Assembly: GCF_030503855.1 (NCBI RefSeq)
Contig: NZ_CP129971.1
Span: forward strand, 255,501-319,500
Length of the DNA stretch: 64,000 nucleotides
Source of the DNA: Marivirga salinae
Lineage (GTDB): Bacteria > Bacteroidota > Bacteroidia > Cytophagales > Cyclobacteriaceae
Direction: 5' to 3'
Part shown: one piece after another, positions 1-64,000 of the stretch
Layout: each line of letters starts with the position of its first letter
How positions within the stretch are numbered: the first letter of the stretch is position 1
Translations under genes and position numbers: made by a program
The notes under the pieces: model-generated
Databases searched by the model: none
Told to the model about the DNA's origin: nothing
The model's input: only the letters and a program-made list of their open reading frames with translations

Positions 1-78
1 TGTCAAAAAAGAGGATTTGATTTTAAAATTTTTCAGGATGCAGAAGAAGCTGAAACTTGGCTGTTAGAACAGAATTAA
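1..78 (+). CDS. C-terminal fragment of a gene cut by the window edge; possibly SpoIIAA/STAS-like
   Basis: Frame 1 is open from the first base to a TAA at 76-78 and encodes 25 residues ending in AETWLLEQN. A phenylalanine-rich strand followed by a helix with an E-A-x-x-W-L pattern resembles the C-terminus of SpoIIAA-like (STAS-fold) proteins, but so short a piece cannot settle the family. It converges on the Fur-family gene and the two stop codons share the four bases TTAA at 75-78. Confidence 0.4.
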   Translation, partial: CQKRGFDFKIFQDAEEAETWLLEQN

Positions 79-503
79 GCTGTTTGACATTCCTTACAAA
101 CACCATTCATTGTATAACTTATGCTATTCAATTGATATCCATTTTCTAATTGAACATCCGGAATTTTCACATCCTCCAAGCAGTAAGTTTGATTGCACTC
201 TTGACAAATAAAATGTGCATGTTTATCTTGATGAACGTGCTCAGGGCAACTATCAGAACAAATGGCATAACGCATATTTCCATTGGGGTCTGGGGTTTGG
301 TGCAAAATACCATTCTCCTCAAAAGAATTTAATGCCCTGTAAATGGTTACTCTATCATGGCTCGATTTTAAGTCTTTCTCAATATCATTTACAGATAAAG
401 CATGCTTCGAATCCATGAAAATTTGAAGCATCTCCAATCGAATCTGCGTTTTACGCAACCCATTGGATTTCAAAATACTTTCTGCTTTAACTGTGGTTTC
501 CAT
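75..503 (-). CDS. Fur-family metal-responsive transcriptional regulator
   Basis: This 142-residue protein has the size and layout of Fur-family repressors. A winged-helix DNA-binding domain (about residues 8-80, with the recognition-helix motif RVTIYRAL) is followed by a dimerisation and metal domain. Two CxxC pairs (C100/C103 and C136/C139) form the usual structural zinc site, and His89, His91, His95 and His97 are candidate regulatory metal ligands. The family binds AT-rich inverted repeats when metal-loaded. Sequence alone does not separate Fur, Zur and PerR, so no symbol is given. It lies downstream of and co-directional with the ABC exporter gene, with a 67-bp gap. A Fur-box-like site occurs elsewhere in the window at 36938-36952. 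Confidence 0.9.
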   Translation of the reverse strand: METTVKAESILKSNGLRKTQIRLEMLQIFMDSKHALSVNDIEKDLKSSHDRVTIYRALNSFEENGILHQTPDPNGNMRYAICSDSCPEHVHQDKHAHFICQECNQTYCLEDVKIPDVQLENGYQLNSISYTMNGVCKECQTA

Positions 504-570
504 TGCTTTTTTATCTACCTCAAATATCGGAAAATTAAAAGAGAATTCAAATTAACGCAATGCATTTGCT

Positions 571-2361
571 TTAATCCTTTTCAACAGCTTCTCCTTGCAA
601 TTGTTTGTTATATAATTCCTTATAAGGGCCTTCTTTGCCTAAAAGTTCTTCTTCAGTGCCTTGATCCACTATCCTTCCATCATCCAAAACAATAATATGG
701 TTAGCCAATTTTGCAGAACTCACCCGATGTGAGATGATAACGCTAGTACGATCTGCCATTATTTTCTTCAATGCATTAAGAATAGCGTTTTCCGTTTTAG
801 TATCAACAGCAGAAAGCGCATCATCCAAAATCATAATCTTAGGATCGCGAGCTATTGCTCTTGCTATGGAAACTCTCTGTTTCTGACCTCCCGATAAAGT
901 AATTCCCCTTTCTCCTAATTCAGTATCATAACCTTTAGGGAAATCTAAAATATTATTGTGCAAATCAGCATCTTTTGAGGCCTTTAAAATTTGCTCTTCA
1001 CTTAAGCCTGAACTTCCAAAACTGATATTATTGCGAATGGAATCCGAAAACAAGAATACATCTTGAGGAACATAGCCAATTTGGCTTCTTAGATTTTCAA
1101 CTTTGAAATCAGCAATCGGAGTATCATCTATCATAATTTTGCCTGCAGAAGGATCATACATTCGAGTGATAAGATTTGCAATTGTACTTTTACCCGATCC
1201 TGTAGTTCCAATAATAGCTAATGTTTCCCCTTGCTTAACTGAGAAACTCACTTCCTTCAAGGCCTTGATTCCGCTATCAGGATAGGTGAAACTCACTTTG
1301 TCAAAAAGGATCTCCCCAACTATATCTTTCTCTAAGTTTTTATGAGAAACAATTTCGGTTTTTGTATCCAAAAATTCATTTATACGCTTTTGAGAAGCCG
1401 CTGCTCTTTGAATTATACTAGTTACCCATCCTACGGAAGTTACTGGCCAGGTTAATAAATTGACGTAAATTATGAACTCAGCAATATTTCCAGCACTGAT
1501 TGCACCGTTCATTACTTCAACACCTCCAATGTAAACCACCAAAATTACGCTTAAACCAACCATACCCATTATAAGCGGAAAAAATAGTGCTTGTATAAAA
1601 GTCAACTTAAGGGCTCTGAATTTATAGTTATTAGTTTCTTTCGTGAAGTTCTGCAATGAATCATCTTCTCTTACAAATGATTTCAGTACCCTAATTCCTG
1701 AAAAAGCTTCTTGCACTAATGTTGATAATTGAGACTGGCTTTGCTGGATTTCCTCGGAGCGTTTGTTGATCAAATTATTTACAAAATAGATGCTAATGGA
1801 AAGAAACGGTAAGGGAATTAATGAATACCAGGTAAGTGTGGCATTTACTGAAAACATGATAGGAATAACGATGCAGAAAAGTGTTATCAAGTTTACAGTA
1901 TACATGATAGCAGGTCCTAAATACATACGAACCTTGCTTACATCTTCTGATATCCTATTCATGATATCACCAGTATTATTTCTTCTATAAAAGCTTAAGG
2001 GTAATTTTTGATAATGATTATAAATTTCATTTTTCAAATCATACTCTATATGGCGTGACATTACAATAATGGTTTGTCTCACTAAAAAGAGAAACAATCC
2101 CCTTCCCAATGCTAAAAGGATGATAATCCCCCCATATATTAATATAGCCGATGCAAATATCTCATAATAATTGGATTGCAAATCAAAGCCCTCGAACATG
2201 CGATACATTTCAATATTCTCTTTCACTAAATTGAAAGCATATCGCACTACTTGAGCGGGAAACACTGCAAAAAAATTGGACACAATCATAAAAATGATAC
2301 CCAATAGCAACAGATATTTATACTTTAAAAGATATTTATTAAGATGTTTTAATTCTTGCAC
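571..2361 (-). CDS. ABC exporter, permease and ATPase fused (MsbA/LmrA-like)
   Basis: The 596-residue half-transporter has an N-terminal six-helix transmembrane domain (about residues 15-320) and a C-terminal nucleotide-binding domain. The Walker A motif GTTGSGKST is near residue 387, followed by the signature LSGGQKQR, Walker B IMILDDAL and the switch ISHR. This is the standard arrangement of type IV exporters of the MsbA, LmrA and multidrug group, which act as homo- or heterodimers in the inner membrane. The substrate cannot be read from the sequence; lipid, drug or peptide are all possible. Only one copy is present here, which fits a homodimer. The start follows a 380-bp intergenic region shared divergently with leucine dehydrogenase. 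Confidence 0.93.
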   Translation of the reverse strand: MQELKHLNKYLLKYKYLLLLGIIFMIVSNFFAVFPAQVVRYAFNLVKENIEMYRMFEGFDLQSNYYEIFASAILIYGGIIILLALGRGLFLFLVRQTIIVMSRHIEYDLKNEIYNHYQKLPLSFYRRNNTGDIMNRISEDVSKVRMYLGPAIMYTVNLITLFCIVIPIMFSVNATLTWYSLIPLPFLSISIYFVNNLINKRSEEIQQSQSQLSTLVQEAFSGIRVLKSFVREDDSLQNFTKETNNYKFRALKLTFIQALFFPLIMGMVGLSVILVVYIGGVEVMNGAISAGNIAEFIIYVNLLTWPVTSVGWVTSIIQRAAASQKRINEFLDTKTEIVSHKNLEKDIVGEILFDKVSFTYPDSGIKALKEVSFSVKQGETLAIIGTTGSGKSTIANLITRMYDPSAGKIMIDDTPIADFKVENLRSQIGYVPQDVFLFSDSIRNNISFGSSGLSEEQILKASKDADLHNNILDFPKGYDTELGERGITLSGGQKQRVSIARAIARDPKIMILDDALSAVDTKTENAILNALKKIMADRTSVIISHRVSSAKLANHIIVLDDGRIVDQGTEEELLGKEGPYKELYNKQLQGEAVEKD

Positions 2362-2742
2362 GGAATAACAACGTTTGATAAAGTAGATGGTTTAAAGCAA
2401 ATGCTTTCCCACAAATTTGAAAATATTATATGCAAATATACAATTCCACTTACGGATTGATTTGATTTTTAAACCTATTTATCGAATAGATTTAAAATAT
2501 TTATCAAAACAATACGATTTACAAAATACTGTCATTTCGCTATTTCCAATATTAAATTTTACATAGGAGCTTAAAGTAGAATCATCATTTTGCTAAAATT
2601 TAAATTTGTGGCCGTTATATTAGATTTATACAATTTTCAAGAAAATTGATTTGCAGGAATAATTCCGTTATTTTTGCGCTTGAATTTCCCGAAAAGATGG
2701 GAAAAACAGGAAACGACTTAAAGACATTAAATTAATTCCAAG
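2362..2742. other. Divergent intergenic region between ABC exporter and leucine dehydrogenase
   Basis: AT-rich region of 381 bp with no open reading frame that looks coding. It must hold the promoters of both divergent genes. A recognisable promoter for the rightward gene is listed separately; no clear one was found for the exporter. Confidence 0.6.
2646..2676 (+). promoter_or_regulatory. Bacteroidota-type promoter for leucine dehydrogenase
   Basis: TTG at 2646-2648 is followed after 20 bases by TATTTTTG at 2669-2676, which matches the -33 TTG and -7 TAnnTTTG elements of Bacteroidota promoters. Transcription would begin near 2681, leaving a leader of about 60 bases. Confidence 0.55.
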
Positions 2743-3846
2743 ATGGTAGAATTAAATGAACAAGAAGCTCAAAAAACATTTTCAGCATTCAATACAATCG
2801 CTGAAATGGGGCATGAACAAGTAGTTTATTGTTATGATAAACCTACAGGCTTAAAAGCCATTATTGCAATTCACAATACCATTTTAGGGCCTGCACTTGG
2901 TGGAACAAGAATGTGGACTTATCAAAATGATCAAGAAGCATTGATTGATGTACTCCGTTTATCAAGAGGGATGACTTATAAAGCTGCTATTTCAGGTTTG
3001 AATTTAGGTGGCGGAAAAGCAGTTATCATTGGAGACCCTAAAAAATTAAAGAATGAAGCATTTCTTAGAAGATTCGGAAGATTTGTTGACAGCTTAAGTG
3101 GTAGGTACATCACAGCTGAAGATATGAACATGAATACTTCTGACATGGTAAACATCTCATACGAAACAAAACACGTAATGGGATTGCCAGAATCTATGAA
3201 AGGTAGTGGAGATCCATCCCCTGTTACTGCATATGGCGTTTATATGGGCTTAAAAGCTACTGTAAATAAAGCTTATGGAATTGACAGTCTACAAGGAAAG
3301 AAAATTTCAGTTCAAGGAGTTGGTCAGGTAGGCCATTATTTGGTAAATCACCTTATGGAAGAAGGAGCTGAAGTTACAATAACAGATATCAATGAAAGCA
3401 ATATCAAAAGGGTAACTGATAAGCACGATGTAACAGTAGTGCAGCCTGAAATGATATATGATGTGGATGCTGATATCTATGCTCCATGTGCAATGGGTGC
3501 TACAATCAATGATGACACTATTCAAAGATTGAAGGCGAATGTAATTGTTGGTGCTGCCAATAATCAATTAGCTGATGAGAAAAGACATGGTAAAATGCTA
3601 ATGGATAAAGGCATTTATTATGCACCCGATTTCTTAGTAAACGCTGGTGGAATCATTAATATCTTCCCAGAATTGATGAAAAATTATAATAAACCTTTGG
3701 CTTTAGAGCAAACTGAAAAAATCTATGACAAATGTTTAGAGATTTTGAATAAAGCAGAAGCAGAGGGGATATCTTCTCACCAAGCAGCCATTGAAATTGC
3801 TGATAAGCGCATGGCTGATATGGGTAAGGTAAAATTAGCTTACTAA
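2743..3846 (+). CDS. bcd: Leucine dehydrogenase (Glu/Leu/Phe/Val dehydrogenase family)
   Basis: The 367-residue protein has the length and motifs of leucine dehydrogenases, which reversibly oxidatively deaminate leucine, valine and isoleucine to 2-oxo acids with NAD. GPALGGTR (residues 49-56) and GLNLGGGKAVI around Lys92 mark the substrate and catalytic site; Lys92 aligns with the catalytic lysine and Lys80 with the substrate-binding lysine of the family. The Rossmann motif VQGVGQVGHYL follows near residue 190. It is shorter than glutamate dehydrogenases (about 410-450), and a longer paralogous family member lies at 58922-60148. In Bacteroidota such an enzyme feeds branched-chain oxo acids into iso-fatty-acid synthesis (inference). 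Confidence 0.92.
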   Translation: MVELNEQEAQKTFSAFNTIAEMGHEQVVYCYDKPTGLKAIIAIHNTILGPALGGTRMWTYQNDQEALIDVLRLSRGMTYKAAISGLNLGGGKAVIIGDPKKLKNEAFLRRFGRFVDSLSGRYITAEDMNMNTSDMVNISYETKHVMGLPESMKGSGDPSPVTAYGVYMGLKATVNKAYGIDSLQGKKISVQGVGQVGHYLVNHLMEEGAEVTITDINESNIKRVTDKHDVTVVQPEMIYDVDADIYAPCAMGATINDDTIQRLKANVIVGAANNQLADEKRHGKMLMDKGIYYAPDFLVNAGGIINIFPELMKNYNKPLALEQTEKIYDKCLEILNKAEAEGISSHQAAIEIADKRMADMGKVKLAY

Positions 3847-3868
3847 GTTTTGAATTATTAATTTTGCA

Positions 3869-3895
3869 GGGAAGGCAGAAGTTGTCTTCCCATTT
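3869..3895 (+). terminator. Weak terminator-like hairpin after leucine dehydrogenase
   Basis: GGGAAG at 3869-3874 can pair with CTTCCC at 3886-3891 across an 11-base loop, followed by ATTTT. The short stem makes it modest. A TAATTTTG element (3859-3866) that could serve as a -7 box for nusB overlaps its left side. Confidence 0.4.
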
Positions 3896-3927
3896 TATTT
3901 ATTTACCGTTCTTTTTATTACTGATTT

Positions 3928-5109
3928 ATGCTGAACAGAAGGTCCTTAAGAATTAAAGTTATGCAAGCACTTTATGCCGTTCAAAAGTGCGAAGATGCAA
4001 ATTTTGAGCTGGCAAAAGATTATATTGAAGAAATCTTCACTCCAGACCTTAATTCTATGGAGGTGCAAGACAAAGTACTCCTCAAACAAAACGCAAAAAC
4101 TGCTAAAAAAATCTTCCAAAGTAATTATCGTGCAGAACAAATAAAAGAAGAACAGGACACCAATCCTGAAGTGCGTTCGGCAGTTAGTAATGCCATAGAT
4201 TATTTTAGAAATAATGTCAAAAAAGATGTGTCTTTTATAAAGAAAGATATGTTAGAGGCTGTCAATAAGCTTTTAGAAAATTACTACTTATCTCTAAAGC
4301 TATTAGTTGAATTTTCAGAACTCACCAAAGAGGATATTGAAAAAAGACAAAAGAGATCAGCTGAAAATGGAAAACAAGTTTTCGAAAGTGAACTTAATCT
4401 TTATCATAATAAAGCCATCAAAATCATTAATGAAAATGATGCCTTACAAAATGAATTTATTCGCTTTGACATAAGTTGGAAAGATGATGAATTGGATGTT
4501 CAGGAGTGGTTTAGAGACTTACTTAAAAAAGCAGATTTCTATAAAGAATATACTCAACTAAATAAGCCAAGTTTTGAAGAAGATGTTTTGGTTTTGGATC
4601 AAATCTCGAGACAAATAATCTTAAAAAGTGAAGCCATTACAAACTTCATGGCAGAGCGTGATCTGTATTGGGAAGAGAATAAATCAGCATTAAAATCAAT
4701 GTTGAAAAAAACCATTAAATCCATAGATGAAGATACACAACACATAGAATTAATTGAATTATCTGCAAATTGGGAAGATGACAGTGAGTTTTTTAAGAAT
4801 CTTTTCACAGACACCATCAGCAATGATGATGAATACGAGAGTATTGTATCGGATTTTGCAAAAAATTGGGCAACAGAAAGAATAGCTATTGTAGATATGA
4901 TCATTCTAAAAATGGCAGTTTGTGAAATGTTGAATTTCCCAAGCATACCAGTTAAAGTGACTATTAATGAGTATATTGAACTTTCAAAAAATTACAGCAC
5001 CCAAAAAAGCAAGATATTTGTTAATGGAATGTTAGATAAGATCTCTGCAAAGTTGGAGAAGGATGGGGAAATCAAAAAAAGCGGAAGAGGCTTAATTGAC
5101 AATAAATAA
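3928..5109 (+). CDS. nusB: Transcription antitermination factor NusB, long Bacteroidota form
   Basis: The protein starts RRSLRIKVMQALYA, the typical first helix of NusB (RxxARxxALQALY), and ends with the conserved NusB core (about residues 305-380) containing IAIVDMIILKMAVCEML and INEYIELSKNYS. Between them lies an insertion of roughly 200 lysine- and glutamate-rich residues, which makes the protein 393 residues against about 140 in E. coli. Long NusB versions are usual in Bacteroidota. NusB binds the boxA RNA with S10 (NusE) to support rRNA antitermination. It heads a co-directional run through coaE. Confidence 0.88.
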   Translation: MLNRRSLRIKVMQALYAVQKCEDANFELAKDYIEEIFTPDLNSMEVQDKVLLKQNAKTAKKIFQSNYRAEQIKEEQDTNPEVRSAVSNAIDYFRNNVKKDVSFIKKDMLEAVNKLLENYYLSLKLLVEFSELTKEDIEKRQKRSAENGKQVFESELNLYHNKAIKIINENDALQNEFIRFDISWKDDELDVQEWFRDLLKKADFYKEYTQLNKPSFEEDVLVLDQISRQIILKSEAITNFMAERDLYWEENKSALKSMLKKTIKSIDEDTQHIELIELSANWEDDSEFFKNLFTDTISNDDEYESIVSDFAKNWATERIAIVDMIILKMAVCEMLNFPSIPVKVTINEYIELSKNYSTQKSKIFVNGMLDKISAKLEKDGEIKKSGRGLIDNK

Positions 5110-5204
5110 CCAAGCATTTCCATATTCGTAAGAACTAAAAAAACTTTTGCAGTACATTTGAATCGTTTTTTAAGTACCGTATATTTACAGCTAAAGAAAA
5201 AAAC

Positions 5205-5504
5205 ATGAGCAAAGGAAGTAATTTATTCGCATTCATAGCAGGAGCCGCAGCAGGTACAATCGCAGGTATTTTGTATGCGCCCGACACAGGAGTAAACACA
5301 AGGGACAAGTTGACTTATCGCTTAGGTAAATACAAAGAAATGTTAGAAGATCTTTTGAATGATATTTCTAATGGAGAAGAAATAGGCTTAAGCGCTGCCC
5401 GTAGTGATGGCGAGAAGGTTGTTAACTCAGCAAAAGAAAAGGCTGAACAGTTATTAACTGATGTTGACGATTTATTAGGTCAAATCAAGAAAAAAGATCA
5501 ATAA
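5205..5504 (+). CDS. YtxH domain-containing protein
   Basis: A 99-residue protein with an N-terminal glycine/alanine-rich hydrophobic segment (FIAGAAAGTIAGILYAPDTG), which is the signature of YtxH/GvpP-like proteins, followed by a charged amphipathic helix with repeated K/E heptads. Members are small membrane-anchored proteins linked to envelope or general stress in Bacillus; the molecular role is unknown. It lies 95 bp after nusB and 36 bp before the DUF1573 lipoprotein. Confidence 0.8.
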   Translation: MSKGSNLFAFIAGAAAGTIAGILYAPDTGVNTRDKLTYRLGKYKEMLEDLLNDISNGEEIGLSAARSDGEKVVNSAKEKAEQLLTDVDDLLGQIKKKDQ

Positions 5505-5540
5505 TAAATTCAATTTTTAAATTAAATATCAAAATAAATT

Positions 5541-6098
5541 ATGAAAAGTATATTTTATGCAATTTTTGCAGCAGGTTTGCTTTCACTAGCATCTTGTTCA
5601 GGAGACCTTGAAAAAAGAGTAACTGATCTGGAGAGAAGAGTAGCTGCATTAGAAGGAAATGGAGGCACTGCTTCAACTATCCAGCCAGCCGTTTCTGATC
5701 AAAAGAAACCTACTTTACAAAAGGCTAATGAAAAACCTGAAGGGCCTTTGCCAACAATGGAATTTGAAGAGAAAACACATGACTTTGGTAAGATTACAGA
5801 AGGTGATGTAGTAACAAAGGTTTTTACATTTAAAAATACTGGCGAAGCTCCTTTGATTATTTCAAACGCTACTTCGTCTTGTGGATGTACAGTTCCTTCT
5901 TATCCAAAAGATAAGCCAATTGCACCAGGTGAAGAAGGTGAGATTGAAGTGAAGTATAATTCAAGAGGCAAGAAAAACCAGGATAACAAAGTGGTAAGAA
6001 TTACTGCTAACACTTGGCCAGCTACAAATAATTTAACAATCAAAGCATTTGTTGAGCCTAAGGCTGATAAAACAAATGCTGGACCCGTAAAACAATAA
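5541..6098 (+). CDS. DUF1573 lipoprotein
   Basis: A lipoprotein signal (LLSLASC, Cys19) is followed by a short coiled coil (DLEKRVTDLERRVAALEG) and then a DUF1573 domain (about residues 75-170). That domain carries the characteristic HDFGKI, FKNTGEAPLIISNATSSCGC and APGEEGEIEVKYNS elements. DUF1573 is an immunoglobulin-like fold widespread in Bacteroidota envelope proteins and has no assigned biochemical role. The gene sits 6 bp upstream of yajC, so the two are probably cotranscribed. Confidence 0.88.
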   Translation: MKSIFYAIFAAGLLSLASCSGDLEKRVTDLERRVAALEGNGGTASTIQPAVSDQKKPTLQKANEKPEGPLPTMEFEEKTHDFGKITEGDVVTKVFTFKNTGEAPLIISNATSSCGCTVPSYPKDKPIAPGEEGEIEVKYNSRGKKNQDNKVVRITANTWPATNNLTIKAFVEPKADKTNAGPVKQ

Positions 6099-6104
6099 TA
6101 ATTA

Positions 6105-6422
6105 ATGATACAATTTATTTTAGCTCAGGCAACAACAGGTGATGATAGCGCTTGGATGAGTCAATTACTCCTTTTTGGAGGTATAATTTTAGTGTTTTAT
6201 TTCTTTATGATCCGACCGCAACAGAAAAAGCAAAAAGATCAAAAGAAATTTATTGCTGAAATTAAAAAAGGAGATAGTGTAGTTACCATCGGTGGCTTGC
6301 ACGGAAAAGTTTTTCAGGTTGAAGAGGATAAAATTATTTTGGAAATTGATAAAGGAACCAAAATGATTTTTGAAAAATCAGCTGTATCACTAGAACAAAG
6401 TAAAAAACTTCAAGAAAAATAA
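6105..6422 (+). CDS. yajC: Preprotein translocase subunit YajC
   Basis: A 105-residue single-pass membrane protein with the diagnostic core FMIRPQQKKQKDQKKF after one transmembrane helix (about residues 20-38), then the small beta domain with the GDSVVTIGGLHGKV motif. YajC joins SecDF-YidC at the Sec translocon. It lies 6 bp after the DUF1573 gene and 7 bp before the YbbR-domain gene. secD and secF are not in this window. Confidence 0.95.
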   Translation: MIQFILAQATTGDDSAWMSQLLLFGGIILVFYFFMIRPQQKKQKDQKKFIAEIKKGDSVVTIGGLHGKVFQVEEDKIILEIDKGTKMIFEKSAVSLEQSKKLQEK

Positions 6423-6429
6423 TTAATTA

Positions 6430-7407
6430 TTGAAGCAATTTGAAAAAATATGGGAATGGTTGAGCAATTACTTATTGCCTCAATCAAATGAAACTATTAA
6501 AGTGGTAGTCTTGTGCATAGTCACAGCTACCACTTTTTGGTTTTTCAATGCGCTTAACGATAATTATTCAACTCGGATTACATATCCCATAAAATTCACT
6601 TACCCAGATTCAGCACTTGTGGAAGTAGAAGAACTTCCTAAAAAAGTAAGTATCAATGTTAGTGGAGGTGGATGGAATTTACTTAGAAAAACTTTTTGGT
6701 TTACAATTACACCAGTCGAAGTTCCTTTGGAAGACCCAGTAGAAACGAAATATATTCTAGGTAATTCACTTTATAGCCTTATTGCTGATCAAATGACTGA
6801 AATTCAATTGAATTTCGTAGAAAATGACACCCTTAAAATTGATATTGACTCAATGAAATCAACTCGATCAAAATTGATAGTTGATAGTTCAAAAATCAAT
6901 TTAGCTGAAGGCTATGAAATTACTTCTCAAATCAGGCTCTCGCATGATTCTGCTAGTTTTTCTGGTCCAGAGCGTTTTGTTAAAGAAATACCTAACACTA
7001 TCAATATCGATCTTGAAGAAGAGAATATTTCAAGTAACTTTTCAAAAGAAATTTACCTACCTACATTTGGCTCCAGCCTTGTTAGTAGAAACCCTGTGGA
7101 AGTTAAAATTGATTTCTCAGTGGCTAAATTCATCAAACAAGAGTTAATGCTTCCATTTGAAAAAATTAATGCTCCTGAAGATTCTAATTCATATAATTTT
7201 CAAGATAGCCTAGCTACCATGAATTTTAAAATTCGAGAAGAATTGGCTGGAAATTATAACTTAGACAGTATTAAACTATTTGTTGATTTTAATAATATCC
7301 AAGCTTCAGATTCTACTGTTTTGCCAGAAGCTAAAATGCTCCCTCACCAATTAAGGAATAGGGAAATTACCTTTCAACCTGTCAAGTTCAATTACAACGA
7401 CCAATGA
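6430..7407 (+). CDS. YbbR-domain protein (CdaR-like), TTG start
   Basis: The 325-residue protein has one N-terminal transmembrane helix (about residues 24-42) and then repeated beta-rich units of YbbR/CdaR type. In Gram-positives, CdaR is an extracytoplasmic regulator of the diadenylate cyclase CdaA; no cyclase gene is nearby here. The reading frame has no ATG near its beginning, and TTG at 6430, seven bases after the yajC stop, is the only sensible start. Its end overlaps coaE by four bases (ATGA), which implies translational coupling. Its assignment to YbbR rests on overall layout and on the yajC-YbbR-coaE order common in Bacteroidota. Confidence 0.75.
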   Translation: MKQFEKIWEWLSNYLLPQSNETIKVVVLCIVTATTFWFFNALNDNYSTRITYPIKFTYPDSALVEVEELPKKVSINVSGGGWNLLRKTFWFTITPVEVPLEDPVETKYILGNSLYSLIADQMTEIQLNFVENDTLKIDIDSMKSTRSKLIVDSSKINLAEGYEITSQIRLSHDSASFSGPERFVKEIPNTINIDLEEENISSNFSKEIYLPTFGSSLVSRNPVEVKIDFSVAKFIKQELMLPFEKINAPEDSNSYNFQDSLATMNFKIREELAGNYNLDSIKLFVDFNNIQASDSTVLPEAKMLPHQLRNREITFQPVKFNYNDQ

Positions 7408-7991
7408 AAAAAATAGGGATAACTGGTGGAATTGGAGCAGGTAAAAGTTTAATCTGCGAAGTTTTTCAACTCTTGGGAATCCCTAATTATCCTGCCGACT
7501 ATAGAGCTAAATGGTTGCAATCAAACGACCCAGAATTAAAAGCTAAAATAACTCATCACTTTGGAGATGAAGCCTATTTCGAAAATGGTGAACTCAACAG
7601 AGATTATCTGAGCAAAGAAGTCTTTGGTGATGATAAAAAACTAAAACTACTCAATAGTCTGGTGCACCCAGCTGTTGGTAAAGATTTTGAAAAGTGGTGC
7701 GCTCAACATGCTGACAAACCCTATATCTTAAAAGAAGCAGCTTTATTGTTTGAAACTGGCTCTTATAAACAATTAGATGCCACTATCAACGTGCATGCAA
7801 ATCAGGAGTTAAGACTGAAAAGAACTTTAGAAAGAGATCCGCAAAGAACCAAAGAAAGTGTTTTGGCTATTATGAAAAAACAATTTTCAGATGAGAAGAG
7901 AATGGACTTAGCGGATTATGTGATTTATAATGATGAAAGTAAGTCAGTTATTAAGCAAGTGATGGAGTTGCATGAGGAGTTGGCGGGGTGA
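7404..7991 (+). CDS. coaE: Dephospho-CoA kinase
   Basis: The 195-residue enzyme catalyses the last step of coenzyme A synthesis, ATP-dependent phosphorylation of the 3'-hydroxyl of dephospho-CoA. The P-loop GGIGAGKS lies at residues 8-15. The CoA-domain residues NYPADYRAK and the lid segment RLKRTLERDPQR are present, and the length is normal. The start codon overlaps the end of the YbbR-domain gene. A type III pantothenate kinase for the first step of the same pathway is encoded at 61355-62071. Confidence 0.95.
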   Translation: MKKIGITGGIGAGKSLICEVFQLLGIPNYPADYRAKWLQSNDPELKAKITHHFGDEAYFENGELNRDYLSKEVFGDDKKLKLLNSLVHPAVGKDFEKWCAQHADKPYILKEAALLFETGSYKQLDATINVHANQELRLKRTLERDPQRTKESVLAIMKKQFSDEKRMDLADYVIYNDESKSVIKQVMELHEELAG

Positions 7992-8168
7992 TTTAGAGGG
8001 TCCGAGCAAGGATGTACTAACCAGCACGGTAAAATAGCATCGCAAAAATATTAAATCATCAACATACACATAAACATTCCACCGAAACCCATATCACAAT
8101 TTCATTTTAGCCTAAATCTTACTAAATTAAGTTCAAAATAATTTTGAGACATAGCTAATTGATATATT

Positions 8169-10064
8169 ATGAGTGATAGAATTCATACCCTCAGCGGGTA
8201 CATACACGAATACCAAAGAAGCGTGCATCAACCAGAGCAGTTTTGGTCGAGAATTGCCGATTCATTTCACTGGAAAAAAAGATGGGACAAAACGGTAGAA
8301 TGGAATTTTGAAGAGCCCAAAATTGAATGGTTTAAAGGTGCCCAATTAAATATTACGGAAAATATATTAGAGAAAAACCTTTTCACCATGGGCGATAAAC
8401 CCGCTATCATTTGGGAGCCTAATGAACCTGGGGATGAAAATCAAATCATCAGTTATCGTCAGCTTTATGAAAAAGTAAATCAATTCTCTAATGCTATGAA
8501 GGCAAAGGGAGTGAAAAAAGGCGATAGAGTCATTATATATATGCCTATGGTACCTGAAGCAGCCATAGCTATGTTGGCTTGTGCCAGAATTGGAGCAGTT
8601 CATTCTGTGGTTTTCGCAGGTTTTTCCTCCAATGCTTTAGCAGATAGAATTAATGATTGCCAAGCAAAAATGGTCTTAACATCAGACGGGAATTTCAGAG
8701 GTGCTAAATCAATTCCTGTGAAAGCCGTTGTAGATGAAGCTTTAGAAAAGACTAAAACCATAGAAAATGTTATCGTTTTTAAAAGAACTGGTGAAGAGGT
8801 TGAAATGAAATCAGGAAGGGATATCTGGTGGGAAGATGCCATTAAAGGTCAATCAACAGAATGTCCAGCTGAAACCATGGATGCTGAAGATATGCTTTTC
8901 ATTCTCTACACTTCTGGCTCAACTGGAAAGCCTAAAGGCGTAGTGCATACTTGCGGTGGTTATATGGTTTACACCAAATATTCATTTGAAAATGTATTCC
9001 AATATGACCAAGGAGATGTTTATTGGTGTACGGCTGATGTCGGATGGATTACAGGTCATTCCTATATTGTGTATGGACCACTTTTAGCAGGAGCTACAAC
9101 AGTTATGTTTGAAGGCATTCCTACCTATCCTGATGCAGGAAGATTTTGGGATGTTGTTGATAAATACAAAGTGAATCAGTTTTACACTGCCCCTACTGCT
9201 ATTCGAGCCTTACAAGCACATGGAACTGACCCTGTAGATAGTAGAGATTTGAGTTCATTAAAAGTTATTGGATCAGTTGGTGAGCCTATTAATGAAGAAG
9301 CCTGGCACTGGTATCATTCCCATGTGGGGAAAGGAAAATGCCCTGTAGTAGATACTTGGTGGCAAACCGAAACGGGTGGCATTATGATTTCTCCTTTAGC
9401 TGGCATTACTCCTACCAAACCTTCTTATGCTACGCTCCCACTTCCAGGTATTCAGCCAGTGATAGTGGATGCAGATGGAAATGAACTAAAGGGAAATTCA
9501 GTAGAAGGAAATCTATGCATGAAATTCCCTTGGCCGGGCATGCTGAGAACCACTTATGGCGACCATGAAAGATGTAAAAACACTTATTTCGCTACTTATA
9601 AAAATATGTATTTCACTGGCGATGGTGTGAAAAGAGATGAGGATGGTTATTACAGAATTTTAGGTAGAGTGGATGATGTGATCAATGTATCCGGACACAG
9701 AATGGGAACTGCTGAAGTGGAAAATGCCATTAATGAACATCCAAAAGTAATTGAATCGGCTGTAGTTGGTTATCCACACGAAGTAAAAGGACAGGGTATT
9801 TATGCTTATGTGATTTGTGATTTAGAAAATAGAACAGAAGAAAACCTAATCAATGAAATAAGTGAAACGGTTCGAAACATCATAGGAGCTATAGCCAAGC
9901 CAGATAAAATACAAGTAGTTTCAGGATTGCCAAAAACACGTTCTGGTAAAATAATGCGTAGAATATTGAGAAAAATTGCAGAAGGAGATACCAGCAATCT
10001 TGGCGATACTTCTACTTTATTAAATCCTGAAATAGTGGATGAAATTAAAGCGGGAGCTAAATAA
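8169..10064 (+). CDS. acs: Acetyl-CoA synthetase (AMP-forming)
   Basis: The 631-residue adenylate-forming enzyme activates acetate to acetyl-AMP and then acetyl-CoA. The AMP-binding loop YTSGSTGKPKG is near residue 255, WWQTETGG and the hinge region GRVDDVINVSGHR follow, and PKTRSGKIMRR at the C-terminus carries Lys594, the residue usually controlled by acetylation. Full length for Acs. It is a single-gene unit: a 177-bp gap separates it from coaE and a strong terminator follows it. Confidence 0.96.
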   Translation: MSDRIHTLSGYIHEYQRSVHQPEQFWSRIADSFHWKKRWDKTVEWNFEEPKIEWFKGAQLNITENILEKNLFTMGDKPAIIWEPNEPGDENQIISYRQLYEKVNQFSNAMKAKGVKKGDRVIIYMPMVPEAAIAMLACARIGAVHSVVFAGFSSNALADRINDCQAKMVLTSDGNFRGAKSIPVKAVVDEALEKTKTIENVIVFKRTGEEVEMKSGRDIWWEDAIKGQSTECPAETMDAEDMLFILYTSGSTGKPKGVVHTCGGYMVYTKYSFENVFQYDQGDVYWCTADVGWITGHSYIVYGPLLAGATTVMFEGIPTYPDAGRFWDVVDKYKVNQFYTAPTAIRALQAHGTDPVDSRDLSSLKVIGSVGEPINEEAWHWYHSHVGKGKCPVVDTWWQTETGGIMISPLAGITPTKPSYATLPLPGIQPVIVDADGNELKGNSVEGNLCMKFPWPGMLRTTYGDHERCKNTYFATYKNMYFTGDGVKRDEDGYYRILGRVDDVINVSGHRMGTAEVENAINEHPKVIESAVVGYPHEVKGQGIYAYVICDLENRTEENLINEISETVRNIIGAIAKPDKIQVVSGLPKTRSGKIMRRILRKIAEGDTSNLGDTSTLLNPEIVDEIKAGAK

Positions 10065-10070
10065 ATTACC

Positions 10071-10102
10071 AAACAGTTCCTGATGTTTCAGGAACTGTTT
10101 TT
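10071..10102 (+). terminator. Strong rho-independent terminator after acs
   Basis: A perfect 13-bp stem (10071-10083 paired with 10088-10100) with a four-base loop runs into a T-tract. It ends acs seven bases after its stop codon. Confidence 0.85.
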
Positions 10103-10168
10103 CAATTCAATACTGAAACCTACTTATTTTATACAAATAAAAGTAATTATTGTTATATTGGAGTTTAT

Positions 10169-12427
10169 ATGAAAACTCTATTCCCTCTATTCATATCTAT
10201 CATATTCTGCACAGCTTTATCAGCTCAAAATCCTGATAGTTTAGAAAAATTATTGTCAACCGAACTATCCAAAAACGAAAGACAAGAAATATTAATAGCA
10301 CTTTGTAAGACCTACCGAAATTCCAATCCAAATGCAATGAGGCTCTATGCCGAAGAGCTTATTATATTATCTGAAACTGACACATTAAGCAATAGTTATG
10401 CTTGGGGACAATATTATTTAGGCGACTACTTTTATTTAATTGATGATTTTGATAAAACTGAACAACACTTACTTTCGGCTTATGAGATTTTTCATAATAA
10501 CGAAAACAAGTTGGGCCAACTTGAATCCTCTACATCCTTAGCCAATATATATTTTTTAAGAGACCGGTATAAAACTGCCTTAAACTTTGCTGAATCTTCA
10601 CTAGATATGGCTTATGATCTGGAAAACAAAGCCCAACAAGCTAATCTATTAGCTTTAATCTGTGATATATATACTTATATGGAACGCTATAATTTAGCTA
10701 TCCAACACTGTATTCAATCCTTAAAAATAAAAGAGGAATTACAAATTACGCAAGGAAAGGAGATTACGCTCAATACAATTGGACTCATTTATCAAGAAAT
10801 GGGGACTTACGAAAAATCTAAGGATTATCTTTTAAAGGCATTGAAATTAGCAAAAGAAAATGGAGAACCTTACAATATTGCCACTACTCATAGTAATATT
10901 GGAAATTATTACCTGGCTATAGGGAAAATAGACAGTGCTTTATATAGCTTTAAAAATGCTATGGAAATAGATTCAGCAGCGGATGATAAAACCGGTTTAG
11001 CCTATTCCTTTTTTGATATTGGGAAAATATATCAAAGTAAAAATGTTTACAATGACGCATTACAATACTTTGAAAATGCAAAATCTCTATCGAAAGAACA
11101 AAATATGCCTGAATTAGAAGCTCGAATTGGACTGGAGACAGGAGATATTTATATTAATAAAGGTAATTATCAAAAGGCAATAATTGAATTAAAAAATAGC
11201 TCTACTATTGCTCAAAAAATCAATTCTTCCAGCATATTGAAAGATACTTACCAAAAATTATCGCGTTTATACGACAAAATGGGAGACAAAGATAATGCAT
11301 TGATTTACATGAAGTTATTCATGCTAGAATCAGAAAGAAAATTTAAGGAAGAAAACATTAGGGCTATTGCTGAAATTGAAGCTTTATACAATATTGAAAA
11401 AAAGGAAAAGGAAATAGGTCTATTACAGAGAGATAACAATATAAAAGAATTACAAGCAGAACAAAGAAGCTTTTTCATTATTGCACTTAGTGCAGGATTA
11501 TTCTTACTTATAATCTTAATCCTTATTCTTTACAATAGAAACAAACTGAAAACCAGGGCAAATCAAGCATTAAACGAACAGAATATTGCAATACAGGAAC
11601 AAAAAGAAGAAATAGAAACCCAGAAAGAAGAATTAACTGAAAAAGGAAATGCATTAGCTGATAAAAACCAGCAGATTACCGACAGCATCACATACGCCAA
11701 ACAAATTCAAGATTCTTTATTACCACAACTTCCAACAATCAAAGAAGTATTGCCTGATTCTTTCATCTTTTTAAAACCTCGTGACATTGTCAGCGGTGAT
11801 TTTTATTGGTTCACACGCATTGAAGATAAAATTGCTTTTGCTTTGGTTGATTGTACGGGTCATGGAGTCCCTGGAGCATTTATGACTGTTCTGGCAAATT
11901 CACTTTTAAATCAAATTGTAGTTGAAACAGGCATTACATCTCCTGATTTGATTGTTTCTTTACTCGACCAGAAAATACAGCAAAATTTACATCAACAACA
12001 ACTAGAAAATGCCAATACAGATGGTTTAGATATAAGTTTAGTAATGCTAGACAAAAAAAGAAAGAAGCTAGAATACACAGGTGCCAAAATTCCTCTTTAT
12101 ATATATCGAAAAAATAAAATTGAGGCAATAAAATCTGACAGGTTTAGTGTGGGTAGTACTCAACAGGAAAACAAAGTCTTCACAAAAAAGGAAATTGAAT
12201 ATGAAGCTGGCGATATAATCTATTTAAGCTCGGATGGTTATCAAGATCAATTTGGCGGCCCAAAAAATAAGAAATTTATGAAAAAGAATTTCCGAAATTT
12301 ACTCACAAAGATTGGTGGATTAAGTATGATCGAACAAAAGGATCAATTAGAAGATAATTTTATTCAATGGAGAGGAAGTAACCCACAAACAGATGACATA
12401 TTAGTAATTGGGCTTAAACTTACATAA
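10169..12427 (+). CDS. TPR sensor with transmembrane helix and SpoIIE-type PP2C phosphatase domain
   Basis: A signal peptide (residues 1-20, ending ALSAQ) is followed by TPR repeats (about 75-395), one transmembrane helix (about 435-456), a cytoplasmic coiled coil (465-500) and a SpoIIE/PP2C phosphatase domain (505-752). Metal-site motifs DIVSGDFYW (539-547) and DCTGHGVPGAFM (561-572) are intact, so activity is plausible. The layout places the TPR solenoid in the periplasm and the phosphatase in the cytoplasm. Such proteins usually dephosphorylate anti-sigma-factor antagonists, but no STAS or RsbW-like partner is adjacent. Its stop overlaps the start of a potassium channel gene (TAATG), so the two are probably translated together. 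Confidence 0.88.
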   Translation: MKTLFPLFISIIFCTALSAQNPDSLEKLLSTELSKNERQEILIALCKTYRNSNPNAMRLYAEELIILSETDTLSNSYAWGQYYLGDYFYLIDDFDKTEQHLLSAYEIFHNNENKLGQLESSTSLANIYFLRDRYKTALNFAESSLDMAYDLENKAQQANLLALICDIYTYMERYNLAIQHCIQSLKIKEELQITQGKEITLNTIGLIYQEMGTYEKSKDYLLKALKLAKENGEPYNIATTHSNIGNYYLAIGKIDSALYSFKNAMEIDSAADDKTGLAYSFFDIGKIYQSKNVYNDALQYFENAKSLSKEQNMPELEARIGLETGDIYINKGNYQKAIIELKNSSTIAQKINSSSILKDTYQKLSRLYDKMGDKDNALIYMKLFMLESERKFKEENIRAIAEIEALYNIEKKEKEIGLLQRDNNIKELQAEQRSFFIIALSAGLFLLIILILILYNRNKLKTRANQALNEQNIAIQEQKEEIETQKEELTEKGNALADKNQQITDSITYAKQIQDSLLPQLPTIKEVLPDSFIFLKPRDIVSGDFYWFTRIEDKIAFALVDCTGHGVPGAFMTVLANSLLNQIVVETGITSPDLIVSLLDQKIQQNLHQQQLENANTDGLDISLVMLDKKRKKLEYTGAKIPLYIYRKNKIEAIKSDRFSVGSTQQENKVFTKKEIEYEAGDIIYLSSDGYQDQFGGPKNKKFMKKNFRNLLTKIGGLSMIEQKDQLEDNFIQWRGSNPQTDDILVIGLKLT

Positions 12428-13482
12428 TGGATTTTAGAAGTTATAAAAGACTAATATATTACCTGTTAGCCTTTTTAGGAGTCTTCCTTTTTCTTGTATT
12501 TAACTTGCTTGAATTTGAGCTTCTTTCCGAGGAAGGGGAAATAGACACCCTATCGGATGCCTTTTGGTATTCTATTGTTACTTTAACCACAGTGGGGTAT
12601 GGTGACTTGGTTCCTACCTCAACCGGAGGCAGAGCTATTGGCTACGTACTGATTTTTTTAAGTTTAGGAGTTTACGGTTTACTGATAGGTCAAGTATCAT
12701 CAATTATTTCGAATATTAAGGAAAATAAGAAAATAGGAATGTACGGAACAGATTTCAAAAATCACATAGTAGTTATCGGTTGGACAAATTTTGGTAAAAC
12801 CGTGATTGATCAGCTCATTAAAGCTGGAAGAAAAGTAGCTATTGTCACTAAAAATAGAGAGAATATAGACCTATTAAAAGAGCTCTATCAAGAGAAGAAC
12901 TTATTTATACTATATAGTGATTATGAAAATTTCGAATTGCTTGAAAAAGTTAATATCAAAAAATCCAGTACAGTTTTTATAAATTTAGAAGACGATACAG
13001 AAAAATTAGTTTATATCCTGAATCTCAAAAAAGAATATGAAGGCTTAAATTATACCGTCACACTTGAAAACTCTAATCTGAAACAGACTTTTATGAGTGC
13101 TGGCGTGACTCATGCTATTTCTCGAAATGAAATTGCAAGCCAATTATTGGCTAGCTATATGTTTGAGCCAGACGTAGCATTATTTTCAGAAGAAATTTTA
13201 GCATTCCCTACTACTGATTCTGATTATGACATGAAACAATACAAGGTTTTAGAATCAAATCCTTATAATGGACAGCAATATGACAAAGCATTTTATGATT
13301 TAAAGAAAAATGAGAATGTTATATTATTAGGCTTGGTAAGAATTGATAATGGGGAAAGAATAGTCTATAAAAACCCGTCAGATAATTTCAATATAAAGGA
13401 AGGTGATTATTTACTTATGCTAATGAATCAAAAAACAGAAAAAAATATACGAAAAGTATTCCAATTACATGAAGGAGTTTAG
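12427..13482 (+). CDS. Two-TM potassium channel with RCK (TrkA-N/TrkA-C) domains
   Basis: Two transmembrane helices (about residues 9-29 and 70-92) flank a pore loop carrying the K+ selectivity filter TVGYGD (55-60). A cytoplasmic RCK domain begins near residue 112 with a nucleotide-binding GWTNFGKTV turn, and a TrkA-C-like domain follows (about 255-350). This is the architecture of MthK/KCh-type channels gated by ligands such as nucleotides or Ca2+. The start codon overlaps the stop of the preceding phosphatase gene by one base, which suggests a functional pair. It converges with a small gene and their stops overlap by four bases. Confidence 0.92.
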   Translation: MDFRSYKRLIYYLLAFLGVFLFLVFNLLEFELLSEEGEIDTLSDAFWYSIVTLTTVGYGDLVPTSTGGRAIGYVLIFLSLGVYGLLIGQVSSIISNIKENKKIGMYGTDFKNHIVVIGWTNFGKTVIDQLIKAGRKVAIVTKNRENIDLLKELYQEKNLFILYSDYENFELLEKVNIKKSSTVFINLEDDTEKLVYILNLKKEYEGLNYTVTLENSNLKQTFMSAGVTHAISRNEIASQLLASYMFEPDVALFSEEILAFPTTDSDYDMKQYKVLESNPYNGQQYDKAFYDLKKNENVILLGLVRIDNGERIVYKNPSDNFNIKEGDYLLMLMNQKTEKNIRKVFQLHEGV

Positions 13483-13685
13483 TCTTCCAATCCATAAAAT
13501 TCAAAATCTTTTCCTTTCCCGTATGCAGTAAGCTCGCTCAAATTAAATTCTTCCAGAGTGGTTAAGTCTTTACATACAAAATCTTTGTGACCTGTGGCTT
13601 TGGTTACTCTAAACTCATGCACCTCTCCATAATTAATTAAATAATAATCCTTTCCGACCCTTACTGTTTCTATTGAAATTGACAT
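13479..13685 (-). CDS. Small conserved-looking hypothetical protein
   Basis: A 68-residue acidic protein, no signal peptide or membrane segment, with alternating beta-strand-like stretches (DYYLINYGEVHEFRVTK). It begins at an ATG and ends inside the stop codon of the potassium channel gene. The family was not recognised. Composition and even codon use favour a real gene, but small size keeps confidence moderate. Confidence 0.6.
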   Translation of the reverse strand: MSISIETVRVGKDYYLINYGEVHEFRVTKATGHKDFVCKDLTTLEEFNLSELTAYGKGKDFEFYGLED

Positions 13686-13815
13686 TATTAAAACACTTAT
13701 AAATATTCAGTTCATTGAACTGGCAAAATTATATTAAGTTTCGATAATATTTAGGTAATGACTTAAAACAAGGACAATTTAATATCATCAACAATTCATT
13801 TTATATTTAATTCTA

Positions 13816-13888
13816 TCATTCTAATTGTTGATATCTTTCATCCATCGCATCTTGATAAGCAATTTTCAGAAGCTATACCCAATAACCA
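13816..13888 (-). pseudogene. Remnants of hipS 3' part and possible hipT tail
   Basis: Reading on past the stop of the hipS-like frame gives WLLGIASEN (13862-13888), the continuation expected in HipA N-terminal proteins after the FPxG turn. One frame over, codons from 13860 to the TGA at 13816-13818 give AYQDAMDERYQQLE, which resembles the last helix of a HipA kinase domain. If so, about 900 bp of toxin gene was deleted between the two. The hipT part is a weak inference from 14 residues. Confidence 0.35.
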
Positions 13889-14092
13889 TTATTCAGGAAA
13901 TACCCCTTCAAAAAATGGAAAGAGACTTTTTTCAGCATAAGGTTTATACGAAATAGGCATAGTAAAAGTGATAAATTCATTCGGATGATCTTTTACGTAT
14001 TGAGCCTCATATTGGAATACATATTCACCCTCATTGGTTTCAGTAATGATACCTGCCAAATGATCTTTATAAAATACTTTTCCTTGTCTCAT
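13889..14092 (-). pseudogene. Truncated HipA N-terminal (HipS-like) protein
   Basis: The 67-residue frame begins MRQGKVFYKDHLAGII and contains TMPISYKPY and LFPFFEGVFPE, the HipA N-terminal subdomain that exists as a separate protein (HipS) in tripartite HipBST modules. Normal HipS proteins run about 100-110 residues; this one stops at a TAA exactly where a glycine codon is expected, and homologous-looking sequence continues beyond the stop. Its ATG overlaps the stop of the upstream hipB-like frame (ATGA), as in working hipBS operons. No HipT kinase follows, so the module is dead or reduced. Confidence 0.7.
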
Positions 14093-14299
14093 TTATTCAG
14101 TTCTTTACTGTTTACAGGAGCCAACTCATGTCCAAACATGCGAAGAACCAGGTTAACCTTATCATGATTCATATTGGTTTTTCCTTGTTCTATTTTTCGG
14201 ATTACAGTCAGTGCAACTCCTGCACTTTCCGCAAATTCTTCTTGAGTAAGATTAACTTCTTTCCTCCGTTCTTTAACAAAGTCTGCTAAATTGCTTCAT
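14089..14299 (-). pseudogene. Frameshifted HipB-like XRE helix-turn-helix antitoxin
   Basis: From 14284 leftwards the frame reads ADFVKERRKEVNLTQEEF and continues through an XRE-type helix-turn-helix to a TGA at 14089-14091, closely matching HipB. The only fitting ATG (14297-14299) is in another frame. Removing one T from the run complementary to 14288-14290 would restore MKQLADFVKERRK. As written, the ATG frame ends after eight codons. The order hipB, hipS, with hipT missing, supports a decayed HipBST system. A sequencing error in the short homopolymer cannot be excluded for this frameshift alone. Confidence 0.7.
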
Positions 14300-14482
14300 T
14301 ATATGCATAAACATATAATTAAAGGCCAAGAAAAGTTAAATTGTATTTAAAAGGCATACAAAATCACAATATGAAGTATAATTTTTTTCTAATCAGGATA
14401 AAGACAGAACTGTAATTCTATAAAATTCCCAACTTTCAAAACTCACATCAACCCATTTTCTGATAACGAATGAAGACCCCAC

Positions 14483-16627
14483 CTATCTCCATTTCATTTC
14501 TCCAGGCCTATATTCCGCCTTTAAATTTTCTAAAATTTCATCTTGCGTAAAAAAGACTGGTTTAAGTTTACCTTGGGCATATAGTTCTGCCTGATCATCA
14601 TAATGATCTGATTCAGGGTGGTCACTTACACCATAAGGAATAATGGATTTGGCTTTTACCTGCTCTCCAAATTCAACTATAGAGACATAAGAATCGCCCG
14701 AGTGTGCTCTAATATTTAATCCTTTCAACCCTACGTCAGGTAAATGACCTTCAAAATCACCCGAGGATGCAAACATGATTCCTGTTATTGAAATCCCTCC
14801 GCTAATGGGATAACTGGTTTCAAGTGAATCAAAACTATATTGCTCAGGGTCTAGCGTGCGCTGGTGTCTGTAGATATCTCCCCATTTCACCTTCCACGAG
14901 CCTTTTTCATTTTCAAGTTTTTCTATGGCTTCTTCAAAAGCCACCAGGTTGTAGAATTTAGTACCTATTCTTCTCTGATGAAAGCGTTTGAAAGTCCAGA
15001 TATAAAATAAGGAAGTTTCCACAGACTCACTACTGCTATATTTATCCCAGGACTGTAGTAATTTCAAGGGTTCTTCAATTTTAGCAATTCTTTCTGGATC
15101 CTCTCTATTCACTTCAATCACTTCCTTCATTAAAGCTTGCAAATTTTCGTCTGCATTCTGGATATAGGTATCAAATTTAGCGGACTCAAGAGATGCAATT
15201 GTAGCATTTTGCATGCTATCCAACATCACCCTAGCTCTCCTGCCTCTATTCGTATTGATCTCATAATATTTCATATAATCCGGATAATCGTCTGGATTAG
15301 GATTTTCATTGGTGGTCGTTTCAAAAGGATCGTTGTTACAATTTTGGATATATCCACAATCAGGGTTTAAGAGCTGTGGCAATTCCTCTAAACTATGGTA
15401 GCCTTGCCATTGACTTTTCTTCAAGCTTCCATCCACGGGGCGTTGCCAATTTAAAGAAGTATCGCGCTTTGGTATGATGCCGTTATACAGATAGAATATA
15501 TTTCCTTGGTCATCTGCATAGGTAATATTATGTACAGAAAGTGAATTGAGGCGCAAAGCGTCTTTAAATGATTCAAGGTTCTCCGACAGAGCCATTTGGT
15601 AAAGTTGGTTGAGCATGCCGCCTTTCTCTAGTCCCGCCAGTTTTATACTAAGGGGCTTACCACTTTCAGATTCGGATAAAATTGGGCCGTGAATTGTTTT
15701 CCGGAAAGTTATTTTTTGATATGTAAAACCTGAATCAGTCTTAATCTTCATGCTATCCTGGTAAGATTCCACCTCTAAATATTCTTCTCCAAAGCTGTAA
15801 AGAGAAGAGTCCTCAGGGTGATCAAACTGAATTTCATAAGTATCGGCTACATCAGGGCGATTGACTGTCCAAGCCCAACCTAAATTTTCATTATGTCCCA
15901 TCACAGGAATAATTCCTGCGCCATAGCCAACCACTCCATAAAAATTCAAGCCTTCCTCACTTGTCAATTGTACTTCATAAGCTTCATTATAATTGAGGTG
16001 AGGATTAGTAACTAGTATAGCATTATTTGACTTGGTTTTCCCTTTACCTAAAGCAAAAGCATTTGATCCAATACTTTTAATATCATCCATCAAATATTCT
16101 ACAATCATATCATCATTCACACGCACTTGACCCAATCCAGCAAAGGCATTGTTTTTATATTCTGCCAAAATAAACCAAGGCTCAAAATGAGTCAGTAATC
16201 GAGGGCTTACTTCAGGATTGTTTTCGAGATAGTAATTTATGCCCATTGCATATGCATCACACAATTTTTTGATTTTTGGATCTAAAGATTTGTATTCTTC
16301 CTTTGAAAGCCGTTCAATTTCGAATGCTTTTATCCGAACGTCATTGCTTTTTCCAGCTTCGCCTTCAATTTCTGCTAATCTTCCAATCGACTGAATGAAT
16401 TTCAATTCAATTTTATGAAACTGATCTTCTGCACGGGCATAAGCAAAACCAAAAATGGTGCTTTCATCTGTTTCGCCTTTCACATGAGGGATTCCATAGA
16501 TATCTCTATAAATGGTAACTTCTTGAGCTAATTTTTCAGCTGTGGAAGGTGTTGAGTCTGTAGTGTTACAAGCAAAGCTTAAACACAATATGAAGCTGAA
16601 TAGTATGTAATTTATTTTTTTGTTCAT
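14483..16627 (-). CDS. Penicillin acylase family lipoprotein (N-terminal nucleophile amidase)
   Basis: The 714-residue precursor has a lipoprotein signal (LCLSFAC, Cys20), an alpha-chain region starting VTIYRDIYGIPHVKG, a spacer, and the autocatalytic nucleophile Ser188 in IGSNAFALG, where the beta chain would begin. The family includes penicillin G acylase, cephalosporin acylases and acyl-homoserine-lactone acylases, all cleaving amides after self-processing. Substrate specificity is not readable here; quorum quenching or peptide-amide hydrolysis are both possible. The lipid anchor implies an envelope location. It stands alone with a TATATTTG -7 element upstream. Confidence 0.9.
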   Translation of the reverse strand: MNKKINYILFSFILCLSFACNTTDSTPSTAEKLAQEVTIYRDIYGIPHVKGETDESTIFGFAYARAEDQFHKIELKFIQSIGRLAEIEGEAGKSNDVRIKAFEIERLSKEEYKSLDPKIKKLCDAYAMGINYYLENNPEVSPRLLTHFEPWFILAEYKNNAFAGLGQVRVNDDMIVEYLMDDIKSIGSNAFALGKGKTKSNNAILVTNPHLNYNEAYEVQLTSEEGLNFYGVVGYGAGIIPVMGHNENLGWAWTVNRPDVADTYEIQFDHPEDSSLYSFGEEYLEVESYQDSMKIKTDSGFTYQKITFRKTIHGPILSESESGKPLSIKLAGLEKGGMLNQLYQMALSENLESFKDALRLNSLSVHNITYADDQGNIFYLYNGIIPKRDTSLNWQRPVDGSLKKSQWQGYHSLEELPQLLNPDCGYIQNCNNDPFETTTNENPNPDDYPDYMKYYEINTNRGRRARVMLDSMQNATIASLESAKFDTYIQNADENLQALMKEVIEVNREDPERIAKIEEPLKLLQSWDKYSSSESVETSLFYIWTFKRFHQRRIGTKFYNLVAFEEAIEKLENEKGSWKVKWGDIYRHQRTLDPEQYSFDSLETSYPISGGISITGIMFASSGDFEGHLPDVGLKGLNIRAHSGDSYVSIVEFGEQVKAKSIIPYGVSDHPESDHYDDQAELYAQGKLKPVFFTQDEILENLKAEYRPGEMKWR

Positions 16628-16653
16628 GGATGTATTTCTGAGGATTTAATATT

Positions 16654-16661
16654 CAAATATA
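16654..16661 (-). promoter_or_regulatory. -7 element for penicillin acylase gene
   Basis: On the minus strand this reads TATATTTG, a full match to TAnnTTTG, 26 bases upstream of the start codon. No clear -33 TTG was found at the usual distance. Confidence 0.4.
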
Positions 16662-17106
16662 AGATTTGTAAAGGATTCTGAAATAATTACCAGTTTTCAA
16701 GTAATGTACAAACCTTAATGATTACAAAGAAAACTATTAATTTTAGTATCCAATAATGTGCTTAGTGTATTAATTTTATATTTCAATATTTTTGAAAAGA
16801 TCATTCTGTCTTTCAAATGTTAAGCCCTGTTATTCGGCTAAATCTATTTCAGCATTTTAAAAGACGAATTGTGATCCCATTTTCGCTCCTTGTAAATATC
16901 CAAATAATATGATTTCCAATCCGAAAACCTTTTAGAATTGATGTAAAGTGGTTTTTATTATTATTTTAGATATCAATTACAATGCAACAGTTGTGATAAC
17001 TATTAAACATATGCAATCTCCCTTCTTTTATATTAAAGCCACATTCATAATATAACCAATTAATTATTTTCAGACTTCCCTAGTGTCTACATAATTTCCT
17101 GAATGA

Positions 17107-17138
17107 TAAAAACCAACTTACTCATATATTTTGTTGGT
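17107..17138 (-). terminator. Terminator of the M28 peptidase gene
   Basis: On the minus strand ACCAAC (17133-17138) pairs with GTTGGT (17112-17117) across a 15-base loop and runs into five T residues. It lies eight bases after the peptidase stop codon. Confidence 0.5.
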
Positions 17139-17145
17139 CATTTTT

Positions 17146-18591
17146 TTAGAGCCCATCGCTTTCTAATAATTCAACTACTTGACTTATCAGTTTCACTCTA
17201 TGCTCTAAGTTTCTATAATTTATTTTGTTAGCTGTATCAGTAGTTTTATGGTAATCTTTATGTATTCCAGAGTGAAAAAAGATAGCAGGGATTCCTTTTT
17301 TGTAAAAGTTGTAGTTATCAGATCTTGTAAATAATCCTAATGGGTCACTTGAATCATTTAAGGAATAATCAAATTCACACTTATCATATGCATTATCTGC
17401 TTTAATCATAAGTTCATTTAAGGCTTTGGACTGATCAGATCCAATACAATAAAGGTATTTATTACCAAAATGTTTGTCGTCCTTTCTAGAAATCATATCA
17501 ATATTAATGTTGCATATTATCTTTTCAGGATTGAAAGAATGCTTATTTACGTGATATTCTGAGCCTAATAGTCCAGCTTCTTCGGCAGAAGTTGCCAAAA
17601 ACATGATATTATAATTCAAATTTCTTGCTTTAGAGAATCTCTCAGCTAGCTCTAATAAGGCGGCAGTTCCAGAGGCATTGTCGTCAGCACCTGCAAAGAA
17701 CCGATCACCTATTTTTCCCAAATGATCGTAATGCGCACTGATTACAATGGTCTTGTCAGTTTTCCCTGTAAGCAGCCCGACAACATTAGCTGTTTTAATA
17801 GTGTTTTCTATTTTTTCAAATTTCGCTTTTACTTTTATCTTTGGAGCATCTTCTATTTTATTTTGTTCAATTAATCTATTTAATTGATTGATAGATAAAC
17901 CACTAATATTTTTTACTTGAGAATTAGGGATAAGTATGCCATTGACATACTGAATGGTATCCCATTCGGCAATTTTACTCTTTGTCCTATTCTCTCTGGG
18001 CAGAGAATGTCTTTTTGCTAAGTAATGACTTTTTAGTGTGAGTCTTATCGACTCAAATTGTTTGTCATTTTCAGGATTTGCTAAAATCACACCAAAAGCA
18101 TTCCTTTTTGCTAACTTTTTTTTGTATTTAATACCTGCTCTAAGGTTATCAATGAAAATTAAAACAAAGCGGTCAGCCACCTCAATTTTATTTAATTCCT
18201 CATCCGTCCCCATTCCACCGAAAACTACTTCCTTTTCAATTTCCTCATTTTGAACATCATTTCCCTGAAATACCATATTTTCAAAATTTGTGAGTTTGGC
18301 ATTTGGGGTTTCAATATAGACTTCCCCCCAGTATTTCTGCTTCACTTCAAATTCTTCCAGATAGCTACTTTCACTAAAAGTATTTAACCCCAACTCTTTA
18401 AAGGTGTCAGAAATAAATCTCTCGGCTTTCTTTTGTCCCTCCGTGCCGATTCCTCTTCCTTCAAGGGAATCCGCTGCCAAGATTTTCACTATTCTCTTAA
18501 GGTCTTTTTTGTCAATTTCAGAATTCTGTTGTTGCCCGAATCCTGTTAAAACGAAACTTATTAAAATTGCTGTTAATACTAATCTTTGCAT
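17146..18591 (-). CDS. Secreted M28-family zinc aminopeptidase
   Basis: The 481-residue protein has a signal peptide (residues 1-19, ending TGFGQ), a protease-associated-like insertion (about 90-250) and a C-terminal M28 domain. The co-catalytic zinc site is visible in order: SAHYDHLG, ADDNASGTAALLEL, TSAEEAGLLGS, NINIDMISR and a late FFHSGIHKDYH, which supplies the last histidine. These are the metal ligands and the catalytic Glu of the family, so it should be active. M28 enzymes remove N-terminal residues from peptides; here export suggests scavenging of external or periplasmic peptides. A terminator follows the gene. Confidence 0.9.
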   Translation of the reverse strand: MQRLVLTAILISFVLTGFGQQQNSEIDKKDLKRIVKILAADSLEGRGIGTEGQKKAERFISDTFKELGLNTFSESSYLEEFEVKQKYWGEVYIETPNAKLTNFENMVFQGNDVQNEEIEKEVVFGGMGTDEELNKIEVADRFVLIFIDNLRAGIKYKKKLAKRNAFGVILANPENDKQFESIRLTLKSHYLAKRHSLPRENRTKSKIAEWDTIQYVNGILIPNSQVKNISGLSINQLNRLIEQNKIEDAPKIKVKAKFEKIENTIKTANVVGLLTGKTDKTIVISAHYDHLGKIGDRFFAGADDNASGTAALLELAERFSKARNLNYNIMFLATSAEEAGLLGSEYHVNKHSFNPEKIICNINIDMISRKDDKHFGNKYLYCIGSDQSKALNELMIKADNAYDKCEFDYSLNDSSDPLGLFTRSDNYNFYKKGIPAIFFHSGIHKDYHKTTDTANKINYRNLEHRVKLISQVVELLESDGL

Positions 18592-18719
18592 GAAGTTGTA
18601 GTTTATTAATATTGACTGGCTCTGATAAATGGGTTTAGAAAGCGTTAAGAATGCAAACTAATAAAAAGCACATTATAATTAAAATCAACTTTATTCGTAC
18701 CTATAATTAAGCATCATTC

Positions 18720-19760
18720 TTACTTTTCCTCGCTCAATAAAGCCTCAATAATAGGATATCTAATCTCAACATATTTATCACTGTTCGACAAATAAATAAC
18801 AACCAAATCCTCATTTATCCCTCTCATAATTTGAGATTTATAACCATTTGCTCCACCATTATGACCAGCAAATAGCCGCTTTTTGCCACTTATTTCAGGG
18901 TCGTTTATAAACCAAGCAAAGCCATATCTTATTTCATCATTAAAGGGTGTAAAGATTTCTTTAAAACTCGCCTTTGAGATTAATTGAGTTCCCCTTAAGG
19001 CTTGGTCCCATTTAAATAAATCTCCAACGGTAGAATACATTCCTGCAGCAGAAAATGATTGAGACATGTCCCAGTGAGGAGCATTTAAGAAACTATTCTC
19101 TTTTTGAATATAGCCTGTCGCTAAGTTTTGTTGAATAGTATCTTGTGAATAGTAACCGGTATTTTTCATATCTAGAGGCTCAAGTATATTTTCTTGCAAC
19201 AATTGGGCAAAATCTTTACTTGTTACCTTCTCTACAATTACGCCAATTAAATAATATCCTACAATTCCGGAATACTCGAATTGAGCACCAGATTCAAATT
19301 CTAAATTTTTTTCACCATATTTCTTAACAAAATCTTCCTTTGTCATTGGTTTATACCTGTCCGTCAAGTCTGCATTCGGAATACCATGAGTGTGAGTAAG
19401 CAAGTGCCTTATTGTGATTTTGTCTCCAGTTTCTTTTTTAAAGTTTGGAAGATATTTTGTAATGGGCTCATCTAGACTTAGCTGACCATTTTCAACCAAC
19501 TGCATAACTAAAACTGCAGTAAATTGCTTTGTAAGTGATCCTATTAAAAATTTCGTGTCCAGATTATTTTCAATCCCGAATGATCGATTAGCTATTCCAT
19601 AAGCATTCTGAAAGATAACTTGTCCATCTTGCCCCACTAAGACTACCCCGTTTAAATGTTCTTTAGCATCTATCTCATCCAATATTCCTGAAATCTTATC
19701 GGTCTGACCGTAAGTTGAAATGCTTACAAGGAAAAATAATATAGATATTAGAATTCTCAT
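18720..19760 (-). CDS. Secreted serine hydrolase, class C beta-lactamase/DD-peptidase-like
   Basis: A 346-residue protein with signal peptide (residues 1-19, ending STYGQ). The catalytic SxxK motif is S75-L-T-K78, a tyrosine motif FEYSG occupies the YxN position with Gly replacing Asn, and HNGGANG stands for the third motif (usually KTG or HxG). These variants are common in the broad beta-lactamase family Pfam PF00144, which includes peptidases and esterases as well as AmpC. Antibiotic resistance is therefore not implied. It lies 128 bp from the M28 peptidase gene in the same direction and may be separately expressed. Confidence 0.85.
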   Translation of the reverse strand: MRILISILFFLVSISTYGQTDKISGILDEIDAKEHLNGVVLVGQDGQVIFQNAYGIANRSFGIENNLDTKFLIGSLTKQFTAVLVMQLVENGQLSLDEPITKYLPNFKKETGDKITIRHLLTHTHGIPNADLTDRYKPMTKEDFVKKYGEKNLEFESGAQFEYSGIVGYYLIGVIVEKVTSKDFAQLLQENILEPLDMKNTGYYSQDTIQQNLATGYIQKENSFLNAPHWDMSQSFSAAGMYSTVGDLFKWDQALRGTQLISKASFKEIFTPFNDEIRYGFAWFINDPEISGKKRLFAGHNGGANGYKSQIMRGINEDLVVIYLSNSDKYVEIRYPIIEALLSEEK

Positions 19761-19945
19761 GGTTTTTGGTGGTTATGGTGTAGCGTTAAAGCTATAAAAA
19801 TTGGGATTAATAGAGCACTAATCTTTCTTTCTGCTCAACCCCACTATGTCGTTTAAATTCAATAATTGTGGTGTAATTTACAATTTCCACCTCAAAAAAC
19901 TAAGATCATATTGATATATGCTTCTTTATTATTATTTGAAATTTT

Positions 19946-20618
19946 TTAATTTAGTTCTAATTGTTGGCTAGAGTTCATCCATATTATCATAACTAGAAAT
20001 AGAATTGCAGCTATTCTGTGATATATACGATTTTTCAAAAGCACCAATTCGAATGTAAGAGTTAACATTAGAATTCGAGCAATCCACCTATGATTTAGCA
20101 AATCCGATTTTATAGGCAGAGATATTTTCATTCGGAATGCTTTCTTCCTCAGCCAGCCTTTTAAATATTTTCAGAAATTCAATTAAATAATTTAATTTAT
20201 CTGCTTCGAAATTGATAGGAAAGCAATCATCACCTCCCAGTTTTAAGATCTTCTTTTTAGTTTCAAATTCGATTTTATCTGAAACAATGATAATGGGAAT
20301 AATATTATTCGAGGCACGAACTGTATGACCAATCTTACTTAAGTTTATAAAGAAGATAGGGTCAATATAATCTGTATGAAATATGATTACATCAGGCGTA
20401 TTGCTTGAAGTAGCTTGTTCAATGGCAACAATCAACTGGTCGATAGTGAATTTTTCAACTCGAGCAAACATATTCAAATTCGGCTCATTAGCAGCCTCAT
20501 TACTTATGTAAAATATCCTCTTATTAAACACCTTATCTTTAGTTAAAGAAAAATCTTTAATCTCATTGGTCGAATGGTTATGTATAGCTTCCATAGTGTT
20601 ACTGTTCAATTTCTTCAA
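19946..20618 (-). pseudogene. Broken receiver-domain sugar transferase
   Basis: An intact frame at 20088-20618 encodes a 176-residue pseudo-receiver domain ending NENISAYKIGFAKS. In Bacteroidota a receiver domain followed by a YKIPFxKRxFDI-type junction and a first transmembrane helix is the N-terminus of undecaprenyl-phosphate sugar transferases. Here a TAG interrupts just at that junction. Beyond it, VDCS in frame and then, after a shift, ILMLTLTFELVLL resemble the start of the transferase and its membrane helix, ending with a stop at 19946. The catalytic domain is missing. The receiver lacks the usual phosphoacceptor pattern. The ATG overlaps the stop of the upstream response regulator (ATGA). 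Confidence 0.6.
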
Positions 20619-20989
20619 ATATTCCGCTCAATAAACTGTGTAATGTGTAACTGCTCTGGATCAAAAGGCTTTTGCAAATACCCCTTCGCGCCTAATGAAA
20701 GGGATCTGTTCTTGAAAGCTTCCTCTGACCTATTGCTTATAAAAACAAATGGTATATCGGAAAACATACCACTCTTTGAAATACTTTTAAAGAAATCAAA
20801 GCCATTCATATTTGGCGTATTAAAATCTGAAACAATCATGGAAGGGATATTCCCTTTAGAAAGCCATTTCATTCCAGCCAAACCATCATTTTTAAAAATC
20901 AATTCATAGTCAGTTTTCAACAAAACATCCAATAAAAATCTCATTGGCTCATCATCCTCAACTATCAAAATCGTGTGCTTCCTATTCAT
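20615..20989 (-). CDS. Single-domain response regulator (CheY-like)
   Basis: The 124-residue receiver domain has the acidic pair ED in LIVEDDEP, the phosphoacceptor Asp in MIVSDFNTPNMNGFDF, a Ser in place of Thr at VFISN, and the conserved Lys in YLQKPFDP. It has no output domain. It overlaps the start of the broken receiver/sugar-transferase gene by four bases. In relatives, such regulators are encoded next to exopolysaccharide sugar transferases, so its original output was probably polysaccharide synthesis (inference). No cognate histidine kinase is nearby. Confidence 0.88.
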   Translation of the reverse strand: MNRKHTILIVEDDEPMRFLLDVLLKTDYELIFKNDGLAGMKWLSKGNIPSMIVSDFNTPNMNGFDFFKSISKSGMFSDIPFVFISNRSEEAFKNRSLSLGAKGYLQKPFDPEQLHITQFIERNI

Positions 20990-21357
20990 GTAACTTATTT
21001 TACGATATTATTCACATTATCAATGAATATCTTTATACTTTTCTAATAAAATACTGATTTTTACTAATATTAAATCATATGTATCATCATTTTTTTACAT
21101 AATTATTAGATTATATATTACATCTAATATCATATGTATAAATTCACAGTACAAATTTATTTTATTAATTATCAGTATTTTACGCAAACGAATTAAAAAA
21201 GTTAAAACTCATTTTATTTATAAATATTACATACTACTACAAGGATATCTGACACCATTTGGTAATTGATGATTTATAAGAATTTATCGTGTAATATTTA
21301 TTACATTATTTAATATTATTATTACATTACTTTGATAAAAATTGAATAGATGTAGTA
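20990..21357. other. Very AT-rich intergenic region with an imperfect inverted repeat
   Basis: About 370 bp of unusually AT-rich sequence upstream of the response regulator. It contains two copies of TCATATGTAT (near 21075 and 21130) and an imperfect inverted repeat pairing 21096-21109 with 21124-21138. No coding frame is supported. It may hold the promoter and operator of the response regulator gene. Confidence 0.4.
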
Positions 21358-21486
21358 ATGACTAAACGACTAAAACAAGAAAGAAAACTATTTAGGAATA
21401 TATTTCACTCTTACTATTCCGGAATGAATAGCAGTGAATTTTGGAAGACAACAAGAGGCTCTATTGAATTAAATTTAAATTATTAA
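21358..21486 (+). CDS. Possible 42-residue small protein
   Basis: ATG at 21358 opens 42 codons ending TAA at 21484-21486. The product is basic at its N-terminus (MTKRLKQERKLFRNIF) with no membrane segment, and no family was recognised. It ends one base before the convergent cyclo-ligase stop. A chance frame is possible in such AT-rich sequence. Confidence 0.25.
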   Translation: MTKRLKQERKLFRNIFHSYYSGMNSSEFWKTTRGSIELNLNY

Positions 21487-21487
21487 G

Positions 21488-22063
21488 CTAGCTGATATCA
21501 TGCAACTCAAAAGGCGTTATCATACTATGCATAGGGATATCATATTGATTAGCATAAACATTACTTTCTAACAAGGGGCCTAATGTTACACCGACAAACT
21601 TGGTATTGCTTTTACATTTTTGTAAGAATCTATCGTAATAGCCTTTTCCATAGCCAATCCTGTGTCCGCTTTTGCTTCCCACCACCATTGGGACTAAAAC
21701 ACAGTCAATTTTATCAACTAAATAAGGAGTACCATCTTGTGGTTCTGGTATCCCCCATTTATTTTCTAGAAAAGTAGTATTCTCTGTGATTTTTACGTGA
21801 CTTAAAACAGGATTTTTCAAATCGGAAATTGCTGTAATGATATCAATTTTAGGTTTTTTGCTCCATAAAAATTGGATGAAAGGAAAGATATCAGGCTCCT
21901 TGTTTTTCTTGATAGGGATAAATGTATGGATGCTTTTAAACTGGTGTATTTCTTGAAATTCAATTAAACGATGGTAAAGCAGCTGATTTCTTCTTTCATA
22001 TTCAGCTTGACTTAAAAACTTCCTTTTCTCTAAATAAACTTTTCTTAAAGTATTTTTATCCAT
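21488..22063 (-). CDS. 5-formyltetrahydrofolate cyclo-ligase
   Basis: The 191-residue protein starts with the basic helix seen in the family (KNTLRKVYLEKRKFLS) and has the nucleotide/substrate motif GSKSGHRIGYGKGYYDRFL near residue 130, the family hallmark. It converts 5-formyl-THF to 5,10-methenyl-THF using ATP, recycling an inhibitory folate. It overlaps the end of bshC by eight bases and so is the last gene of a rimO-bshC-cyclo-ligase operon. Confidence 0.92.
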   Translation of the reverse strand: MDKNTLRKVYLEKRKFLSQAEYERRNQLLYHRLIEFQEIHQFKSIHTFIPIKKNKEPDIFPFIQFLWSKKPKIDIITAISDLKNPVLSHVKITENTTFLENKWGIPEPQDGTPYLVDKIDCVLVPMVVGSKSGHRIGYGKGYYDRFLQKCKSNTKFVGVTLGPLLESNVYANQYDIPMHSMITPFELHDIS

Positions 22064-23621
22064 CCCATCGCATTATATGGAATTGTAAATTAAAAGGATT
22101 AAAAGACTTTGTCAATTTTCTGATAAACTTAGGATCAGCCATATAAAAGCTTAGAAAATTCTCTTTCCGCTCTTGAAGCCCATTGCCTGGAAATAAAAAA
22201 TCTTTTATCTCATCGATTTGCCGCATTTTATCAGAATGCTTTCGCTTTTCTGCAGCTAACATTTTCTTTTCAATTTTATTTAGCGAATTGCTAATCTTTT
22301 CAGTTTCAGCTTCTGTCATTTGAGATAAACTCAAATCTACTTCACCCGCAAAATGCTTAATATTTTCTAATATTGCCTTTAATTCTTTACGCTCTTCATT
22401 TAAATTCAACTTCTGAGCGGTAATCTTTTTTGTAATTTGCTTTTTCAACAACTCCCTTTCGGTAAACAAATCAAGTTTATTTAACTTCAGTTTTTTTATT
22501 TTATGCCGAATCCTGTTAGGGATAATCATTCCAAAGTTTCGTGGCAATAAAATAGGGAAAGGGATTTGAAATGATTCAAAAACAGACTTCAACTGCATCC
22601 AATAGGCTACTTCTGCAGGTCCGCCCGTGTAGGCTAAATTAGGTAAAATTGCTTCTTGATATACTGGCCTTAAAACAACATTAGGACTAAATCTTTCAGG
22701 ATGATTTTCAATTTCTGATTTTATTTCTTCTTCAGTAAAAGTCAACTCGGTATTTAATACCTTGAACTCCCCATTCTCCTTTACAATTCTTTCTCTTAAT
22801 CCATCCTTCAAATAAAAAAAGTTGATTTCTCGGGGATAGGTCTGGGTTTTATAGCCTAATTCATCTAAAGATGCCGAGCAATTTTCAACCAACTTATTAA
22901 CAGAATTATGTAAAATATCATCCTGAATAATATTTTTAAATTCTGTTTTTAAGCTAGCATTATCTGCATCAAGCACCACTAAGCCATATTTACCATAAAG
23001 TGTGTTTACATATTCACGAACTGCATCAGCTAGATTAGCAGATTGAGCGTAAGACTTATGAAAAACACTATTTTCACCACTAATTTTATTTGCTAAGTCA
23101 TCTAAACCATCCGTTTTCATTCTACCTACGGCACCACTCTGTTCAGTATTCCATTTAAATTTTTTACCCTCCAGCTGAACAGATTTTATCTCCTCCAAAT
23201 CATGATCTTCAGAAGCCATCCAGTAAACGGGAACGAAATTATAGTCAGGGTATTTGGCTTTTAATTGCTTACAAGCATTTATGACGGTAATTATCTTGAA
23301 ATGAAAATATAATGGTCCGGTAAAAATATTAAGTTGATGACCAGTTGTAAGGGTAAAAGTCTTTTCATCACCCAGACTTTCAATATTTTGTTTAACAGCC
23401 TCCTCAACTTTAGAAACTTCTGCGTATTGAGCCTCTAACACTTGAACAAGCTGCTTTCTATTAATGCTATGTTGGGATTTCTCCTGAATTTGACCTTCAA
23501 AACTTTCAAGGCTTGGGTAGCGGTGATAGAATTTTTTAAGCTCCTCTTTTTGTTGTACAAAATCAGTAAATATTGGCGCAAAAAGACCAGTTTCTGAAAA
23601 ATCAATACACGCTACCTTCAT
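22056..23621 (-). CDS. bshC: Bacillithiol synthesis cysteine-adding enzyme BshC
   Basis: The 521-residue length and the FTLTTGHQLNIFTGPLYF, YWMASEDHDLEEI and YTGGPAEVAYW motifs identify BshC, which adds cysteine to GlcN-malate in the last step of bacillithiol synthesis. A long coiled coil occupies about residues 385-470. It implies that this organism uses bacillithiol as its low-molecular-weight thiol, as many Bacteroidota do; bshA and bshB are not in this window. It starts nine bases after the rimO stop and overlaps the next gene, so it is within an operon. Confidence 0.94.
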   Translation of the reverse strand: MKVACIDFSETGLFAPIFTDFVQQKEELKKFYHRYPSLESFEGQIQEKSQHSINRKQLVQVLEAQYAEVSKVEEAVKQNIESLGDEKTFTLTTGHQLNIFTGPLYFHFKIITVINACKQLKAKYPDYNFVPVYWMASEDHDLEEIKSVQLEGKKFKWNTEQSGAVGRMKTDGLDDLANKISGENSVFHKSYAQSANLADAVREYVNTLYGKYGLVVLDADNASLKTEFKNIIQDDILHNSVNKLVENCSASLDELGYKTQTYPREINFFYLKDGLRERIVKENGEFKVLNTELTFTEEEIKSEIENHPERFSPNVVLRPVYQEAILPNLAYTGGPAEVAYWMQLKSVFESFQIPFPILLPRNFGMIIPNRIRHKIKKLKLNKLDLFTERELLKKQITKKITAQKLNLNEERKELKAILENIKHFAGEVDLSLSQMTEAETEKISNSLNKIEKKMLAAEKRKHSDKMRQIDEIKDFLFPGNGLQERKENFLSFYMADPKFIRKLTKSFNPFNLQFHIMRWDG

Positions 23622-23630
23622 ATTTTAATG

Positions 23631-24941
23631 TTATTTCAAATTACCGTATAAATCAAACTCAGTTGCATCAGTGATTTCTACTTCAACGAAATCTCCAATT
23701 CTAGCATAGCTTTCTGTGGCATCAATTAACACTTCATTGTCTACTTCAGGTGAGTCATGTTCTGTTCTACCCACAAAAAATCCACCTTCTTTTCTATCTA
23801 CCAAAACTTTGAAAGTTTTACCGATTTTCTCTTGATTTAATTCTTGAGAAATTTGAGTTTGTAATTCCATTACGGCATCGGTTCTTTCTTGTTTGATTTC
23901 ATCCGGAACATCATCCTCAAAACTAAAAGCATGTGTATTTTCTTCATGAGAATAAGGGAAAACACCTAAACGGTCAAATCTTGTATTCCTTACAAAATCC
24001 ATCAACTCCTGAAAATCTTCTTCAGTTTCTCCTGGGTGACCAGCAATTAAAGTAGTTCTCAAGGCAATTCCAGGCACTTTCTCTCTGATTCGCTCGATTA
24101 AAGCCTCTTGTTTTTCACGAGTAGTTCCTCTGCGCATCATTTTCAGCATTTTAGTGGAGCCATGCTGAAGAGGCATATCTAAATAATTACAGATATTGTC
24201 TCGTTCTGCCATCACATCTAAAATATCTTCAGGGAAACCAGTTGGAAAAGCATAATGTAATCGAATCCATTCTATTCCTTCCACATCGGAAAGCTGCTTT
24301 AATAATTCAGCTAAGTTTCTTTTTTTATAAATATCCAATCCGTAATAAGTTGAATCTTGAGCAATAAGCAAGATCTCCTTAGTACCATTTCTGGCCATAT
24401 TTTTAGCTTCTTTCACCAATTCTTCTATTGGGCGAGACACGTGCTTTCCACGCATAATCGGAATAGCACAAAAAGAACAAGGGCGATCGCAACCCTCTGC
24501 TATTTTCATATAAGCAAAATGATTGGCGGTAGTAGTTATTCTTTCCCCTACTAACTCATGCTTATAATCAGCATTGAATTTCTTCAAAAGCATTGGCAAT
24601 TCCATAGTACCGAAAAAGGCATCTACCTGCGGAATTTCCTTTTCTAAATCATCTTTATATCGCTGCGAAAGACATCCTGTTACGTATAATTTCTCAATTA
24701 TACCCTCCTCTTTTGCATCTGCATAGCGTAAAATAGTATCTATAGATTCTTGCTTAGCATTATCTATAAACCCACAGGTATTGACTACTATGATGTTAGA
24801 ATCATCTTTATCTGATTCATGCGTAACATCAATATCATTGCCTCTCAATTGTGTCATCATCACTTCGGAATCCACTAAATTTTTAGAACATCCTAGTGTG
24901 ACCACATTAACTTTGTCTTTCTTTAATCCTTTCGTCTTCAA
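23631..24941 (-). CDS. rimO: Ribosomal protein S12 methylthiotransferase RimO, TTG start
   Basis: The 436-residue radical-SAM enzyme thiomethylates Asp88 of ribosomal protein S12. The N-terminal UPF0004 domain has Cys18, Cys56 and Cys90 for one 4Fe-4S cluster. The radical-SAM CxxxCxxC is C151, C155 and C158, followed by AIPIMRGKHVSR, and a C-terminal TRAM domain ends the protein. The start is TTG (24939-24941); no ATG lies before the essential VTLGCSKN segment. A GAGGAG ribosome-binding site precedes it. First gene of the operon with bshC. Confidence 0.95.
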   Translation of the reverse strand: MKTKGLKKDKVNVVTLGCSKNLVDSEVMMTQLRGNDIDVTHESDKDDSNIIVVNTCGFIDNAKQESIDTILRYADAKEEGIIEKLYVTGCLSQRYKDDLEKEIPQVDAFFGTMELPMLLKKFNADYKHELVGERITTTANHFAYMKIAEGCDRPCSFCAIPIMRGKHVSRPIEELVKEAKNMARNGTKEILLIAQDSTYYGLDIYKKRNLAELLKQLSDVEGIEWIRLHYAFPTGFPEDILDVMAERDNICNYLDMPLQHGSTKMLKMMRRGTTREKQEALIERIREKVPGIALRTTLIAGHPGETEEDFQELMDFVRNTRFDRLGVFPYSHEENTHAFSFEDDVPDEIKQERTDAVMELQTQISQELNQEKIGKTFKVLVDRKEGGFFVGRTEHDSPEVDNEVLIDATESYARIGDFVEVEITDATEFDLYGNLK

Positions 24942-24947
24942 AATTTT

Positions 24948-24953
24948 CTCCTC
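24948..24953 (-). promoter_or_regulatory. rimO: Shine-Dalgarno site for the TTG start of rimO
   Basis: On the minus strand GAGGAG lies six bases upstream of the TTG codon. Such a clear site is rare in this window and supports the non-ATG start. Confidence 0.6.
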
Positions 24954-25147
24954 TTTAAAATATATCTAAAACAGTATACATCAAATTTTATGATTTAATT
25001 CAAAAAATCTAAAGCACATCATCCACCTTTCAACAACAGCTCCTGTTTCAAGATGCAAAGTTAATCAAATATTATAGGAATTGTTTTCAGATGTGATGAA
25101 TTACAATCAATTCCTGCCTAACTCGTTTAGCTTGTCAGAATATATAA

Positions 25148-25155
25148 TATCTTTG
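25148..25155 (+). promoter_or_regulatory. -7 element upstream of the DUF6452-like gene
   Basis: TATCTTTG matches TAnnTTTG and ends eight bases before the ATG at 25163, so the transcript leader would be only a few bases. Confidence 0.45.
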
Positions 25156-25162
25156 CACCCCA

Positions 25163-25657
25163 ATGGAATCAATTATCAAAAAAAGCTTAGTAATATTATT
25201 AATCGCAGGCATTTTTGCTTGTGATGTTGATAGCAATTGTGGAAGCATAAACGTGGATTATGTGACCTTTGGCACTGTAACACTTAATGCTAATTTAGAA
25301 GAAGCACCGAAAAATGTGAGCTTTGACAGTATTATCAGCCCACAAACTGACAGTATCTTTAGATATAAAGACAGTATTTCTATTTCAAGTTTCAGATTAC
25401 CATTAAGCCCTGTAGAAAATCAAACAGATTTCTTTTTTTATTATTCTATTAATAATGCTAATGACACTGTTAAATATGGTGATACGATTCGCTTCACCTA
25501 TGAAAAATTGAATAGAGTAGATTCTCCTGAATGTGGAGTTGATTTCGAGTTTGTTGGCATGGATACTGCTTATCAAACATTTGATTCTTTAGTTATTGTA
25601 AATGATACATTAAAAAGGACTATAAATGCGCCTAATATTAAGTTGTTTATTTTTTAG
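25163..25657 (+). CDS. DUF6452-like lipoprotein
   Basis: A 164-residue protein with lipoprotein signal (ILLIAGIFAC, Cys20) and a second nearby cysteine (DVDSNCG), followed by a beta-rich domain with repeated S-x-D/D-S-I elements and a conserved-looking ECGVDFEF near the C-terminus. It resembles the Bacteroidota DUF6452 family, an envelope lipoprotein of unknown role; the family name is from memory of layout. It overlaps the following gene by 32 bases in a different frame. Confidence 0.65.
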   Translation: MESIIKKSLVILLIAGIFACDVDSNCGSINVDYVTFGTVTLNANLEEAPKNVSFDSIISPQTDSIFRYKDSISISSFRLPLSPVENQTDFFFYYSINNANDTVKYGDTIRFTYEKLNRVDSPECGVDFEFVGMDTAYQTFDSLVIVNDTLKRTINAPNIKLFIF

Positions 25658-26360
25658 TCTCATCAGCTTTTCCGTATTCGGGCAAAGAACTGGAAGTAAT
25701 GCAGAAGTTGATTCAGCTGAACAAAAAATTGTAGAGCCTGAAAGACCAAAAGTGCCTAAATCTTTCTTTATTCCAACAGGGATTAGGATTGGAACTGATT
25801 TGGTGGCATTAGGTGTAAATGCCTTTGGCAACAATCGCCAGCGATATGAATTTCAGGCTGATGTTGATTTTCATAGAATTTATTTAATTGGGTCTTACGG
25901 TATAAATCAATACCAAATTAGTGGTGAAAACTTTGAATATAGCAATGATGGTAATTATTTCAGGATTGGATTAGAAGCTAACTTTCTAAAATTTGATCCT
26001 GACTACAATACTTTAACTTTTGGATTACGGTACGCAAGAGCAAATTATTCTGAAAGCTTAACGACCAATATGACTAGCCCAATTTACGGACCCTATGAAG
26101 AAAGCTTAAATAATGAGACAGTAAGTGCAAGATGGTTTGAAATGACAACCGGATTGAGAGTAATGGTTTTAAAAAACCTATATATGGGCTATACTTTTAG
26201 AATCCAGTTGAACCGCAAATTATTTGATGCTTCTAGTTTCAGATCTTATGATATACCCGGATTTGGAAGAGCGGAGTTTAAAAACAGATGGACATTCAAT
26301 TATTATCTGACCTATAGAATTCCATGGAAAGAAAAACAAGTGATGGAAAGATCACGGTAA
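25626..26360 (+). CDS. DUF6048-like outer-membrane beta-barrel protein
   Basis: A 244-residue protein with a signal peptide (residues 1-19, ending SVFGQ) and alternating strands typical of small beta-barrels, including GIRIGTDLVALG, FRIGLEANFLKF and FNYYLTYRIPW at the end. It resembles the DUF6048 family, found beside DUF6452 in many Bacteroidota. The 32-base overlap with the preceding lipoprotein gene suggests coupled translation and a shared envelope function, which is unknown. Confidence 0.65.
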   Translation: MRLILSCLFFSLISFSVFGQRTGSNAEVDSAEQKIVEPERPKVPKSFFIPTGIRIGTDLVALGVNAFGNNRQRYEFQADVDFHRIYLIGSYGINQYQISGENFEYSNDGNYFRIGLEANFLKFDPDYNTLTFGLRYARANYSESLTTNMTSPIYGPYEESLNNETVSARWFEMTTGLRVMVLKNLYMGYTFRIQLNRKLFDASSFRSYDIPGFGRAEFKNRWTFNYYLTYRIPWKEKQVMERSR

Positions 26361-26382
26361 TTCATGACCTTTCCAAAAGCCT

Positions 26383-27414
26383 TTATTTAACGCTATATTC
26401 TTTCACTGCCTCTATAAAATATTTTACATGATCAGGATTAATATCCGGATAAACACCATGTCCTAAATTGGCAATATGTCTGTCCGAACCGAACTGTTCC
26501 AACATTCTGACGGTGTGTCTTTTAATCGTTTCTTTATCAGCATACAAAACACATGGATCAAGATTTCCCTGTAAAGTTTTGTTATTTCCAACGGCTTTTC
26601 TTACCTCTATAGGATTCATCGTCCAGTCCAGGCCGATGGTTTGATAATCAAGCTTGCTTAAATCAGGAAAAGCGGCATGGGCGTCTTTAGCGAAGATAGT
26701 TTTAGGAACATCCTGTATGGCATCAGCAATTTTCCGTAAATATGGAATAGAAAATTCTTTGTATTGTTCATGGGATAAAATTCCTGCCCAGCTATCAAAA
26801 ACCTGCACTAAATCTGCTCCAGCTTTAATTTGAGCTTTTAAATAAGCAATAGTGCTATCCGTAATCTTACTCAAAAGTTGATGAGATAAGTCCGGCTCTG
26901 TATAAAGCATAGCCTTAGCCTTAGAGAATGTTTTGCTACCAGAACCTTCCACCATATAGGCAAAAATAGTCCATGGAGCACCTGCAAAACCAATTAATGG
27001 AACTCTGCCATTTAATTCCTTCTTAGTGATTTCAATAGCTTTCGTCACATACGAAAGGCTTTCTTCCACATCGGCAACTCGAAGTTTTTCGACATCGGCT
27101 TTTGATTTGATCGTTTCTGGGAAACGTGGCCCTTTTTTTTCCACCATTTCATACGGCAATCCCATAGCTTCTGGGATCACTAAAATGTCGGAAAAAATAA
27201 TAGCAGCATCCACATCCAGAATGTCAACAGGCTGTATAGTAACTTCAGCTGCTAATTCTGGAGTTTGCGCCAATTCAATAAATCCACTAACACTCGCTCT
27301 GACTTTTCTGTATTCGGGTAGTATCCTTCCAGCTTGTCTCATCAGCCAAACAGGAGTTCTTTCCACTTTTTCACCTTTTGCTGCTCTCAGCAGCAGATCA
27401 TTTTTTAATTCCAT
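26383..27414 (-). CDS. hemE: Uroporphyrinogen decarboxylase
   Basis: HemE removes four carboxyl groups from uroporphyrinogen III to give coproporphyrinogen III. Diagnostic motifs [11 protein letters not shown] near the N-terminus, [26 protein letters not shown] and [18 protein letters not shown] are present, and total length is normal (343 residues). An upstream in-frame ATG at 27429 (MYICN) is rejected. A -7 element lies between the two ATGs, so the transcript would begin about at the ATG at 27414, and MELKND is the better start. Single gene, divergent from the serine dehydratase gene. Confidence 0.95.
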
Positions 27415-27418
27415 ATTG

Positions 27419-27426
27419 CAAATATA
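27419..27426 (-). promoter_or_regulatory. hemE: -7 element deciding the hemE start
   Basis: The minus strand reads TATATTTG, a full match to TAnnTTTG. It begins right after the upstream ATG and ends four bases before the ATG at 27414, which implies a leaderless or nearly leaderless hemE mRNA. Confidence 0.5.
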
Positions 27427-27512
27427 CATTCATATTATGCTTCTGAATTATAATAATGCTAAACTTTTACGTTTCTTTGCCGATTAAAGGATTAGGTTAA
27501 ATCTATACTGTT

Positions 27513-28421
27513 ATGTCAATACTTTTTAGTGAATTTAAGGAATGGAAAGAATACTGCGAGGAGAAAGGTGTTAAACTTTTTGAACCAGTATTGGAGTATG
27601 AAAAAGATCAAAAGGGAAAAGATGCAGATTTCGTATGGGAAAATTTGCAAAAAGCCTATGATGTAATGCGAGATGCCGTAAAAACTGGACTGGAAGAAGA
27701 CATGCAATCTCGATCTGGAATGATTAATAATGGAGCCAAAAAGGTATATAAAAATCCCATAACAGTTTTAGATCCTAATTTCCAGAAATTAATTGCCAGA
27801 GCATTAGCTGCAAAAGAAGTGAATTCTTGTATGGGGAGAGTGGTAGCTGCACCTACCGCAGGAGCTAGCGGAATTTTGCCAGGCACCATGTTTACGCTAC
27901 AGGAAATTCACGGATTAGAGGATAGGAAAATATTAGAAGGGCTTTTAGTGGGTGCTGGAATTGCTTTAATTATTGAACAAAAAGCTTCATTAGCAGGCGC
28001 TGTTGGAGGTTGCCAAGCTGAAACAGGAAGTGCAGCCGCAATGGCTTCTGGGGCAATTGTTTATTGTTTAGGTGGAGATATTGATCAAGTATTTAATGCA
28101 GTTGCCATTACCATTCAGTGCATGTTAGGTTTAGTTTGCGATCCTGTTGCTGGACTTGTGGAAGTGCCTTGCGTAGTAAGAAATGCAAGTGCTGCAGCTA
28201 TAGCCAATTCTTCTGCCCAAATTGCTTTATCCAATGTAAGTGGTGTTATTCCAGTTGATGAATGTGTAGATGCCTTAGGTGAAGTAGGGCAAAGCATGGA
28301 AACGAAATATAAAGAAACTGCAATGGGAGGTTTAGCAGCTACACTAACAGGTCAAAACATTTCTAAAAAAGTGTTAATTCAGGATATAGAAATGCTACCT
28401 GATGAAGAAGAAAATGATTGA
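27513..28421 (+). CDS. sdaAA: L-serine ammonia-lyase, iron-sulfur-dependent, alpha subunit
   Basis: The 302-residue protein deaminates L-serine to pyruvate and ammonia with a 4Fe-4S cluster. Cluster-region cysteines appear in NSCMGRVVAAPTAGASG, GGCQAETGSAAAMA, IQCMLGLVCDP and EVPCVVRN, all typical of the alpha domain. The beta (ACT-like) part is absent from the protein and no sdaAB gene is adjacent, so it either works alone or pairs with a beta subunit encoded elsewhere. It faces the antiporter gene tail to tail with a six-base gap. Confidence 0.9.
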   Translation: MSILFSEFKEWKEYCEEKGVKLFEPVLEYEKDQKGKDADFVWENLQKAYDVMRDAVKTGLEEDMQSRSGMINNGAKKVYKNPITVLDPNFQKLIARALAAKEVNSCMGRVVAAPTAGASGILPGTMFTLQEIHGLEDRKILEGLLVGAGIALIIEQKASLAGAVGGCQAETGSAAAMASGAIVYCLGGDIDQVFNAVAITIQCMLGLVCDPVAGLVEVPCVVRNASAAAIANSSAQIALSNVSGVIPVDECVDALGEVGQSMETKYKETAMGGLAATLTGQNISKKVLIQDIEMLPDEEEND

Positions 28422-28427
28422 TTCACT

Positions 28428-29384
28428 TTATGATATGACTGTAATGGTATAATAAAGGTAAATCCCAACTAATATTAGCCCTTCGTAACGGTCCACAATC
28501 TTATTTAAAGCCATAAATGGTAATATGAGTAAGGTAATTCCCATCATCCATATCATATCTGAATTAACTATTACTTCACTTACTTCTATCTCAGATATCA
28601 GGCTAGTTATACCTAATATGGAAAGAATATTGAAAATATTAGATCCCATTAGGTTTCCTAGTGCCATATCGGTTTCTTTTTTAAATGCGGCTACAACAGA
28701 AGTTACTAATTCTGGCAAACTAGTTCCTAATGCTACGATTGTAATACCAACAATACGCTCACTGACTCCCATATAAATTGCTAAATCCTTGGAACTATTC
28801 ACAAACCAGTCTGAACCAAAATACAGCCCAGCTCCACCAATTGCAATTAAGGAAAGATCCTTAATCATATTCTTCTTTGAAGCAGGAGTTGGCTCTTCAA
28901 CTTCAATCCCAAGTTCTTCAGGGCTTATGTGATTTTTTCTTGATCTTCTAATAATAAAAAACAAGTACAAAGCCAAAAGTAATACAAATCCAATACCCTC
29001 ATAATCATTCACATACCCTTCCTGAACTAAGAAATATAATAATAAAGAACAGCCCATGGTCATAGGCCAATCAATTTTTATGGAATCAGAATTAACAGGA
29101 ATGGGTGCTATTAGAGCAGTAACTCCTAATACTAGTGCGAGATTACAAATATTAGAACCAATCACATTCCCCATTGTAATGTCTGGACTTCCAGCAAGTG
29201 CTGCCTGAATACTAATCAATAACTCAGGAGCAGAAGTACCAAAAGCCACAATAGTAACTCCAACCACTAAAGGGGACATTTTTAATCTTAAAGCAATTCT
29301 TGAAGCACCTCTAACCAATAACTCTCCTCCTAAAATAAGTACCGCCAAACCAACTATGAGCAATATGGTGTTAGATAGAGGCAT
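28428..29384 (-). CDS. Calcium/sodium antiporter (YrbG-like CaCA family)
   Basis: The 318-residue integral membrane protein consists of two homologous five-helix halves. Each carries the alpha-repeat signature of K+-dependent Na+/Ca2+ exchangers: VAFGTSAPELLIS near residue 46 and VALGTSLPELVTS in the second half, with matching GNVIGSNICNL and GNLMGSNIFNI stretches. It should exchange cytoplasmic Ca2+ for Na+ or H+ across the inner membrane. The start is three bases after the stop of upp, so the two are likely cotranscribed. Confidence 0.93.
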   Translation of the reverse strand: MPLSNTILLIVGLAVLILGGELLVRGASRIALRLKMSPLVVGVTIVAFGTSAPELLISIQAALAGSPDITMGNVIGSNICNLALVLGVTALIAPIPVNSDSIKIDWPMTMGCSLLLYFLVQEGYVNDYEGIGFVLLLALYLFFIIRRSRKNHISPEELGIEVEEPTPASKKNMIKDLSLIAIGGAGLYFGSDWFVNSSKDLAIYMGVSERIVGITIVALGTSLPELVTSVVAAFKKETDMALGNLMGSNIFNILSILGITSLISEIEVSEVIVNSDMIWMMGITLLILPFMALNKIVDRYEGLILVGIYLYYTITVIS

Positions 29385-29387
29385 AAA

Positions 29388-30038
29388 TTAACGAGTGTGT
29401 TTTTGTCCGTAGCTTAAATCTCCGGCATCGCCTAACCCTGGTAAAATATAAGCATTTTCATCAAGCTCTCTATCTAAGGAACCTAAATATATGTCATAAT
29501 TTCCTGTGAGATTATCATTTATAAACTGTACCCCTTCCGGTGTGCCTATGGCTGCTGCAATGATAATTAATTCAGGTTTAGCAATTTGCCTTATATGTTC
29601 AATAGCTTTGATTAATGATTGACCAGTAGCTAACATTGGATCAGCCAAAATTAAAGTTCTACCTTCCAATGGAGGTAGCGCTTCATAACCCATTTCAATA
29701 GTGAAATTAGTTTCGTCTGTGTGTTTCCTATAAGCTCCTATAAAGCCCGAATCTGAATGATCGAATATATTAAGAAACCCTTGATGAAATGGTAATCCTG
29801 CTCTTAAAACACTCACTAAAACAGGGAAATCATGCATTAAGGCAACAGATGTCTTTTCTAGAGGTGTTTGAATATCTCTATTTTGATAGTAAAGAGATTT
29901 TGAGATTTCATAAGCTAATAATTCAGCTATCCTCTCAAGGTTTCTCCTGAACCTATAGCGATCTTTTTGAATATCGATTTCTCTCAATTCCGCTAAAAAA
30001 TGGTTTGCAATGCTATTTTCTTTATTTAAAATATACAT
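29388..30038 (-). CDS. upp: Uracil phosphoribosyltransferase
   Basis: The 216-residue enzyme converts uracil and PRPP to UMP in pyrimidine salvage. The PRPP-binding loop ADPMLATGQSLIKAI near residue 131, the VSVLRAGLPF motif and the C-terminal uracil-binding region with LGDAGDLSYGQ identify the family. Length is normal. It is upstream of and close to the Ca2+/Na+ exchanger gene and divergent from the aminopeptidase gene. Confidence 0.94.
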   Translation of the reverse strand: MYILNKENSIANHFLAELREIDIQKDRYRFRRNLERIAELLAYEISKSLYYQNRDIQTPLEKTSVALMHDFPVLVSVLRAGLPFHQGFLNIFDHSDSGFIGAYRKHTDETNFTIEMGYEALPPLEGRTLILADPMLATGQSLIKAIEHIRQIAKPELIIIAAAIGTPEGVQFINDNLTGNYDIYLGSLDRELDENAYILPGLGDAGDLSYGQKHTR

Positions 30039-30158
30039 TTATGGTAGTAGGTTGACATTATTTGGAGTCAAAACCTAAATATAATTTTATTTTTTAAGAA
30101 AAAAATTAAAAAATGGAAATATCCGGTTCAGAAGTTCAATTCTACTCTTAAAAGATTT

Positions 30159-30166
30159 TAACTTTG
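30159..30166 (+). promoter_or_regulatory. -7 element of the aminopeptidase gene
   Basis: TAACTTTG matches TAnnTTTG and ends five bases before the ATG at 30172, so the mRNA probably starts at or next to the start codon. Confidence 0.45.
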
Positions 30167-30171
30167 CACCA

Positions 30172-31092
30172 ATGATAGATTACAAACTACTACAGCAACT
30201 ATGCAGTATTCATGCTCCTTCAGGAGAAGAATATATGGTGAAAAACTTCCTGCTCAACTATATTAAGAAAAATCAATCCGATTGGAAAGTACAACCAAAG
30301 CTTCATCACGGTGAGGATTTCCAAGATTGTCTTGTACTGGTTTTTGGAGAACCAACAACAGCAGTTTTTGCTCATATGGATTCGGTAGGTTTTACTGTTC
30401 GTTATGAAAATCAACTTATACCAATCGGTGGGCCGGAAGCTAAAAATGGTTATAAATTAAAAGGAGAGGATTCATTGGGTCCTATCGCATGCGATTTAGA
30501 ACTGAATGAAGAAAATCAAACCTTTTATAAATTTGGAAGAGGAATCGATAGAGGAGCTAGCCTAACTTTTGAATGTGATTTTAGAGAAACTGAAGAACAC
30601 ATCCAATCATGCTATTTAGATAACAGATTAGGTGTTTTCAATTGTCTTAAACTAGCAGAAACCTTAGAAAACGGCATGATCGTTTTTTCTGCTTATGAAG
30701 AACACGGAGGTGGAACAGTGCCCTTTTTGGCAAAATTTATGGTTGAGCAATATGGTATTCACCAAGCCTTAATTTCAGACATCACTTGGGTAACTGAGGG
30801 AGTTAAACATGGAAAAGGAGTAGCCATTTCAATGAGAGACCGTAATGTCCCTAGACAATCATTTGTTCAAATGATTCAAAATATGGCGGATAATTCAGGA
30901 ATTCCTTATCAACTGGAAGTAGAAGCAAGCGGAGGAAGTGACGGTAGAGAATTACAAGATTCCCCCTACCCTATCGACTGGTGTTTCATTGGGGCACCAG
31001 AAGATAATGTCCATTCTCCAGATGAAAAGGTCCATAAAAAAGATATTGAGGCTATGGTGGCTATGTACAAATTCTTAATGAGTGAATTATAA
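30172..31092 (+). CDS. M42-like (glutamyl/leucyl) metallo-aminopeptidase
   Basis: The 306-residue protein begins with the family phrase LCSIHAPSGEE and shows the metal-site series AHMDSVGF, CYLDNRLGV, SAYEEHGGGTV, SDITWV and a late APEDNVHSPDE. These are the expected His, Asp, Glu, Glu, Asp and His positions of the M42/M20 clan with two metal ions. It is somewhat shorter than typical M42 enzymes (about 340-360). No signal peptide, so it acts in the cytoplasm, probably on short peptides. It is two bases upstream of hpt and so in the same transcript. Confidence 0.85.
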   Translation: MIDYKLLQQLCSIHAPSGEEYMVKNFLLNYIKKNQSDWKVQPKLHHGEDFQDCLVLVFGEPTTAVFAHMDSVGFTVRYENQLIPIGGPEAKNGYKLKGEDSLGPIACDLELNEENQTFYKFGRGIDRGASLTFECDFRETEEHIQSCYLDNRLGVFNCLKLAETLENGMIVFSAYEEHGGGTVPFLAKFMVEQYGIHQALISDITWVTEGVKHGKGVAISMRDRNVPRQSFVQMIQNMADNSGIPYQLEVEASGGSDGRELQDSPYPIDWCFIGAPEDNVHSPDEKVHKKDIEAMVAMYKFLMSEL

Positions 31093-31094
31093 AA

Positions 31095-31622
31095 ATGATC
31101 AAGATTATAGATAAGGAATTTATTCCATACATATCAGCTGAAGAAATCAACAGCAGAATAAAGGAGCTTGGAACCGAAATCAGTAAGTCTTATAAAGATG
31201 AAAAACCACTCTTGGTAAGTGTGCTAAATGGTTCTTTTATGTTTACAGCTGATTTAATACGGACAATTGATACTGCTGTGGAGGTAACTTTTATTCGAGT
31301 AGCATCATATGAAGCTTTAAAAACTACAGGAAAAGTTCGGGAGATATTGGGGCTGAAAGAGAACGTATTTGGAAGAGATATTTTAATTTTAGAAGATATA
31401 GTTGATACAGGCACTACTTTAGAGCATCTGATGAATGCCTTTAAAGATTTAGGTACGAAATCCATTAAAGTAGCCACTTTATTGCATAAACCTGATGCCC
31501 AAGAAAAAGCCGACAAGCCTGATTTTGTAGGTTTTGAAATTCCTAATAAATTCGTTGTGGGATACGGACTAGATTATGAAGGATGGGGAAGAGAACTTAA
31601 GGAAATCTATCAATTAAGATAA
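31095..31622 (+). CDS. hpt: Hypoxanthine phosphoribosyltransferase
   Basis: The 175-residue purine salvage enzyme makes IMP or GMP from hypoxanthine or guanine and PRPP. The PRPP motif ILILEDIVDTGTTLEHLM is near residue 98, the flexible-loop region and the C-terminal FVVGYGLDYEGWGREL are typical. It follows the aminopeptidase with two bases between. adk lies 157 bp downstream, and hpt-adk-obg is a purine/GTP-linked run found in other Bacteroidota. Confidence 0.94.
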   Translation: MIKIIDKEFIPYISAEEINSRIKELGTEISKSYKDEKPLLVSVLNGSFMFTADLIRTIDTAVEVTFIRVASYEALKTTGKVREILGLKENVFGRDILILEDIVDTGTTLEHLMNAFKDLGTKSIKVATLLHKPDAQEKADKPDFVGFEIPNKFVVGYGLDYEGWGRELKEIYQLR

Positions 31623-31779
31623 ATGTAACAATTTTAAACATAAATCTTTTATATTTGATTTTCATTTATACCAAAACCAACAATTAATTTCAAGAAATTT
31701 TATTGTTAGGTACTGGTTATAAAACAGTTATAAATTTTATTGGAGTAATTGCCTAATAGGCTCTATTTAAATTACAATC

Positions 31780-32358
31780 ATGTTGAATATTATATTATTT
31801 GGCCCTCCCGGAGCGGGAAAAGGCACACAAAGCGAAAAAATAATCGATAAATATAAATTAACTCATATTGCTACTGGCGATTTATTTCGGAAGCATTTAG
31901 GAGAAGGAACAGATTTAGGAAAACTAGCTCAGAAATACATGGATGAGGGGAATTTGGTACCTGATGAAGTGGTGATTGGTATGGTAGACGAAAAAATCAA
32001 AGAGACCCAATCCAGCAGCAGTGGTTATATATTTGATGGCTTTCCAAGAACAGTTCCGCAGGCAAAAGCTTTGGATACTTTATTGAAAGAAAAAGGCGAA
32101 AAAATTGCCGGAATGATTGCGTTGGATGTTCCTGAAGAGGAATTAAAAAAACGAATTAAAGAAAGAGGAAAGACTTCTGGTAGAACGGATGATCAGGATG
32201 AAGCCAAAATAGAAAATAGAATTAAGGTTTATCAAGAAGAAACTTTACCAGTTGCCAACTATTATGATGGTGAAGGTAAATACGTTAAAATCCATGGAGT
32301 AGGAACTATAGATGAGATTTTTAGTAAAATTTCAAATGAAATTGATAAATTAAAATAA
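31780..32358 (+). CDS. adk: Adenylate kinase
   Basis: The 192-residue short form of adenylate kinase (ATP + AMP to 2 ADP) has the P-loop GPPGAGKGT at residues 8-16, the AMP-binding ATGDLFRKHL and FDGFPRTVPQA motifs and a minimal lid (ERGKTSGRTDDQ) without the zinc cysteines or long lid insertion. A strong terminator follows. Confidence 0.96.
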   Translation: MLNIILFGPPGAGKGTQSEKIIDKYKLTHIATGDLFRKHLGEGTDLGKLAQKYMDEGNLVPDEVVIGMVDEKIKETQSSSSGYIFDGFPRTVPQAKALDTLLKEKGEKIAGMIALDVPEEELKKRIKERGKTSGRTDDQDEAKIENRIKVYQEETLPVANYYDGEGKYVKIHGVGTIDEIFSKISNEIDKLK

Positions 32359-32377
32359 AATTTATCCAATTTTACTG

Positions 32378-32411
32378 AAGCCGACCTATTCAAATTAGGT
32401 CGGCTTTTTTA
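32378..32411 (+). terminator. Rho-independent terminator after adk
   Basis: An 11-bp perfect stem (32378-32388 with 32396-32406), seven-base loop and T-tract, 20 bases after the adk stop. Confidence 0.88.
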
Positions 32412-32430
32412 TTTCCTGCTTAAATTAAAC

Positions 32431-32438
32431 TAAATTTG
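32431..32438 (+). promoter_or_regulatory. obg: -7 element of obg
   Basis: TAAATTTG matches TAnnTTTG, 19 bases before the ATG at 32458 and just downstream of the adk terminator. No certain -33 element. Confidence 0.4.
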
Positions 32439-32457
32439 CGCCTTAATATTTAGTCCC

Positions 32458-33450
32458 ATGGCCAATCCCAATTTTATTGATTATGTTAAATTTTGCTCTC
32501 GCTCCGGTAAAGGAGGTGCAGGTGCTGTTTCTATGCGTAGAGAAAAGCACGTACCCAAAGGCGGGCCCGATGGTGGAAATGGCGGCCGGGGTGGCAATAT
32601 TATTTTAAAAGGGAGCACCCAACTTTGGACTTTACTTCATTTGAAATATAAAAAGCACGTAATAGCCGATGGCGGTGCCAATGGTGGTGGTGCCAGAAGT
32701 TCAGGTGCTGATGGCAAAGACATTATTCTAGAAGTTCCATTGGGAACAGTTGCCAAAGACGCTGAAACAGGTGAAATCAGATTTGAAATAACGGAAGAAG
32801 GTGAAGAAAGAATCTTAACGGAAGGAGGAAGAGGTGGATTAGGTAATGCTAATTTCAAAACGGCTACAAATCAAACTCCACGCTATGCTCAGCCAGGTGA
32901 AGATGGCAAAGAAGAGTGGATCATTCTAGAACTGAAATTATTAGCTGATGTTGGTTTAGTAGGTTTCCCGAATGCCGGAAAAAGCACTTTACTTTCTGTA
33001 GTTTCAGCAGCTAAGCCTGAAATAGCAGATTATGCTTTTACTACCTTAACTCCAAACTTGGGAGTAATTCCTTATCGTGATCACAAGTCGTTTGTGATGG
33101 CGGATATCCCTGGAATAATTGAAGGTGCAGCAGCAGGGAAAGGTTTGGGAACCCGCTTTTTACGACATATCGAACGAAACTCCATTTTACTTTTTATGAT
33201 TCCTGCCGACAGCAAGGACGTCAAAAAGGAATATCAGATTTTAATCAATGAGCTGAAAGAATACAATCCTGAATTATTGGACAAAAATAGATTGCTAGCC
33301 ATCACTAAATCGGATTTGATGGATGAGGAATTAATGCAAGAACTCAAAAAAGAATTACCAAAAGATTTAGAGCATGTTTTCATTTCATCTTTAACTCAAT
33401 ACAATATTAACGAGCTTAAAGACATGATATGGAAAGCTATAAATTCTTAA
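32458..33450 (+). CDS. obg: Obg family GTPase (CgtA)
   Basis: The 330-residue GTPase has the glycine-rich Obg fold (about residues 1-158, with [12 protein letters not shown] and [12 protein letters not shown] stretches) and a G domain with G1 GFPNAGKST at 169-177, DIPGIIEGA for G3 and TKSD for G4. The variable C-terminal OCT domain of some homologues is absent, as is usual in Bacteroidota. It works in large-subunit ribosome assembly and stringent control. It has its own promoter element between the adk terminator and the ATG. Confidence 0.95.
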
Positions 33451-33802
33451 TAAAGCCTATCAATCTTTCAGTTTTATCATTATACAACAATCACTTAAAG
33501 CTTCATTAATGCTACTAAGTTGAACTTTTAGGTCTTTTCTTTTTATCCTTTCTACTAGCTATTGGAAATTACTTTTTATGTTCTATTGCCTATTTCGTGA
33601 GAAAAAATACATCCATCTAAATTTTATCCACAATAGAAACCACAGAACACAATAGATTTTTTTAAACCAAAATCAACTTTGAAAAAGTAAATAGATATTA
33701 AAAAGAGCTTAAACCTTAAATGTCATCTTGTCAGTGAACTACCATTTGGCAAACTCCTTGTTCAACTATGCTGAAATTAGAATAGAATAACATAATATAG
33801 TT
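33451..33802. other. 352-bp intergenic region before grpE
   Basis: AT-rich, with no coding frame, RNA gene, clear hairpin or TAnnTTTG box recognised. It must contain the promoter for the grpE-dnaJ heat-shock genes; no CIRCE-type inverted repeat was seen. Confidence 0.45.
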
Positions 33803-34414
33803 ATGGCTAAAGAAGAATTAGACGAAAAAGATTTGAATAAAGAAGCAGAAACTGCGGAAGATATAAAAGACGAGCAAAATCCTGAAGAAGAAACTCAGGA
33901 CAATAGATCTGAGGAAGAAAAAACTGCTGAAGCAGAAGCGCAGGCTAAAGATGAAGAATTGTCAGATTTCGAGAAATTAGAGATAGAACTGGCAGAGTCA
34001 AAAGATAAATTCTTAAGACTCTATTCTGAATTTGAAAACTTCAGAAGAAGAAATGCCAAAGAACGATTGGAATTAGTGAAAACAGCTTCTGAAGAAGTTA
34101 TTTCAGACCTTTTACCCGTTATGGACGATTTCGAAAGAGCTGAAAAATCTTTTGAAGATCAATCTGAAAATGACGGATTGAAAGAAGGCTTTTCTTTAAT
34201 CAAAAATAAATTTGAGAAGACCCTAAGCAATAAAGGACTAAAAGCAATGGATAATGAGCCAGGAATCGAATTTGATCCTGAAATTCATGAAGCTATTACC
34301 AAAATACCTGCTCCTGATGAGAAGTTGAAAGGGAAAGTAGTAGATGTTGTAGAAAAGGGATACTTATTGAATGATAAGGTAATTCGTTTCGCAAAAGTAG
34401 TTATAGGAGAATAA
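33803..34414 (+). CDS. grpE: Nucleotide exchange factor GrpE
   Basis: The 203-residue protein has a very acidic, probably disordered first 55 residues, then the GrpE coiled coil (about 55-130, with RLYSEFENFRRRNAKERLE) and the beta wing with PGIEFDPEIHEAITKIPAP. GrpE drives ADP release from DnaK. It is followed 113 bp later by dnaJ; dnaK is elsewhere. Confidence 0.95.
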   Translation: MAKEELDEKDLNKEAETAEDIKDEQNPEEETQDNRSEEEKTAEAEAQAKDEELSDFEKLEIELAESKDKFLRLYSEFENFRRRNAKERLELVKTASEEVISDLLPVMDDFERAEKSFEDQSENDGLKEGFSLIKNKFEKTLSNKGLKAMDNEPGIEFDPEIHEAITKIPAPDEKLKGKVVDVVEKGYLLNDKVIRFAKVVIGE

Positions 34415-34453
34415 ATAACCTTAAATAGGCAATTATACAAGATGTTTTTTGTT

Positions 34454-34469
34454 CCCGATAGCTATTGGG
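34454..34469. repeat. CCCGATA-type short palindromic repeat
   Basis: CCCGATAGCTATTGGG forms a near-perfect eight-base inverted repeat (one wobble). A related copy lies at 44174-44190. It sits between grpE and dnaJ and could form a hairpin in the mRNA. Confidence 0.4.
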
Positions 34470-34527
34470 CTTGATCAACAATATCAAATCAAAAAAATAT
34501 CTTTTTAAATATTAGAATATAGATAAG

Positions 34528-35658
34528 ATGGCTAAAAGAGATTATTACGATATACTAGGTGTTAGCAAAGGTGCTTCGGAAGCAGAAATAAAGAAGGCTT
34601 ACCGAAAAGTAGCCATCAAGTTTCACCCTGATAAAAATCCTGACAATCCAGAGGCAGAAGATAAATTTAAAGAAGCGGCAGAGGCTTACGAAGTATTGCG
34701 TGACCCGCAAAAACGTCAACGCTATGATCAATTTGGTCATGAAGGCATGAAAGGCGGAGCAGGCGGCTTTGGTGGCGGAGGTATGAACATGGATGATATC
34801 TTCTCTCAATTTGGCGACATCTTCGGTGGTGGCGGAGGTGGCGGTTTCGAAAGCTTCTTTGGTGGAGGCGGTGGAGGTCGTAGAAGCCGAGGCAGAAGAG
34901 GTTCTAACCTTCGAATTAAACTTAAACTAGATTTAAAAGAAGTAGCTCACGGTGCTGAGAAGAAAATCAAAGTAAACCGATTAGTTTCAGCAGATGGAGT
35001 GACCTACAAATCTTGCGAAACTTGTGGCGGTTCTGGTCAGGTGAGACGAGTTACTAATACTATGCTGGGGCAAATGGTCTCCGCAAGCACATGCCCTACT
35101 TGCCATGGATCCGGTAAATTTATTGATAAAAAACCACCTCATGTAGACAACACTGGTCTTCAATCAAAAGAGGAAGTAATCAGTGTGAAAATTCCTGCAG
35201 GCGTAACGGATGGCATGCAATTATCCATGTCAGGCAAAGGGAATGAAGCTCCTATGGGTGGAGCAGCAGGAGATTTAATCATCCTGATTGAAGAAATCGA
35301 ACATGATGTATTGAAGCGTGATGGTAATAATATTATTTATGACCTTTATGTAAACTTTGTGGATGCCGTTTTAGGCACTACCGTTGAAGTTCCGACCATA
35401 GACGGAAAAGTGAAAATCAAAATCGAAACAGGTACTCAATCAGGTAAAATATTAAGATTAAGAGGCAAAGGAGTTGGTGATGTAAATGGATATGGCAGAG
35501 GAGATCAGTTAATTCATGTGAATGTATGGACTCCAAAGAAAGTGACTGATAACGAAAAAGAAATGCTGGAAAGCATGAGAGCATCAGAAAACTTCAAACC
35601 TAGTCCTACAAAAGCTGACAAAGGATTTTTTGATCGAGTGAAAGAGTTTTTTAATTAA
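34528..35658 (+). CDS. dnaJ: Chaperone DnaJ with only one zinc centre
   Basis: The 376-residue co-chaperone has a J domain with HPD at residues 33-35, a glycine/phenylalanine region (about 73-118), a cysteine-containing middle and the C-terminal substrate-binding domains. Typical DnaJ has four CxxCxGxG motifs. Here only the second and third remain (C163/C166 in CETCGGSG and C189/C192 in CPTCHGSG). At the first and fourth positions the sequence reads [12 protein letters not shown] and [12 protein letters not shown] with no cysteines. Zinc centre II is thus kept and centre I lost. The flanking sequence [14 protein letters not shown] is otherwise like ordinary Bacteroidota DnaJ. It forms a heat-shock pair with grpE. 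Confidence 0.95.
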
Positions 35659-35719
35659 GCCCTCATCCTTAATAATGCACAAGCGGACGCTTGCGCAATC
35701 TGACTTTAACATTAATTTA

Positions 35720-35753
35720 AACCACTATTCTAAAAAGAGTAGTGGTTTTTTTA
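35720..35753 (+). terminator. Rho-independent terminator after dnaJ
   Basis: A 12-bp stem (35720-35731 with 35736-35747, one G-U pair), AAAA loop and T-tract, about 60 bases after the dnaJ stop. Confidence 0.85.
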
Positions 35754-35798
35754 TTTAAGCAACAACCTATTGAACAAGCGCTCCGTAAAAGTCCCATT

Positions 35799-36704
35799 AT
35801 GGCTAAGGCTTTACAGAATATATTACTTTTCACATCCCTTTCTTTTCTTGCCTCAACAGTAGTTGGACAAGAATTACATAAGCATTTTGAGCTTAAGGAA
35901 TCGAAAGGAATAGATAAAATTGAACTAAAAGTTTCAACCAAAGCAGGAAAATCGTTTTTAAATGCAGTAGATACTGATGAGCCAATATTAATATTAGGTG
36001 CTAGCGAAAATGATGTGGCAGCTAGCTCCTTTAAAATTGAGAAGCTACAAAATACACAAAAAGTGGATGCAGAACTCACCTGCAAAAGCCATATGGGCTT
36101 AAATTTTACTGAATCAGTCGCTAGTAACTTCTTCTCTTCTTCAGAACAGATTCATGATATATGGCAAATTAATTTATCGGAACATCAAGCTTTTGATTTG
36201 AATTTGAGTTTTTTAATGGGTGAAGCAAATGTAGATTTAAGCAGACTAGCAGTTGATAGACTAAAAATCAAGTCCGCTAGTGCAGATGTAAAACTCACCT
36301 ATAATGAGGCTATCATGAATAGCATTGCCATGGATACTTTCTTTGTGAAAGTTAATTTTGGCAATATTGAAGTGAAAGATTTGAATTATGCTTTGGCTAA
36401 AGAAATTATTGCAGAAGTAGGCTTTGGCACGATCTCCATTGATTGCGGCTCAGATTGGAAAATGAACAGTAGGGTAACAGCTTCAGTTGGAGCAGGAAAC
36501 CTCAATATACTGCTTCCACCAAAAGAAATCCCCGTAATTATCAGAATAAATAACTCTCCTCTTTGTAATATTAGAATGGCTGAAAATTTTGAAAAAATAG
36601 GTCATAATATCTTCGGAAATCAAGCCTATATTGACAATCCAGAAGAAAGTTTAGAGTTTTTACTTGATGTAGGGATGGGAAATATAGCTTTTAAGAATAG
36701 GTAG
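35799..36704 (+). CDS. Secreted protein with LiaF/DUF4097-like beta repeats
   Basis: Starting from ATG at 35799, the protein is 301 residues with a clear signal peptide (AKALQNILLFTSLSFLAS to VVGQ). The longer frame opening at GTG 35742 is rejected because that codon lies inside the dnaJ terminator stem. The mature part is a series of short beta strands with glycine turns (KVNFGNIEV, AEVGFGTISIDCG, ASVGAGNLNILLP, DVGMGNIAF), resembling the toastrack adhesin-like domains of DUF4097/LiaF C-termini. Function is unknown; an envelope location is inferred. Confidence 0.72.
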   Translation: MAKALQNILLFTSLSFLASTVVGQELHKHFELKESKGIDKIELKVSTKAGKSFLNAVDTDEPILILGASENDVAASSFKIEKLQNTQKVDAELTCKSHMGLNFTESVASNFFSSSEQIHDIWQINLSEHQAFDLNLSFLMGEANVDLSRLAVDRLKIKSASADVKLTYNEAIMNSIAMDTFFVKVNFGNIEVKDLNYALAKEIIAEVGFGTISIDCGSDWKMNSRVTASVGAGNLNILLPPKEIPVIIRINNSPLCNIRMAENFEKIGHNIFGNQAYIDNPEESLEFLLDVGMGNIAFKNR

Positions 36705-37095
36705 TATCCTATTTTTTTTTGACTTGCTTTTAGTAATTGACAAATGTGAAATCTTCACCACTTTAGCATTCTCAAAATCAAAAGTACCCATATTCATAAC
36801 AATGAAAATAAACTGCTCCTTTCTAATTTATCCAATATTATGTCATTTTTTCAGATATCTAAATAAAACTACTCCTACCACTTAATTATCTAGACTTCAT
36901 ATATATAATCTTACAGTAGATTATGATATTAATCATTTGATAATGATTAAATATATTGGAAAATATCAATAGAACTGTTCACCTATTCTTTAATAAGATT
37001 AAAAAAGCATTAGTTTTACTTCGATTTATGGAAGGAAGTTAATTTTTATCCATCCACATTACTTACTTTTATTAATTTTTAAAAACACTTCAATA
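36705..37095. other. 391-bp intergenic region with an operator-like palindrome
   Basis: No coding frame is supported. The region carries the perfect inverted repeat at 36929-36950, listed separately, and presumably the promoter of the PKD/LamG lipoprotein gene. Confidence 0.5.
36929..36950. promoter_or_regulatory. Perfect 9-bp inverted repeat, possible Fur-type operator
   Basis: TTAATCATT (36929-36937) and AATGATTAA (36942-36950) flank TGAT. Within it TGATAATGATTA (36938-36949) matches most of the 7-1-7 Fur-box pattern. It lies 146 bp upstream of the PKD/LamG lipoprotein start. Confidence 0.45.
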
Positions 37096-38355
37096 ATGAT
37101 TAAATACATCCCCTACCTCTCATTCATAGTTTTATTATTTAGTTCATGTAAACCAGAAGAAGAAAGTTTACCACAAATAAACGCTAATTTTTCAGCCTCA
37201 GATCTTACCATTCTGGAAGGAAAAGCGGTAACATTTACGGATCTATCAACAAACAATCCTTCTGCTTGGGAATGGGATTTTGGAAGTGAAAATATTAACA
37301 CATCAACAGATCAAAACCCCACTGTGATTTTCGAGACATCTGGAGTTTATGATATTAAATTAGTTGCTTCCAATGAAAGTGTAAGTGATACAGAAATAAA
37401 GTCCAGTTTTATTACTGTAGTAGAATCTTTAAATGCCAAATTTGATCTTAATGACTCCATAATTAATCAAGGCAATCAAATTCAGTTTACTGATTTGTCT
37501 ACAGGTTCATCATCCAATTTAGAATGGACTTTTGAAGGTGGAAATCCAGCAAGTTCAACAGAATCGAATCCAACAGTTTCATATGATTCATATGGAGTAT
37601 ATAAAGTTTCACTTAAAGTAAGTTCAGAATTTCAGCCAGAGGGAAGAACAGCAACAAAAACAGTAGTTGTTTTACCAACCAATGGCTTAATAGCATATTA
37701 TCCATTCTCTGGCAATGCAGAAGACGAAAGTGACAATCAATTTAATGGTTCAATTAATGGCGCCTCAGCCACTAGCGATAGATATCAACAAGCAAATCAA
37801 GCTTTCAGTTTCGATGGTTTGAACGATTACATAGAAACATCGAATCAAATTGATGAAAATCTTAGTCAAGGCACTTCTTTTTCTGCTTGGATTAATATTT
37901 CTGAAGTGGGAAGTACGGTAAGAATTATTTCCAATTACAACGGGACGGGTATTGAAGGAAATTGTCTAGAGCGAATAGGATTCGTTTTTGGAGTAAGTGA
38001 AGATCAAGAGCTTACTATTTTCTATGCAACGAACGGAAATGATTATGATGGGAGAAAAACGGCATCCGGAAAAATAGTAGCTAATCAATGGTATCATGTT
38101 GTAGGTACTTGGGATGGTACTTTCAATCCTTCTGGCTTTAAACTTTATATAGATGGAGTCAGAAATGATCAAAAAGATTTCGAGCAGGGCATAGTTAATT
38201 GCGGTGGTTTTCAGGAATCTGAGAATCCATTCCATATTGGCATTGGGCATTGTTCAACCGGACCCTGTGCCCCATTCAATGGTGCTATAGACGAGGTAAG
38301 AATTTATAATAGGGTGTTAAATGCCCAGGAAATTTTAATCCTAACTAAAAACTAG
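37096..38355 (+). CDS. Surface lipoprotein with two PKD domains and a LamG-type domain
   Basis: A 419-residue protein with lipoprotein signal (LLFSSC, Cys18). Two PKD domains follow (about residues 28-110 with WEWDFG and TSGVYDIKLVASN; about 112-195 with LEWTFEGGNPASS and YGVYKVSLKVS). Residues 200-419 form a concanavalin-like LamG domain (LIAYYPFSGNAEDESDNQFNG at its start, GAIDEVRIYNRVLNAQEI at its end). Such proteins bind carbohydrates or mediate adhesion at the cell surface; no catalytic domain is present. A Fur-box-like palindrome lies upstream. Confidence 0.9.
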   Translation: MIKYIPYLSFIVLLFSSCKPEEESLPQINANFSASDLTILEGKAVTFTDLSTNNPSAWEWDFGSENINTSTDQNPTVIFETSGVYDIKLVASNESVSDTEIKSSFITVVESLNAKFDLNDSIINQGNQIQFTDLSTGSSSNLEWTFEGGNPASSTESNPTVSYDSYGVYKVSLKVSSEFQPEGRTATKTVVVLPTNGLIAYYPFSGNAEDESDNQFNGSINGASATSDRYQQANQAFSFDGLNDYIETSNQIDENLSQGTSFSAWINISEVGSTVRIISNYNGTGIEGNCLERIGFVFGVSEDQELTIFYATNGNDYDGRKTASGKIVANQWYHVVGTWDGTFNPSGFKLYIDGVRNDQKDFEQGIVNCGGFQESENPFHIGIGHCSTGPCAPFNGAIDEVRIYNRVLNAQEILILTKN

Positions 38356-38660
38356 AGTCAAAAAACGAACTAACCTTCAAATAGAAATGTATTTTTAGTC
38401 TAATATGGCTTAATTAAATATTGATTATATTAGGCTTAAAATCACAAGATGATCCATTATCAACATTAGTGGATCAACTCTAAAGAGAAGATACGCAGCA
38501 TACCATTTTAATATCCACCAACTATTTAAAGAATGGTTGGTGGATATTTATATAAAATTTGATCAGGTAAAACAAGAAGGTTTTTGTAAGGTGTAGAATT
38601 GAGACCATTTCTATGTAAGAAAAATAAACTACCTCAGCAACAAGCTATTATAAAACCATA
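38356..38660. other. 305-bp convergent intergenic region
   Basis: Lies between the tail ends of the PKD/LamG gene and the aldehyde dehydrogenase gene. Apart from the hairpin at 38511-38547 nothing was recognised. Confidence 0.45.
38511..38547. terminator. Hairpin between convergent genes, possible two-way terminator
   Basis: ATATCCACCAAC (38511-38522) pairs perfectly with GTTGGTGGATAT (38536-38547) across a 13-base loop. The flanks are AT-rich but lack a pure T-tract on either strand, so termination is plausible rather than certain. Confidence 0.5.
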
Positions 38661-40052
38661 TTACCTTTTCATAACACTTTTAATGTTTACAAATTCTTTT
38701 AATCCGAATCCACCGTGTTCTCGGCCATAACCCGAATTTTTTACCCCACCAAATGGCATTGCAGGATCGGCTAAACCGAAGGAATTGATAAATACCATTC
38801 CAGTATCAAAGTGCCTTTCTGCCATTTCGATAGCAGCTTCTTCATCTTTGGAGAAAATCCCTCCACCTAGTCCGAAATGGCTATCATTTGCGATTCGCAT
38901 GGCATCTTCATTATCCTTGGCTTTAATTAATGAAGCTACAGGTCCAAAAAACTCATCTTCGTAAGCTGGCTGTCCAGGCTGTACATTTTCCAAAACGGTA
39001 GCAGGATAATAAAATCCTTCTCCGTCAGGCATTTTGCCACCACAAGCTATTTCAGCTCCCCTCTCGACACTTTTCAAGACTTGCTCATGGATATCATCAC
39101 GAAGATCTTCGCGTGCCATTGGTCCTAATTCGGTAGTTTCATTATTAGGGTCACCCATGTTTACTTCTCTCATTGATTTCACAAATTTCTCTCGAAATTC
39201 TTCATACACTTTTTCAACTACTATGAAGCGTTTTGCAGCTATGCATGTTTCTCCATTGTTGTAAATACGCCCCATTACACAAGCTTTTACTGCTAAATCA
39301 ATATCAGCATCTTCAAAAACCAGATAAGCATCATTGCTACCCAATTCCAAAACCGTTTTTTTCAACTCAGCGGTCGCTTTCTGCCCTATATTTCTTCCTG
39401 CCTCAGGACTTCCTGTAAGCGTTACTCCTCTTACCAGTTTATTTTTTATTACCTCATCAGATTGATCATGACTGATCACCAAGGTAGTAAACAAACCGGC
39501 TGGAATACCTGCTTTTGAATAAATTCGCTCCAATAACTTACCTGTACCTGTCACATTTGAAGCATGCTTTAATAATACCGAGTTACCTGCCATCAGATTG
39601 GCTATTGAATATCGGACCACTTGATAGCTAGGATAATTCCAAGGCTGTATACCATATATCACACCAACAGGCGCATAAGATACGCGACCTCTTTCCCCAT
39701 TTACCATATCCCGCTCTTCTGTTTTCAGCTCCTTAGGTCCGATTTCAGCAGTATATTTGCAAATGGCAGCACATAAATCTACCTCTTGTCTACTTTGCTT
39801 TAGGGTCTTCCCCATCTCATCAGTCATCAATTGAGCCAATTCTTCTTTAGCATTGACTAATTCTATACCTATCGCTTTTATCACTTCAGCACGTTTTTCA
39901 GGAGTGACTTCCTTCCAAGTTTTGAAGGCTTGGTGGCATTTTGAAATGGACTCTATCACCTCTTCCTTGGTCATGTATTCATAGTGGTCGAGACTCCTGC
40001 CTGTTGATGGGTTGGTGGTCTCTATTGCTTCTTTGGTTCCTACTTCACTCAT
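38661..40052 (-). CDS. NAD(P)-dependent aldehyde dehydrogenase, succinate-semialdehyde dehydrogenase-like
   Basis: The 463-residue enzyme shows the family motifs GVIYGIQPWNYPSYQ, LTGSPEAGRNIG, the catalytic Glu in VLELGSNDAYLV, the catalytic Cys in NNGETCIAAKR and PFGGVKNSGYGREHG. Overall pattern is closest to succinate-semialdehyde dehydrogenases (GabD/Sad), but substrate range in this family cannot be settled by eye. The start lies 27 bases after the stop of an SDR gene in the same direction; the two oxidoreductases may share a pathway for alcohol or aldehyde oxidation. Confidence 0.9.
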   Translation of the reverse strand: MSEVGTKEAIETTNPSTGRSLDHYEYMTKEEVIESISKCHQAFKTWKEVTPEKRAEVIKAIGIELVNAKEELAQLMTDEMGKTLKQSRQEVDLCAAICKYTAEIGPKELKTEERDMVNGERGRVSYAPVGVIYGIQPWNYPSYQVVRYSIANLMAGNSVLLKHASNVTGTGKLLERIYSKAGIPAGLFTTLVISHDQSDEVIKNKLVRGVTLTGSPEAGRNIGQKATAELKKTVLELGSNDAYLVFEDADIDLAVKACVMGRIYNNGETCIAAKRFIVVEKVYEEFREKFVKSMREVNMGDPNNETTELGPMAREDLRDDIHEQVLKSVERGAEIACGGKMPDGEGFYYPATVLENVQPGQPAYEDEFFGPVASLIKAKDNEDAMRIANDSHFGLGGGIFSKDEEAAIEMAERHFDTGMVFINSFGLADPAMPFGGVKNSGYGREHGGFGLKEFVNIKSVMKR

Positions 40053-40079
40053 TTTTTTATGTTTTAAGGTTCATACTAA

Positions 40080-40820
40080 TTATCCTTGTTCCGTTGGCAT
40101 CAGATATACATCGTTAATATTTACTCGGTCAGGCTGATTTAACGCATAGAATATAGAATTTGCGATATCCTCAGCTTCCATTTTGGTCATTTCCTTCATT
40201 CCTTTCAGTTTTTCTTTAATATCATCGTCAGTAATGCCTTCAAACAAGCTTGTATCTACCGCACCTGGCTCTATGGATGTCACGTTTATACCATACTGAG
40301 GAGATAACTCTTTTCTTAAACCTTCGGAAAACATTTTTACTGCGACCTTAGTGGCACAATACACTGCCCCGCCTGGAAAGTAATTGTGCGCTGCCGAAGA
40401 CGACATATTGATAATGTGACCACTTTTATTCTTGCGCATGGTAGGCAATACAGCAGCCACTCCATTGAGTACACCTTTAATATTGACATCGACCATCTTT
40501 TCCCACTCATCGGTTTTGAGTTTTTCTACAAAAGACAAAGGCATCAAACCCGCATTATTGATCAATACATCAATAGATCCGTATTTTTTCAGAGTTTGAG
40601 AAACAGCTTTTTCAAAATCAGCAGGCTTTGTGACATCGGTTTTTACCACTAATGCCTTGCCACCATCCTTCTCAATTTTATCTTTTAATTGATTCAATTT
40701 ATCTTCACTCCGTGCACACAATACTACAGAAGCACCTTCTTTAGCCAATTTCATTGCTGTTGCTTCTCCTATCCCGCTAGAAGCTCCTGTTATAAGTACT
40801 ACTTTATTTTTTAAATCCAT
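40080..40820 (-). CDS. Short-chain dehydrogenase/reductase (SDR family)
   Basis: From ATG at 40820 the protein is 246 residues, normal for a classical SDR. The cofactor motif TGASSGIG is at residues 11-18, NNAGLMPLS follows, and the catalytic set is the Ser in NMSSSAAHN with YCATK. An upstream in-frame start at 40955 would add 45 residues before the Rossmann strand and is rejected. Substrate unknown. Cotranscribed with the aldehyde dehydrogenase gene downstream (inference from a 27-base gap). Confidence 0.9.
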   Translation of the reverse strand: MDLKNKVVLITGASSGIGEATAMKLAKEGASVVLCARSEDKLNQLKDKIEKDGGKALVVKTDVTKPADFEKAVSQTLKKYGSIDVLINNAGLMPLSFVEKLKTDEWEKMVDVNIKGVLNGVAAVLPTMRKNKSGHIINMSSSAAHNYFPGGAVYCATKVAVKMFSEGLRKELSPQYGINVTSIEPGAVDTSLFEGITDDDIKEKLKGMKEMTKMEAEDIANSIFYALNQPDRVNINDVYLMPTEQG

Positions 40821-41106
40821 CTTATGTTTTTTTAGAATTACTAAATTTACTTTATACCTGTTGACAAATATATTTAGACTGGAGGCATTATCTCTTACAC
40901 ATTTTTTGCAGATACTTGTATAAATCCCAGACCTATTTAAATTTGAATAAGTCACAGAATTGATTGCTTTATGTCGAAATAATTGACTTTTCAGTATCTT
41001 TAAGAAATTCGCAGTAAGTTTAAAGTATATTACTTCGAATACCTTAAATCAACAAGGTGAATTTTACACTAATTCTATACTTAACATCCTAAATAAATTA
41101 TAGAAA

Positions 41107-42159
41107 TTGAAAAATGTAAACTTGATATTTCGTTTGATAAAATCGGTTTCAGATCTTAGAAAGTTCAACAATGTAAATTCACGCTATCATCGTGAAGCAA
41201 AAGCTATTATAAATAATTTGACGGACTCTTTTGACCTAGAGACTGCTCAAAACATCCCTTCGAACTTTAAATTGAAGCTACAATGGTATATGGCTGAGTG
41301 TCTTTACGCTTGCGAAAAATTTAATGAAATATCAGGTCGAACTTCCACATCGCAGCAAAAACGAGCCTACTTACTAAGTGGCGCTTTGGGAGCAATGTGT
41401 GATTTCATTATCGATGATGTTGAGATGAAAGCAGAAAAGATTAAGGAATTCAAAAATCCAAAAACGGAAGATCAATATACCGATGTAGTTGAGAAATTAT
41501 ATGCACTCTTTTATCATAGTTTCATAAACTCACTTGAGCTAGAGGTAAAAGCAAGAGTAATTCAATATTATGAATTAATATTTGATGCTCAATTGAAAAG
41601 TAAACAACAATTTAATCCCTCCATTACTCAACAGGAAGTGGATGAAATATGTAAGAATAAATGTGGATATTCTTTATTATATATTCGTTCGTTAGTAACC
41701 GGAGAAATAACTGAAATTGAAAAAAAGGCTCTATACGAATTAGGTGGATATATTCAATATTGTAATGACGCACAAGATCTTTATAAAGATTTAAAAAAAG
41801 GTCTGCGTACTTTTGCCAGCACAAGATCGGATCTTGAAACGATTGCTAGAGACCTTGACAAACAAAAAACAATTGCCTTTTCTCTGATCAAGGAAACTCC
41901 TTTTGATCAAAAGAAAAAAGATGAGTTGTTATTTTCTCTGCATATAATGAGCATTGGAATAATCGCAAAACTCAACAGATACTCCAAAATTTGTGATGGA
42001 AATTTTTCTTCCGAGAAGCTTTCAAAGAAAAGTAAAGAGGAAGTCCGGTCGCAACTAGCTATAAAAAAGTTGCTTTGGTATTCCTTTCCAAAAGTAATCA
42101 AGTACAAATATGAGGATGTAGATAAATCATATGATTTTCAACTCAATTTAAATAATTAA
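41107..42159 (+). CDS. Cryptic class I isoprenoid-synthase-like protein, TTG start
   Basis: The 350-residue, almost all-helical protein has two acidic motifs spaced as in class I terpenoid enzymes: CDFIIDD (D99, D103, D104) and QYCNDAQDLYKDLKKG (N220, D221, D224), suggesting a metal-pyrophosphate site. It is too divergent to call a prenyltransferase, squalene/phytoene synthase or terpene cyclase, so the substrate is unknown. No ATG lies near the start; TTG at 41107 is the likeliest. A Crp/Fnr regulator and an MBL hydrolase follow in the same direction (62- and 55-bp gaps). No other isoprenoid genes are nearby. Confidence 0.65.
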   Translation: MKNVNLIFRLIKSVSDLRKFNNVNSRYHREAKAIINNLTDSFDLETAQNIPSNFKLKLQWYMAECLYACEKFNEISGRTSTSQQKRAYLLSGALGAMCDFIIDDVEMKAEKIKEFKNPKTEDQYTDVVEKLYALFYHSFINSLELEVKARVIQYYELIFDAQLKSKQQFNPSITQQEVDEICKNKCGYSLLYIRSLVTGEITEIEKKALYELGGYIQYCNDAQDLYKDLKKGLRTFASTRSDLETIARDLDKQKTIAFSLIKETPFDQKKKDELLFSLHIMSIGIIAKLNRYSKICDGNFSSEKLSKKSKEEVRSQLAIKKLLWYSFPKVIKYKYEDVDKSYDFQLNLNN

Positions 42160-42221
42160 TCTGTTTTTATTCCTCACTATTATTAGATTTAATGCATAAA
42201 TTGAATTAGCAAATTACTAAA

Positions 42222-42794
42222 ATGACTGATTTTTTAACTCGGCTTAATATATTGGGTAAACATGAAATTGATTATTCCATTTCTTTATTTGAAAACACTA
42301 GACTTAAAAAAGGTGACTATTTTGTGACTGAGGGAAGCATATGCAATCAAATAGGGTATATTTTAAAAGGGGGTGTAAGAAATTTTTCTATTCAACTAGA
42401 TGGAGAAGAAAATACGACTTGTTTCAAATTTGAAAATCAGTTTATTACTTCCTATGAAAGCTTTAGCCAGAAAAAAGCTTCAAAAATCAATATTCAAGCT
42501 ATTGAGGATTGCGATTTATTAGTAATCAGTTACAACCAGTTTCATGAACTGTTAGAAAAATTCCCATCCTGGAGATCCATTTTAACTTGGGTGATGGAAC
42601 AAGAATATATTGAAAAAGAAAAACATCTCAGAAACCTTAATAATAAATCAGCGAAAGAAAAATATCTTCATGTGCATTATAACTCACCTGAAATAATAAA
42701 AAGGGCACAAATCGGTTATCTTGCCTCTTATTTAGGTGTTACACATAGGACGCTAAGCAGAGTTAGAAAAGATACTCTTCTTTCAGCATCATAG
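42222..42794 (+). CDS. Crp/Fnr-family transcriptional regulator
   Basis: A 190-residue protein with a cyclic-nucleotide-binding-like beta barrel (about residues 10-120, with GDYFVTEGSICNQIGYILKG) and a helix-turn-helix at the end (AQIGYLASYLGVTHRTLSRV). Iron-sulfur cysteines typical of Fnr are absent and the cNMP phosphate cassette is not conserved, so the effector is unclear. It follows the isoprenoid-synthase-like gene and precedes the MBL hydrolase gene, and may regulate them. Confidence 0.88.
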   Translation: MTDFLTRLNILGKHEIDYSISLFENTRLKKGDYFVTEGSICNQIGYILKGGVRNFSIQLDGEENTTCFKFENQFITSYESFSQKKASKINIQAIEDCDLLVISYNQFHELLEKFPSWRSILTWVMEQEYIEKEKHLRNLNNKSAKEKYLHVHYNSPEIIKRAQIGYLASYLGVTHRTLSRVRKDTLLSAS

Positions 42795-42849
42795 GACAAA
42801 TGTCCTTTTTGTAGCCTAAAAGCAGCGGTAGATTTGCAAAAAAGATAAA

Positions 42850-43521
42850 ATGCAAAAAATCGCTCAGGATGTTTACCACATTCCCTTAATGCCTAGAAAC
42901 AGTATAAACTGTTACATAATTGAAGGAGTACTAATTGACTCAGGAATAAAAGCTTCCTATAAAAGGATTAATAAATGTGTGAATGAAGTCCCCATTCATA
43001 GTCATGCCTTAACCCATGCCCACCCTGATCATCAAGGTTGTAGTGACATAATCTGTCAAGAATTTAAAGTACCCTTATACTGCCATGAAAAGGAAGTTTC
43101 AAGAACAGAATCAGGTTTCGCAACCAAAGATTATCCTTCAAACACTAATGTTATTGCCCGTTTCCAACAAAAATATTGGGCAGGATCAGGTCATAAAGTA
43201 TCTAAAACATTAAAAAATGAGGACTCCGTAGGGAATTTCAGAGTTATCGAAACGCCTGGTCATTCTTCTGGGCATATTTCTTTTTTCAGAGAAAAAGATG
43301 GTGTTTTAATAATGGGTGATGTAGCTACCAATATGAATTTATTGACTACTATAAAAGGTTTGCACCTACCCCCTAATTTATTTACTTCTGACAAACTAGA
43401 AAACATTAATTCTTTAATAAAACTGTCTGAGTTAAATCCAAAAATCATTTGTTTCGGGCATGGTCCTGTATTAAACAATAGTAATAAAACTTTTGAAAAG
43501 TTTGTGAAAAAAATCAGATAA
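42850..43521 (+). CDS. Metallo-beta-lactamase-fold hydrolase
   Basis: The 223-residue protein has the MBL zinc motif THAHPDH (residues 55-61), later metal ligands in ETPGHSSGHISF and MGDVATN, and a final FGHGPV, in the correct order for a binuclear glyoxalase II-like hydrolase. No signal peptide. Substrate unknown. The 55-bp gap and shared direction link it to the Crp-type regulator gene. Confidence 0.9.
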   Translation: MQKIAQDVYHIPLMPRNSINCYIIEGVLIDSGIKASYKRINKCVNEVPIHSHALTHAHPDHQGCSDIICQEFKVPLYCHEKEVSRTESGFATKDYPSNTNVIARFQQKYWAGSGHKVSKTLKNEDSVGNFRVIETPGHSSGHISFFREKDGVLIMGDVATNMNLLTTIKGLHLPPNLFTSDKLENINSLIKLSELNPKIICFGHGPVLNNSNKTFEKFVKKIR

Positions 43522-43653
43522 TAGATTTAAAAGACAAGCGATCTGACAATCTTAATTTTTACAAAAGAGCGTAACAAAAACGGGCTGAATTTTATAACTT
43601 AGAGGAAGTGAGATCAACTTAGTATTTTAATTTCATTCTTAGGAAAATACCAC

Positions 43654-44019
43654 ATGAAAACCACGCCCAAACACGATGAACGAATGGCTCAAATGACCTT
43701 TGCCTCAGTATATCCACATTATGTCACAAAAGTGGAGAAAAAAGGCAGAACAAAAGCAGAATTGCATCAAGTCATTGAGTGGTTAACCGGTTTTGATGAA
43801 AAGATGCAGCAAAAACTCATTGATGAGAAAGTTACTTTTGAGGAATTCTTTCAAAGAGCTAATTTAAATCCTAACGCTAAGCTGATTACTGGGATAATTT
43901 GCGGCTACAGAGTGGAGGAAATTGAAAATAAGCTAACCCAAAAAGTTCGTTATCTTGATAAGATAGTGGATGAATTAGCTAAAGGTAAGAAGATTGATAA
44001 GATTTTAAGGAAAGCATAA
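43654..44019 (+). CDS. DUF2200 family protein
   Basis: A 121-residue soluble protein with the DUF2200 pattern MTFASVYPHYVTKVEKKGRT, VIEWLTGF and ITGIICGYRVEEIENKL. DUF2200 proteins are widespread, small and of unknown function, with a fold distantly related to DNA-binding proteins. Stand-alone gene. Confidence 0.88.
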   Translation: MKTTPKHDERMAQMTFASVYPHYVTKVEKKGRTKAELHQVIEWLTGFDEKMQQKLIDEKVTFEEFFQRANLNPNAKLITGIICGYRVEEIENKLTQKVRYLDKIVDELAKGKKIDKILRKA

Positions 44020-44076
44020 CTAAGCGAAATCGAATAATAAATACTAAGGGTTGAATTATTATGAATACTCTTATAT

Positions 44077-44208
44077 TTGTGCCTTCATCAATTCAATATT
44101 CATGAAATCGACATTAAAAATTCAGCTTCGAATTTTACACCAACCGAAGATGAATTTATAATCAAAGATTCCATCCCGATAAATACGGGACAAGTTGTGG
44201 TAAACTAA
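44077..44208 (+). other. Short open stretch of unknown status before the YfcC-type gene
   Basis: From TTG 44077 to TAA 44206-44208 the frame reads 43 codons including ASNFTPTEDEFIIKDSIPI. No ATG begins it and no family was recognised. It may be the 3' remnant of a lost gene, or chance. A CCCGATA palindrome lies within it. Confidence 0.2.
44174..44190. repeat. CCCGATA-type short palindromic repeat, second copy
   Basis: TCCCGATAAATACGGGA has five-base GC-rich arms around ATAAATA, related to the copy at 34454-34469. It lies in the leader of the YfcC-type transporter gene. Confidence 0.4.
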
Positions 44209-44224
44209 TAACAATAAAATACAC

Positions 44225-45709
44225 ATGAAATTTCCTGCGGCACAAAGTATTCTTTTAATCATTGCAGCTTTAGTAACTATTTTAACTTGGCTAATTCCAG
44301 CTGGTAGCTATAATTCGCTAAGTTATGAATCAACCACAGATCAGTTTAGCATCCAAAACCAAGATTCTAGTTATAATTTACCCGCAACTCAAGCTAGTTT
44401 AGAGCAATTAAACATCAAAATACCGCTGGAGAAATTTACGAGCGGGGCAATCTATAAACCCATCAGTATTCCCAATACTTATCAGCAACTACCCTCCCAG
44501 CCTCAAGGAGTAATTGAATTTTTGTCTGCACCCATAAAAGGTATTATAGAAGCAGCTGATATTATTTTTTTGGTTTTAATCATTGGGGGAATGATAGGGA
44601 TCATGAATGTTACAGGAGCATTCAATGCAGGAATGAGCTGGCTATCGAAAGCATTAAAAGGCAGGGAATTTTTATTAATCATTTTCACCACTTTATTAAT
44701 TTCATTGGGAGGAAGTACATTTGGATTAGCTGAAGAAACTTTAGCTTTTTATCCCATATTGATACCCATTTTCATAGCAGCAGGCTATGATTCTATGGTG
44801 GGGCTCGCCAGTATTTTTCTCGGTTCGGCCATAGGCGTAATGTGCAGCACGGTAAATCCATTTGCCACCATCATTGCATCAGATGCAGCCGGCATTAGCT
44901 GGACGAGTGGCCTTGAAGGAAGAGTGATTATTTATGTGGTTTGTATGGCCGTGACCATTGCTTATATCCTAATTTATGCAAGGAAAGTAAAAAGAAACCC
45001 TGAAAAATCATTAGTAGATGCCAGTTCTACAAAATCTTTAACTTACATAAATGAAGCAAGTAAAGGTAATGACATACCGCTTACTTTGAGATTACGTGCA
45101 ATTCTAATGATTTTCACAGCTTGTTTTGTTATCATGATAATGGGAGTATCACAATGGGATTGGTGGTTTGTAGAAATGACTACTGTATTTTTTGCAGGTT
45201 CTATTGTGATCGGCTTTATAGCCAAAATGAAAGAAAGTGCCTTTATTAATTCCTTTATTCAAGGTGCTGGCGATTTGCTTGGTGTTGCTTTCATCATTGG
45301 ACTGGCAAGAGGCATTACCATCCTTATGACCGATGGATTGATCAGCGATAGCATTCTATTCTATGCCAGTGAATTTACAACCGGTATGAATAAAGGAGTA
45401 TTCGTGAATGTGCTTTTCTTCATTTATCAAGGCTTAACTTTTTTCATTCCATCGAGTTCTGGAATGGCAGTACTGACGATGCCAATCCTTTCTCCGCTTG
45501 CTGACAATGTGAATATCGGTCGTGAAGTAATTGTAAATGCCTATCAACTAGGAAATGGTTTATTCAATAGCATCAGCCCAACTGGATTGGTTTTAGCATC
45601 TTTAGGATTGGTGAAAATTGGCTATGAAAAATACCTCAAATTTATGCTACCACTCTATGCAATTTTAGCCCTGATTGGAATGGTTTTCCTTACGATTTTG
45701 AGTTACTAA
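44225..45709 (+). CDS. YfcC-family membrane transporter (C4-dicarboxylate/arginine-ornithine exchanger-like)
   Basis: The 494-residue protein has about 12 transmembrane segments with family landmarks LTWLIPAGSY near the start, GGSTFGLAEETLAFYPILIP, FLGSAIGVMCSTVNPF and FIPSSSGMAVLTMPILSPL. The YfcC group belongs to the AbgT/DcuC-like ion transporter clan and is annotated variously as C4-dicarboxylate or basic amino acid antiporters; the substrate here is not known. The next gene follows 23 bases later. Confidence 0.88.
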   Translation: MKFPAAQSILLIIAALVTILTWLIPAGSYNSLSYESTTDQFSIQNQDSSYNLPATQASLEQLNIKIPLEKFTSGAIYKPISIPNTYQQLPSQPQGVIEFLSAPIKGIIEAADIIFLVLIIGGMIGIMNVTGAFNAGMSWLSKALKGREFLLIIFTTLLISLGGSTFGLAEETLAFYPILIPIFIAAGYDSMVGLASIFLGSAIGVMCSTVNPFATIIASDAAGISWTSGLEGRVIIYVVCMAVTIAYILIYARKVKRNPEKSLVDASSTKSLTYINEASKGNDIPLTLRLRAILMIFTACFVIMIMGVSQWDWWFVEMTTVFFAGSIVIGFIAKMKESAFINSFIQGAGDLLGVAFIIGLARGITILMTDGLISDSILFYASEFTTGMNKGVFVNVLFFIYQGLTFFIPSSSGMAVLTMPILSPLADNVNIGREVIVNAYQLGNGLFNSISPTGLVLASLGLVKIGYEKYLKFMLPLYAILALIGMVFLTILSY

Positions 45710-45732
45710 TTCTAAAGTTTAAACAAGTAAAA

Positions 45733-46947
45733 ATGATTAAAAAAATAATTAAATTATTTCTATGGCTGGTTTTAGGGCTCGTATCAATAGTTGTTGTTTT
45801 CGGTATAATCTACTTAGTAAATCCTAGATATGTCGAAAAAAAGACAATGAATATTTTTTATCCTACTGTGAATATCAAAGAGAAATATCAGGATAAAATA
45901 GTAGTTGAAGTTCCTGAGGTTTATGAGCTTATGCAAATTGCCAGCAGTTTGACAGGAACTTTCAAAAATGATCCTAATTTAATTAAAAGCAGTAGTAGCT
46001 ACTACCAAGATTTTAGAAACCATTTCCAAGAATTTGAAAATCATGATTTGGTGCTGAAATTAAATAAAGCCTTTGAAGAAAATCCTTATGGAAATAATCA
46101 GCATGCAATAAGAATGCTTTCATTAGGTCTTGATATTGATAATCAAAATTCCTTGATTGATAATGGGTTCATAAATATTAATCCGGCAACAAAGTATTTT
46201 CTTAGCACATCTGTTTTCTTTCCATCACTTAACACTAACTTAATTGAGGATTTTGCCAAAAAATCAAACTTTAAGGACTTTTATAAAGAGCATAAAGGCT
46301 ATTACAGTAAGTTAATAAATAATTATAATGAACTCTGCGATTTTAAGGGAATGCAGACTTGGTTAGAAAAGAAATTTACATCTAAGTATCAATCTTATCG
46401 GATTATTTTTTCGCCATTAACTGGTGGATTCCATAGTACAACAAGCTTTCCGAATTCCGATAGAAGCATGGATCAAACTTTTATGTTTGTGAGCGCTCCC
46501 AGAGAAAATATAGCGAACTTATCACCTAAAGAATTTGAAACCGCTTCTAGTCTTTCTTCAAGAATAGTTTTTACAGAAATAGACCACAATTATGTAAATC
46601 CTGTAACAGACCAATTTTTGAATGAGCTGGATGAGGCTATGGATGACTATAAAAACTGGAACGGTCAAAACGGAGGCTCTTACCCATCCAAGTATAGTAC
46701 ATTTAATGAGTATATGACATGGGGAGTTTTTAATTTATATGCATTGGATACTTATAGCGAAGAAAATATGGATACGATTATTCAATATCCTACTGACTTC
46801 ATTACTGAAAACAGAAAATTCATTCGATTTAGAGAATTCAATCAAGAATTAATCAGACTATACGAGAGCAAAGACAAACCTAAAATTGAAGAGCTATATG
46901 AGCCTATTTTTGAATGGATGAGAAAGGAGTATGAAACTAGCAATTAA
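45733..46947 (+). CDS. Membrane-anchored protein of unknown function, DUF4932-like
   Basis: A 404-residue protein with one N-terminal transmembrane helix (about residues 8-29) and a large extracytoplasmic domain. The region around RIVFTEIDHNYVNPV resembles the zinc-metalloprotease-like motif of DUF4932 proteins, where HExxH is usual. Here Thr stands in place of the first His, so either the protein is inactive or the motif is read differently. Assignment is tentative. It follows the YfcC-type gene and precedes a small four-TM protein gene by ten bases. Confidence 0.6.
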   Translation: MIKKIIKLFLWLVLGLVSIVVVFGIIYLVNPRYVEKKTMNIFYPTVNIKEKYQDKIVVEVPEVYELMQIASSLTGTFKNDPNLIKSSSSYYQDFRNHFQEFENHDLVLKLNKAFEENPYGNNQHAIRMLSLGLDIDNQNSLIDNGFININPATKYFLSTSVFFPSLNTNLIEDFAKKSNFKDFYKEHKGYYSKLINNYNELCDFKGMQTWLEKKFTSKYQSYRIIFSPLTGGFHSTTSFPNSDRSMDQTFMFVSAPRENIANLSPKEFETASSLSSRIVFTEIDHNYVNPVTDQFLNELDEAMDDYKNWNGQNGGSYPSKYSTFNEYMTWGVFNLYALDTYSEENMDTIIQYPTDFITENRKFIRFREFNQELIRLYESKDKPKIEELYEPIFEWMRKEYETSN

Positions 46948-46957
46948 CATTAATTAA

Positions 46958-47353
46958 ATGAAAAGTCTACTACTCGATTCCCCTCTAAAAATATTTTTGC
47001 TTGATGCTATTGGGGCAATCATTACTGCCTTAATTTTAGGAATAGTTTTCACAACATTTCAGGAATACATTGGAATGCCTAGAGAAATATTGATTTCATT
47101 ATCCTTAATTGCTGTAGTATTTTGTATTTATTCTTTTAGCTGTTTTTTTATGCTCAAAAGAAACTGGAAGCCATTTTTGAAAGCAATAGCCATTGCAAAT
47201 TTATTGTATTGTGTCGCTACAACAGTTCTGATCATTGCATTATCCCATCAACTCACCATTGTAGGGCTGCTATATTTTATGGGTGAAATAATAGTGATTG
47301 GATTCTTAGTTTATTTTGAGTTTTTAGTTTTGAATAGAATTAAAAATTCTTAA
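46958..47353 (+). CDS. Four-transmembrane small membrane protein
   Basis: A 131-residue hydrophobic protein with four predicted membrane helices (about residues 13-35, 43-65, 74-95 and 100-122) and short loops. No family was recognised. It lies ten bases after the DUF4932-like gene, so the two are probably cotranscribed. Its stop shares TTAA with the convergent purM stop. Confidence 0.75.
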   Translation: MKSLLLDSPLKIFLLDAIGAIITALILGIVFTTFQEYIGMPREILISLSLIAVVFCIYSFSCFFMLKRNWKPFLKAIAIANLLYCVATTVLIIALSHQLTIVGLLYFMGEIIVIGFLVYFEFLVLNRIKNS

Positions 47354-48516
47354 TTGTAAACAAACTCCCCATGCTCACTCTTAACCGTCACTTGCTTTAG
47401 AGCTGAAGCTTCTACCCTTCCGATGATTTGAGCATCAATATTGAAAGATTCGGAGATATCGATAATCTTTTGCGCATCTTTTTCTTCCACATAAAGCTCC
47501 ATTCTGTGCCCCATGTTGAAAACTTTATACATCTCCTTCCAATCTGTTCCAGATTCTTGTTGGATCATTTTAAAGAGAGTTGGGGTAGGAAATAAATTAT
47601 CTTTGATGATGTGAAGGTTCTCCACAAAATGAAGCACTTTAGTTTGTGCACCACCACTGCAATGCACCATTCCAGCCACTTTACCTGACTGTTCTTCCAA
47701 CACTTTCTTAATGACTGGTGCATAAGTTCGTGTAGGTGATAAAACTAGTTTTCCAGCGTCCAAATCTACCCGATCTACTTTATCAGTTAATTTTTTTGAC
47801 CCTGTGTAAATTAAATTATCTGGAACAGAAGGATCAAAACTCTCAGGATATTTAGCCATCAATTCCTTGCTAAATACATCATGACGGGCGGAAGTCAGTC
47901 CATTACTACCCATTCCTCCATTGTACTCATTTTCATAAGTTGCTTGACCGTAAGAAGCCAAACCTACTACCACGTGTCCGGCTTTTATATTATCATTCGA
48001 GATTACATCTGCTCTTTTCATTCGAGCCGTAACGGTGCTGTCCACAATAATAGTCCTTACTAAATCCCCAACATCCGCAGTTTCCCCGCCTGTACTGATA
48101 ATATTCACGCCATTGTCCCTTAGCATTTGTAAAACCTCTTCTGTACCATTTATAATGGCAGAAATTACTTCACCCGGAATCAAGTTTTTATTCCTTCCAA
48201 TAGTAGAGGATAATAATATCTTATCGGTACATCCCACACAAAGTAAATCATCAATATTCATGATGATAGCATCTTGAGCAATGCCTTTCCAGACCGAAAT
48301 ATCCCCAGTTTCCTTCCAATACATATAAGCCAATGAAGATTTTGTACCTGCGCCATCCGCATGCATAATGGTGCAATAATCCTCATCCCCAGTTAGGTGA
48401 TCGGGTACAATCTTACAAAAAGCTTGTGGGAAAAGTCCTTTGTCAAGGTTTTTGATGGCATTGTGAACATCTTCTTTAGAGGCAGAAACTCCACGTTGGT
48501 TGTATCTATCGGACAT
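47350..48516 (-). CDS. purM: Phosphoribosylformylglycinamidine cyclo-ligase (AIR synthase)
   Basis: The 388-residue enzyme closes the imidazole ring in purine synthesis (FGAM + ATP to AIR). Typical motifs are YNQRGVSASKEDV at the start, DGAGTKSSLAY, NIDDLLCVG, STGGETADVGDLV and GLASYGQATY. It is longer than E. coli PurM (345) in a manner seen in Bacteroidota. A TAATTTTG -7 element lies just upstream. A diverged copy of its first 22 codons survives at 52304-52370. Confidence 0.95.
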   Translation of the reverse strand: MSDRYNQRGVSASKEDVHNAIKNLDKGLFPQAFCKIVPDHLTGDEDYCTIMHADGAGTKSSLAYMYWKETGDISVWKGIAQDAIIMNIDDLLCVGCTDKILLSSTIGRNKNLIPGEVISAIINGTEEVLQMLRDNGVNIISTGGETADVGDLVRTIIVDSTVTARMKRADVISNDNIKAGHVVVGLASYGQATYENEYNGGMGSNGLTSARHDVFSKELMAKYPESFDPSVPDNLIYTGSKKLTDKVDRVDLDAGKLVLSPTRTYAPVIKKVLEEQSGKVAGMVHCSGGAQTKVLHFVENLHIIKDNLFPTPTLFKMIQQESGTDWKEMYKVFNMGHRMELYVEEKDAQKIIDISESFNIDAQIIGRVEASALKQVTVKSEHGEFVYN

Positions 48517-48532
48517 GATTCTAAAATTTATA

Positions 48533-48540
48533 CAAAATTA
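48533..48540 (-). promoter_or_regulatory. purM: -7 element of purM
   Basis: The minus strand reads TAATTTTG, a match to TAnnTTTG, 16 bases upstream of the ATG. Confidence 0.4.
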
Positions 48541-48613
48541 AGGGGATTGAAGAAAGGAAACTAATTGTAGGTGTAGTTTTTCATATCTAACAGAAATATA
48601 TTTAAAGCTTAAA

Positions 48614-48772
48614 ATGACCCCATTCGGATTTAATACCATAGTATCAGTTTATTCTTTTTTGGTTTTAGGTGTTACTTATCTTATGTTATTTAAGTTAAAA
48701 AATAATTTCCTTCTGTATTTCCTTCCAGATAAATACACTTTAAAAGCAAACTTTACCATTCTTCACAAGTAG
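48614..48772 (+). CDS. Possible 52-residue single-TM protein
   Basis: ATG at 48614 opens 52 codons to TAG. The product has one hydrophobic helix (SVYSFLVLGVTYLMLF) and a basic tail (FKLKNNF). It lies in the gap upstream of the tricorn-like gene. No family recognised; may be chance. Confidence 0.3.
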   Translation: MTPFGFNTIVSVYSFLVLGVTYLMLFKLKNNFLLYFLPDKYTLKANFTILHK

Positions 48773-48831
48773 CATTTTGCTTTAGAAAATAATCACTATC
48801 TTAACTTATCAAATAAAATAATCCGCAAATC

Positions 48832-51800
48832 ATGAAAAAAATATTCAGTCTACTAATTTTCTGTATGCTGTCATCAGCACTTATGGCACAAAATACACCA
48901 GAATGGATGCGTTATGCCAGCATATCACCTAATGGAAAAGAGATAGCATTTTCTTATAAAGGAAATATTTATTCGGTCAGCAAAGATGAGCCTTTAGCCA
49001 TTCCAATAAGTATTAATAATAGCTATGAATATAAACCCATTTGGTCTCCAGATGGAAAACATATAGCCTTTGCCTCTGACCGGCATGGAAATTTTGATGT
49101 CTTTTTATATTCTACTGAAACTTTAAAAGCTAACAGATTAACCCACCATTCCAACCACGATTTACCAGAAAGCTTTACTGCTGATGGAAAATCAGTTTTA
49201 TTCACTTCAGGAAGGAAAATGAATGTTGATAACTCACAGTTTCCTTATGGTAGATTTTCTCAATTATATAGTGTCAACTTAAAGGGTGACATGCCTCAAA
49301 TGCAAATCCCAATCCCTTTGGAGGCTGTTTCAGTTAATAAAACAGGGAATAAATGGCTTTATATGGATTTAAAAGGCTATGAGGATTATTTTAGAAAGCA
49401 TCATGTTTCCTCCATTACTAGAGATATCTGGGAGTATAATCCTGCAGATAAATCTCACAAAAAATTAACGGAATTTGAAGGGGAAGATAGAGAAGCAGTT
49501 TGGTCAGATGATCAGGAACACATTTATTTCCTAAGTGAGAGATCCGGAACTTTTAATGTTTGGAAAATGAAACCAGGTAGTTCAGAAGAAGCGGTTCAAA
49601 TTACAAATTTCGAAACTCACCCTCTACGCTCTTTAAGTATTTCTGAAGAAGGGACTTTGTCCTTCACCTATCATGGCGAAATTTATACCGTGAAGGAAGG
49701 AGAAACACCAGAAAAAGTAAATGTTCTAATTCCATATGAGCAAGAAGTTGTTACACAGCTCGAGAAAATGAGCTCAGGTGCAACAGAAATGGCCTTATCA
49801 CCAAATGGAAAAGAGATAGCGTTTATTATCCGCGGAGAAGTTTTTGTAACCGGAACAGAGAGTGGAATGACTAAACGAATTACCAATACTCCAGAACAGG
49901 AGCGTTCAGTACATTTTCACCCAGAGGGCAAAAAACTAATCTATGCAGGTGAACGAAATGGGAGTTGGAATATATACGAAACTGAAATTAAAGATGATGA
50001 AGAATCCTATTTTCACGCCTCTACACTACTAAATGAGAAAGCTCTATTAGCCAAGGAGGAAGAAACTTTCCAGCCTAAATATTCTCCGGATGGGAAAGAA
50101 GTAGCTTATTTAAGCAATAGAACCACATTAAAAGTTTTAAATCTAGCTAGCGGTCAGTCACGCACTGTTTTACCTGGAGATAAAAATTATTCTTATTCTG
50201 ATGGAGATCAATATTATGATTGGTCACCAGATGGTAAATGGTTTGCCGTAGAATTTCTTGATAAAAAAAGATGGGTTCCCGAAGTGGGATTAGTTAAAGC
50301 TGATGGAACTCAAGAAGTAAAAAATGTAACTGAAAGCGGTTATGCTGAAGGCGGTCCACAATGGATATTAGATGGCAAAGCACTTATCTATTATTCAGAT
50401 CGAGAAGGATTCCGATCTCATGGAAGCTGGGGTTCACAAGGAGATGTGTACGCCATGTATCTTACGAAGGAAGCTTTTGATCGTGCTCAGCTAAGCAAAG
50501 ATGAATATGATTTATTGGTAGAACGAGAGAAAGAAGAGAAGAAGGACGAGCCTGAAAATGATGATAAAAAGAAATCTAAAAAGGAAGATGATATAGATCC
50601 TGTAAAAATTGAATGGGATAACTTAGAAGATAGAGTCGAAAAATTAACTATTTCATCATCATTTCTCAATGGGATGAAAGTTTCACCAGATGGTGAAAAA
50701 TTGTACTATCTAGCCTCTAGGGACAATAGTGTGGATTTATGGGAATTGAATATCCGTGAGAAATCCACTAAAACCATTGGTAATTTTAAAGGAGGAGATG
50801 CCGCTATGGTGATGGATGAAAAAGGAGAAAATATTTATGTGATGGCTGGCGGAGGTATTTCTCAAGTAAAAACAGCTGATGGCAAAACCAAAGGAGTGTC
50901 ATACACAGCAGAAATGTATTTAGATGCCAATGCAGAGCGCGCTTATATTTTTGAGCACATGTGGCGACAAGTAGTAAGGAAATTCTATAAAAAGGATTTA
51001 CATGGTGTAGATTGGGAAGGTATGAAAGCAGCATATCAACCAAAATTATCACACATTAATAATGACAGGGATTTCGCAGAATTAATGTCAGAGCTTTTGG
51101 GTGAGTTAAATGGTTCACATACTGGTTGCCGTTATTACCATAGTGATAATAAAGGGGATCAAACAGCTGCTTTAGGTATTTATGAAGATTTAAGCTACAC
51201 GGGTGCAGGTATAAAAATTGCTGAAATTATGGACAAATCACCTTTAGCTATCAGTGGTGAAAAGATTAGTGTAGGTAGCATTATTAAGAAGATAGACGGC
51301 CAAACTATATCAGAAAATGATAATTATCTTCCATTACTTAATCACAAAACTGGTAAAACGGTAGTTTTGGAAATAGAGGAAGCGCAATCCAACCAAACTA
51401 AAACGGTAAAAATAAAAGCCATTAGTTTAAACGAGGAAAACAACTTACGTTATGAACGATGGGTGAAATCAAGAAGAGAAGCTACTGAAAAATTATCAGG
51501 TGGCCGCTTGGGGTACGTTCATGTAAGAGGTATGAATTCTTCTAGTTTTCGAGAAGTTTATTCCGAATTATTAGGACGATATAACGATAAAGAAGCCGTA
51601 ATTGTAGATACCCGTTTCAATGGCGGTGGGTGGTTACACGATGATTTAGCTACCCTATTATCTGGTGAGCAATATGTAAAACTAATGCCTCGTGGACAAC
51701 ATATTGGTTCGGAACCGCAAGGTAAATGGCAAAAACCTTCAGTCGTTTTAGTGGGAGAAGGTAATTATTCTGATGCACATTTCTTTCCTGTGACTTATCG

Positions 51801-52056
51801 CGCACTTGATATTGGTAAAATTATAGGTATGCCCGTTCCCGGTACTACCACTGCCGTATGGTGGGAAAGACAGATTAATCCTAATTTAGTATTTGGTATT
51901 CCACAAGTAGGCGTTACGGATATGGATGGCAATTATTTAGAAAATCAACAATTAGAGCCGGATGTAAAAGTTAAAAATATGCCAAGTGAATTGATTGAAG
52001 GAAAAGACAGTCAATTAGCAAAGGCTGTAGAGGTGTTGCTAGAAGATTTGGATTAA
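48832..52056 (+). CDS. Secreted tricorn-like S41 protease with beta-propellers
   Basis: A 1074-residue protein with signal peptide (residues 1-19, ending ALMAQ), two TolB/tricorn-type beta-propellers (about 20-330 and 330-715, with repeated SPDGK motifs), a PDZ domain (about 790-865) and a C-terminal S41 tail-specific protease domain. The catalytic Ser is S980 in GNYSDAHFF, preceded by VDTRFNGGGW. A highly charged lysine/glutamate linker sits at about residues 566-585. Archaeal tricorn is a cytoplasmic peptidase; these exported bacterial relatives probably degrade peptides in the periplasm or outside. A strong terminator follows. Confidence 0.93.
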   Translation: MKKIFSLLIFCMLSSALMAQNTPEWMRYASISPNGKEIAFSYKGNIYSVSKDEPLAIPISINNSYEYKPIWSPDGKHIAFASDRHGNFDVFLYSTETLKANRLTHHSNHDLPESFTADGKSVLFTSGRKMNVDNSQFPYGRFSQLYSVNLKGDMPQMQIPIPLEAVSVNKTGNKWLYMDLKGYEDYFRKHHVSSITRDIWEYNPADKSHKKLTEFEGEDREAVWSDDQEHIYFLSERSGTFNVWKMKPGSSEEAVQITNFETHPLRSLSISEEGTLSFTYHGEIYTVKEGETPEKVNVLIPYEQEVVTQLEKMSSGATEMALSPNGKEIAFIIRGEVFVTGTESGMTKRITNTPEQERSVHFHPEGKKLIYAGERNGSWNIYETEIKDDEESYFHASTLLNEKALLAKEEETFQPKYSPDGKEVAYLSNRTTLKVLNLASGQSRTVLPGDKNYSYSDGDQYYDWSPDGKWFAVEFLDKKRWVPEVGLVKADGTQEVKNVTESGYAEGGPQWILDGKALIYYSDREGFRSHGSWGSQGDVYAMYLTKEAFDRAQLSKDEYDLLVEREKEEKKDEPENDDKKKSKKEDDIDPVKIEWDNLEDRVEKLTISSSFLNGMKVSPDGEKLYYLASRDNSVDLWELNIREKSTKTIGNFKGGDAAMVMDEKGENIYVMAGGGISQVKTADGKTKGVSYTAEMYLDANAERAYIFEHMWRQVVRKFYKKDLHGVDWEGMKAAYQPKLSHINNDRDFAELMSELLGELNGSHTGCRYYHSDNKGDQTAALGIYEDLSYTGAGIKIAEIMDKSPLAISGEKISVGSIIKKIDGQTISENDNYLPLLNHKTGKTVVLEIEEAQSNQTKTVKIKAISLNEENNLRYERWVKSRREATEKLSGGRLGYVHVRGMNSSSFREVYSELLGRYNDKEAVIVDTRFNGGGWLHDDLATLLSGEQYVKLMPRGQHIGSEPQGKWQKPSVVLVGEGNYSDAHFFPVTYRALDIGKIIGMPVPGTTTAVWWERQINPNLVFGIPQVGVTDMDGNYLENQQLEPDVKVKNMPSELIEGKDSQLAKAVEVLLEDLD

Positions 52057-52115
52057 GATAAAAGGTTTTACATTTTTCGATCAGATAATGAATAACAAAA
52101 TATATAGCTAACAAT

Positions 52116-52302
52116 CAAAAAAAGCTCGGAAGTAACTTCCGAGCTTTTTAATTTTTGAGATGATTTTAAGATTACTTTTTCTTAAACTCAGTAATCGTTT
52201 TCTCAATGATTTCACAGCAATCATTTATTTGCTCTTCAGTAATTACCAAAGGAGGGGCAAATCGAATGATGTTTCCGTGGGTTGGTTTAATCAATAAGTC
52301 AT
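52116..52302 (-). pseudogene. Duplicated 3' end of rocD with its terminator
   Basis: This stretch parallels 53551-53737 at a constant offset of 1435 bases: the terminator, the spacer and the last codons of rocD. Its minus-strand frame reads [12 protein letters not shown] and ends EFKKK then TAA (52172-52174), nearly identical to the RocD C-terminus with substitutions such as ND for NE. It joins directly to a purM fragment at about 52303. Degeneration shows it is old. Confidence 0.9.
52119..52150. terminator. Terminator between tricorn-like gene and rocD remnant
   Basis: A 14-bp stem (52119-52132 with 52136-52149), three-base loop and flanking A and T runs permit termination on both strands. 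It is the duplicated copy of the rocD terminator and now serves the tricorn-like gene. Confidence 0.85.
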
Positions 52303-52303
52303 C

Positions 52304-52370
52304 TATCAAGGTTTTTGAAGAGATTGTGAATATCTGCTTTAGAGGCAGAAACCGCGCGTTGGTTATACAT
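52304..52370 (-). pseudogene. Duplicated 5' end of purM fused to the rocD remnant
   Basis: The minus strand from ATG at 52370 reads [16 protein letters not shown] and KNLDR before a stop, matching the first codons of purM (YNQRGVSASKEDVHN, KNLDK) with a three-codon deletion after Met. It abuts the rocD remnant on its left. The purM-to-rocD joint is what a tandem duplication with breakpoints in those two genes would leave. Confidence 0.88.
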
Positions 52371-52454
52371 ATAGCTTTTCTTTGCTCAAAATAATTTCGT
52401 TTAAATTAATTACTTTAGCAATTTAGAATAATCGTAAATGTCCAGTTTACTATA

Positions 52455-53357
52455 ATGAGAAAGTATTTAGTAATAGTATATGTAATTTTTGTCTCCCAAA
52501 TTAGTCTTGCTCAAGATTACTTGATTACCAAAAATGGAGAAAAGATTATTGTCAATTCAGTTAAAGCCAAATACAACAAGGTTATAACCTCACAACCATT
52601 TTTCAAAGGTAAAATAGAATATCAAATTGATGAAATTGACTATTATTATAATACTTATGAAGGCTCCTTTTATTATTTTATTCCTATTGGTGAAGGTAAA
52701 AACACCTATGAATTATACAAGAGAGAATTAGAGGGCAAAATAAAATATTATCGGAAAGTAGATTATAATAGTATTTACAGTCCGAATGGTAACATCAATA
52801 CAAGTACAGAGCATGTATATCTGGAAAAAAATGGTGATTTTAAGAAAGTACTCTATCGTGGAGGGATTCCAAGGAAGAAGAAAGAAAAGATTGCCAATCT
52901 TAAAGAATTTGTTGCAGATGATAAAATTGCATTTAATGAAGTGAATTCAGATTACTTCCAATTCAATTCAGATTATATAAAATCTATAGTAAATAGTTAT
53001 AATTTAAGAGCACATAGCTTTAATAGTGCGTTGGCTCAAGATTCAACTAATGTTATATTTTATAGAGTTAAAAGGCGACAGTATAAAGCACCTTTGTTTT
53101 TTAAAATAGGGGGCAATGAATACGACTTAGTAAGGTATGACTCAATTCAATTGAATATACCGAATGGCCAAGAAATAAAAGTCTGTATTAAGAATTCCAA
53201 TGATCAAATATGCCGACTCATATTACCATCCAATTACGTATATAACTATTATGAATTGTCACTGGATAAATTTGGCGAAGGTTCAATAGTTAGAATGGGG
53301 AGAGAAAATGCAGCTTTTCACTTAAATAAAATTAAACATAAAGTCAGCAAAAGATAA
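52455..53357 (+). CDS. Secreted protein of unknown family
   Basis: A 300-residue protein with a signal peptide (residues 1-19, ending ISLAQ) and a beta-rich, tyrosine-rich mature part (IEYQIDEIDYYYNTYEGSFY). No domain was recognised; an opening ITKNGEKIIVNSVKAKYNKV resembles the small strand motif in many Bacteroidota envelope proteins. It lies between two direct copies of the rocD 3' end and could have entered or survived through that rearrangement. Confidence 0.7.
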   Translation: MRKYLVIVYVIFVSQISLAQDYLITKNGEKIIVNSVKAKYNKVITSQPFFKGKIEYQIDEIDYYYNTYEGSFYYFIPIGEGKNTYELYKRELEGKIKYYRKVDYNSIYSPNGNINTSTEHVYLEKNGDFKKVLYRGGIPRKKKEKIANLKEFVADDKIAFNEVNSDYFQFNSDYIKSIVNSYNLRAHSFNSALAQDSTNVIFYRVKRRQYKAPLFFKIGGNEYDLVRYDSIQLNIPNGQEIKVCIKNSNDQICRLILPSNYVYNYYELSLDKFGEGSIVRMGRENAAFHLNKIKHKVSKR

Positions 53358-53553
53358 ACTACTTAAAAATAATTAGATATTAGTCGTTTTTCATCGACTA
53401 TGGGTGATCCGAACAAGTTACAAACTCAATAGAGTAAGATTAAAGTTTTATTAATGAGAAAATTTTAATCATTGCAACACTAAATCCTTGTTTTGGGAAG
53501 CTCTTTAATAGACCGGGCCGGTTTTATGATCTAAGATTTTTTAATTAAACCAA

Positions 53554-53585
53554 AAAAAGCTCGGAAGTTATTTCCGAGCTTTTTA
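53554..53585. terminator. Terminator of rocD
   Basis: A stem of AGCTCGGAA (53558-53566) with TTCCGAGCT (53572-53580), extended by A and T runs, lies 23 bases after the rocD stop on the minus strand. It may also stop rightward transcription of the upstream hypothetical gene. Confidence 0.8.
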
Positions 53586-53606
53586 ATTTTTGAGATGATT
53601 TTAAGA

Positions 53607-54887
53607 TTACTTTTTCTTAAACTCAGTAATCGTTTTCTCAATGATGTCACAGCATTCATTGATCTGCTCTTCAGTTATTACCAAAGGTGGAGCAAATCGA
53701 ATAATATTTCCGTGAGTTGGTTTAGCCAATAAGCCATTTTCTTTTAAGGCCATACAAATATCCCAGGCAGTTGAGCTGTCAGGAGAATCATTGACTACTA
53801 TGGCATTTAATAACCCTTTTCCTCTTACCAAGCTCACAAATTCAGATTTATCAACAAATTTCTGCATTCTGTCTCTAAAAAGCTGTCCTAGTTTACGAGC
53901 ATTTTGAGCTAATTTTTCATCTTTCACCACGTCAAGAGCAGTAACAGCAATGGCAGTTCCTAAAGGATTTCCCCCAAAAGTAGAACCATGAGTTCCTGGA
54001 GTTAATACTTCCATGATCGGGTCATTTGCTAAGACAGCAGATACCGGATAAAACCCACCAGAAAGAGCTTTCCCCAAAATCAAAATATCAGGCTCCACAT
54101 AAGTTGATTGCTTTTCGCAATGTCCTTCACAACTACAATCACCACAAACAGCTAATAAACTACCTGTTCTAGCAATTCCTGTTTGGATTTCATCGGCAAT
54201 AAATAACACATTATGCTTTTGGCATATTTCTTTACATTTCTTTAAATAATCGGTATCTGGACGATAAACGCCAGCTTCACCTTGAATAGGCTCTACTAAG
54301 AATCCAACAATGTTATCTTCTCCTTGTAATATTTTATCTAAAGCCTCCGTATCGTTATAAGGTATTTTAATAAACCCAGGAGTATATGGTCCAAAGTTCT
54401 TTTTGGCAGTTTCATCACTAGAGAACGAAATTACAGTAGTCGTTCTACCGTGGAAGTTTTGCTCAGCAACAATTACTTTACCTGCATTTGGAGCTACTCC
54501 ATTTTTTTCAGTTGCCCATTTTCTGGCGATTTTCAAAGCGGTTTCCACTGCCTCTGCACCCGAATTCATGGGTAACACTTTATCAAAACCGAAGTAATCT
54601 GTGATATATTTTTGGAAAGGGCCTAATATATTATTGTGGAAAGCCCTTGAAGTCAAAGTTAAAGTCTCTGCTTGTTTCTTAAGGGTTTCTAAAATTCTTG
54701 GATGACTGTGGCCTTGGTTAACCGCACTGTATGAAGATAAAAAGTCATAATATTTTTTTCCTTCTACATCCCAAAGAAAAACACCATCTCCTTTGGCTAA
54801 TACAGCAGGTAGGGGATGATAATTATGAGCTCCGTACTTATTCTCCATGTCAATGGCTTGTTGACTGTTCTTGATTTCTTCAATCAT
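53607..54887 (-). CDS. rocD: Ornithine-oxo-acid aminotransferase with a cysteine-rich insert
   Basis: The 426-residue PLP enzyme transfers the delta-amino group of ornithine to 2-oxoglutarate. The family motifs MNSGAEAVETALKIARKW, ADEIQTGIARTG and the PLP lysine Lys273 in LGKALSGGFYP are present. Between TGSLLAV and VEPDILIL, where most homologues have a short DHE-type loop, there is CGDCSCEGHC with Cys248, 251, 253 and 257, a pattern able to bind metal or form disulfides. The start is near the first conserved segment. A fragment of its 3' end is duplicated at 52116-52302. Confidence 0.92.
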   Translation of the reverse strand: MIEEIKNSQQAIDMENKYGAHNYHPLPAVLAKGDGVFLWDVEGKKYYDFLSSYSAVNQGHSHPRILETLKKQAETLTLTSRAFHNNILGPFQKYITDYFGFDKVLPMNSGAEAVETALKIARKWATEKNGVAPNAGKVIVAEQNFHGRTTTVISFSSDETAKKNFGPYTPGFIKIPYNDTEALDKILQGEDNIVGFLVEPIQGEAGVYRPDTDYLKKCKEICQKHNVLFIADEIQTGIARTGSLLAVCGDCSCEGHCEKQSTYVEPDILILGKALSGGFYPVSAVLANDPIMEVLTPGTHGSTFGGNPLGTAIAVTALDVVKDEKLAQNARKLGQLFRDRMQKFVDKSEFVSLVRGKGLLNAIVVNDSPDSSTAWDICMALKENGLLAKPTHGNIIRFAPPLVITEEQINECCDIIEKTITEFKKK

Positions 54888-55001
54888 AGCTTTGTTGTTT
54901 AAAAATTCGTAAATTGCACTCTCTTAAAATGTAAATCTAACAAAATGGGACGGCAATCCCTTGCAAATCAAAAAAAATAAGGACGTATTTTTAAGCTAAG
55001 G

Positions 55002-55032
55002 TTTGTGATTATCAAAATATTGCCGATATTTG
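55002..55032 (+). promoter_or_regulatory. Promoter of the rpmB operon
   Basis: TTTG at 55002-55005, a 19-base spacer and GATATTTG (55025-55032) match the Bacteroidota -33/-7 elements with one mismatch. The predicted leader is about 38 bases. Confidence 0.5.
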
Positions 55033-55074
55033 CAGACCAATTTGAAATCGACAACAAAAATAATTTAGATAGAT

Positions 55075-55314
55075 ATGGCACGAGTTTGTCAAATTACCGG
55101 AAAAAGACCTCAAGTGGGAAACAATGTTTCACACTCAAATAATAAAACCAGAAGAAGGTTTTTGCCAAATTTGCAAAAGAAGAGGTTCTACCTTCCTGAG
55201 GAAGATAAGTGGATTACATTAAAAGTTTCTACTAGCGCAATCAGAACCATTAATAAAAATGGGATCACTTCAGTTTTGAAGAAGGCACGTGAAAACGGTA
55301 ATGTATTAGTATAA
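55075..55314 (+). CDS. rpmB: 50S ribosomal protein L28
   Basis: The 79-residue protein begins [20 protein letters not shown], the L28 signature, with [14 protein letters not shown] following. Length is normal. First gene of the rpmB-rpmG-DUF4295 operon, 29 bases before rpmG. Confidence 0.97.
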
Positions 55315-55343
55315 TTTTCTATTGCTCAAAAATATAAAGCACA

Positions 55344-55526
55344 ATGGCTAAGAAAGGAAATAGAGTTCAGGTAATTTTAGAATGTACTGAACATAAAGAA
55401 AGTGGTGCTCCGGGTACATCTCGTTACATCACTACTAAAAACAGAAAAAACACTACAGAAAGATTGGAGTTGAAAAAATACAACCCAATTTTGAAGAAAA
55501 ATACTGTTCACAAAGAAATTAAGTAA
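55344..55526 (+). CDS. rpmG: 50S ribosomal protein L33
   Basis: The 60-residue protein has the L33 core [24 protein letters not shown] and [10 protein letters not shown]. It has a single Cys and so is the zinc-free form. Two bases separate it from the DUF4295 gene. Confidence 0.97.
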
Positions 55527-55528
55527 TC

Positions 55529-55678
55529 ATGGCTAAGAAAGTAGTAGCAAGTTTAAAAGATAAAGATGCTAAAGGTTACGCTAAAGTAATCAAAGCGGTG
55601 AAGTCAAAAAACGGAGGATATTCTTTCCGTGAGGAAATGGTACCTTTGGATATGGCCAAAGAGGCACTTAAAAGTTAA
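55529..55678 (+). CDS. DUF4295 small basic protein
   Basis: ATG at 55529 encodes 49 residues, MAKKVVASLKDKDAKGYAKV and a tail with SFREEMVPLDMAKEALKS. DUF4295 proteins follow rpmG throughout Bacteroidota and are thought to be ribosome-associated; direct function is not established. It is two bases after rpmG and before the operon terminator. Confidence 0.93.
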   Translation: MAKKVVASLKDKDAKGYAKVIKAVKSKNGGYSFREEMVPLDMAKEALKS

Positions 55679-55706
55679 TTACAGTTTTTAAGGTTTAAAT
55701 TGATTT

Positions 55707-55731
55707 AAGTCCCTCTTTTGGGACTTTTTTT
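55707..55731 (+). terminator. Terminator of the rpmB-rpmG-DUF4295 operon
   Basis: AAGTCCC (55707-55713) pairs with GGGACTT (55720-55726) across six bases, followed by a T-run. Confidence 0.85.
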
Positions 55732-55832
55732 GTTTACCCACTTCTGTTTCTTTTCTTTTCTTAATTACTTTAGCGCTTTAATTTCGTATTATTGTAAGCC
55801 TCTAACCACCATTACCTTTAAACCATAAAAGA

Positions 55833-56792
55833 ATGAGTATTTTCAAGATTTTCTCCAAAGAAAAAAAAGAGTCCCTAGACAAAGGTCTGGAAAAAACTAA
55901 AGAAAGTTTTTTTTCTAAACTTGGACGAACCGTAGTCGGTAAATCTCAAGTTGATGAAGATGTTTTGGATGAATTGGAGGAAATTCTGATCAGTTCTGAT
56001 TTAGGGGTAAATACTACAGTCAAAATTATTGGTAGAATAGAGGAAAGAGTTGCGCGTGATAAATATTTAGGCACAAGTGAATTAGATAAAATCCTTAGAG
56101 AAGAAATTGCTGGGCTTTTATCTGAAAACAATACTCAAGATTTAAAAGACTTTTCTCTACCTGAAGACATCAAAAAACCATACGTTTTATTAGTTGTGGG
56201 TGTAAATGGCGTTGGCAAAACTACTACAATCGGTAAATTAGCAGCTCAATATAAAAAACAAGGCAAGAAAGTAATATTAGGTGCCGCAGATACCTTCCGT
56301 GCTGCTGCAGTTGACCAATTGAAAATGTGGGGAGAACGAGTCGATGTCCCTGTCGTTTCCCATGGAATGAATACCGATCCTGCCTCAGTAGCTTTTGATG
56401 CCGTTAAACAAGGCGTTCAAGAAGAAGCTGACATTGTCATCATCGATACTGCTGGAAGGTTACACACCAAAGTGAATTTGATGAATGAATTATCCAAAAT
56501 TAAAAGGGTGATTCAGAAATTTGTGAATGAAGCTCCTCATGAAGTTTTATTAGTATTAGACGGATCAACAGGGCAAAACGCCATGATTCAAGCTAGAGAA
56601 TTTACTAAAGCCACTGAAGTTACCGCTTTAGCCATTACAAAATTAGATGGTACTGCCAAAGGCGGAGTTGTAATTGGCATTTCCGAAGAATTTAAAATTC
56701 CTGTTAAATATATTGGCGTAGGCGAAAAAGTAGAAGACTTACAAGTGTTCAACAAAATGGAATTTGTGGATTCTTTCTTTAAGCGAGTTTAA
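55833..56792 (+). CDS. ftsY: Signal recognition particle receptor FtsY
   Basis: The 319-residue SRP GTPase has the N domain (about residues 20-105) and the G domain with P-loop GVNGVGKTT (123-131), GAADTFRAAAVDQL, DTAGRLHT and TKLDGTAKGG. The long acidic A domain of E. coli FtsY is absent, as in most Bacteroidota. It docks the ribosome-SRP complex at the membrane for cotranslational insertion. Often adjacent to the L28/L33 operon in this phylum. Confidence 0.96.
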   Translation: MSIFKIFSKEKKESLDKGLEKTKESFFSKLGRTVVGKSQVDEDVLDELEEILISSDLGVNTTVKIIGRIEERVARDKYLGTSELDKILREEIAGLLSENNTQDLKDFSLPEDIKKPYVLLVVGVNGVGKTTTIGKLAAQYKKQGKKVILGAADTFRAAAVDQLKMWGERVDVPVVSHGMNTDPASVAFDAVKQGVQEEADIVIIDTAGRLHTKVNLMNELSKIKRVIQKFVNEAPHEVLLVLDGSTGQNAMIQAREFTKATEVTALAITKLDGTAKGGVVIGISEEFKIPVKYIGVGEKVEDLQVFNKMEFVDSFFKRV

Positions 56793-56899
56793 TTCCTTCT
56801 AATCTAACACAAAGATTTTACGACCATCAAAGTTGGAAATCATCCAAAAGGAATTTATAGTTATAATATAAAGCACTTTTCTGAGGAGTTTAGGTATTA

Positions 56900-57208
56900 T
56901 TACTTTACTAATTTCAGAAAATCGCGAGGTACTTCTAAGAATTCTTGATAGCACGAAGTATTAGGACAATCGTCATTTAACCTTGTATGCTCAGCTATTC
57001 TTATGGTTATAGAATCTTCCTCTATATCTACTCCTTTATACATTTCACCTATTTCAAAAGTCCGTTCTCTTACACCTACAATGCCACCTACAGTTACTAA
57101 GGCTGAATATTCAGAAATGAATTCAAAATCACCTTTTATAACTTGAATTTCATCTTGGCTACAATTGAAAAGAAAAAATGGAACAAGAAGTAAAAGCAGA
57201 TATTTCAT
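56900..57208 (-). CDS. Small lipoprotein of unknown function
   Basis: A 102-residue protein with lipoprotein signal (PFFLFNC, Cys16) and a short beta-rich domain with two further cysteines (DDCPNTSC). The repeating V/I-rich strands and RERTFEIGEMYKG are reminiscent of small inhibitor-like or OB-fold envelope proteins, but no family was recognised. Stand-alone gene facing ftsY. Confidence 0.68.
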   Translation of the reverse strand: MKYLLLLLVPFFLFNCSQDEIQVIKGDFEFISEYSALVTVGGIVGVRERTFEIGEMYKGVDIEEDSITIRIAEHTRLNDDCPNTSCYQEFLEVPRDFLKLVK

Positions 57209-57351
57209 TTCAGCATTTTTTAGTTAAATCATAGACACAGAATCATTAAAATTGGATGGATTCAGTACCCAAAATTTTAAATAAACTAAAGAAAATGCTA
57301 CTGTACTTTTCTTTTGTAAAAGTTTAATAATTCTTATACCTGAAATTTATT

Positions 57352-58845
57352 TTACCTAATAAACAACAACCAAACCAATAGTAGTAAAGGCAATAAGAAA
57401 GGAATAGAGAATCTGATAATATAACCAAAGAAAGACGGCATTTTAATACCAACCTGTTCAGCAATTGATTTCACCATGAAGTTAGGTCCATTTCCAATAT
57501 AAGTCATAGCTCCGAAGAAAACTGCTGCAATTGAAATTGCTGTCAAATCAGCAACTGAGTCATAAAACACACCCCCATTTGCAAATTGAGTTACTTCAGT
57601 TAATACAGAAATACTCCCCCCTTGTGAAGCCATAGCCGCTGCTAAGAAATTCAAGTAAGTAGGTGCATTATCTAAGAAGCCGGAAAGAACACCTGTTCCC
57701 CAATAGAGTGTATTATGAGTGATTAAAGCAGCTCCAGTTTCAGATTTTGCAAAATCTCCTACTAAGTCTAATGCCGGCATCATAGTACCAAAAATACCCA
57801 CGAAAATAAATGCAACCTCTCTAATTGGCTCAAAACTGAATTCATTAAGCTCATGCACTTTATCCTTAGCAAATTTATAAGACAGATAGGTCACACTAAG
57901 CATAATTATCTCACGAATATATGAGAATTCCTGACCATCATAAGTTATGCCAGGCACCCATGAGAAAACATTAGGATCAATGAAAACAGAAACGATAATC
58001 ACCGCCAACCAAATGAAATTTCTTTTCCCTGTGATAGTGATCTTATTATCAAAAACTTCATTTTCATCCTCTTCAACTCCTGATTTATTTCTTTTATCAA
58101 GAAAATAGAAGGCTACCGATAATATTGAAAGAGCAAATATCCAAGCTGGCCAGTTGTGTTCTAGTGTCCAGAAAAAAGGAACCCCTTTTAAAAACCCTAA
58201 GAAAAGTGGTGGATCACCAATTGGGGTTAAAGAACCTCCAATATTACTGACCATAAAAATAAAGAATATAATATGATAAGCTTTTATTCTGTTTTTATTT
58301 AAACGAATGAATGGGCGAATTAAAAGCATTGATGCCCCTGTAGTTCCAATCAAGTTAGCCACAACTGAACCTATCAAAAGCATGGCAATATTCACAACAG
58401 GTGTTGACTTTTTATTCACCTTAATAACAATACCACCTGAAGCAATATATAAGGAAGCCAACAAAGAAATAAATTGAAAATATTCAAATGCAGCGTGAAC
58501 AGGACTATGCACATTGTGAATTACAAATAAATAATAGCTCACTACTAATACTGCCAAAATCACTGCAATTTTAGGATAGTTTTTATGCCAGAAATGTTCA
58601 TAAAACAATGGCCCTGTTGCTATCATTAAAAGCAGTAGCACGAAAGGAATGACCGTCCAAGCCGGAGCCGAATGACTTTCCTCTTCTTCACTATCTACAT
58701 TTTCAGAATGTCCTTCCTGACTGCTACCTGCTTCCACTAATTCAGTAGAAGTATTAGGTTCCGCGGAAAAAGACTTTGGAACAAAAATAGTGGTAAATAC
58801 TAAGGTCAAAAATATTGCTGAAATAGAAAATAGTGATGTTCTCAT
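57352..58845 (-). CDS. Sodium/proton antiporter (NhaD-like, ion transporter superfamily)
   Basis: A 497-residue protein with a signal-like hydrophobic N-terminus (residues 7-28), an acidic/His/Ser stretch (about 35-60) and about 11 transmembrane helices. Diagnostic stretches are IGTTGASMLLIRPFIRLNK, SNIGGSLTPIGDPPLFLGF and TYIGNGPNFMVKSIAEQ, shared by NhaD and related Na+/H+ and arsenite carriers. NhaD-type Na+/H+ exchange would suit a marine organism; activity is inferred. Confidence 0.87.
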   Translation of the reverse strand: MRTSLFSISAIFLTLVFTTIFVPKSFSAEPNTSTELVEAGSSQEGHSENVDSEEEESHSAPAWTVIPFVLLLLMIATGPLFYEHFWHKNYPKIAVILAVLVVSYYLFVIHNVHSPVHAAFEYFQFISLLASLYIASGGIVIKVNKKSTPVVNIAMLLIGSVVANLIGTTGASMLLIRPFIRLNKNRIKAYHIIFFIFMVSNIGGSLTPIGDPPLFLGFLKGVPFFWTLEHNWPAWIFALSILSVAFYFLDKRNKSGVEEDENEVFDNKITITGKRNFIWLAVIIVSVFIDPNVFSWVPGITYDGQEFSYIREIIMLSVTYLSYKFAKDKVHELNEFSFEPIREVAFIFVGIFGTMMPALDLVGDFAKSETGAALITHNTLYWGTGVLSGFLDNAPTYLNFLAAAMASQGGSISVLTEVTQFANGGVFYDSVADLTAISIAAVFFGAMTYIGNGPNFMVKSIAEQVGIKMPSFFGYIIRFSIPFLLPLLLLVWLLFIR

Positions 58846-58921
58846 GCAAATGATTTTTCAAGAGTCCTCAAGTTAGGAAGTTTCCTATAAATATACTTAA
58901 GAGGATTTGATTAATTAAATG

Positions 58922-60148
58922 TTAAATTAATTGACTTAAGGCGATTTCAAAAGAAGTCTTTGAAATATTAACATCCGAATTACTAGCCTCAAACGTTTTA
59001 CGGAGAGCTCTTTCAATTGTTCTGGATGTATCCTCAAAAATAGCTTCATCCGTGATTTCTGCGTTTGTGGTCATCAAATAAGCAAAAACTCTAGCCATTC
59101 CACAATTAGCAATAAAATCAGGAATTACAGCTACTCTATTATCAGCATAATCCGCAATTGGCCCAAAAAATATTCCTTTATCTGCAAATGGAACATTTGC
59201 TCCTGCAGCTATTACTTCTAGTTTAGAATCCAGCATTTCATCTAAGTGCTCTTTTGTAATGAGCCTTGAAGCTGCTGCTGGAATAAATACTTCAGCCTCC
59301 AAAGACCAAATCTTTTCATTTATTTCTTTAAAAGGGATTAAATCATCAGAAATTAATTCATTCCCTTTTCTATTTAAGAATAATTCAGTGAGCGCATCCA
59401 TACTAAAACCGTCAGTATTGATTAAGCCACCATTTCGGTCAATAATTCCTACAATTTTAACTCCTGCTTGAGCCAAGAAATAAGCAGCAGAAGCTCCTAC
59501 ATTTCCCCAACCTTGAATAATAGCTCTCTTTTCATTTAAGTTACCCCCCCAAATATGATAATAATGTTCAACTGACTTTGAAACCCCGTAGCCGGTGATC
59601 ATATCTGCTATAGTATATTTCCTTTTAATATCAGGACTGTAATTTGGGGCTTCTATTACTTTAATAACGCCCTGTCTTAATTGTCCAAGCTTTTTGATTT
59701 TTTCTGGTTCAGTTGCATTATAATGACCATTTACAACTCCTTCTTGTGGATGCCATAAACCATATTGTTCTGTAATAGGAATTACTTCATGTATCTCATC
59801 CACATTCAAATCACCACCAGTCCCGTAATAGTTTTTTAATAAAGGAATAACCGCTTTATACCATCTTTCTAGAACTCCTTTTTTTCTAGGGTCATTAGGA
59901 TCGAAATTAATACCTGATTTAGCCCCACCAATTTCAGGTCCTGAAACAGTAAATTTCACCTCCATTGTTTTAGCTAAGGATTCAACTTCATGTTTATCGA
60001 GCCCTGGTCTCATTCGGGTTCCTCCGCCTGCTGCACCGCCTCTTAGTGAATTAATAACCACCCATCCTTCTGCTTCTGTTTCAGGATCTTTCCATTCAAA
60101 TACTATTTCAGGTCGTTTATTCTCAAATTTCTCTAAGAGTTCTTTCAT
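58922..60148 (-). CDS. Glu/Leu/Phe/Val dehydrogenase family enzyme, glutamate dehydrogenase-like
   Basis: The 408-residue enzyme has GGAAGGGTRMRPG, EIGGAKSGINFDP with the catalytic Lys, GTGGDLNVDE and the Rossmann motif IIQGWGNVGASAAYF. Size and the ELFV core point to an amino acid dehydrogenase, more divergent than the leucine dehydrogenase at 2743-3846. True substrate preference is uncertain. Stand-alone gene between the antiporter gene and anmK. Confidence 0.85.
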   Translation of the reverse strand: MKELLEKFENKRPEIVFEWKDPETEAEGWVVINSLRGGAAGGGTRMRPGLDKHEVESLAKTMEVKFTVSGPEIGGAKSGINFDPNDPRKKGVLERWYKAVIPLLKNYYGTGGDLNVDEIHEVIPITEQYGLWHPQEGVVNGHYNATEPEKIKKLGQLRQGVIKVIEAPNYSPDIKRKYTIADMITGYGVSKSVEHYYHIWGGNLNEKRAIIQGWGNVGASAAYFLAQAGVKIVGIIDRNGGLINTDGFSMDALTELFLNRKGNELISDDLIPFKEINEKIWSLEAEVFIPAAASRLITKEHLDEMLDSKLEVIAAGANVPFADKGIFFGPIADYADNRVAVIPDFIANCGMARVFAYLMTTNAEITDEAIFEDTSRTIERALRKTFEASNSDVNISKTSFEIALSQLI

Positions 60149-60236
60149 TTTTATTCAATTTAGTCGGTTCGTAAAAGTTTTTTGATTAAAATTCTTCATC
60201 TATGTTTCCAAAGCGCCAAAACTACAAAAATATATT

Positions 60237-61319
60237 TCAAATATCGCCTAGCTTTTGACCAGATACTGTATTAGAATGAGCACCGGTAACTGAAGCCAAA
60301 GTGTTCCATTCATTTCTTACATTTAAAACACCTAAAAATGCAAAAATCAAGGCTTCTTTATAGTTTACAATTTTTTGATCAGCCACAACAAACTCAAAAT
60401 TATGATCTAGCTTGGATTGAAGTCTTTCAATCAAGAAATGATTAAATGCTCCACCACCTGTCAATAAAACTTTACCCCCTTTTTTAGCTGAAACCAGAAC
60501 ATCATGAATCTGAGTTGCTATATGTTCAACAGCAGTAGCAAGCATGTCCTCCAAACTGTATTTAGATTGGTCGATTTTAGAAAGGATATCCGGTTCAATC
60601 TGCTCTATCCCCAAACTTTTAGGGGATTTCTTTTTTAAAAAGGAGAATTCATTCCATACTCCTAGTAGTGAATTAATGACCTCTCCTGATTTAGCTATCA
60701 ATCCTTTATCATCGTATTCTAGGTCTTTTAAATTAGCAAGCCTATTTAAAAGAATATTGCAAGCACAGATATCATAAGCAATCCTCTCGTTTTCTTCATT
60801 TTGGTAAGATAAATTAGCTATTCCTCCAAGGTTAATACAAAAATCATATTCATTAAATAGAAGTGCATCACCAATTGGCACCAAAGGTGCTCCTTGACCA
60901 CCTTTTGCGATATCTAAAGTTCTAAAATCAGAAATAACAGGACAACCTGTAATAGCATGAATAAAATTTGGATTCCCTATCTGCAAAGTCAAGTGATTTT
61001 CAGGAACGTGAAAAACAGTATGACCATGAGAGGCTACGAAGTCCACTTTTAATTTATTTTCAGTGATAAACTCTTTAACAGCCTCTCCCATCCATCTCCC
61101 TAACGCTACATCTAAAATATTTAAATCTAGTCCATTAAGTTTTATAGACTCACTTAATTTAGATTTCATATCTTCAGGGTACGGTTTTGTATCAAAATTT
61201 AAAACTTCCCATTCCCATTTCTGATTTGATAAAAGTTCAAATTTACAAAATGCAATATCCAGTCCATCCAAGGAAGTTCCGGACATTAAGCCAATAGCAT
61301 TATAGGTGTGCTTTTGCAT
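60237..61319 (-). CDS. anmK: Anhydro-N-acetylmuramic acid kinase
   Basis: The 360-residue ASKHA-fold kinase opens and phosphorylates 1,6-anhydro-MurNAc during peptidoglycan recycling. Motifs GLMSGTSLDGLDIAF at the start, GHTVFHVPE, INLGGIANLSY and LLTGGGAFNHFL identify AnmK. It is divergent from coaX, 35 bases apart. Confidence 0.95.
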   Translation of the reverse strand: MQKHTYNAIGLMSGTSLDGLDIAFCKFELLSNQKWEWEVLNFDTKPYPEDMKSKLSESIKLNGLDLNILDVALGRWMGEAVKEFITENKLKVDFVASHGHTVFHVPENHLTLQIGNPNFIHAITGCPVISDFRTLDIAKGGQGAPLVPIGDALLFNEYDFCINLGGIANLSYQNEENERIAYDICACNILLNRLANLKDLEYDDKGLIAKSGEVINSLLGVWNEFSFLKKKSPKSLGIEQIEPDILSKIDQSKYSLEDMLATAVEHIATQIHDVLVSAKKGGKVLLTGGGAFNHFLIERLQSKLDHNFEFVVADQKIVNYKEALIFAFLGVLNVRNEWNTLASVTGAHSNTVSGQKLGDI

Positions 61320-61354
61320 AAAATTATTTAATTTTAATTTTTAATATAGGAAAT

Positions 61355-62071
61355 ATGAACTTAGCCATAGATGTAGGCAATACTAAAACTAAAATAGGTT
61401 TTTTTAAGGAAGACCGCTTAGAATCTACCAAAACTTTTGAATCACTTTATGAGCTCAATCAGTTTTTAGATTCTAAAAAAATAGATTCTACCATAATTTC
61501 CAGTGTTAATACTGCCTATGATAAAATTTTAGAAGAATTACCCTCGCTTCAAAAACCAATTCTATTGAATACTGAGACGCCATTGCCTTTCAAAAATCAA
61601 TATAAATCCAAAACCATAGGGCTTGACAGATTAGCTGCTGTGGCAGGTGCTCAATTATTACATCCTAATAAGAATGTTTTAGTGATAGATTTAGGGACTT
61701 GTATTACTTATGAATTTCTTGAACAAGGAAAAACTTATCATGGAGGCGCAATTTCTCCTGGAATGAATATGCGTTTTAAGTCCATGCATAATTTTACGGC
61801 TCGTTTACCGTTGGTTAAACCTGAGGAAGTGGATGATTGGATTTCCAATTCCACAGAAGGGTCTATGCTAAGTGGTGTAGTCCATGGGATTCGAGCTGAG
61901 ATTGATACTTATATTCAAGAAGTTGAAAGCAAATATGCACCGCTTAAGGTAATAATCACCGGAGGAGATGCAAAATTCTTTGAATCTAAAATAAAAGCTA
62001 CCATCTTTGCAATCCCTGAATTAGTTTTAGTGGGTTTAAATGCGATTTTACGATATAATGTACCAGTATAA
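61355..62071 (+). CDS. coaX: Type III pantothenate kinase
   Basis: The 238-residue ASKHA-fold enzyme performs the first step of CoA synthesis and needs a monovalent cation. DVGNTKTKIG near the N-terminus, IGLDRLAAVAGA, VLVIDLGTCITYEF and ISPGMNMRFKSMH are typical. Type III enzymes escape feedback by CoA. The final CoA step (coaE) is at 7404-7991. It overlaps the annotated frame of the next gene. Confidence 0.95.
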   Translation: MNLAIDVGNTKTKIGFFKEDRLESTKTFESLYELNQFLDSKKIDSTIISSVNTAYDKILEELPSLQKPILLNTETPLPFKNQYKSKTIGLDRLAAVAGAQLLHPNKNVLVIDLGTCITYEFLEQGKTYHGGAISPGMNMRFKSMHNFTARLPLVKPEEVDDWISNSTEGSMLSGVVHGIRAEIDTYIQEVESKYAPLKVIITGGDAKFFESKIKATIFAIPELVLVGLNAILRYNVPV

Positions 62072-63353
62072 AACGGGCTTAATAGCAAGTATAATATCCA
62101 TCATATTTATTTCATCATCTTATTCTCAAGAGCTGATCTCTCCTTATTCAGCTTATGGTATGGGTTTGTTGTCAGAAAAAGGATTTGTTTCTAATAATGG
62201 AATGGGAAATGCAGGCATTGCTTATCAAAGCCCCTGGTTTATTCCTGTTTTAAATCCAGCCTTATTAGGCAGTCAAAGATTTAGTTCCTTTGAAGCAGGT
62301 CTTAGCATCAGTCAGAATAATATTAATGATGAAGTAACTAGATTTCGACAGGTAAATGGTGGATTGAAATACGTATCATTAGCTTTCCCAATAGTACCTG
62401 GGAAATATGGCATATCAATTTCATTAAAGCCATTAAGCTCTAAAAATTACGAAATTTTACAAAGAAGGAGATCTGCTGATAATGATCCACAAGCTGAAGT
62501 AACACGTTATCAAGGAAGCGGAACTATTTCACAGTTCAGTTTATCGAATGGATGGAATATTAATAAAAATATAGCCATTGGAGTTGAAGCAAACTACAAC
62601 TTTGGTAATTTAACAGACAGAACAATCTACGAAGATATAATTAATGGAGCAGATACAGTTTCCATTCCTTATCTAGTATCTGCTGAAAACACAGATAATT
62701 TTTCTGATTTCTCATTTATATTTGGAACTAAGTTAACAAAGAAATTAGGGGAAAATTATCTATCCTTAGGTCTAACATATGATTTAGAAGCTAATTTAAA
62801 TACAACTCGAAATACTTATTTACAATTGCTTACTTCCTCTGAAACGCCAGTTACTCAGTTAAATGATTCTTCATCTTTTATAACTTCTGGTTTAGAGGGC
62901 ACTACCACATTACCTCAGAAATTCAGTGGTGGAATATCCTATATGAGCCCAAATAAATGGGCAATAATGGCAGATTTCACCTATCAGGACTGGAGAGAAT
63001 ATCAAAGTTTTGGAAATTTTGAAAGTAATTATGTAGAGCAAATAAAAATGAACGTTGGCGCTGAATATACACCTAATGTCCAGTCAGGTACACGTTATTT
63101 TGAAAGAGTTACTTATAGAGCCGGTATTAACATTTCCAACGGCCCAATCGTTATCAATAATAATTCAATAAATTCTTTTGGCATTACTTTTGGTACTACC
63201 TTACCGATAACTAAAATTTCAAATATTAATTTAGCATTTGAGGTTGGTCAAAGAGGGACCTTGTTAAACAGTTTAGTTCAAGAAAATTATTTGAATTTTA
63301 ATTTAAGTTTTACTTTTAACGATAGATGGTTTTTACGAAGACAGTTTGATTAA
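62058..63353 (+). CDS. Outer-membrane beta-barrel protein
   Basis: From ATG at 62058 the protein is 431 residues with a signal peptide (IISIIFISSSYSQ). The mature chain is a long series of amphipathic strands and glycine turns, beginning SPYSAYGMGLLSEKG and ending with an aromatic strand before RRQFD, as expected for an outer-membrane barrel of the FadL-like type. An upstream ATG at 62040 adds six residues and overlaps coaX further. The coaX, barrel, repeat protein order is common in Bacteroidota. Substrate unknown. Confidence 0.75.
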   Translation: MYQYKTGLIASIISIIFISSSYSQELISPYSAYGMGLLSEKGFVSNNGMGNAGIAYQSPWFIPVLNPALLGSQRFSSFEAGLSISQNNINDEVTRFRQVNGGLKYVSLAFPIVPGKYGISISLKPLSSKNYEILQRRRSADNDPQAEVTRYQGSGTISQFSLSNGWNINKNIAIGVEANYNFGNLTDRTIYEDIINGADTVSIPYLVSAENTDNFSDFSFIFGTKLTKKLGENYLSLGLTYDLEANLNTTRNTYLQLLTSSETPVTQLNDSSSFITSGLEGTTTLPQKFSGGISYMSPNKWAIMADFTYQDWREYQSFGNFESNYVEQIKMNVGAEYTPNVQSGTRYFERVTYRAGINISNGPIVINNNSINSFGITFGTTLPITKISNINLAFEVGQRGTLLNSLVQENYLNFNLSFTFNDRWFLRRQFD

Positions 63354-63365
63354 ATTTTAAGAAAG

Positions 63366-64000
63366 ATGAAAAAGATTCTATTAACATTAACAGTTTTAAT
63401 TGGTGTTCAAGCCTTAACGTTTGCACAAGAAGGTTGGAACTGGCCAGAAGATTCGGATAAAAAAGCAATAGCAATTGAGAAAAATGCGCTTTATTCGGAT
63501 ATGCTTACTGCAGAAAAATATGAAGCAGCAAAACCTCCATTAGACTGGTTATTAAAAGAGACTCCAGACTTAAACCCTTCTATTTATATTCAAGGTGTGA
63601 AGGTATATGAAAATCTGGCAGAGATTACAACAGGCCAGCAGCAAAAAAATATTCAAGACTCTGTTGTGGTTTTATACGATTTGAGAATGAAATATTTCAA
63701 TGACGTTGAAAATGTTACCAACAGAAAAGCAAATGATGCTTATAATGTATGGAAAGAAAGAAAGGATAAATATAAAGACTTATATGAGATTGAGAAAGAA
63801 GCAATCGAAATGTTAGGCGCCAAAAGCTTTACTTCCAATACTATTTATTATATGGATGCTGCTAGAAGATACAAATTAACTGGTGGGCCATTAACTGATT
63901 TAGATATCATAGGAATTTATGATCAGATCCAAGGAATTTTGGATGAAATGGAAGCTAATGGTGAAAGCAAACAAAGTATTCAGAAAGCCAGAGATTATGT
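63366..64000 (+). CDS. Secreted helical-repeat protein, 3' end beyond the window
   Basis: ATG at 63366 opens a frame that stays open to the window end, giving 211 residues. A signal peptide (KKILLTLTVLIGVQAL to FAQ) is followed by an all-helical region with WNWPEDSDKKAI and KYFNDVENVTNRKANDAY, compatible with TPR-like repeats. It lies 12 bases after the barrel gene and is probably in the coaX transcript. Confidence 0.75.
   Translation, partial: MKKILLTLTVLIGVQALTFAQEGWNWPEDSDKKAIAIEKNALYSDMLTAEKYEAAKPPLDWLLKETPDLNPSIYIQGVKVYENLAEITTGQQQKNIQDSVVVLYDLRMKYFNDVENVTNRKANDAYNVWKERKDKYKDLYEIEKEAIEMLGAKSFTSNTIYYMDAARRYKLTGGPLTDLDIIGIYDQIQGILDEMEANGESKQSIQKARDY

Follow-up and report, generated by a model that had tools for sequence, protein, structure and literature searches.

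Introduction

The original description of insertion with long target duplication is said to be that of Nobusato et al. in 2000. In Helicobacter this mode of insertion is described as often involving restriction-modification genes (PMC1643837). Another route of gene gain, homology-facilitated illegitimate recombination (HFIR), is described from competent bacteria (PMC3240628) and has been proposed for the T6SS immunity arrays of Vibrio, with their displaced gene ends (PMC5361080), and it is also described that transformation can make tandem merodiploids (PMC3784515). Most additive gene gains leave no trace of the entry of the DNA, and it is the scars formed from the host gene's own end which allow the side, the order and the rough age of a capture to be read. 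Our searches of the literature found no report of purM as an integration hotspot and none of long target duplication with restriction-modification insertion in Bacteroidetes; among the Marivirga matches listed, no such rearrangements were found by title.

In this work we have analyzed a stretch of 64,000 nt of Marivirga salinae, a gliding bacterium of the sea (assembly GCF_030503855.1, contig NZ_CP129971.1, positions 255,501 to 319,500; from here on the window, in whose coordinates all positions without a genome handle are given). An earlier note, made from the letters of this stretch, had claimed that the 3' end of rocD and the 5' end of purM were joined there by an old tandem duplication. 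Here the joint, its parents, its surroundings and the corresponding loci of related genomes were compared.

Results

A joint between two gene ends

The order across the locus is purM, tricorn gene, the joint, a gene for a 300-aa protein, and rocD. The border genes, both of them housekeeping genes on the minus strand, are an intact purM on the left (47350-48516; 388 aa, Pfam AIRS/AIRS_C) and an intact rocD on the right (53607-54887; 426 aa, Aminotran_3). The left spacer carries a tricorn-like protease gene on the plus strand (48832-52056), while the cargo of the right spacer is an orphan ORF of 300 aa, also on the plus strand (52455-53357), which has no Pfam match. Between the two lies rocD' (52113-52302, minus strand), composed of the last ~43 codons of rocD together with its stop codon, 3'UTR and terminator; in the pairwise alignment its 190 nt differ at 16 positions (92% identity) from the 3' end and terminator of intact rocD at 53548-53737 on the minus strand. 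Next to it lies purM' (52296-52372, minus strand), the decayed first ~25 codons of purM, whose 77 nt differ at 14 positions (82% identity) from 48433-48509 in the minus-strand 5' end of the intact gene. The local alignment scores of 300 for rocD' and 84 for purM' compare with maxima of 31 and 36, respectively, in 300 dinucleotide shuffles each. The joint is therefore real and its parents are identified, as the earlier note had claimed; the breakpoints that it placed near 48440 in purM and 53737 in rocD were correct to within a few nucleotides, and the divergence which it had seen in both pieces is borne out by the counts above.

The two matches overlap at 52296-52302 and the joint falls within 52296-52304. 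Three of these nucleotides, AAG at 52296-52298, fit the rocD and the purM parent alike, and it should be noted that an agreement of 3 nt can arise by chance. The reading frame of purM' has lost its start codon and reaches a stop at the joint. Beyond the old start codon ~20 nt more (52373-52391, minus strand) are possibly homologous in the multiple alignment and may be what is left of the purM leader, although in pairwise alignment only 12 nt match genome G009, with an E value of 0.76 that is not significant. We read the junction of 52296-52372 with 52113-52302 as a recombination scar of two gene ends which does not code for anything itself. No second rocD-purM joint was found elsewhere in the genome among the 40 of 64 candidates that were scored. 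The terminator part of rocD' contains a bidirectional terminator-like hairpin (52119-52149), convergent with the end of the tricorn gene, with a minimum free energy of -20.0 kcal/mol on the plus and -18.5 kcal/mol on the minus strand, values equalled by 0 of 200 shuffles on either strand; to judge from this structure and its position the hairpin probably still ends the tricorn transcript.

Two unlike spacers and the decay of the fragments

No DNA similarity was detectable between the left spacer (48517-52112) and the right spacer (52380-53547), the alignment score being 28 where 10 shuffles gave 24-35. A plain tandem duplication predicts the same spacer twice and is therefore insufficient. Of the duplication that the earlier note had put forward, the geometry of the joint stands, with a unit running from the purM 5' end to the rocD 3' end, while two copies of one spacer were not recovered; the second tricorn copy, which was held to be missing now from the right-hand unit, has left no trace there.

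The differences between purM' and purM fall on first, second and third codon positions 4, 5 and 5 times, those between rocD' and rocD 2, 2 and 10 times, and in the last 38 codons of rocD' all 10 of 10 differences are at third positions, two of them swapping E and D. First- and second-position changes affect 9 of 48 sites in purM' vs 4 of 88 in rocD' (P 0.012, from 24 and 44 codons only); the split among the changes alone, from the same few codons, is not significant (P 0.13). The decay of the two halves looks uneven, with purM' further gone. Within rocD' there are 3 differences in the 98 nt on the terminator side vs 13 in the remaining 92 nt (P 0.008, at a boundary chosen after looking), a contrast that may reflect partial gene conversion with the intact rocD.

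Searches of the 9 other Marivirga genomes did not find the 300-aa protein. Relatives are present in 15 of 294 other genomes of the family at 22-33% identity (best 33%), and no close relative was found among these 294. Identity of the tricorn gene between G000 and G004 is 88%, and its four-fold-site identity is 43.5% vs 36-42% in core genes. As the tricorn gene has diverged to an extent similar to core genes, it may be the left part that was resident, with the 300-aa side as newcomer. A mobile element of the transposon or integrase type was also considered and was rejected, there being no recombinase match for either cargo protein and no terminal inverted repeats of its own: the long inverted arms at the flanks are the palindromic terminators themselves, and the right spacer has only two 12-nt inverted pairs.

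The purM-rocD region in relatives

The joint was seen in one of 10 Marivirga genomes and in one of 148 genomes of the family (drawn from a larger group, 5 candidates scored in each, the other 147 including two Marivirga), in both cases that of the window. A joined copy was thus found in none of the 9 other Marivirga or the 147 other family genomes; the segment as an independent conserved gene in relatives is what, according to the earlier note, would have spoken against its claim. The comparison of synteny that it had proposed showed that the content between purM and rocD varies. The two genes adjoin each other, with their order kept, in G001, G002 and G009 and lie ~13 kb apart in G006. Their spacer holds a 344-aa M8-type peptidase in G001, HigB with an HTH partner in G002, nothing but a 102-aa gene in G009, and the tricorn gene with nine further ORFs in G006; in G007, where the locus is on two contigs, HTH and C5-methylase genes adjoin purM and an HNH gene adjoins rocD. 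The order of purM followed by tricorn is present also in G004 and G006, whose adjoining tricorn genes are 88% and 73% identical to that of the window. The 102-aa gene was not found in the genome of the window itself by a search with a 50-aa piece, run with no positive control. An exact empty site for the window was found in none of the relatives compared.

The 3'UTR and terminator are common to rocD and rocD', and a comparison with 8 relatives did not show them at rocD there, so that any donor would have been of the same species, or the cell itself. In a tree of rocD' built from ~130 nt, likelihood tests do not separate placements with G000, G009 or G007, and the purM tree is mostly unresolved.

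Repeats of other kinds were seen in two of these genomes. G006 carries two copies of a 330-nt repeat (95%) beyond purM (L051 18148-18831), and at G009:C2:2333500-2357000 (L131-L132) a possible cassette array is formed by numerous direct repeats (64-270 nt, 72-93%) that fall outside ORFs of at least 100 aa.

Fragments of purM ends in other genomes

Self-comparison identified a fragment of a purM end beyond adjacent cargo at four of 10 Marivirga purM loci (the window, G001, G005 and G008), the contigs of G007 and G008 being short enough for fragments to be missed there. The G005 fragment copies 82 nt of the purM 5' end (98.8%); it adjoins a decayed tricorn gene and is separated from purM by the gene for a 1068-aa protein which has a secretion tail. 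The fragments of G001 (215 nt, 91.6%) and G008 (162 nt, 88.9%) are copies of the 3' end, that of G008 lying on the far side of a Fic gene. Outside the genus but within the family, G321 has 91-nt copies of the purM 5' end (86.8%) around a restriction-modification system composed of a DpnII-matching nuclease and a C5 methylase (L145 7259-10215, G321:C33). A rocD-end fragment was seen at one of the 9 rocD loci read, and at none of the purM and rocD loci read was either gene seen in a second full copy.

As background, 4 other candidate copies of ORF sequence outside ORFs were counted in a scan of 1225 ORFs over 1.56 Mb (1.2 Mb of G000, G005 and G009 plus 0.36 Mb of G001), candidates being judged by ORF overlap only. 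Fragments at three of 9 purM loci, with the window genome left out, have a P of about 3e-6 against this background and of 0.003 at a tenfold higher one. A search of the family with the N-terminal purM peptide, which misses decayed fragments and all 3' scars, gave two or more matches in 35 of 390 genomes. Besides G000 and G005 there were 33 of these, of which 31 were re-examined (G377 and G385 being left out), and a second match that was close to purM without being part of its frame turned up in G321 alone, those seen close to purM in G112 and G296 being inside the open frame of purM itself.

Two further sequences were noted. At G005:C1:1679784-1680635 (L053 9785-10636), directly beyond the purM 5' fragment, the decayed tricorn gene has 3 TGA and 3 TAA codons within the match. 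At G000:C1:355360-355421 and 355847-355908 (L102) stand a gene 3' end and a 62-nt copy of it (90%), ~0.5 kb apart, possibly another gene-end scar.

Direction of events in G001 and G005

Comparison of G001 with its sister G002 shows an insertion: 215 nt of the G002 purM 3' end are matched twice in G001, by two separate blocks, and the cargo is flanked by long direct repeats at a site which is empty in the sister. The fragment keeps the TGA stop and the downstream flank of G002, the intact G001 purM having TAA and a new flank. As the 3' end of this intact purM is identical to that of G002 at 216 of 217 positions, either a very close donor or a self-made duplication has to be assumed. Over the whole of purM, G001 and G002 differ at 30 positions in the first 300 nt vs 21 in the other 870 (P 5e-7), with rocD 98.4% and a permease 99.1% identical, and recombination tracts seem to end inside purM.

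In G005 the upstream flank of the fragment comes closest to the G006 flank (z 6.4, followed by G000 at 3.5), and the flank of the intact purM is like those of G000, G002, G004 and G008 (z 7-12) and unlike that of G006 (z 0.2). Since G005 and G006 are sisters on the rocD tree (97/97), the G005 locus holds flanks of two lineages; self-duplication would be expected to give like flanks. The purM mosaic of G001 and G002 and the G005 flanks suggest a homologous tract from a donor in these genomes. The near identity of the sequences (216 of 217 positions between the intact purM 3' end of G001 and that of G002, 98.8% within the G005 repeat) is explained by a self-made target duplication no less well than by a distant donor, or even better.

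Discussion

Origin of the scar

The reading that we favor, and to which we would give about an even chance, is that the joint is one scar in a recurrent gene-acquisition hotspot, left by a one-sided insertion, anchored by homology, which brought in a second spacer allele. The incoming DNA, derived from a close relative, would have paired with one of the border genes through homology and would have been joined at its other end at a microhomology, rocD 3' end to purM 5' end. The locus would in this way have come to carry two alleles of the purM-to-rocD spacer in series, the resident one and the added one, one allele ending at rocD' and the other starting at purM'. The truncated ends would then lose their coding function and purM' would decay. 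In its general form, incoming DNA would be anchored by homology in purM and joined illegitimately at its other end, leaving the resident purM end as a scar. The origin of the second spacer in another cell, the choice of newcomer between the two spacers and the route of uptake are all inferred. Families of ComEC and DprA are present, as they are in most control genomes, E. coli among them, and are permissive only.

The insertion of a second allele has to be weighed against a self tandem duplication, which we hold to be a serious contender, though less likely than not: a unit from purM codon ~25 to rocD codon ~383 would have been doubled at the microhomology, after which the spacer copies lost or replaced different contents, so that tricorn stayed in the left one and the right one ended up with the 300-aa gene. 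The tandem geometry with the 3 common nucleotides and the purM-tricorn order in G004 and G006 agree with it, and it is above all retained because rocD and rocD' share a 3'UTR not seen in the relatives, which is our main result against an outside donor. It would need two or more additional events, neither spacer was found to retain any residue of the other, and the two-lineage flanks of G005 argue against it, as may the uneven change at first and second positions (P 0.012, with 0.13 in the other test). A further possibility is a deletion scar, in which a complete rocD2 adjoining purM2 once stood between the spacers, rocD2 being functional for a time, until a deletion fused the two genes and left their ends. 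The changes confined to third positions in the last 38 codons of rocD' and the further decay of purM' would follow; as this history needs a larger earlier duplication as well, and a second full copy of either gene was seen at none of the loci read, we regard it as improbable. An independent small gene or RNA at the fragment could be imagined from the open 45-codon frame with a TTG start which runs over rocD'. We give it hardly any credence, as the start codon of purM' is lost and a stop stands at the joint, and it was set aside for want of a joined copy in the other genomes searched.

In a wider and more doubtful extension of insertion into purM, this gene would serve in Cytophagales as a preferred docking site. 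Restriction-modification, Fic and other cargo would have been captured time and again at either of its ends with no transposase involved, a scar of the purM end would remain from every capture, and neighboring alleles could be stacked in series. On the reading that we favor the junction records how the genome gained genes, and the scars in sister species make one-sided, homology-anchored insertion testable in wild Bacteroidota.

Comparison with known systems

HFIR as proposed for Vibrio would resemble the window, on the reading favored here, in that one side is joined by homology in a common gene and the other illegitimately, genes being added and resident gene ends shifted aside (PMC5361080). 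It differs in that the joint here brings together the ends of two border genes, that of purM and that of rocD, and in that no donor turned up for the window. With long target duplication as described for Helicobacter the window and its relatives have in common a cargo present in one genome only and long direct host repeats, often with restriction-modification genes, as at purM of G321 (PMC1643837); unlike those insertions, the insert here also ends in a copy of rocD and the cargo is a protease or an orphan protein. The tandem merodiploids described after transformation share the order of parts and the novel joint between unit ends, but their two copies have the same content and are joined within long repeats, whereas here the contents differ and 3 nt are common (PMC3784515). 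The class of mechanism, be it HFIR or insertion with long target duplication, is thus a known one, and the joint in the window looks like a product of such events.
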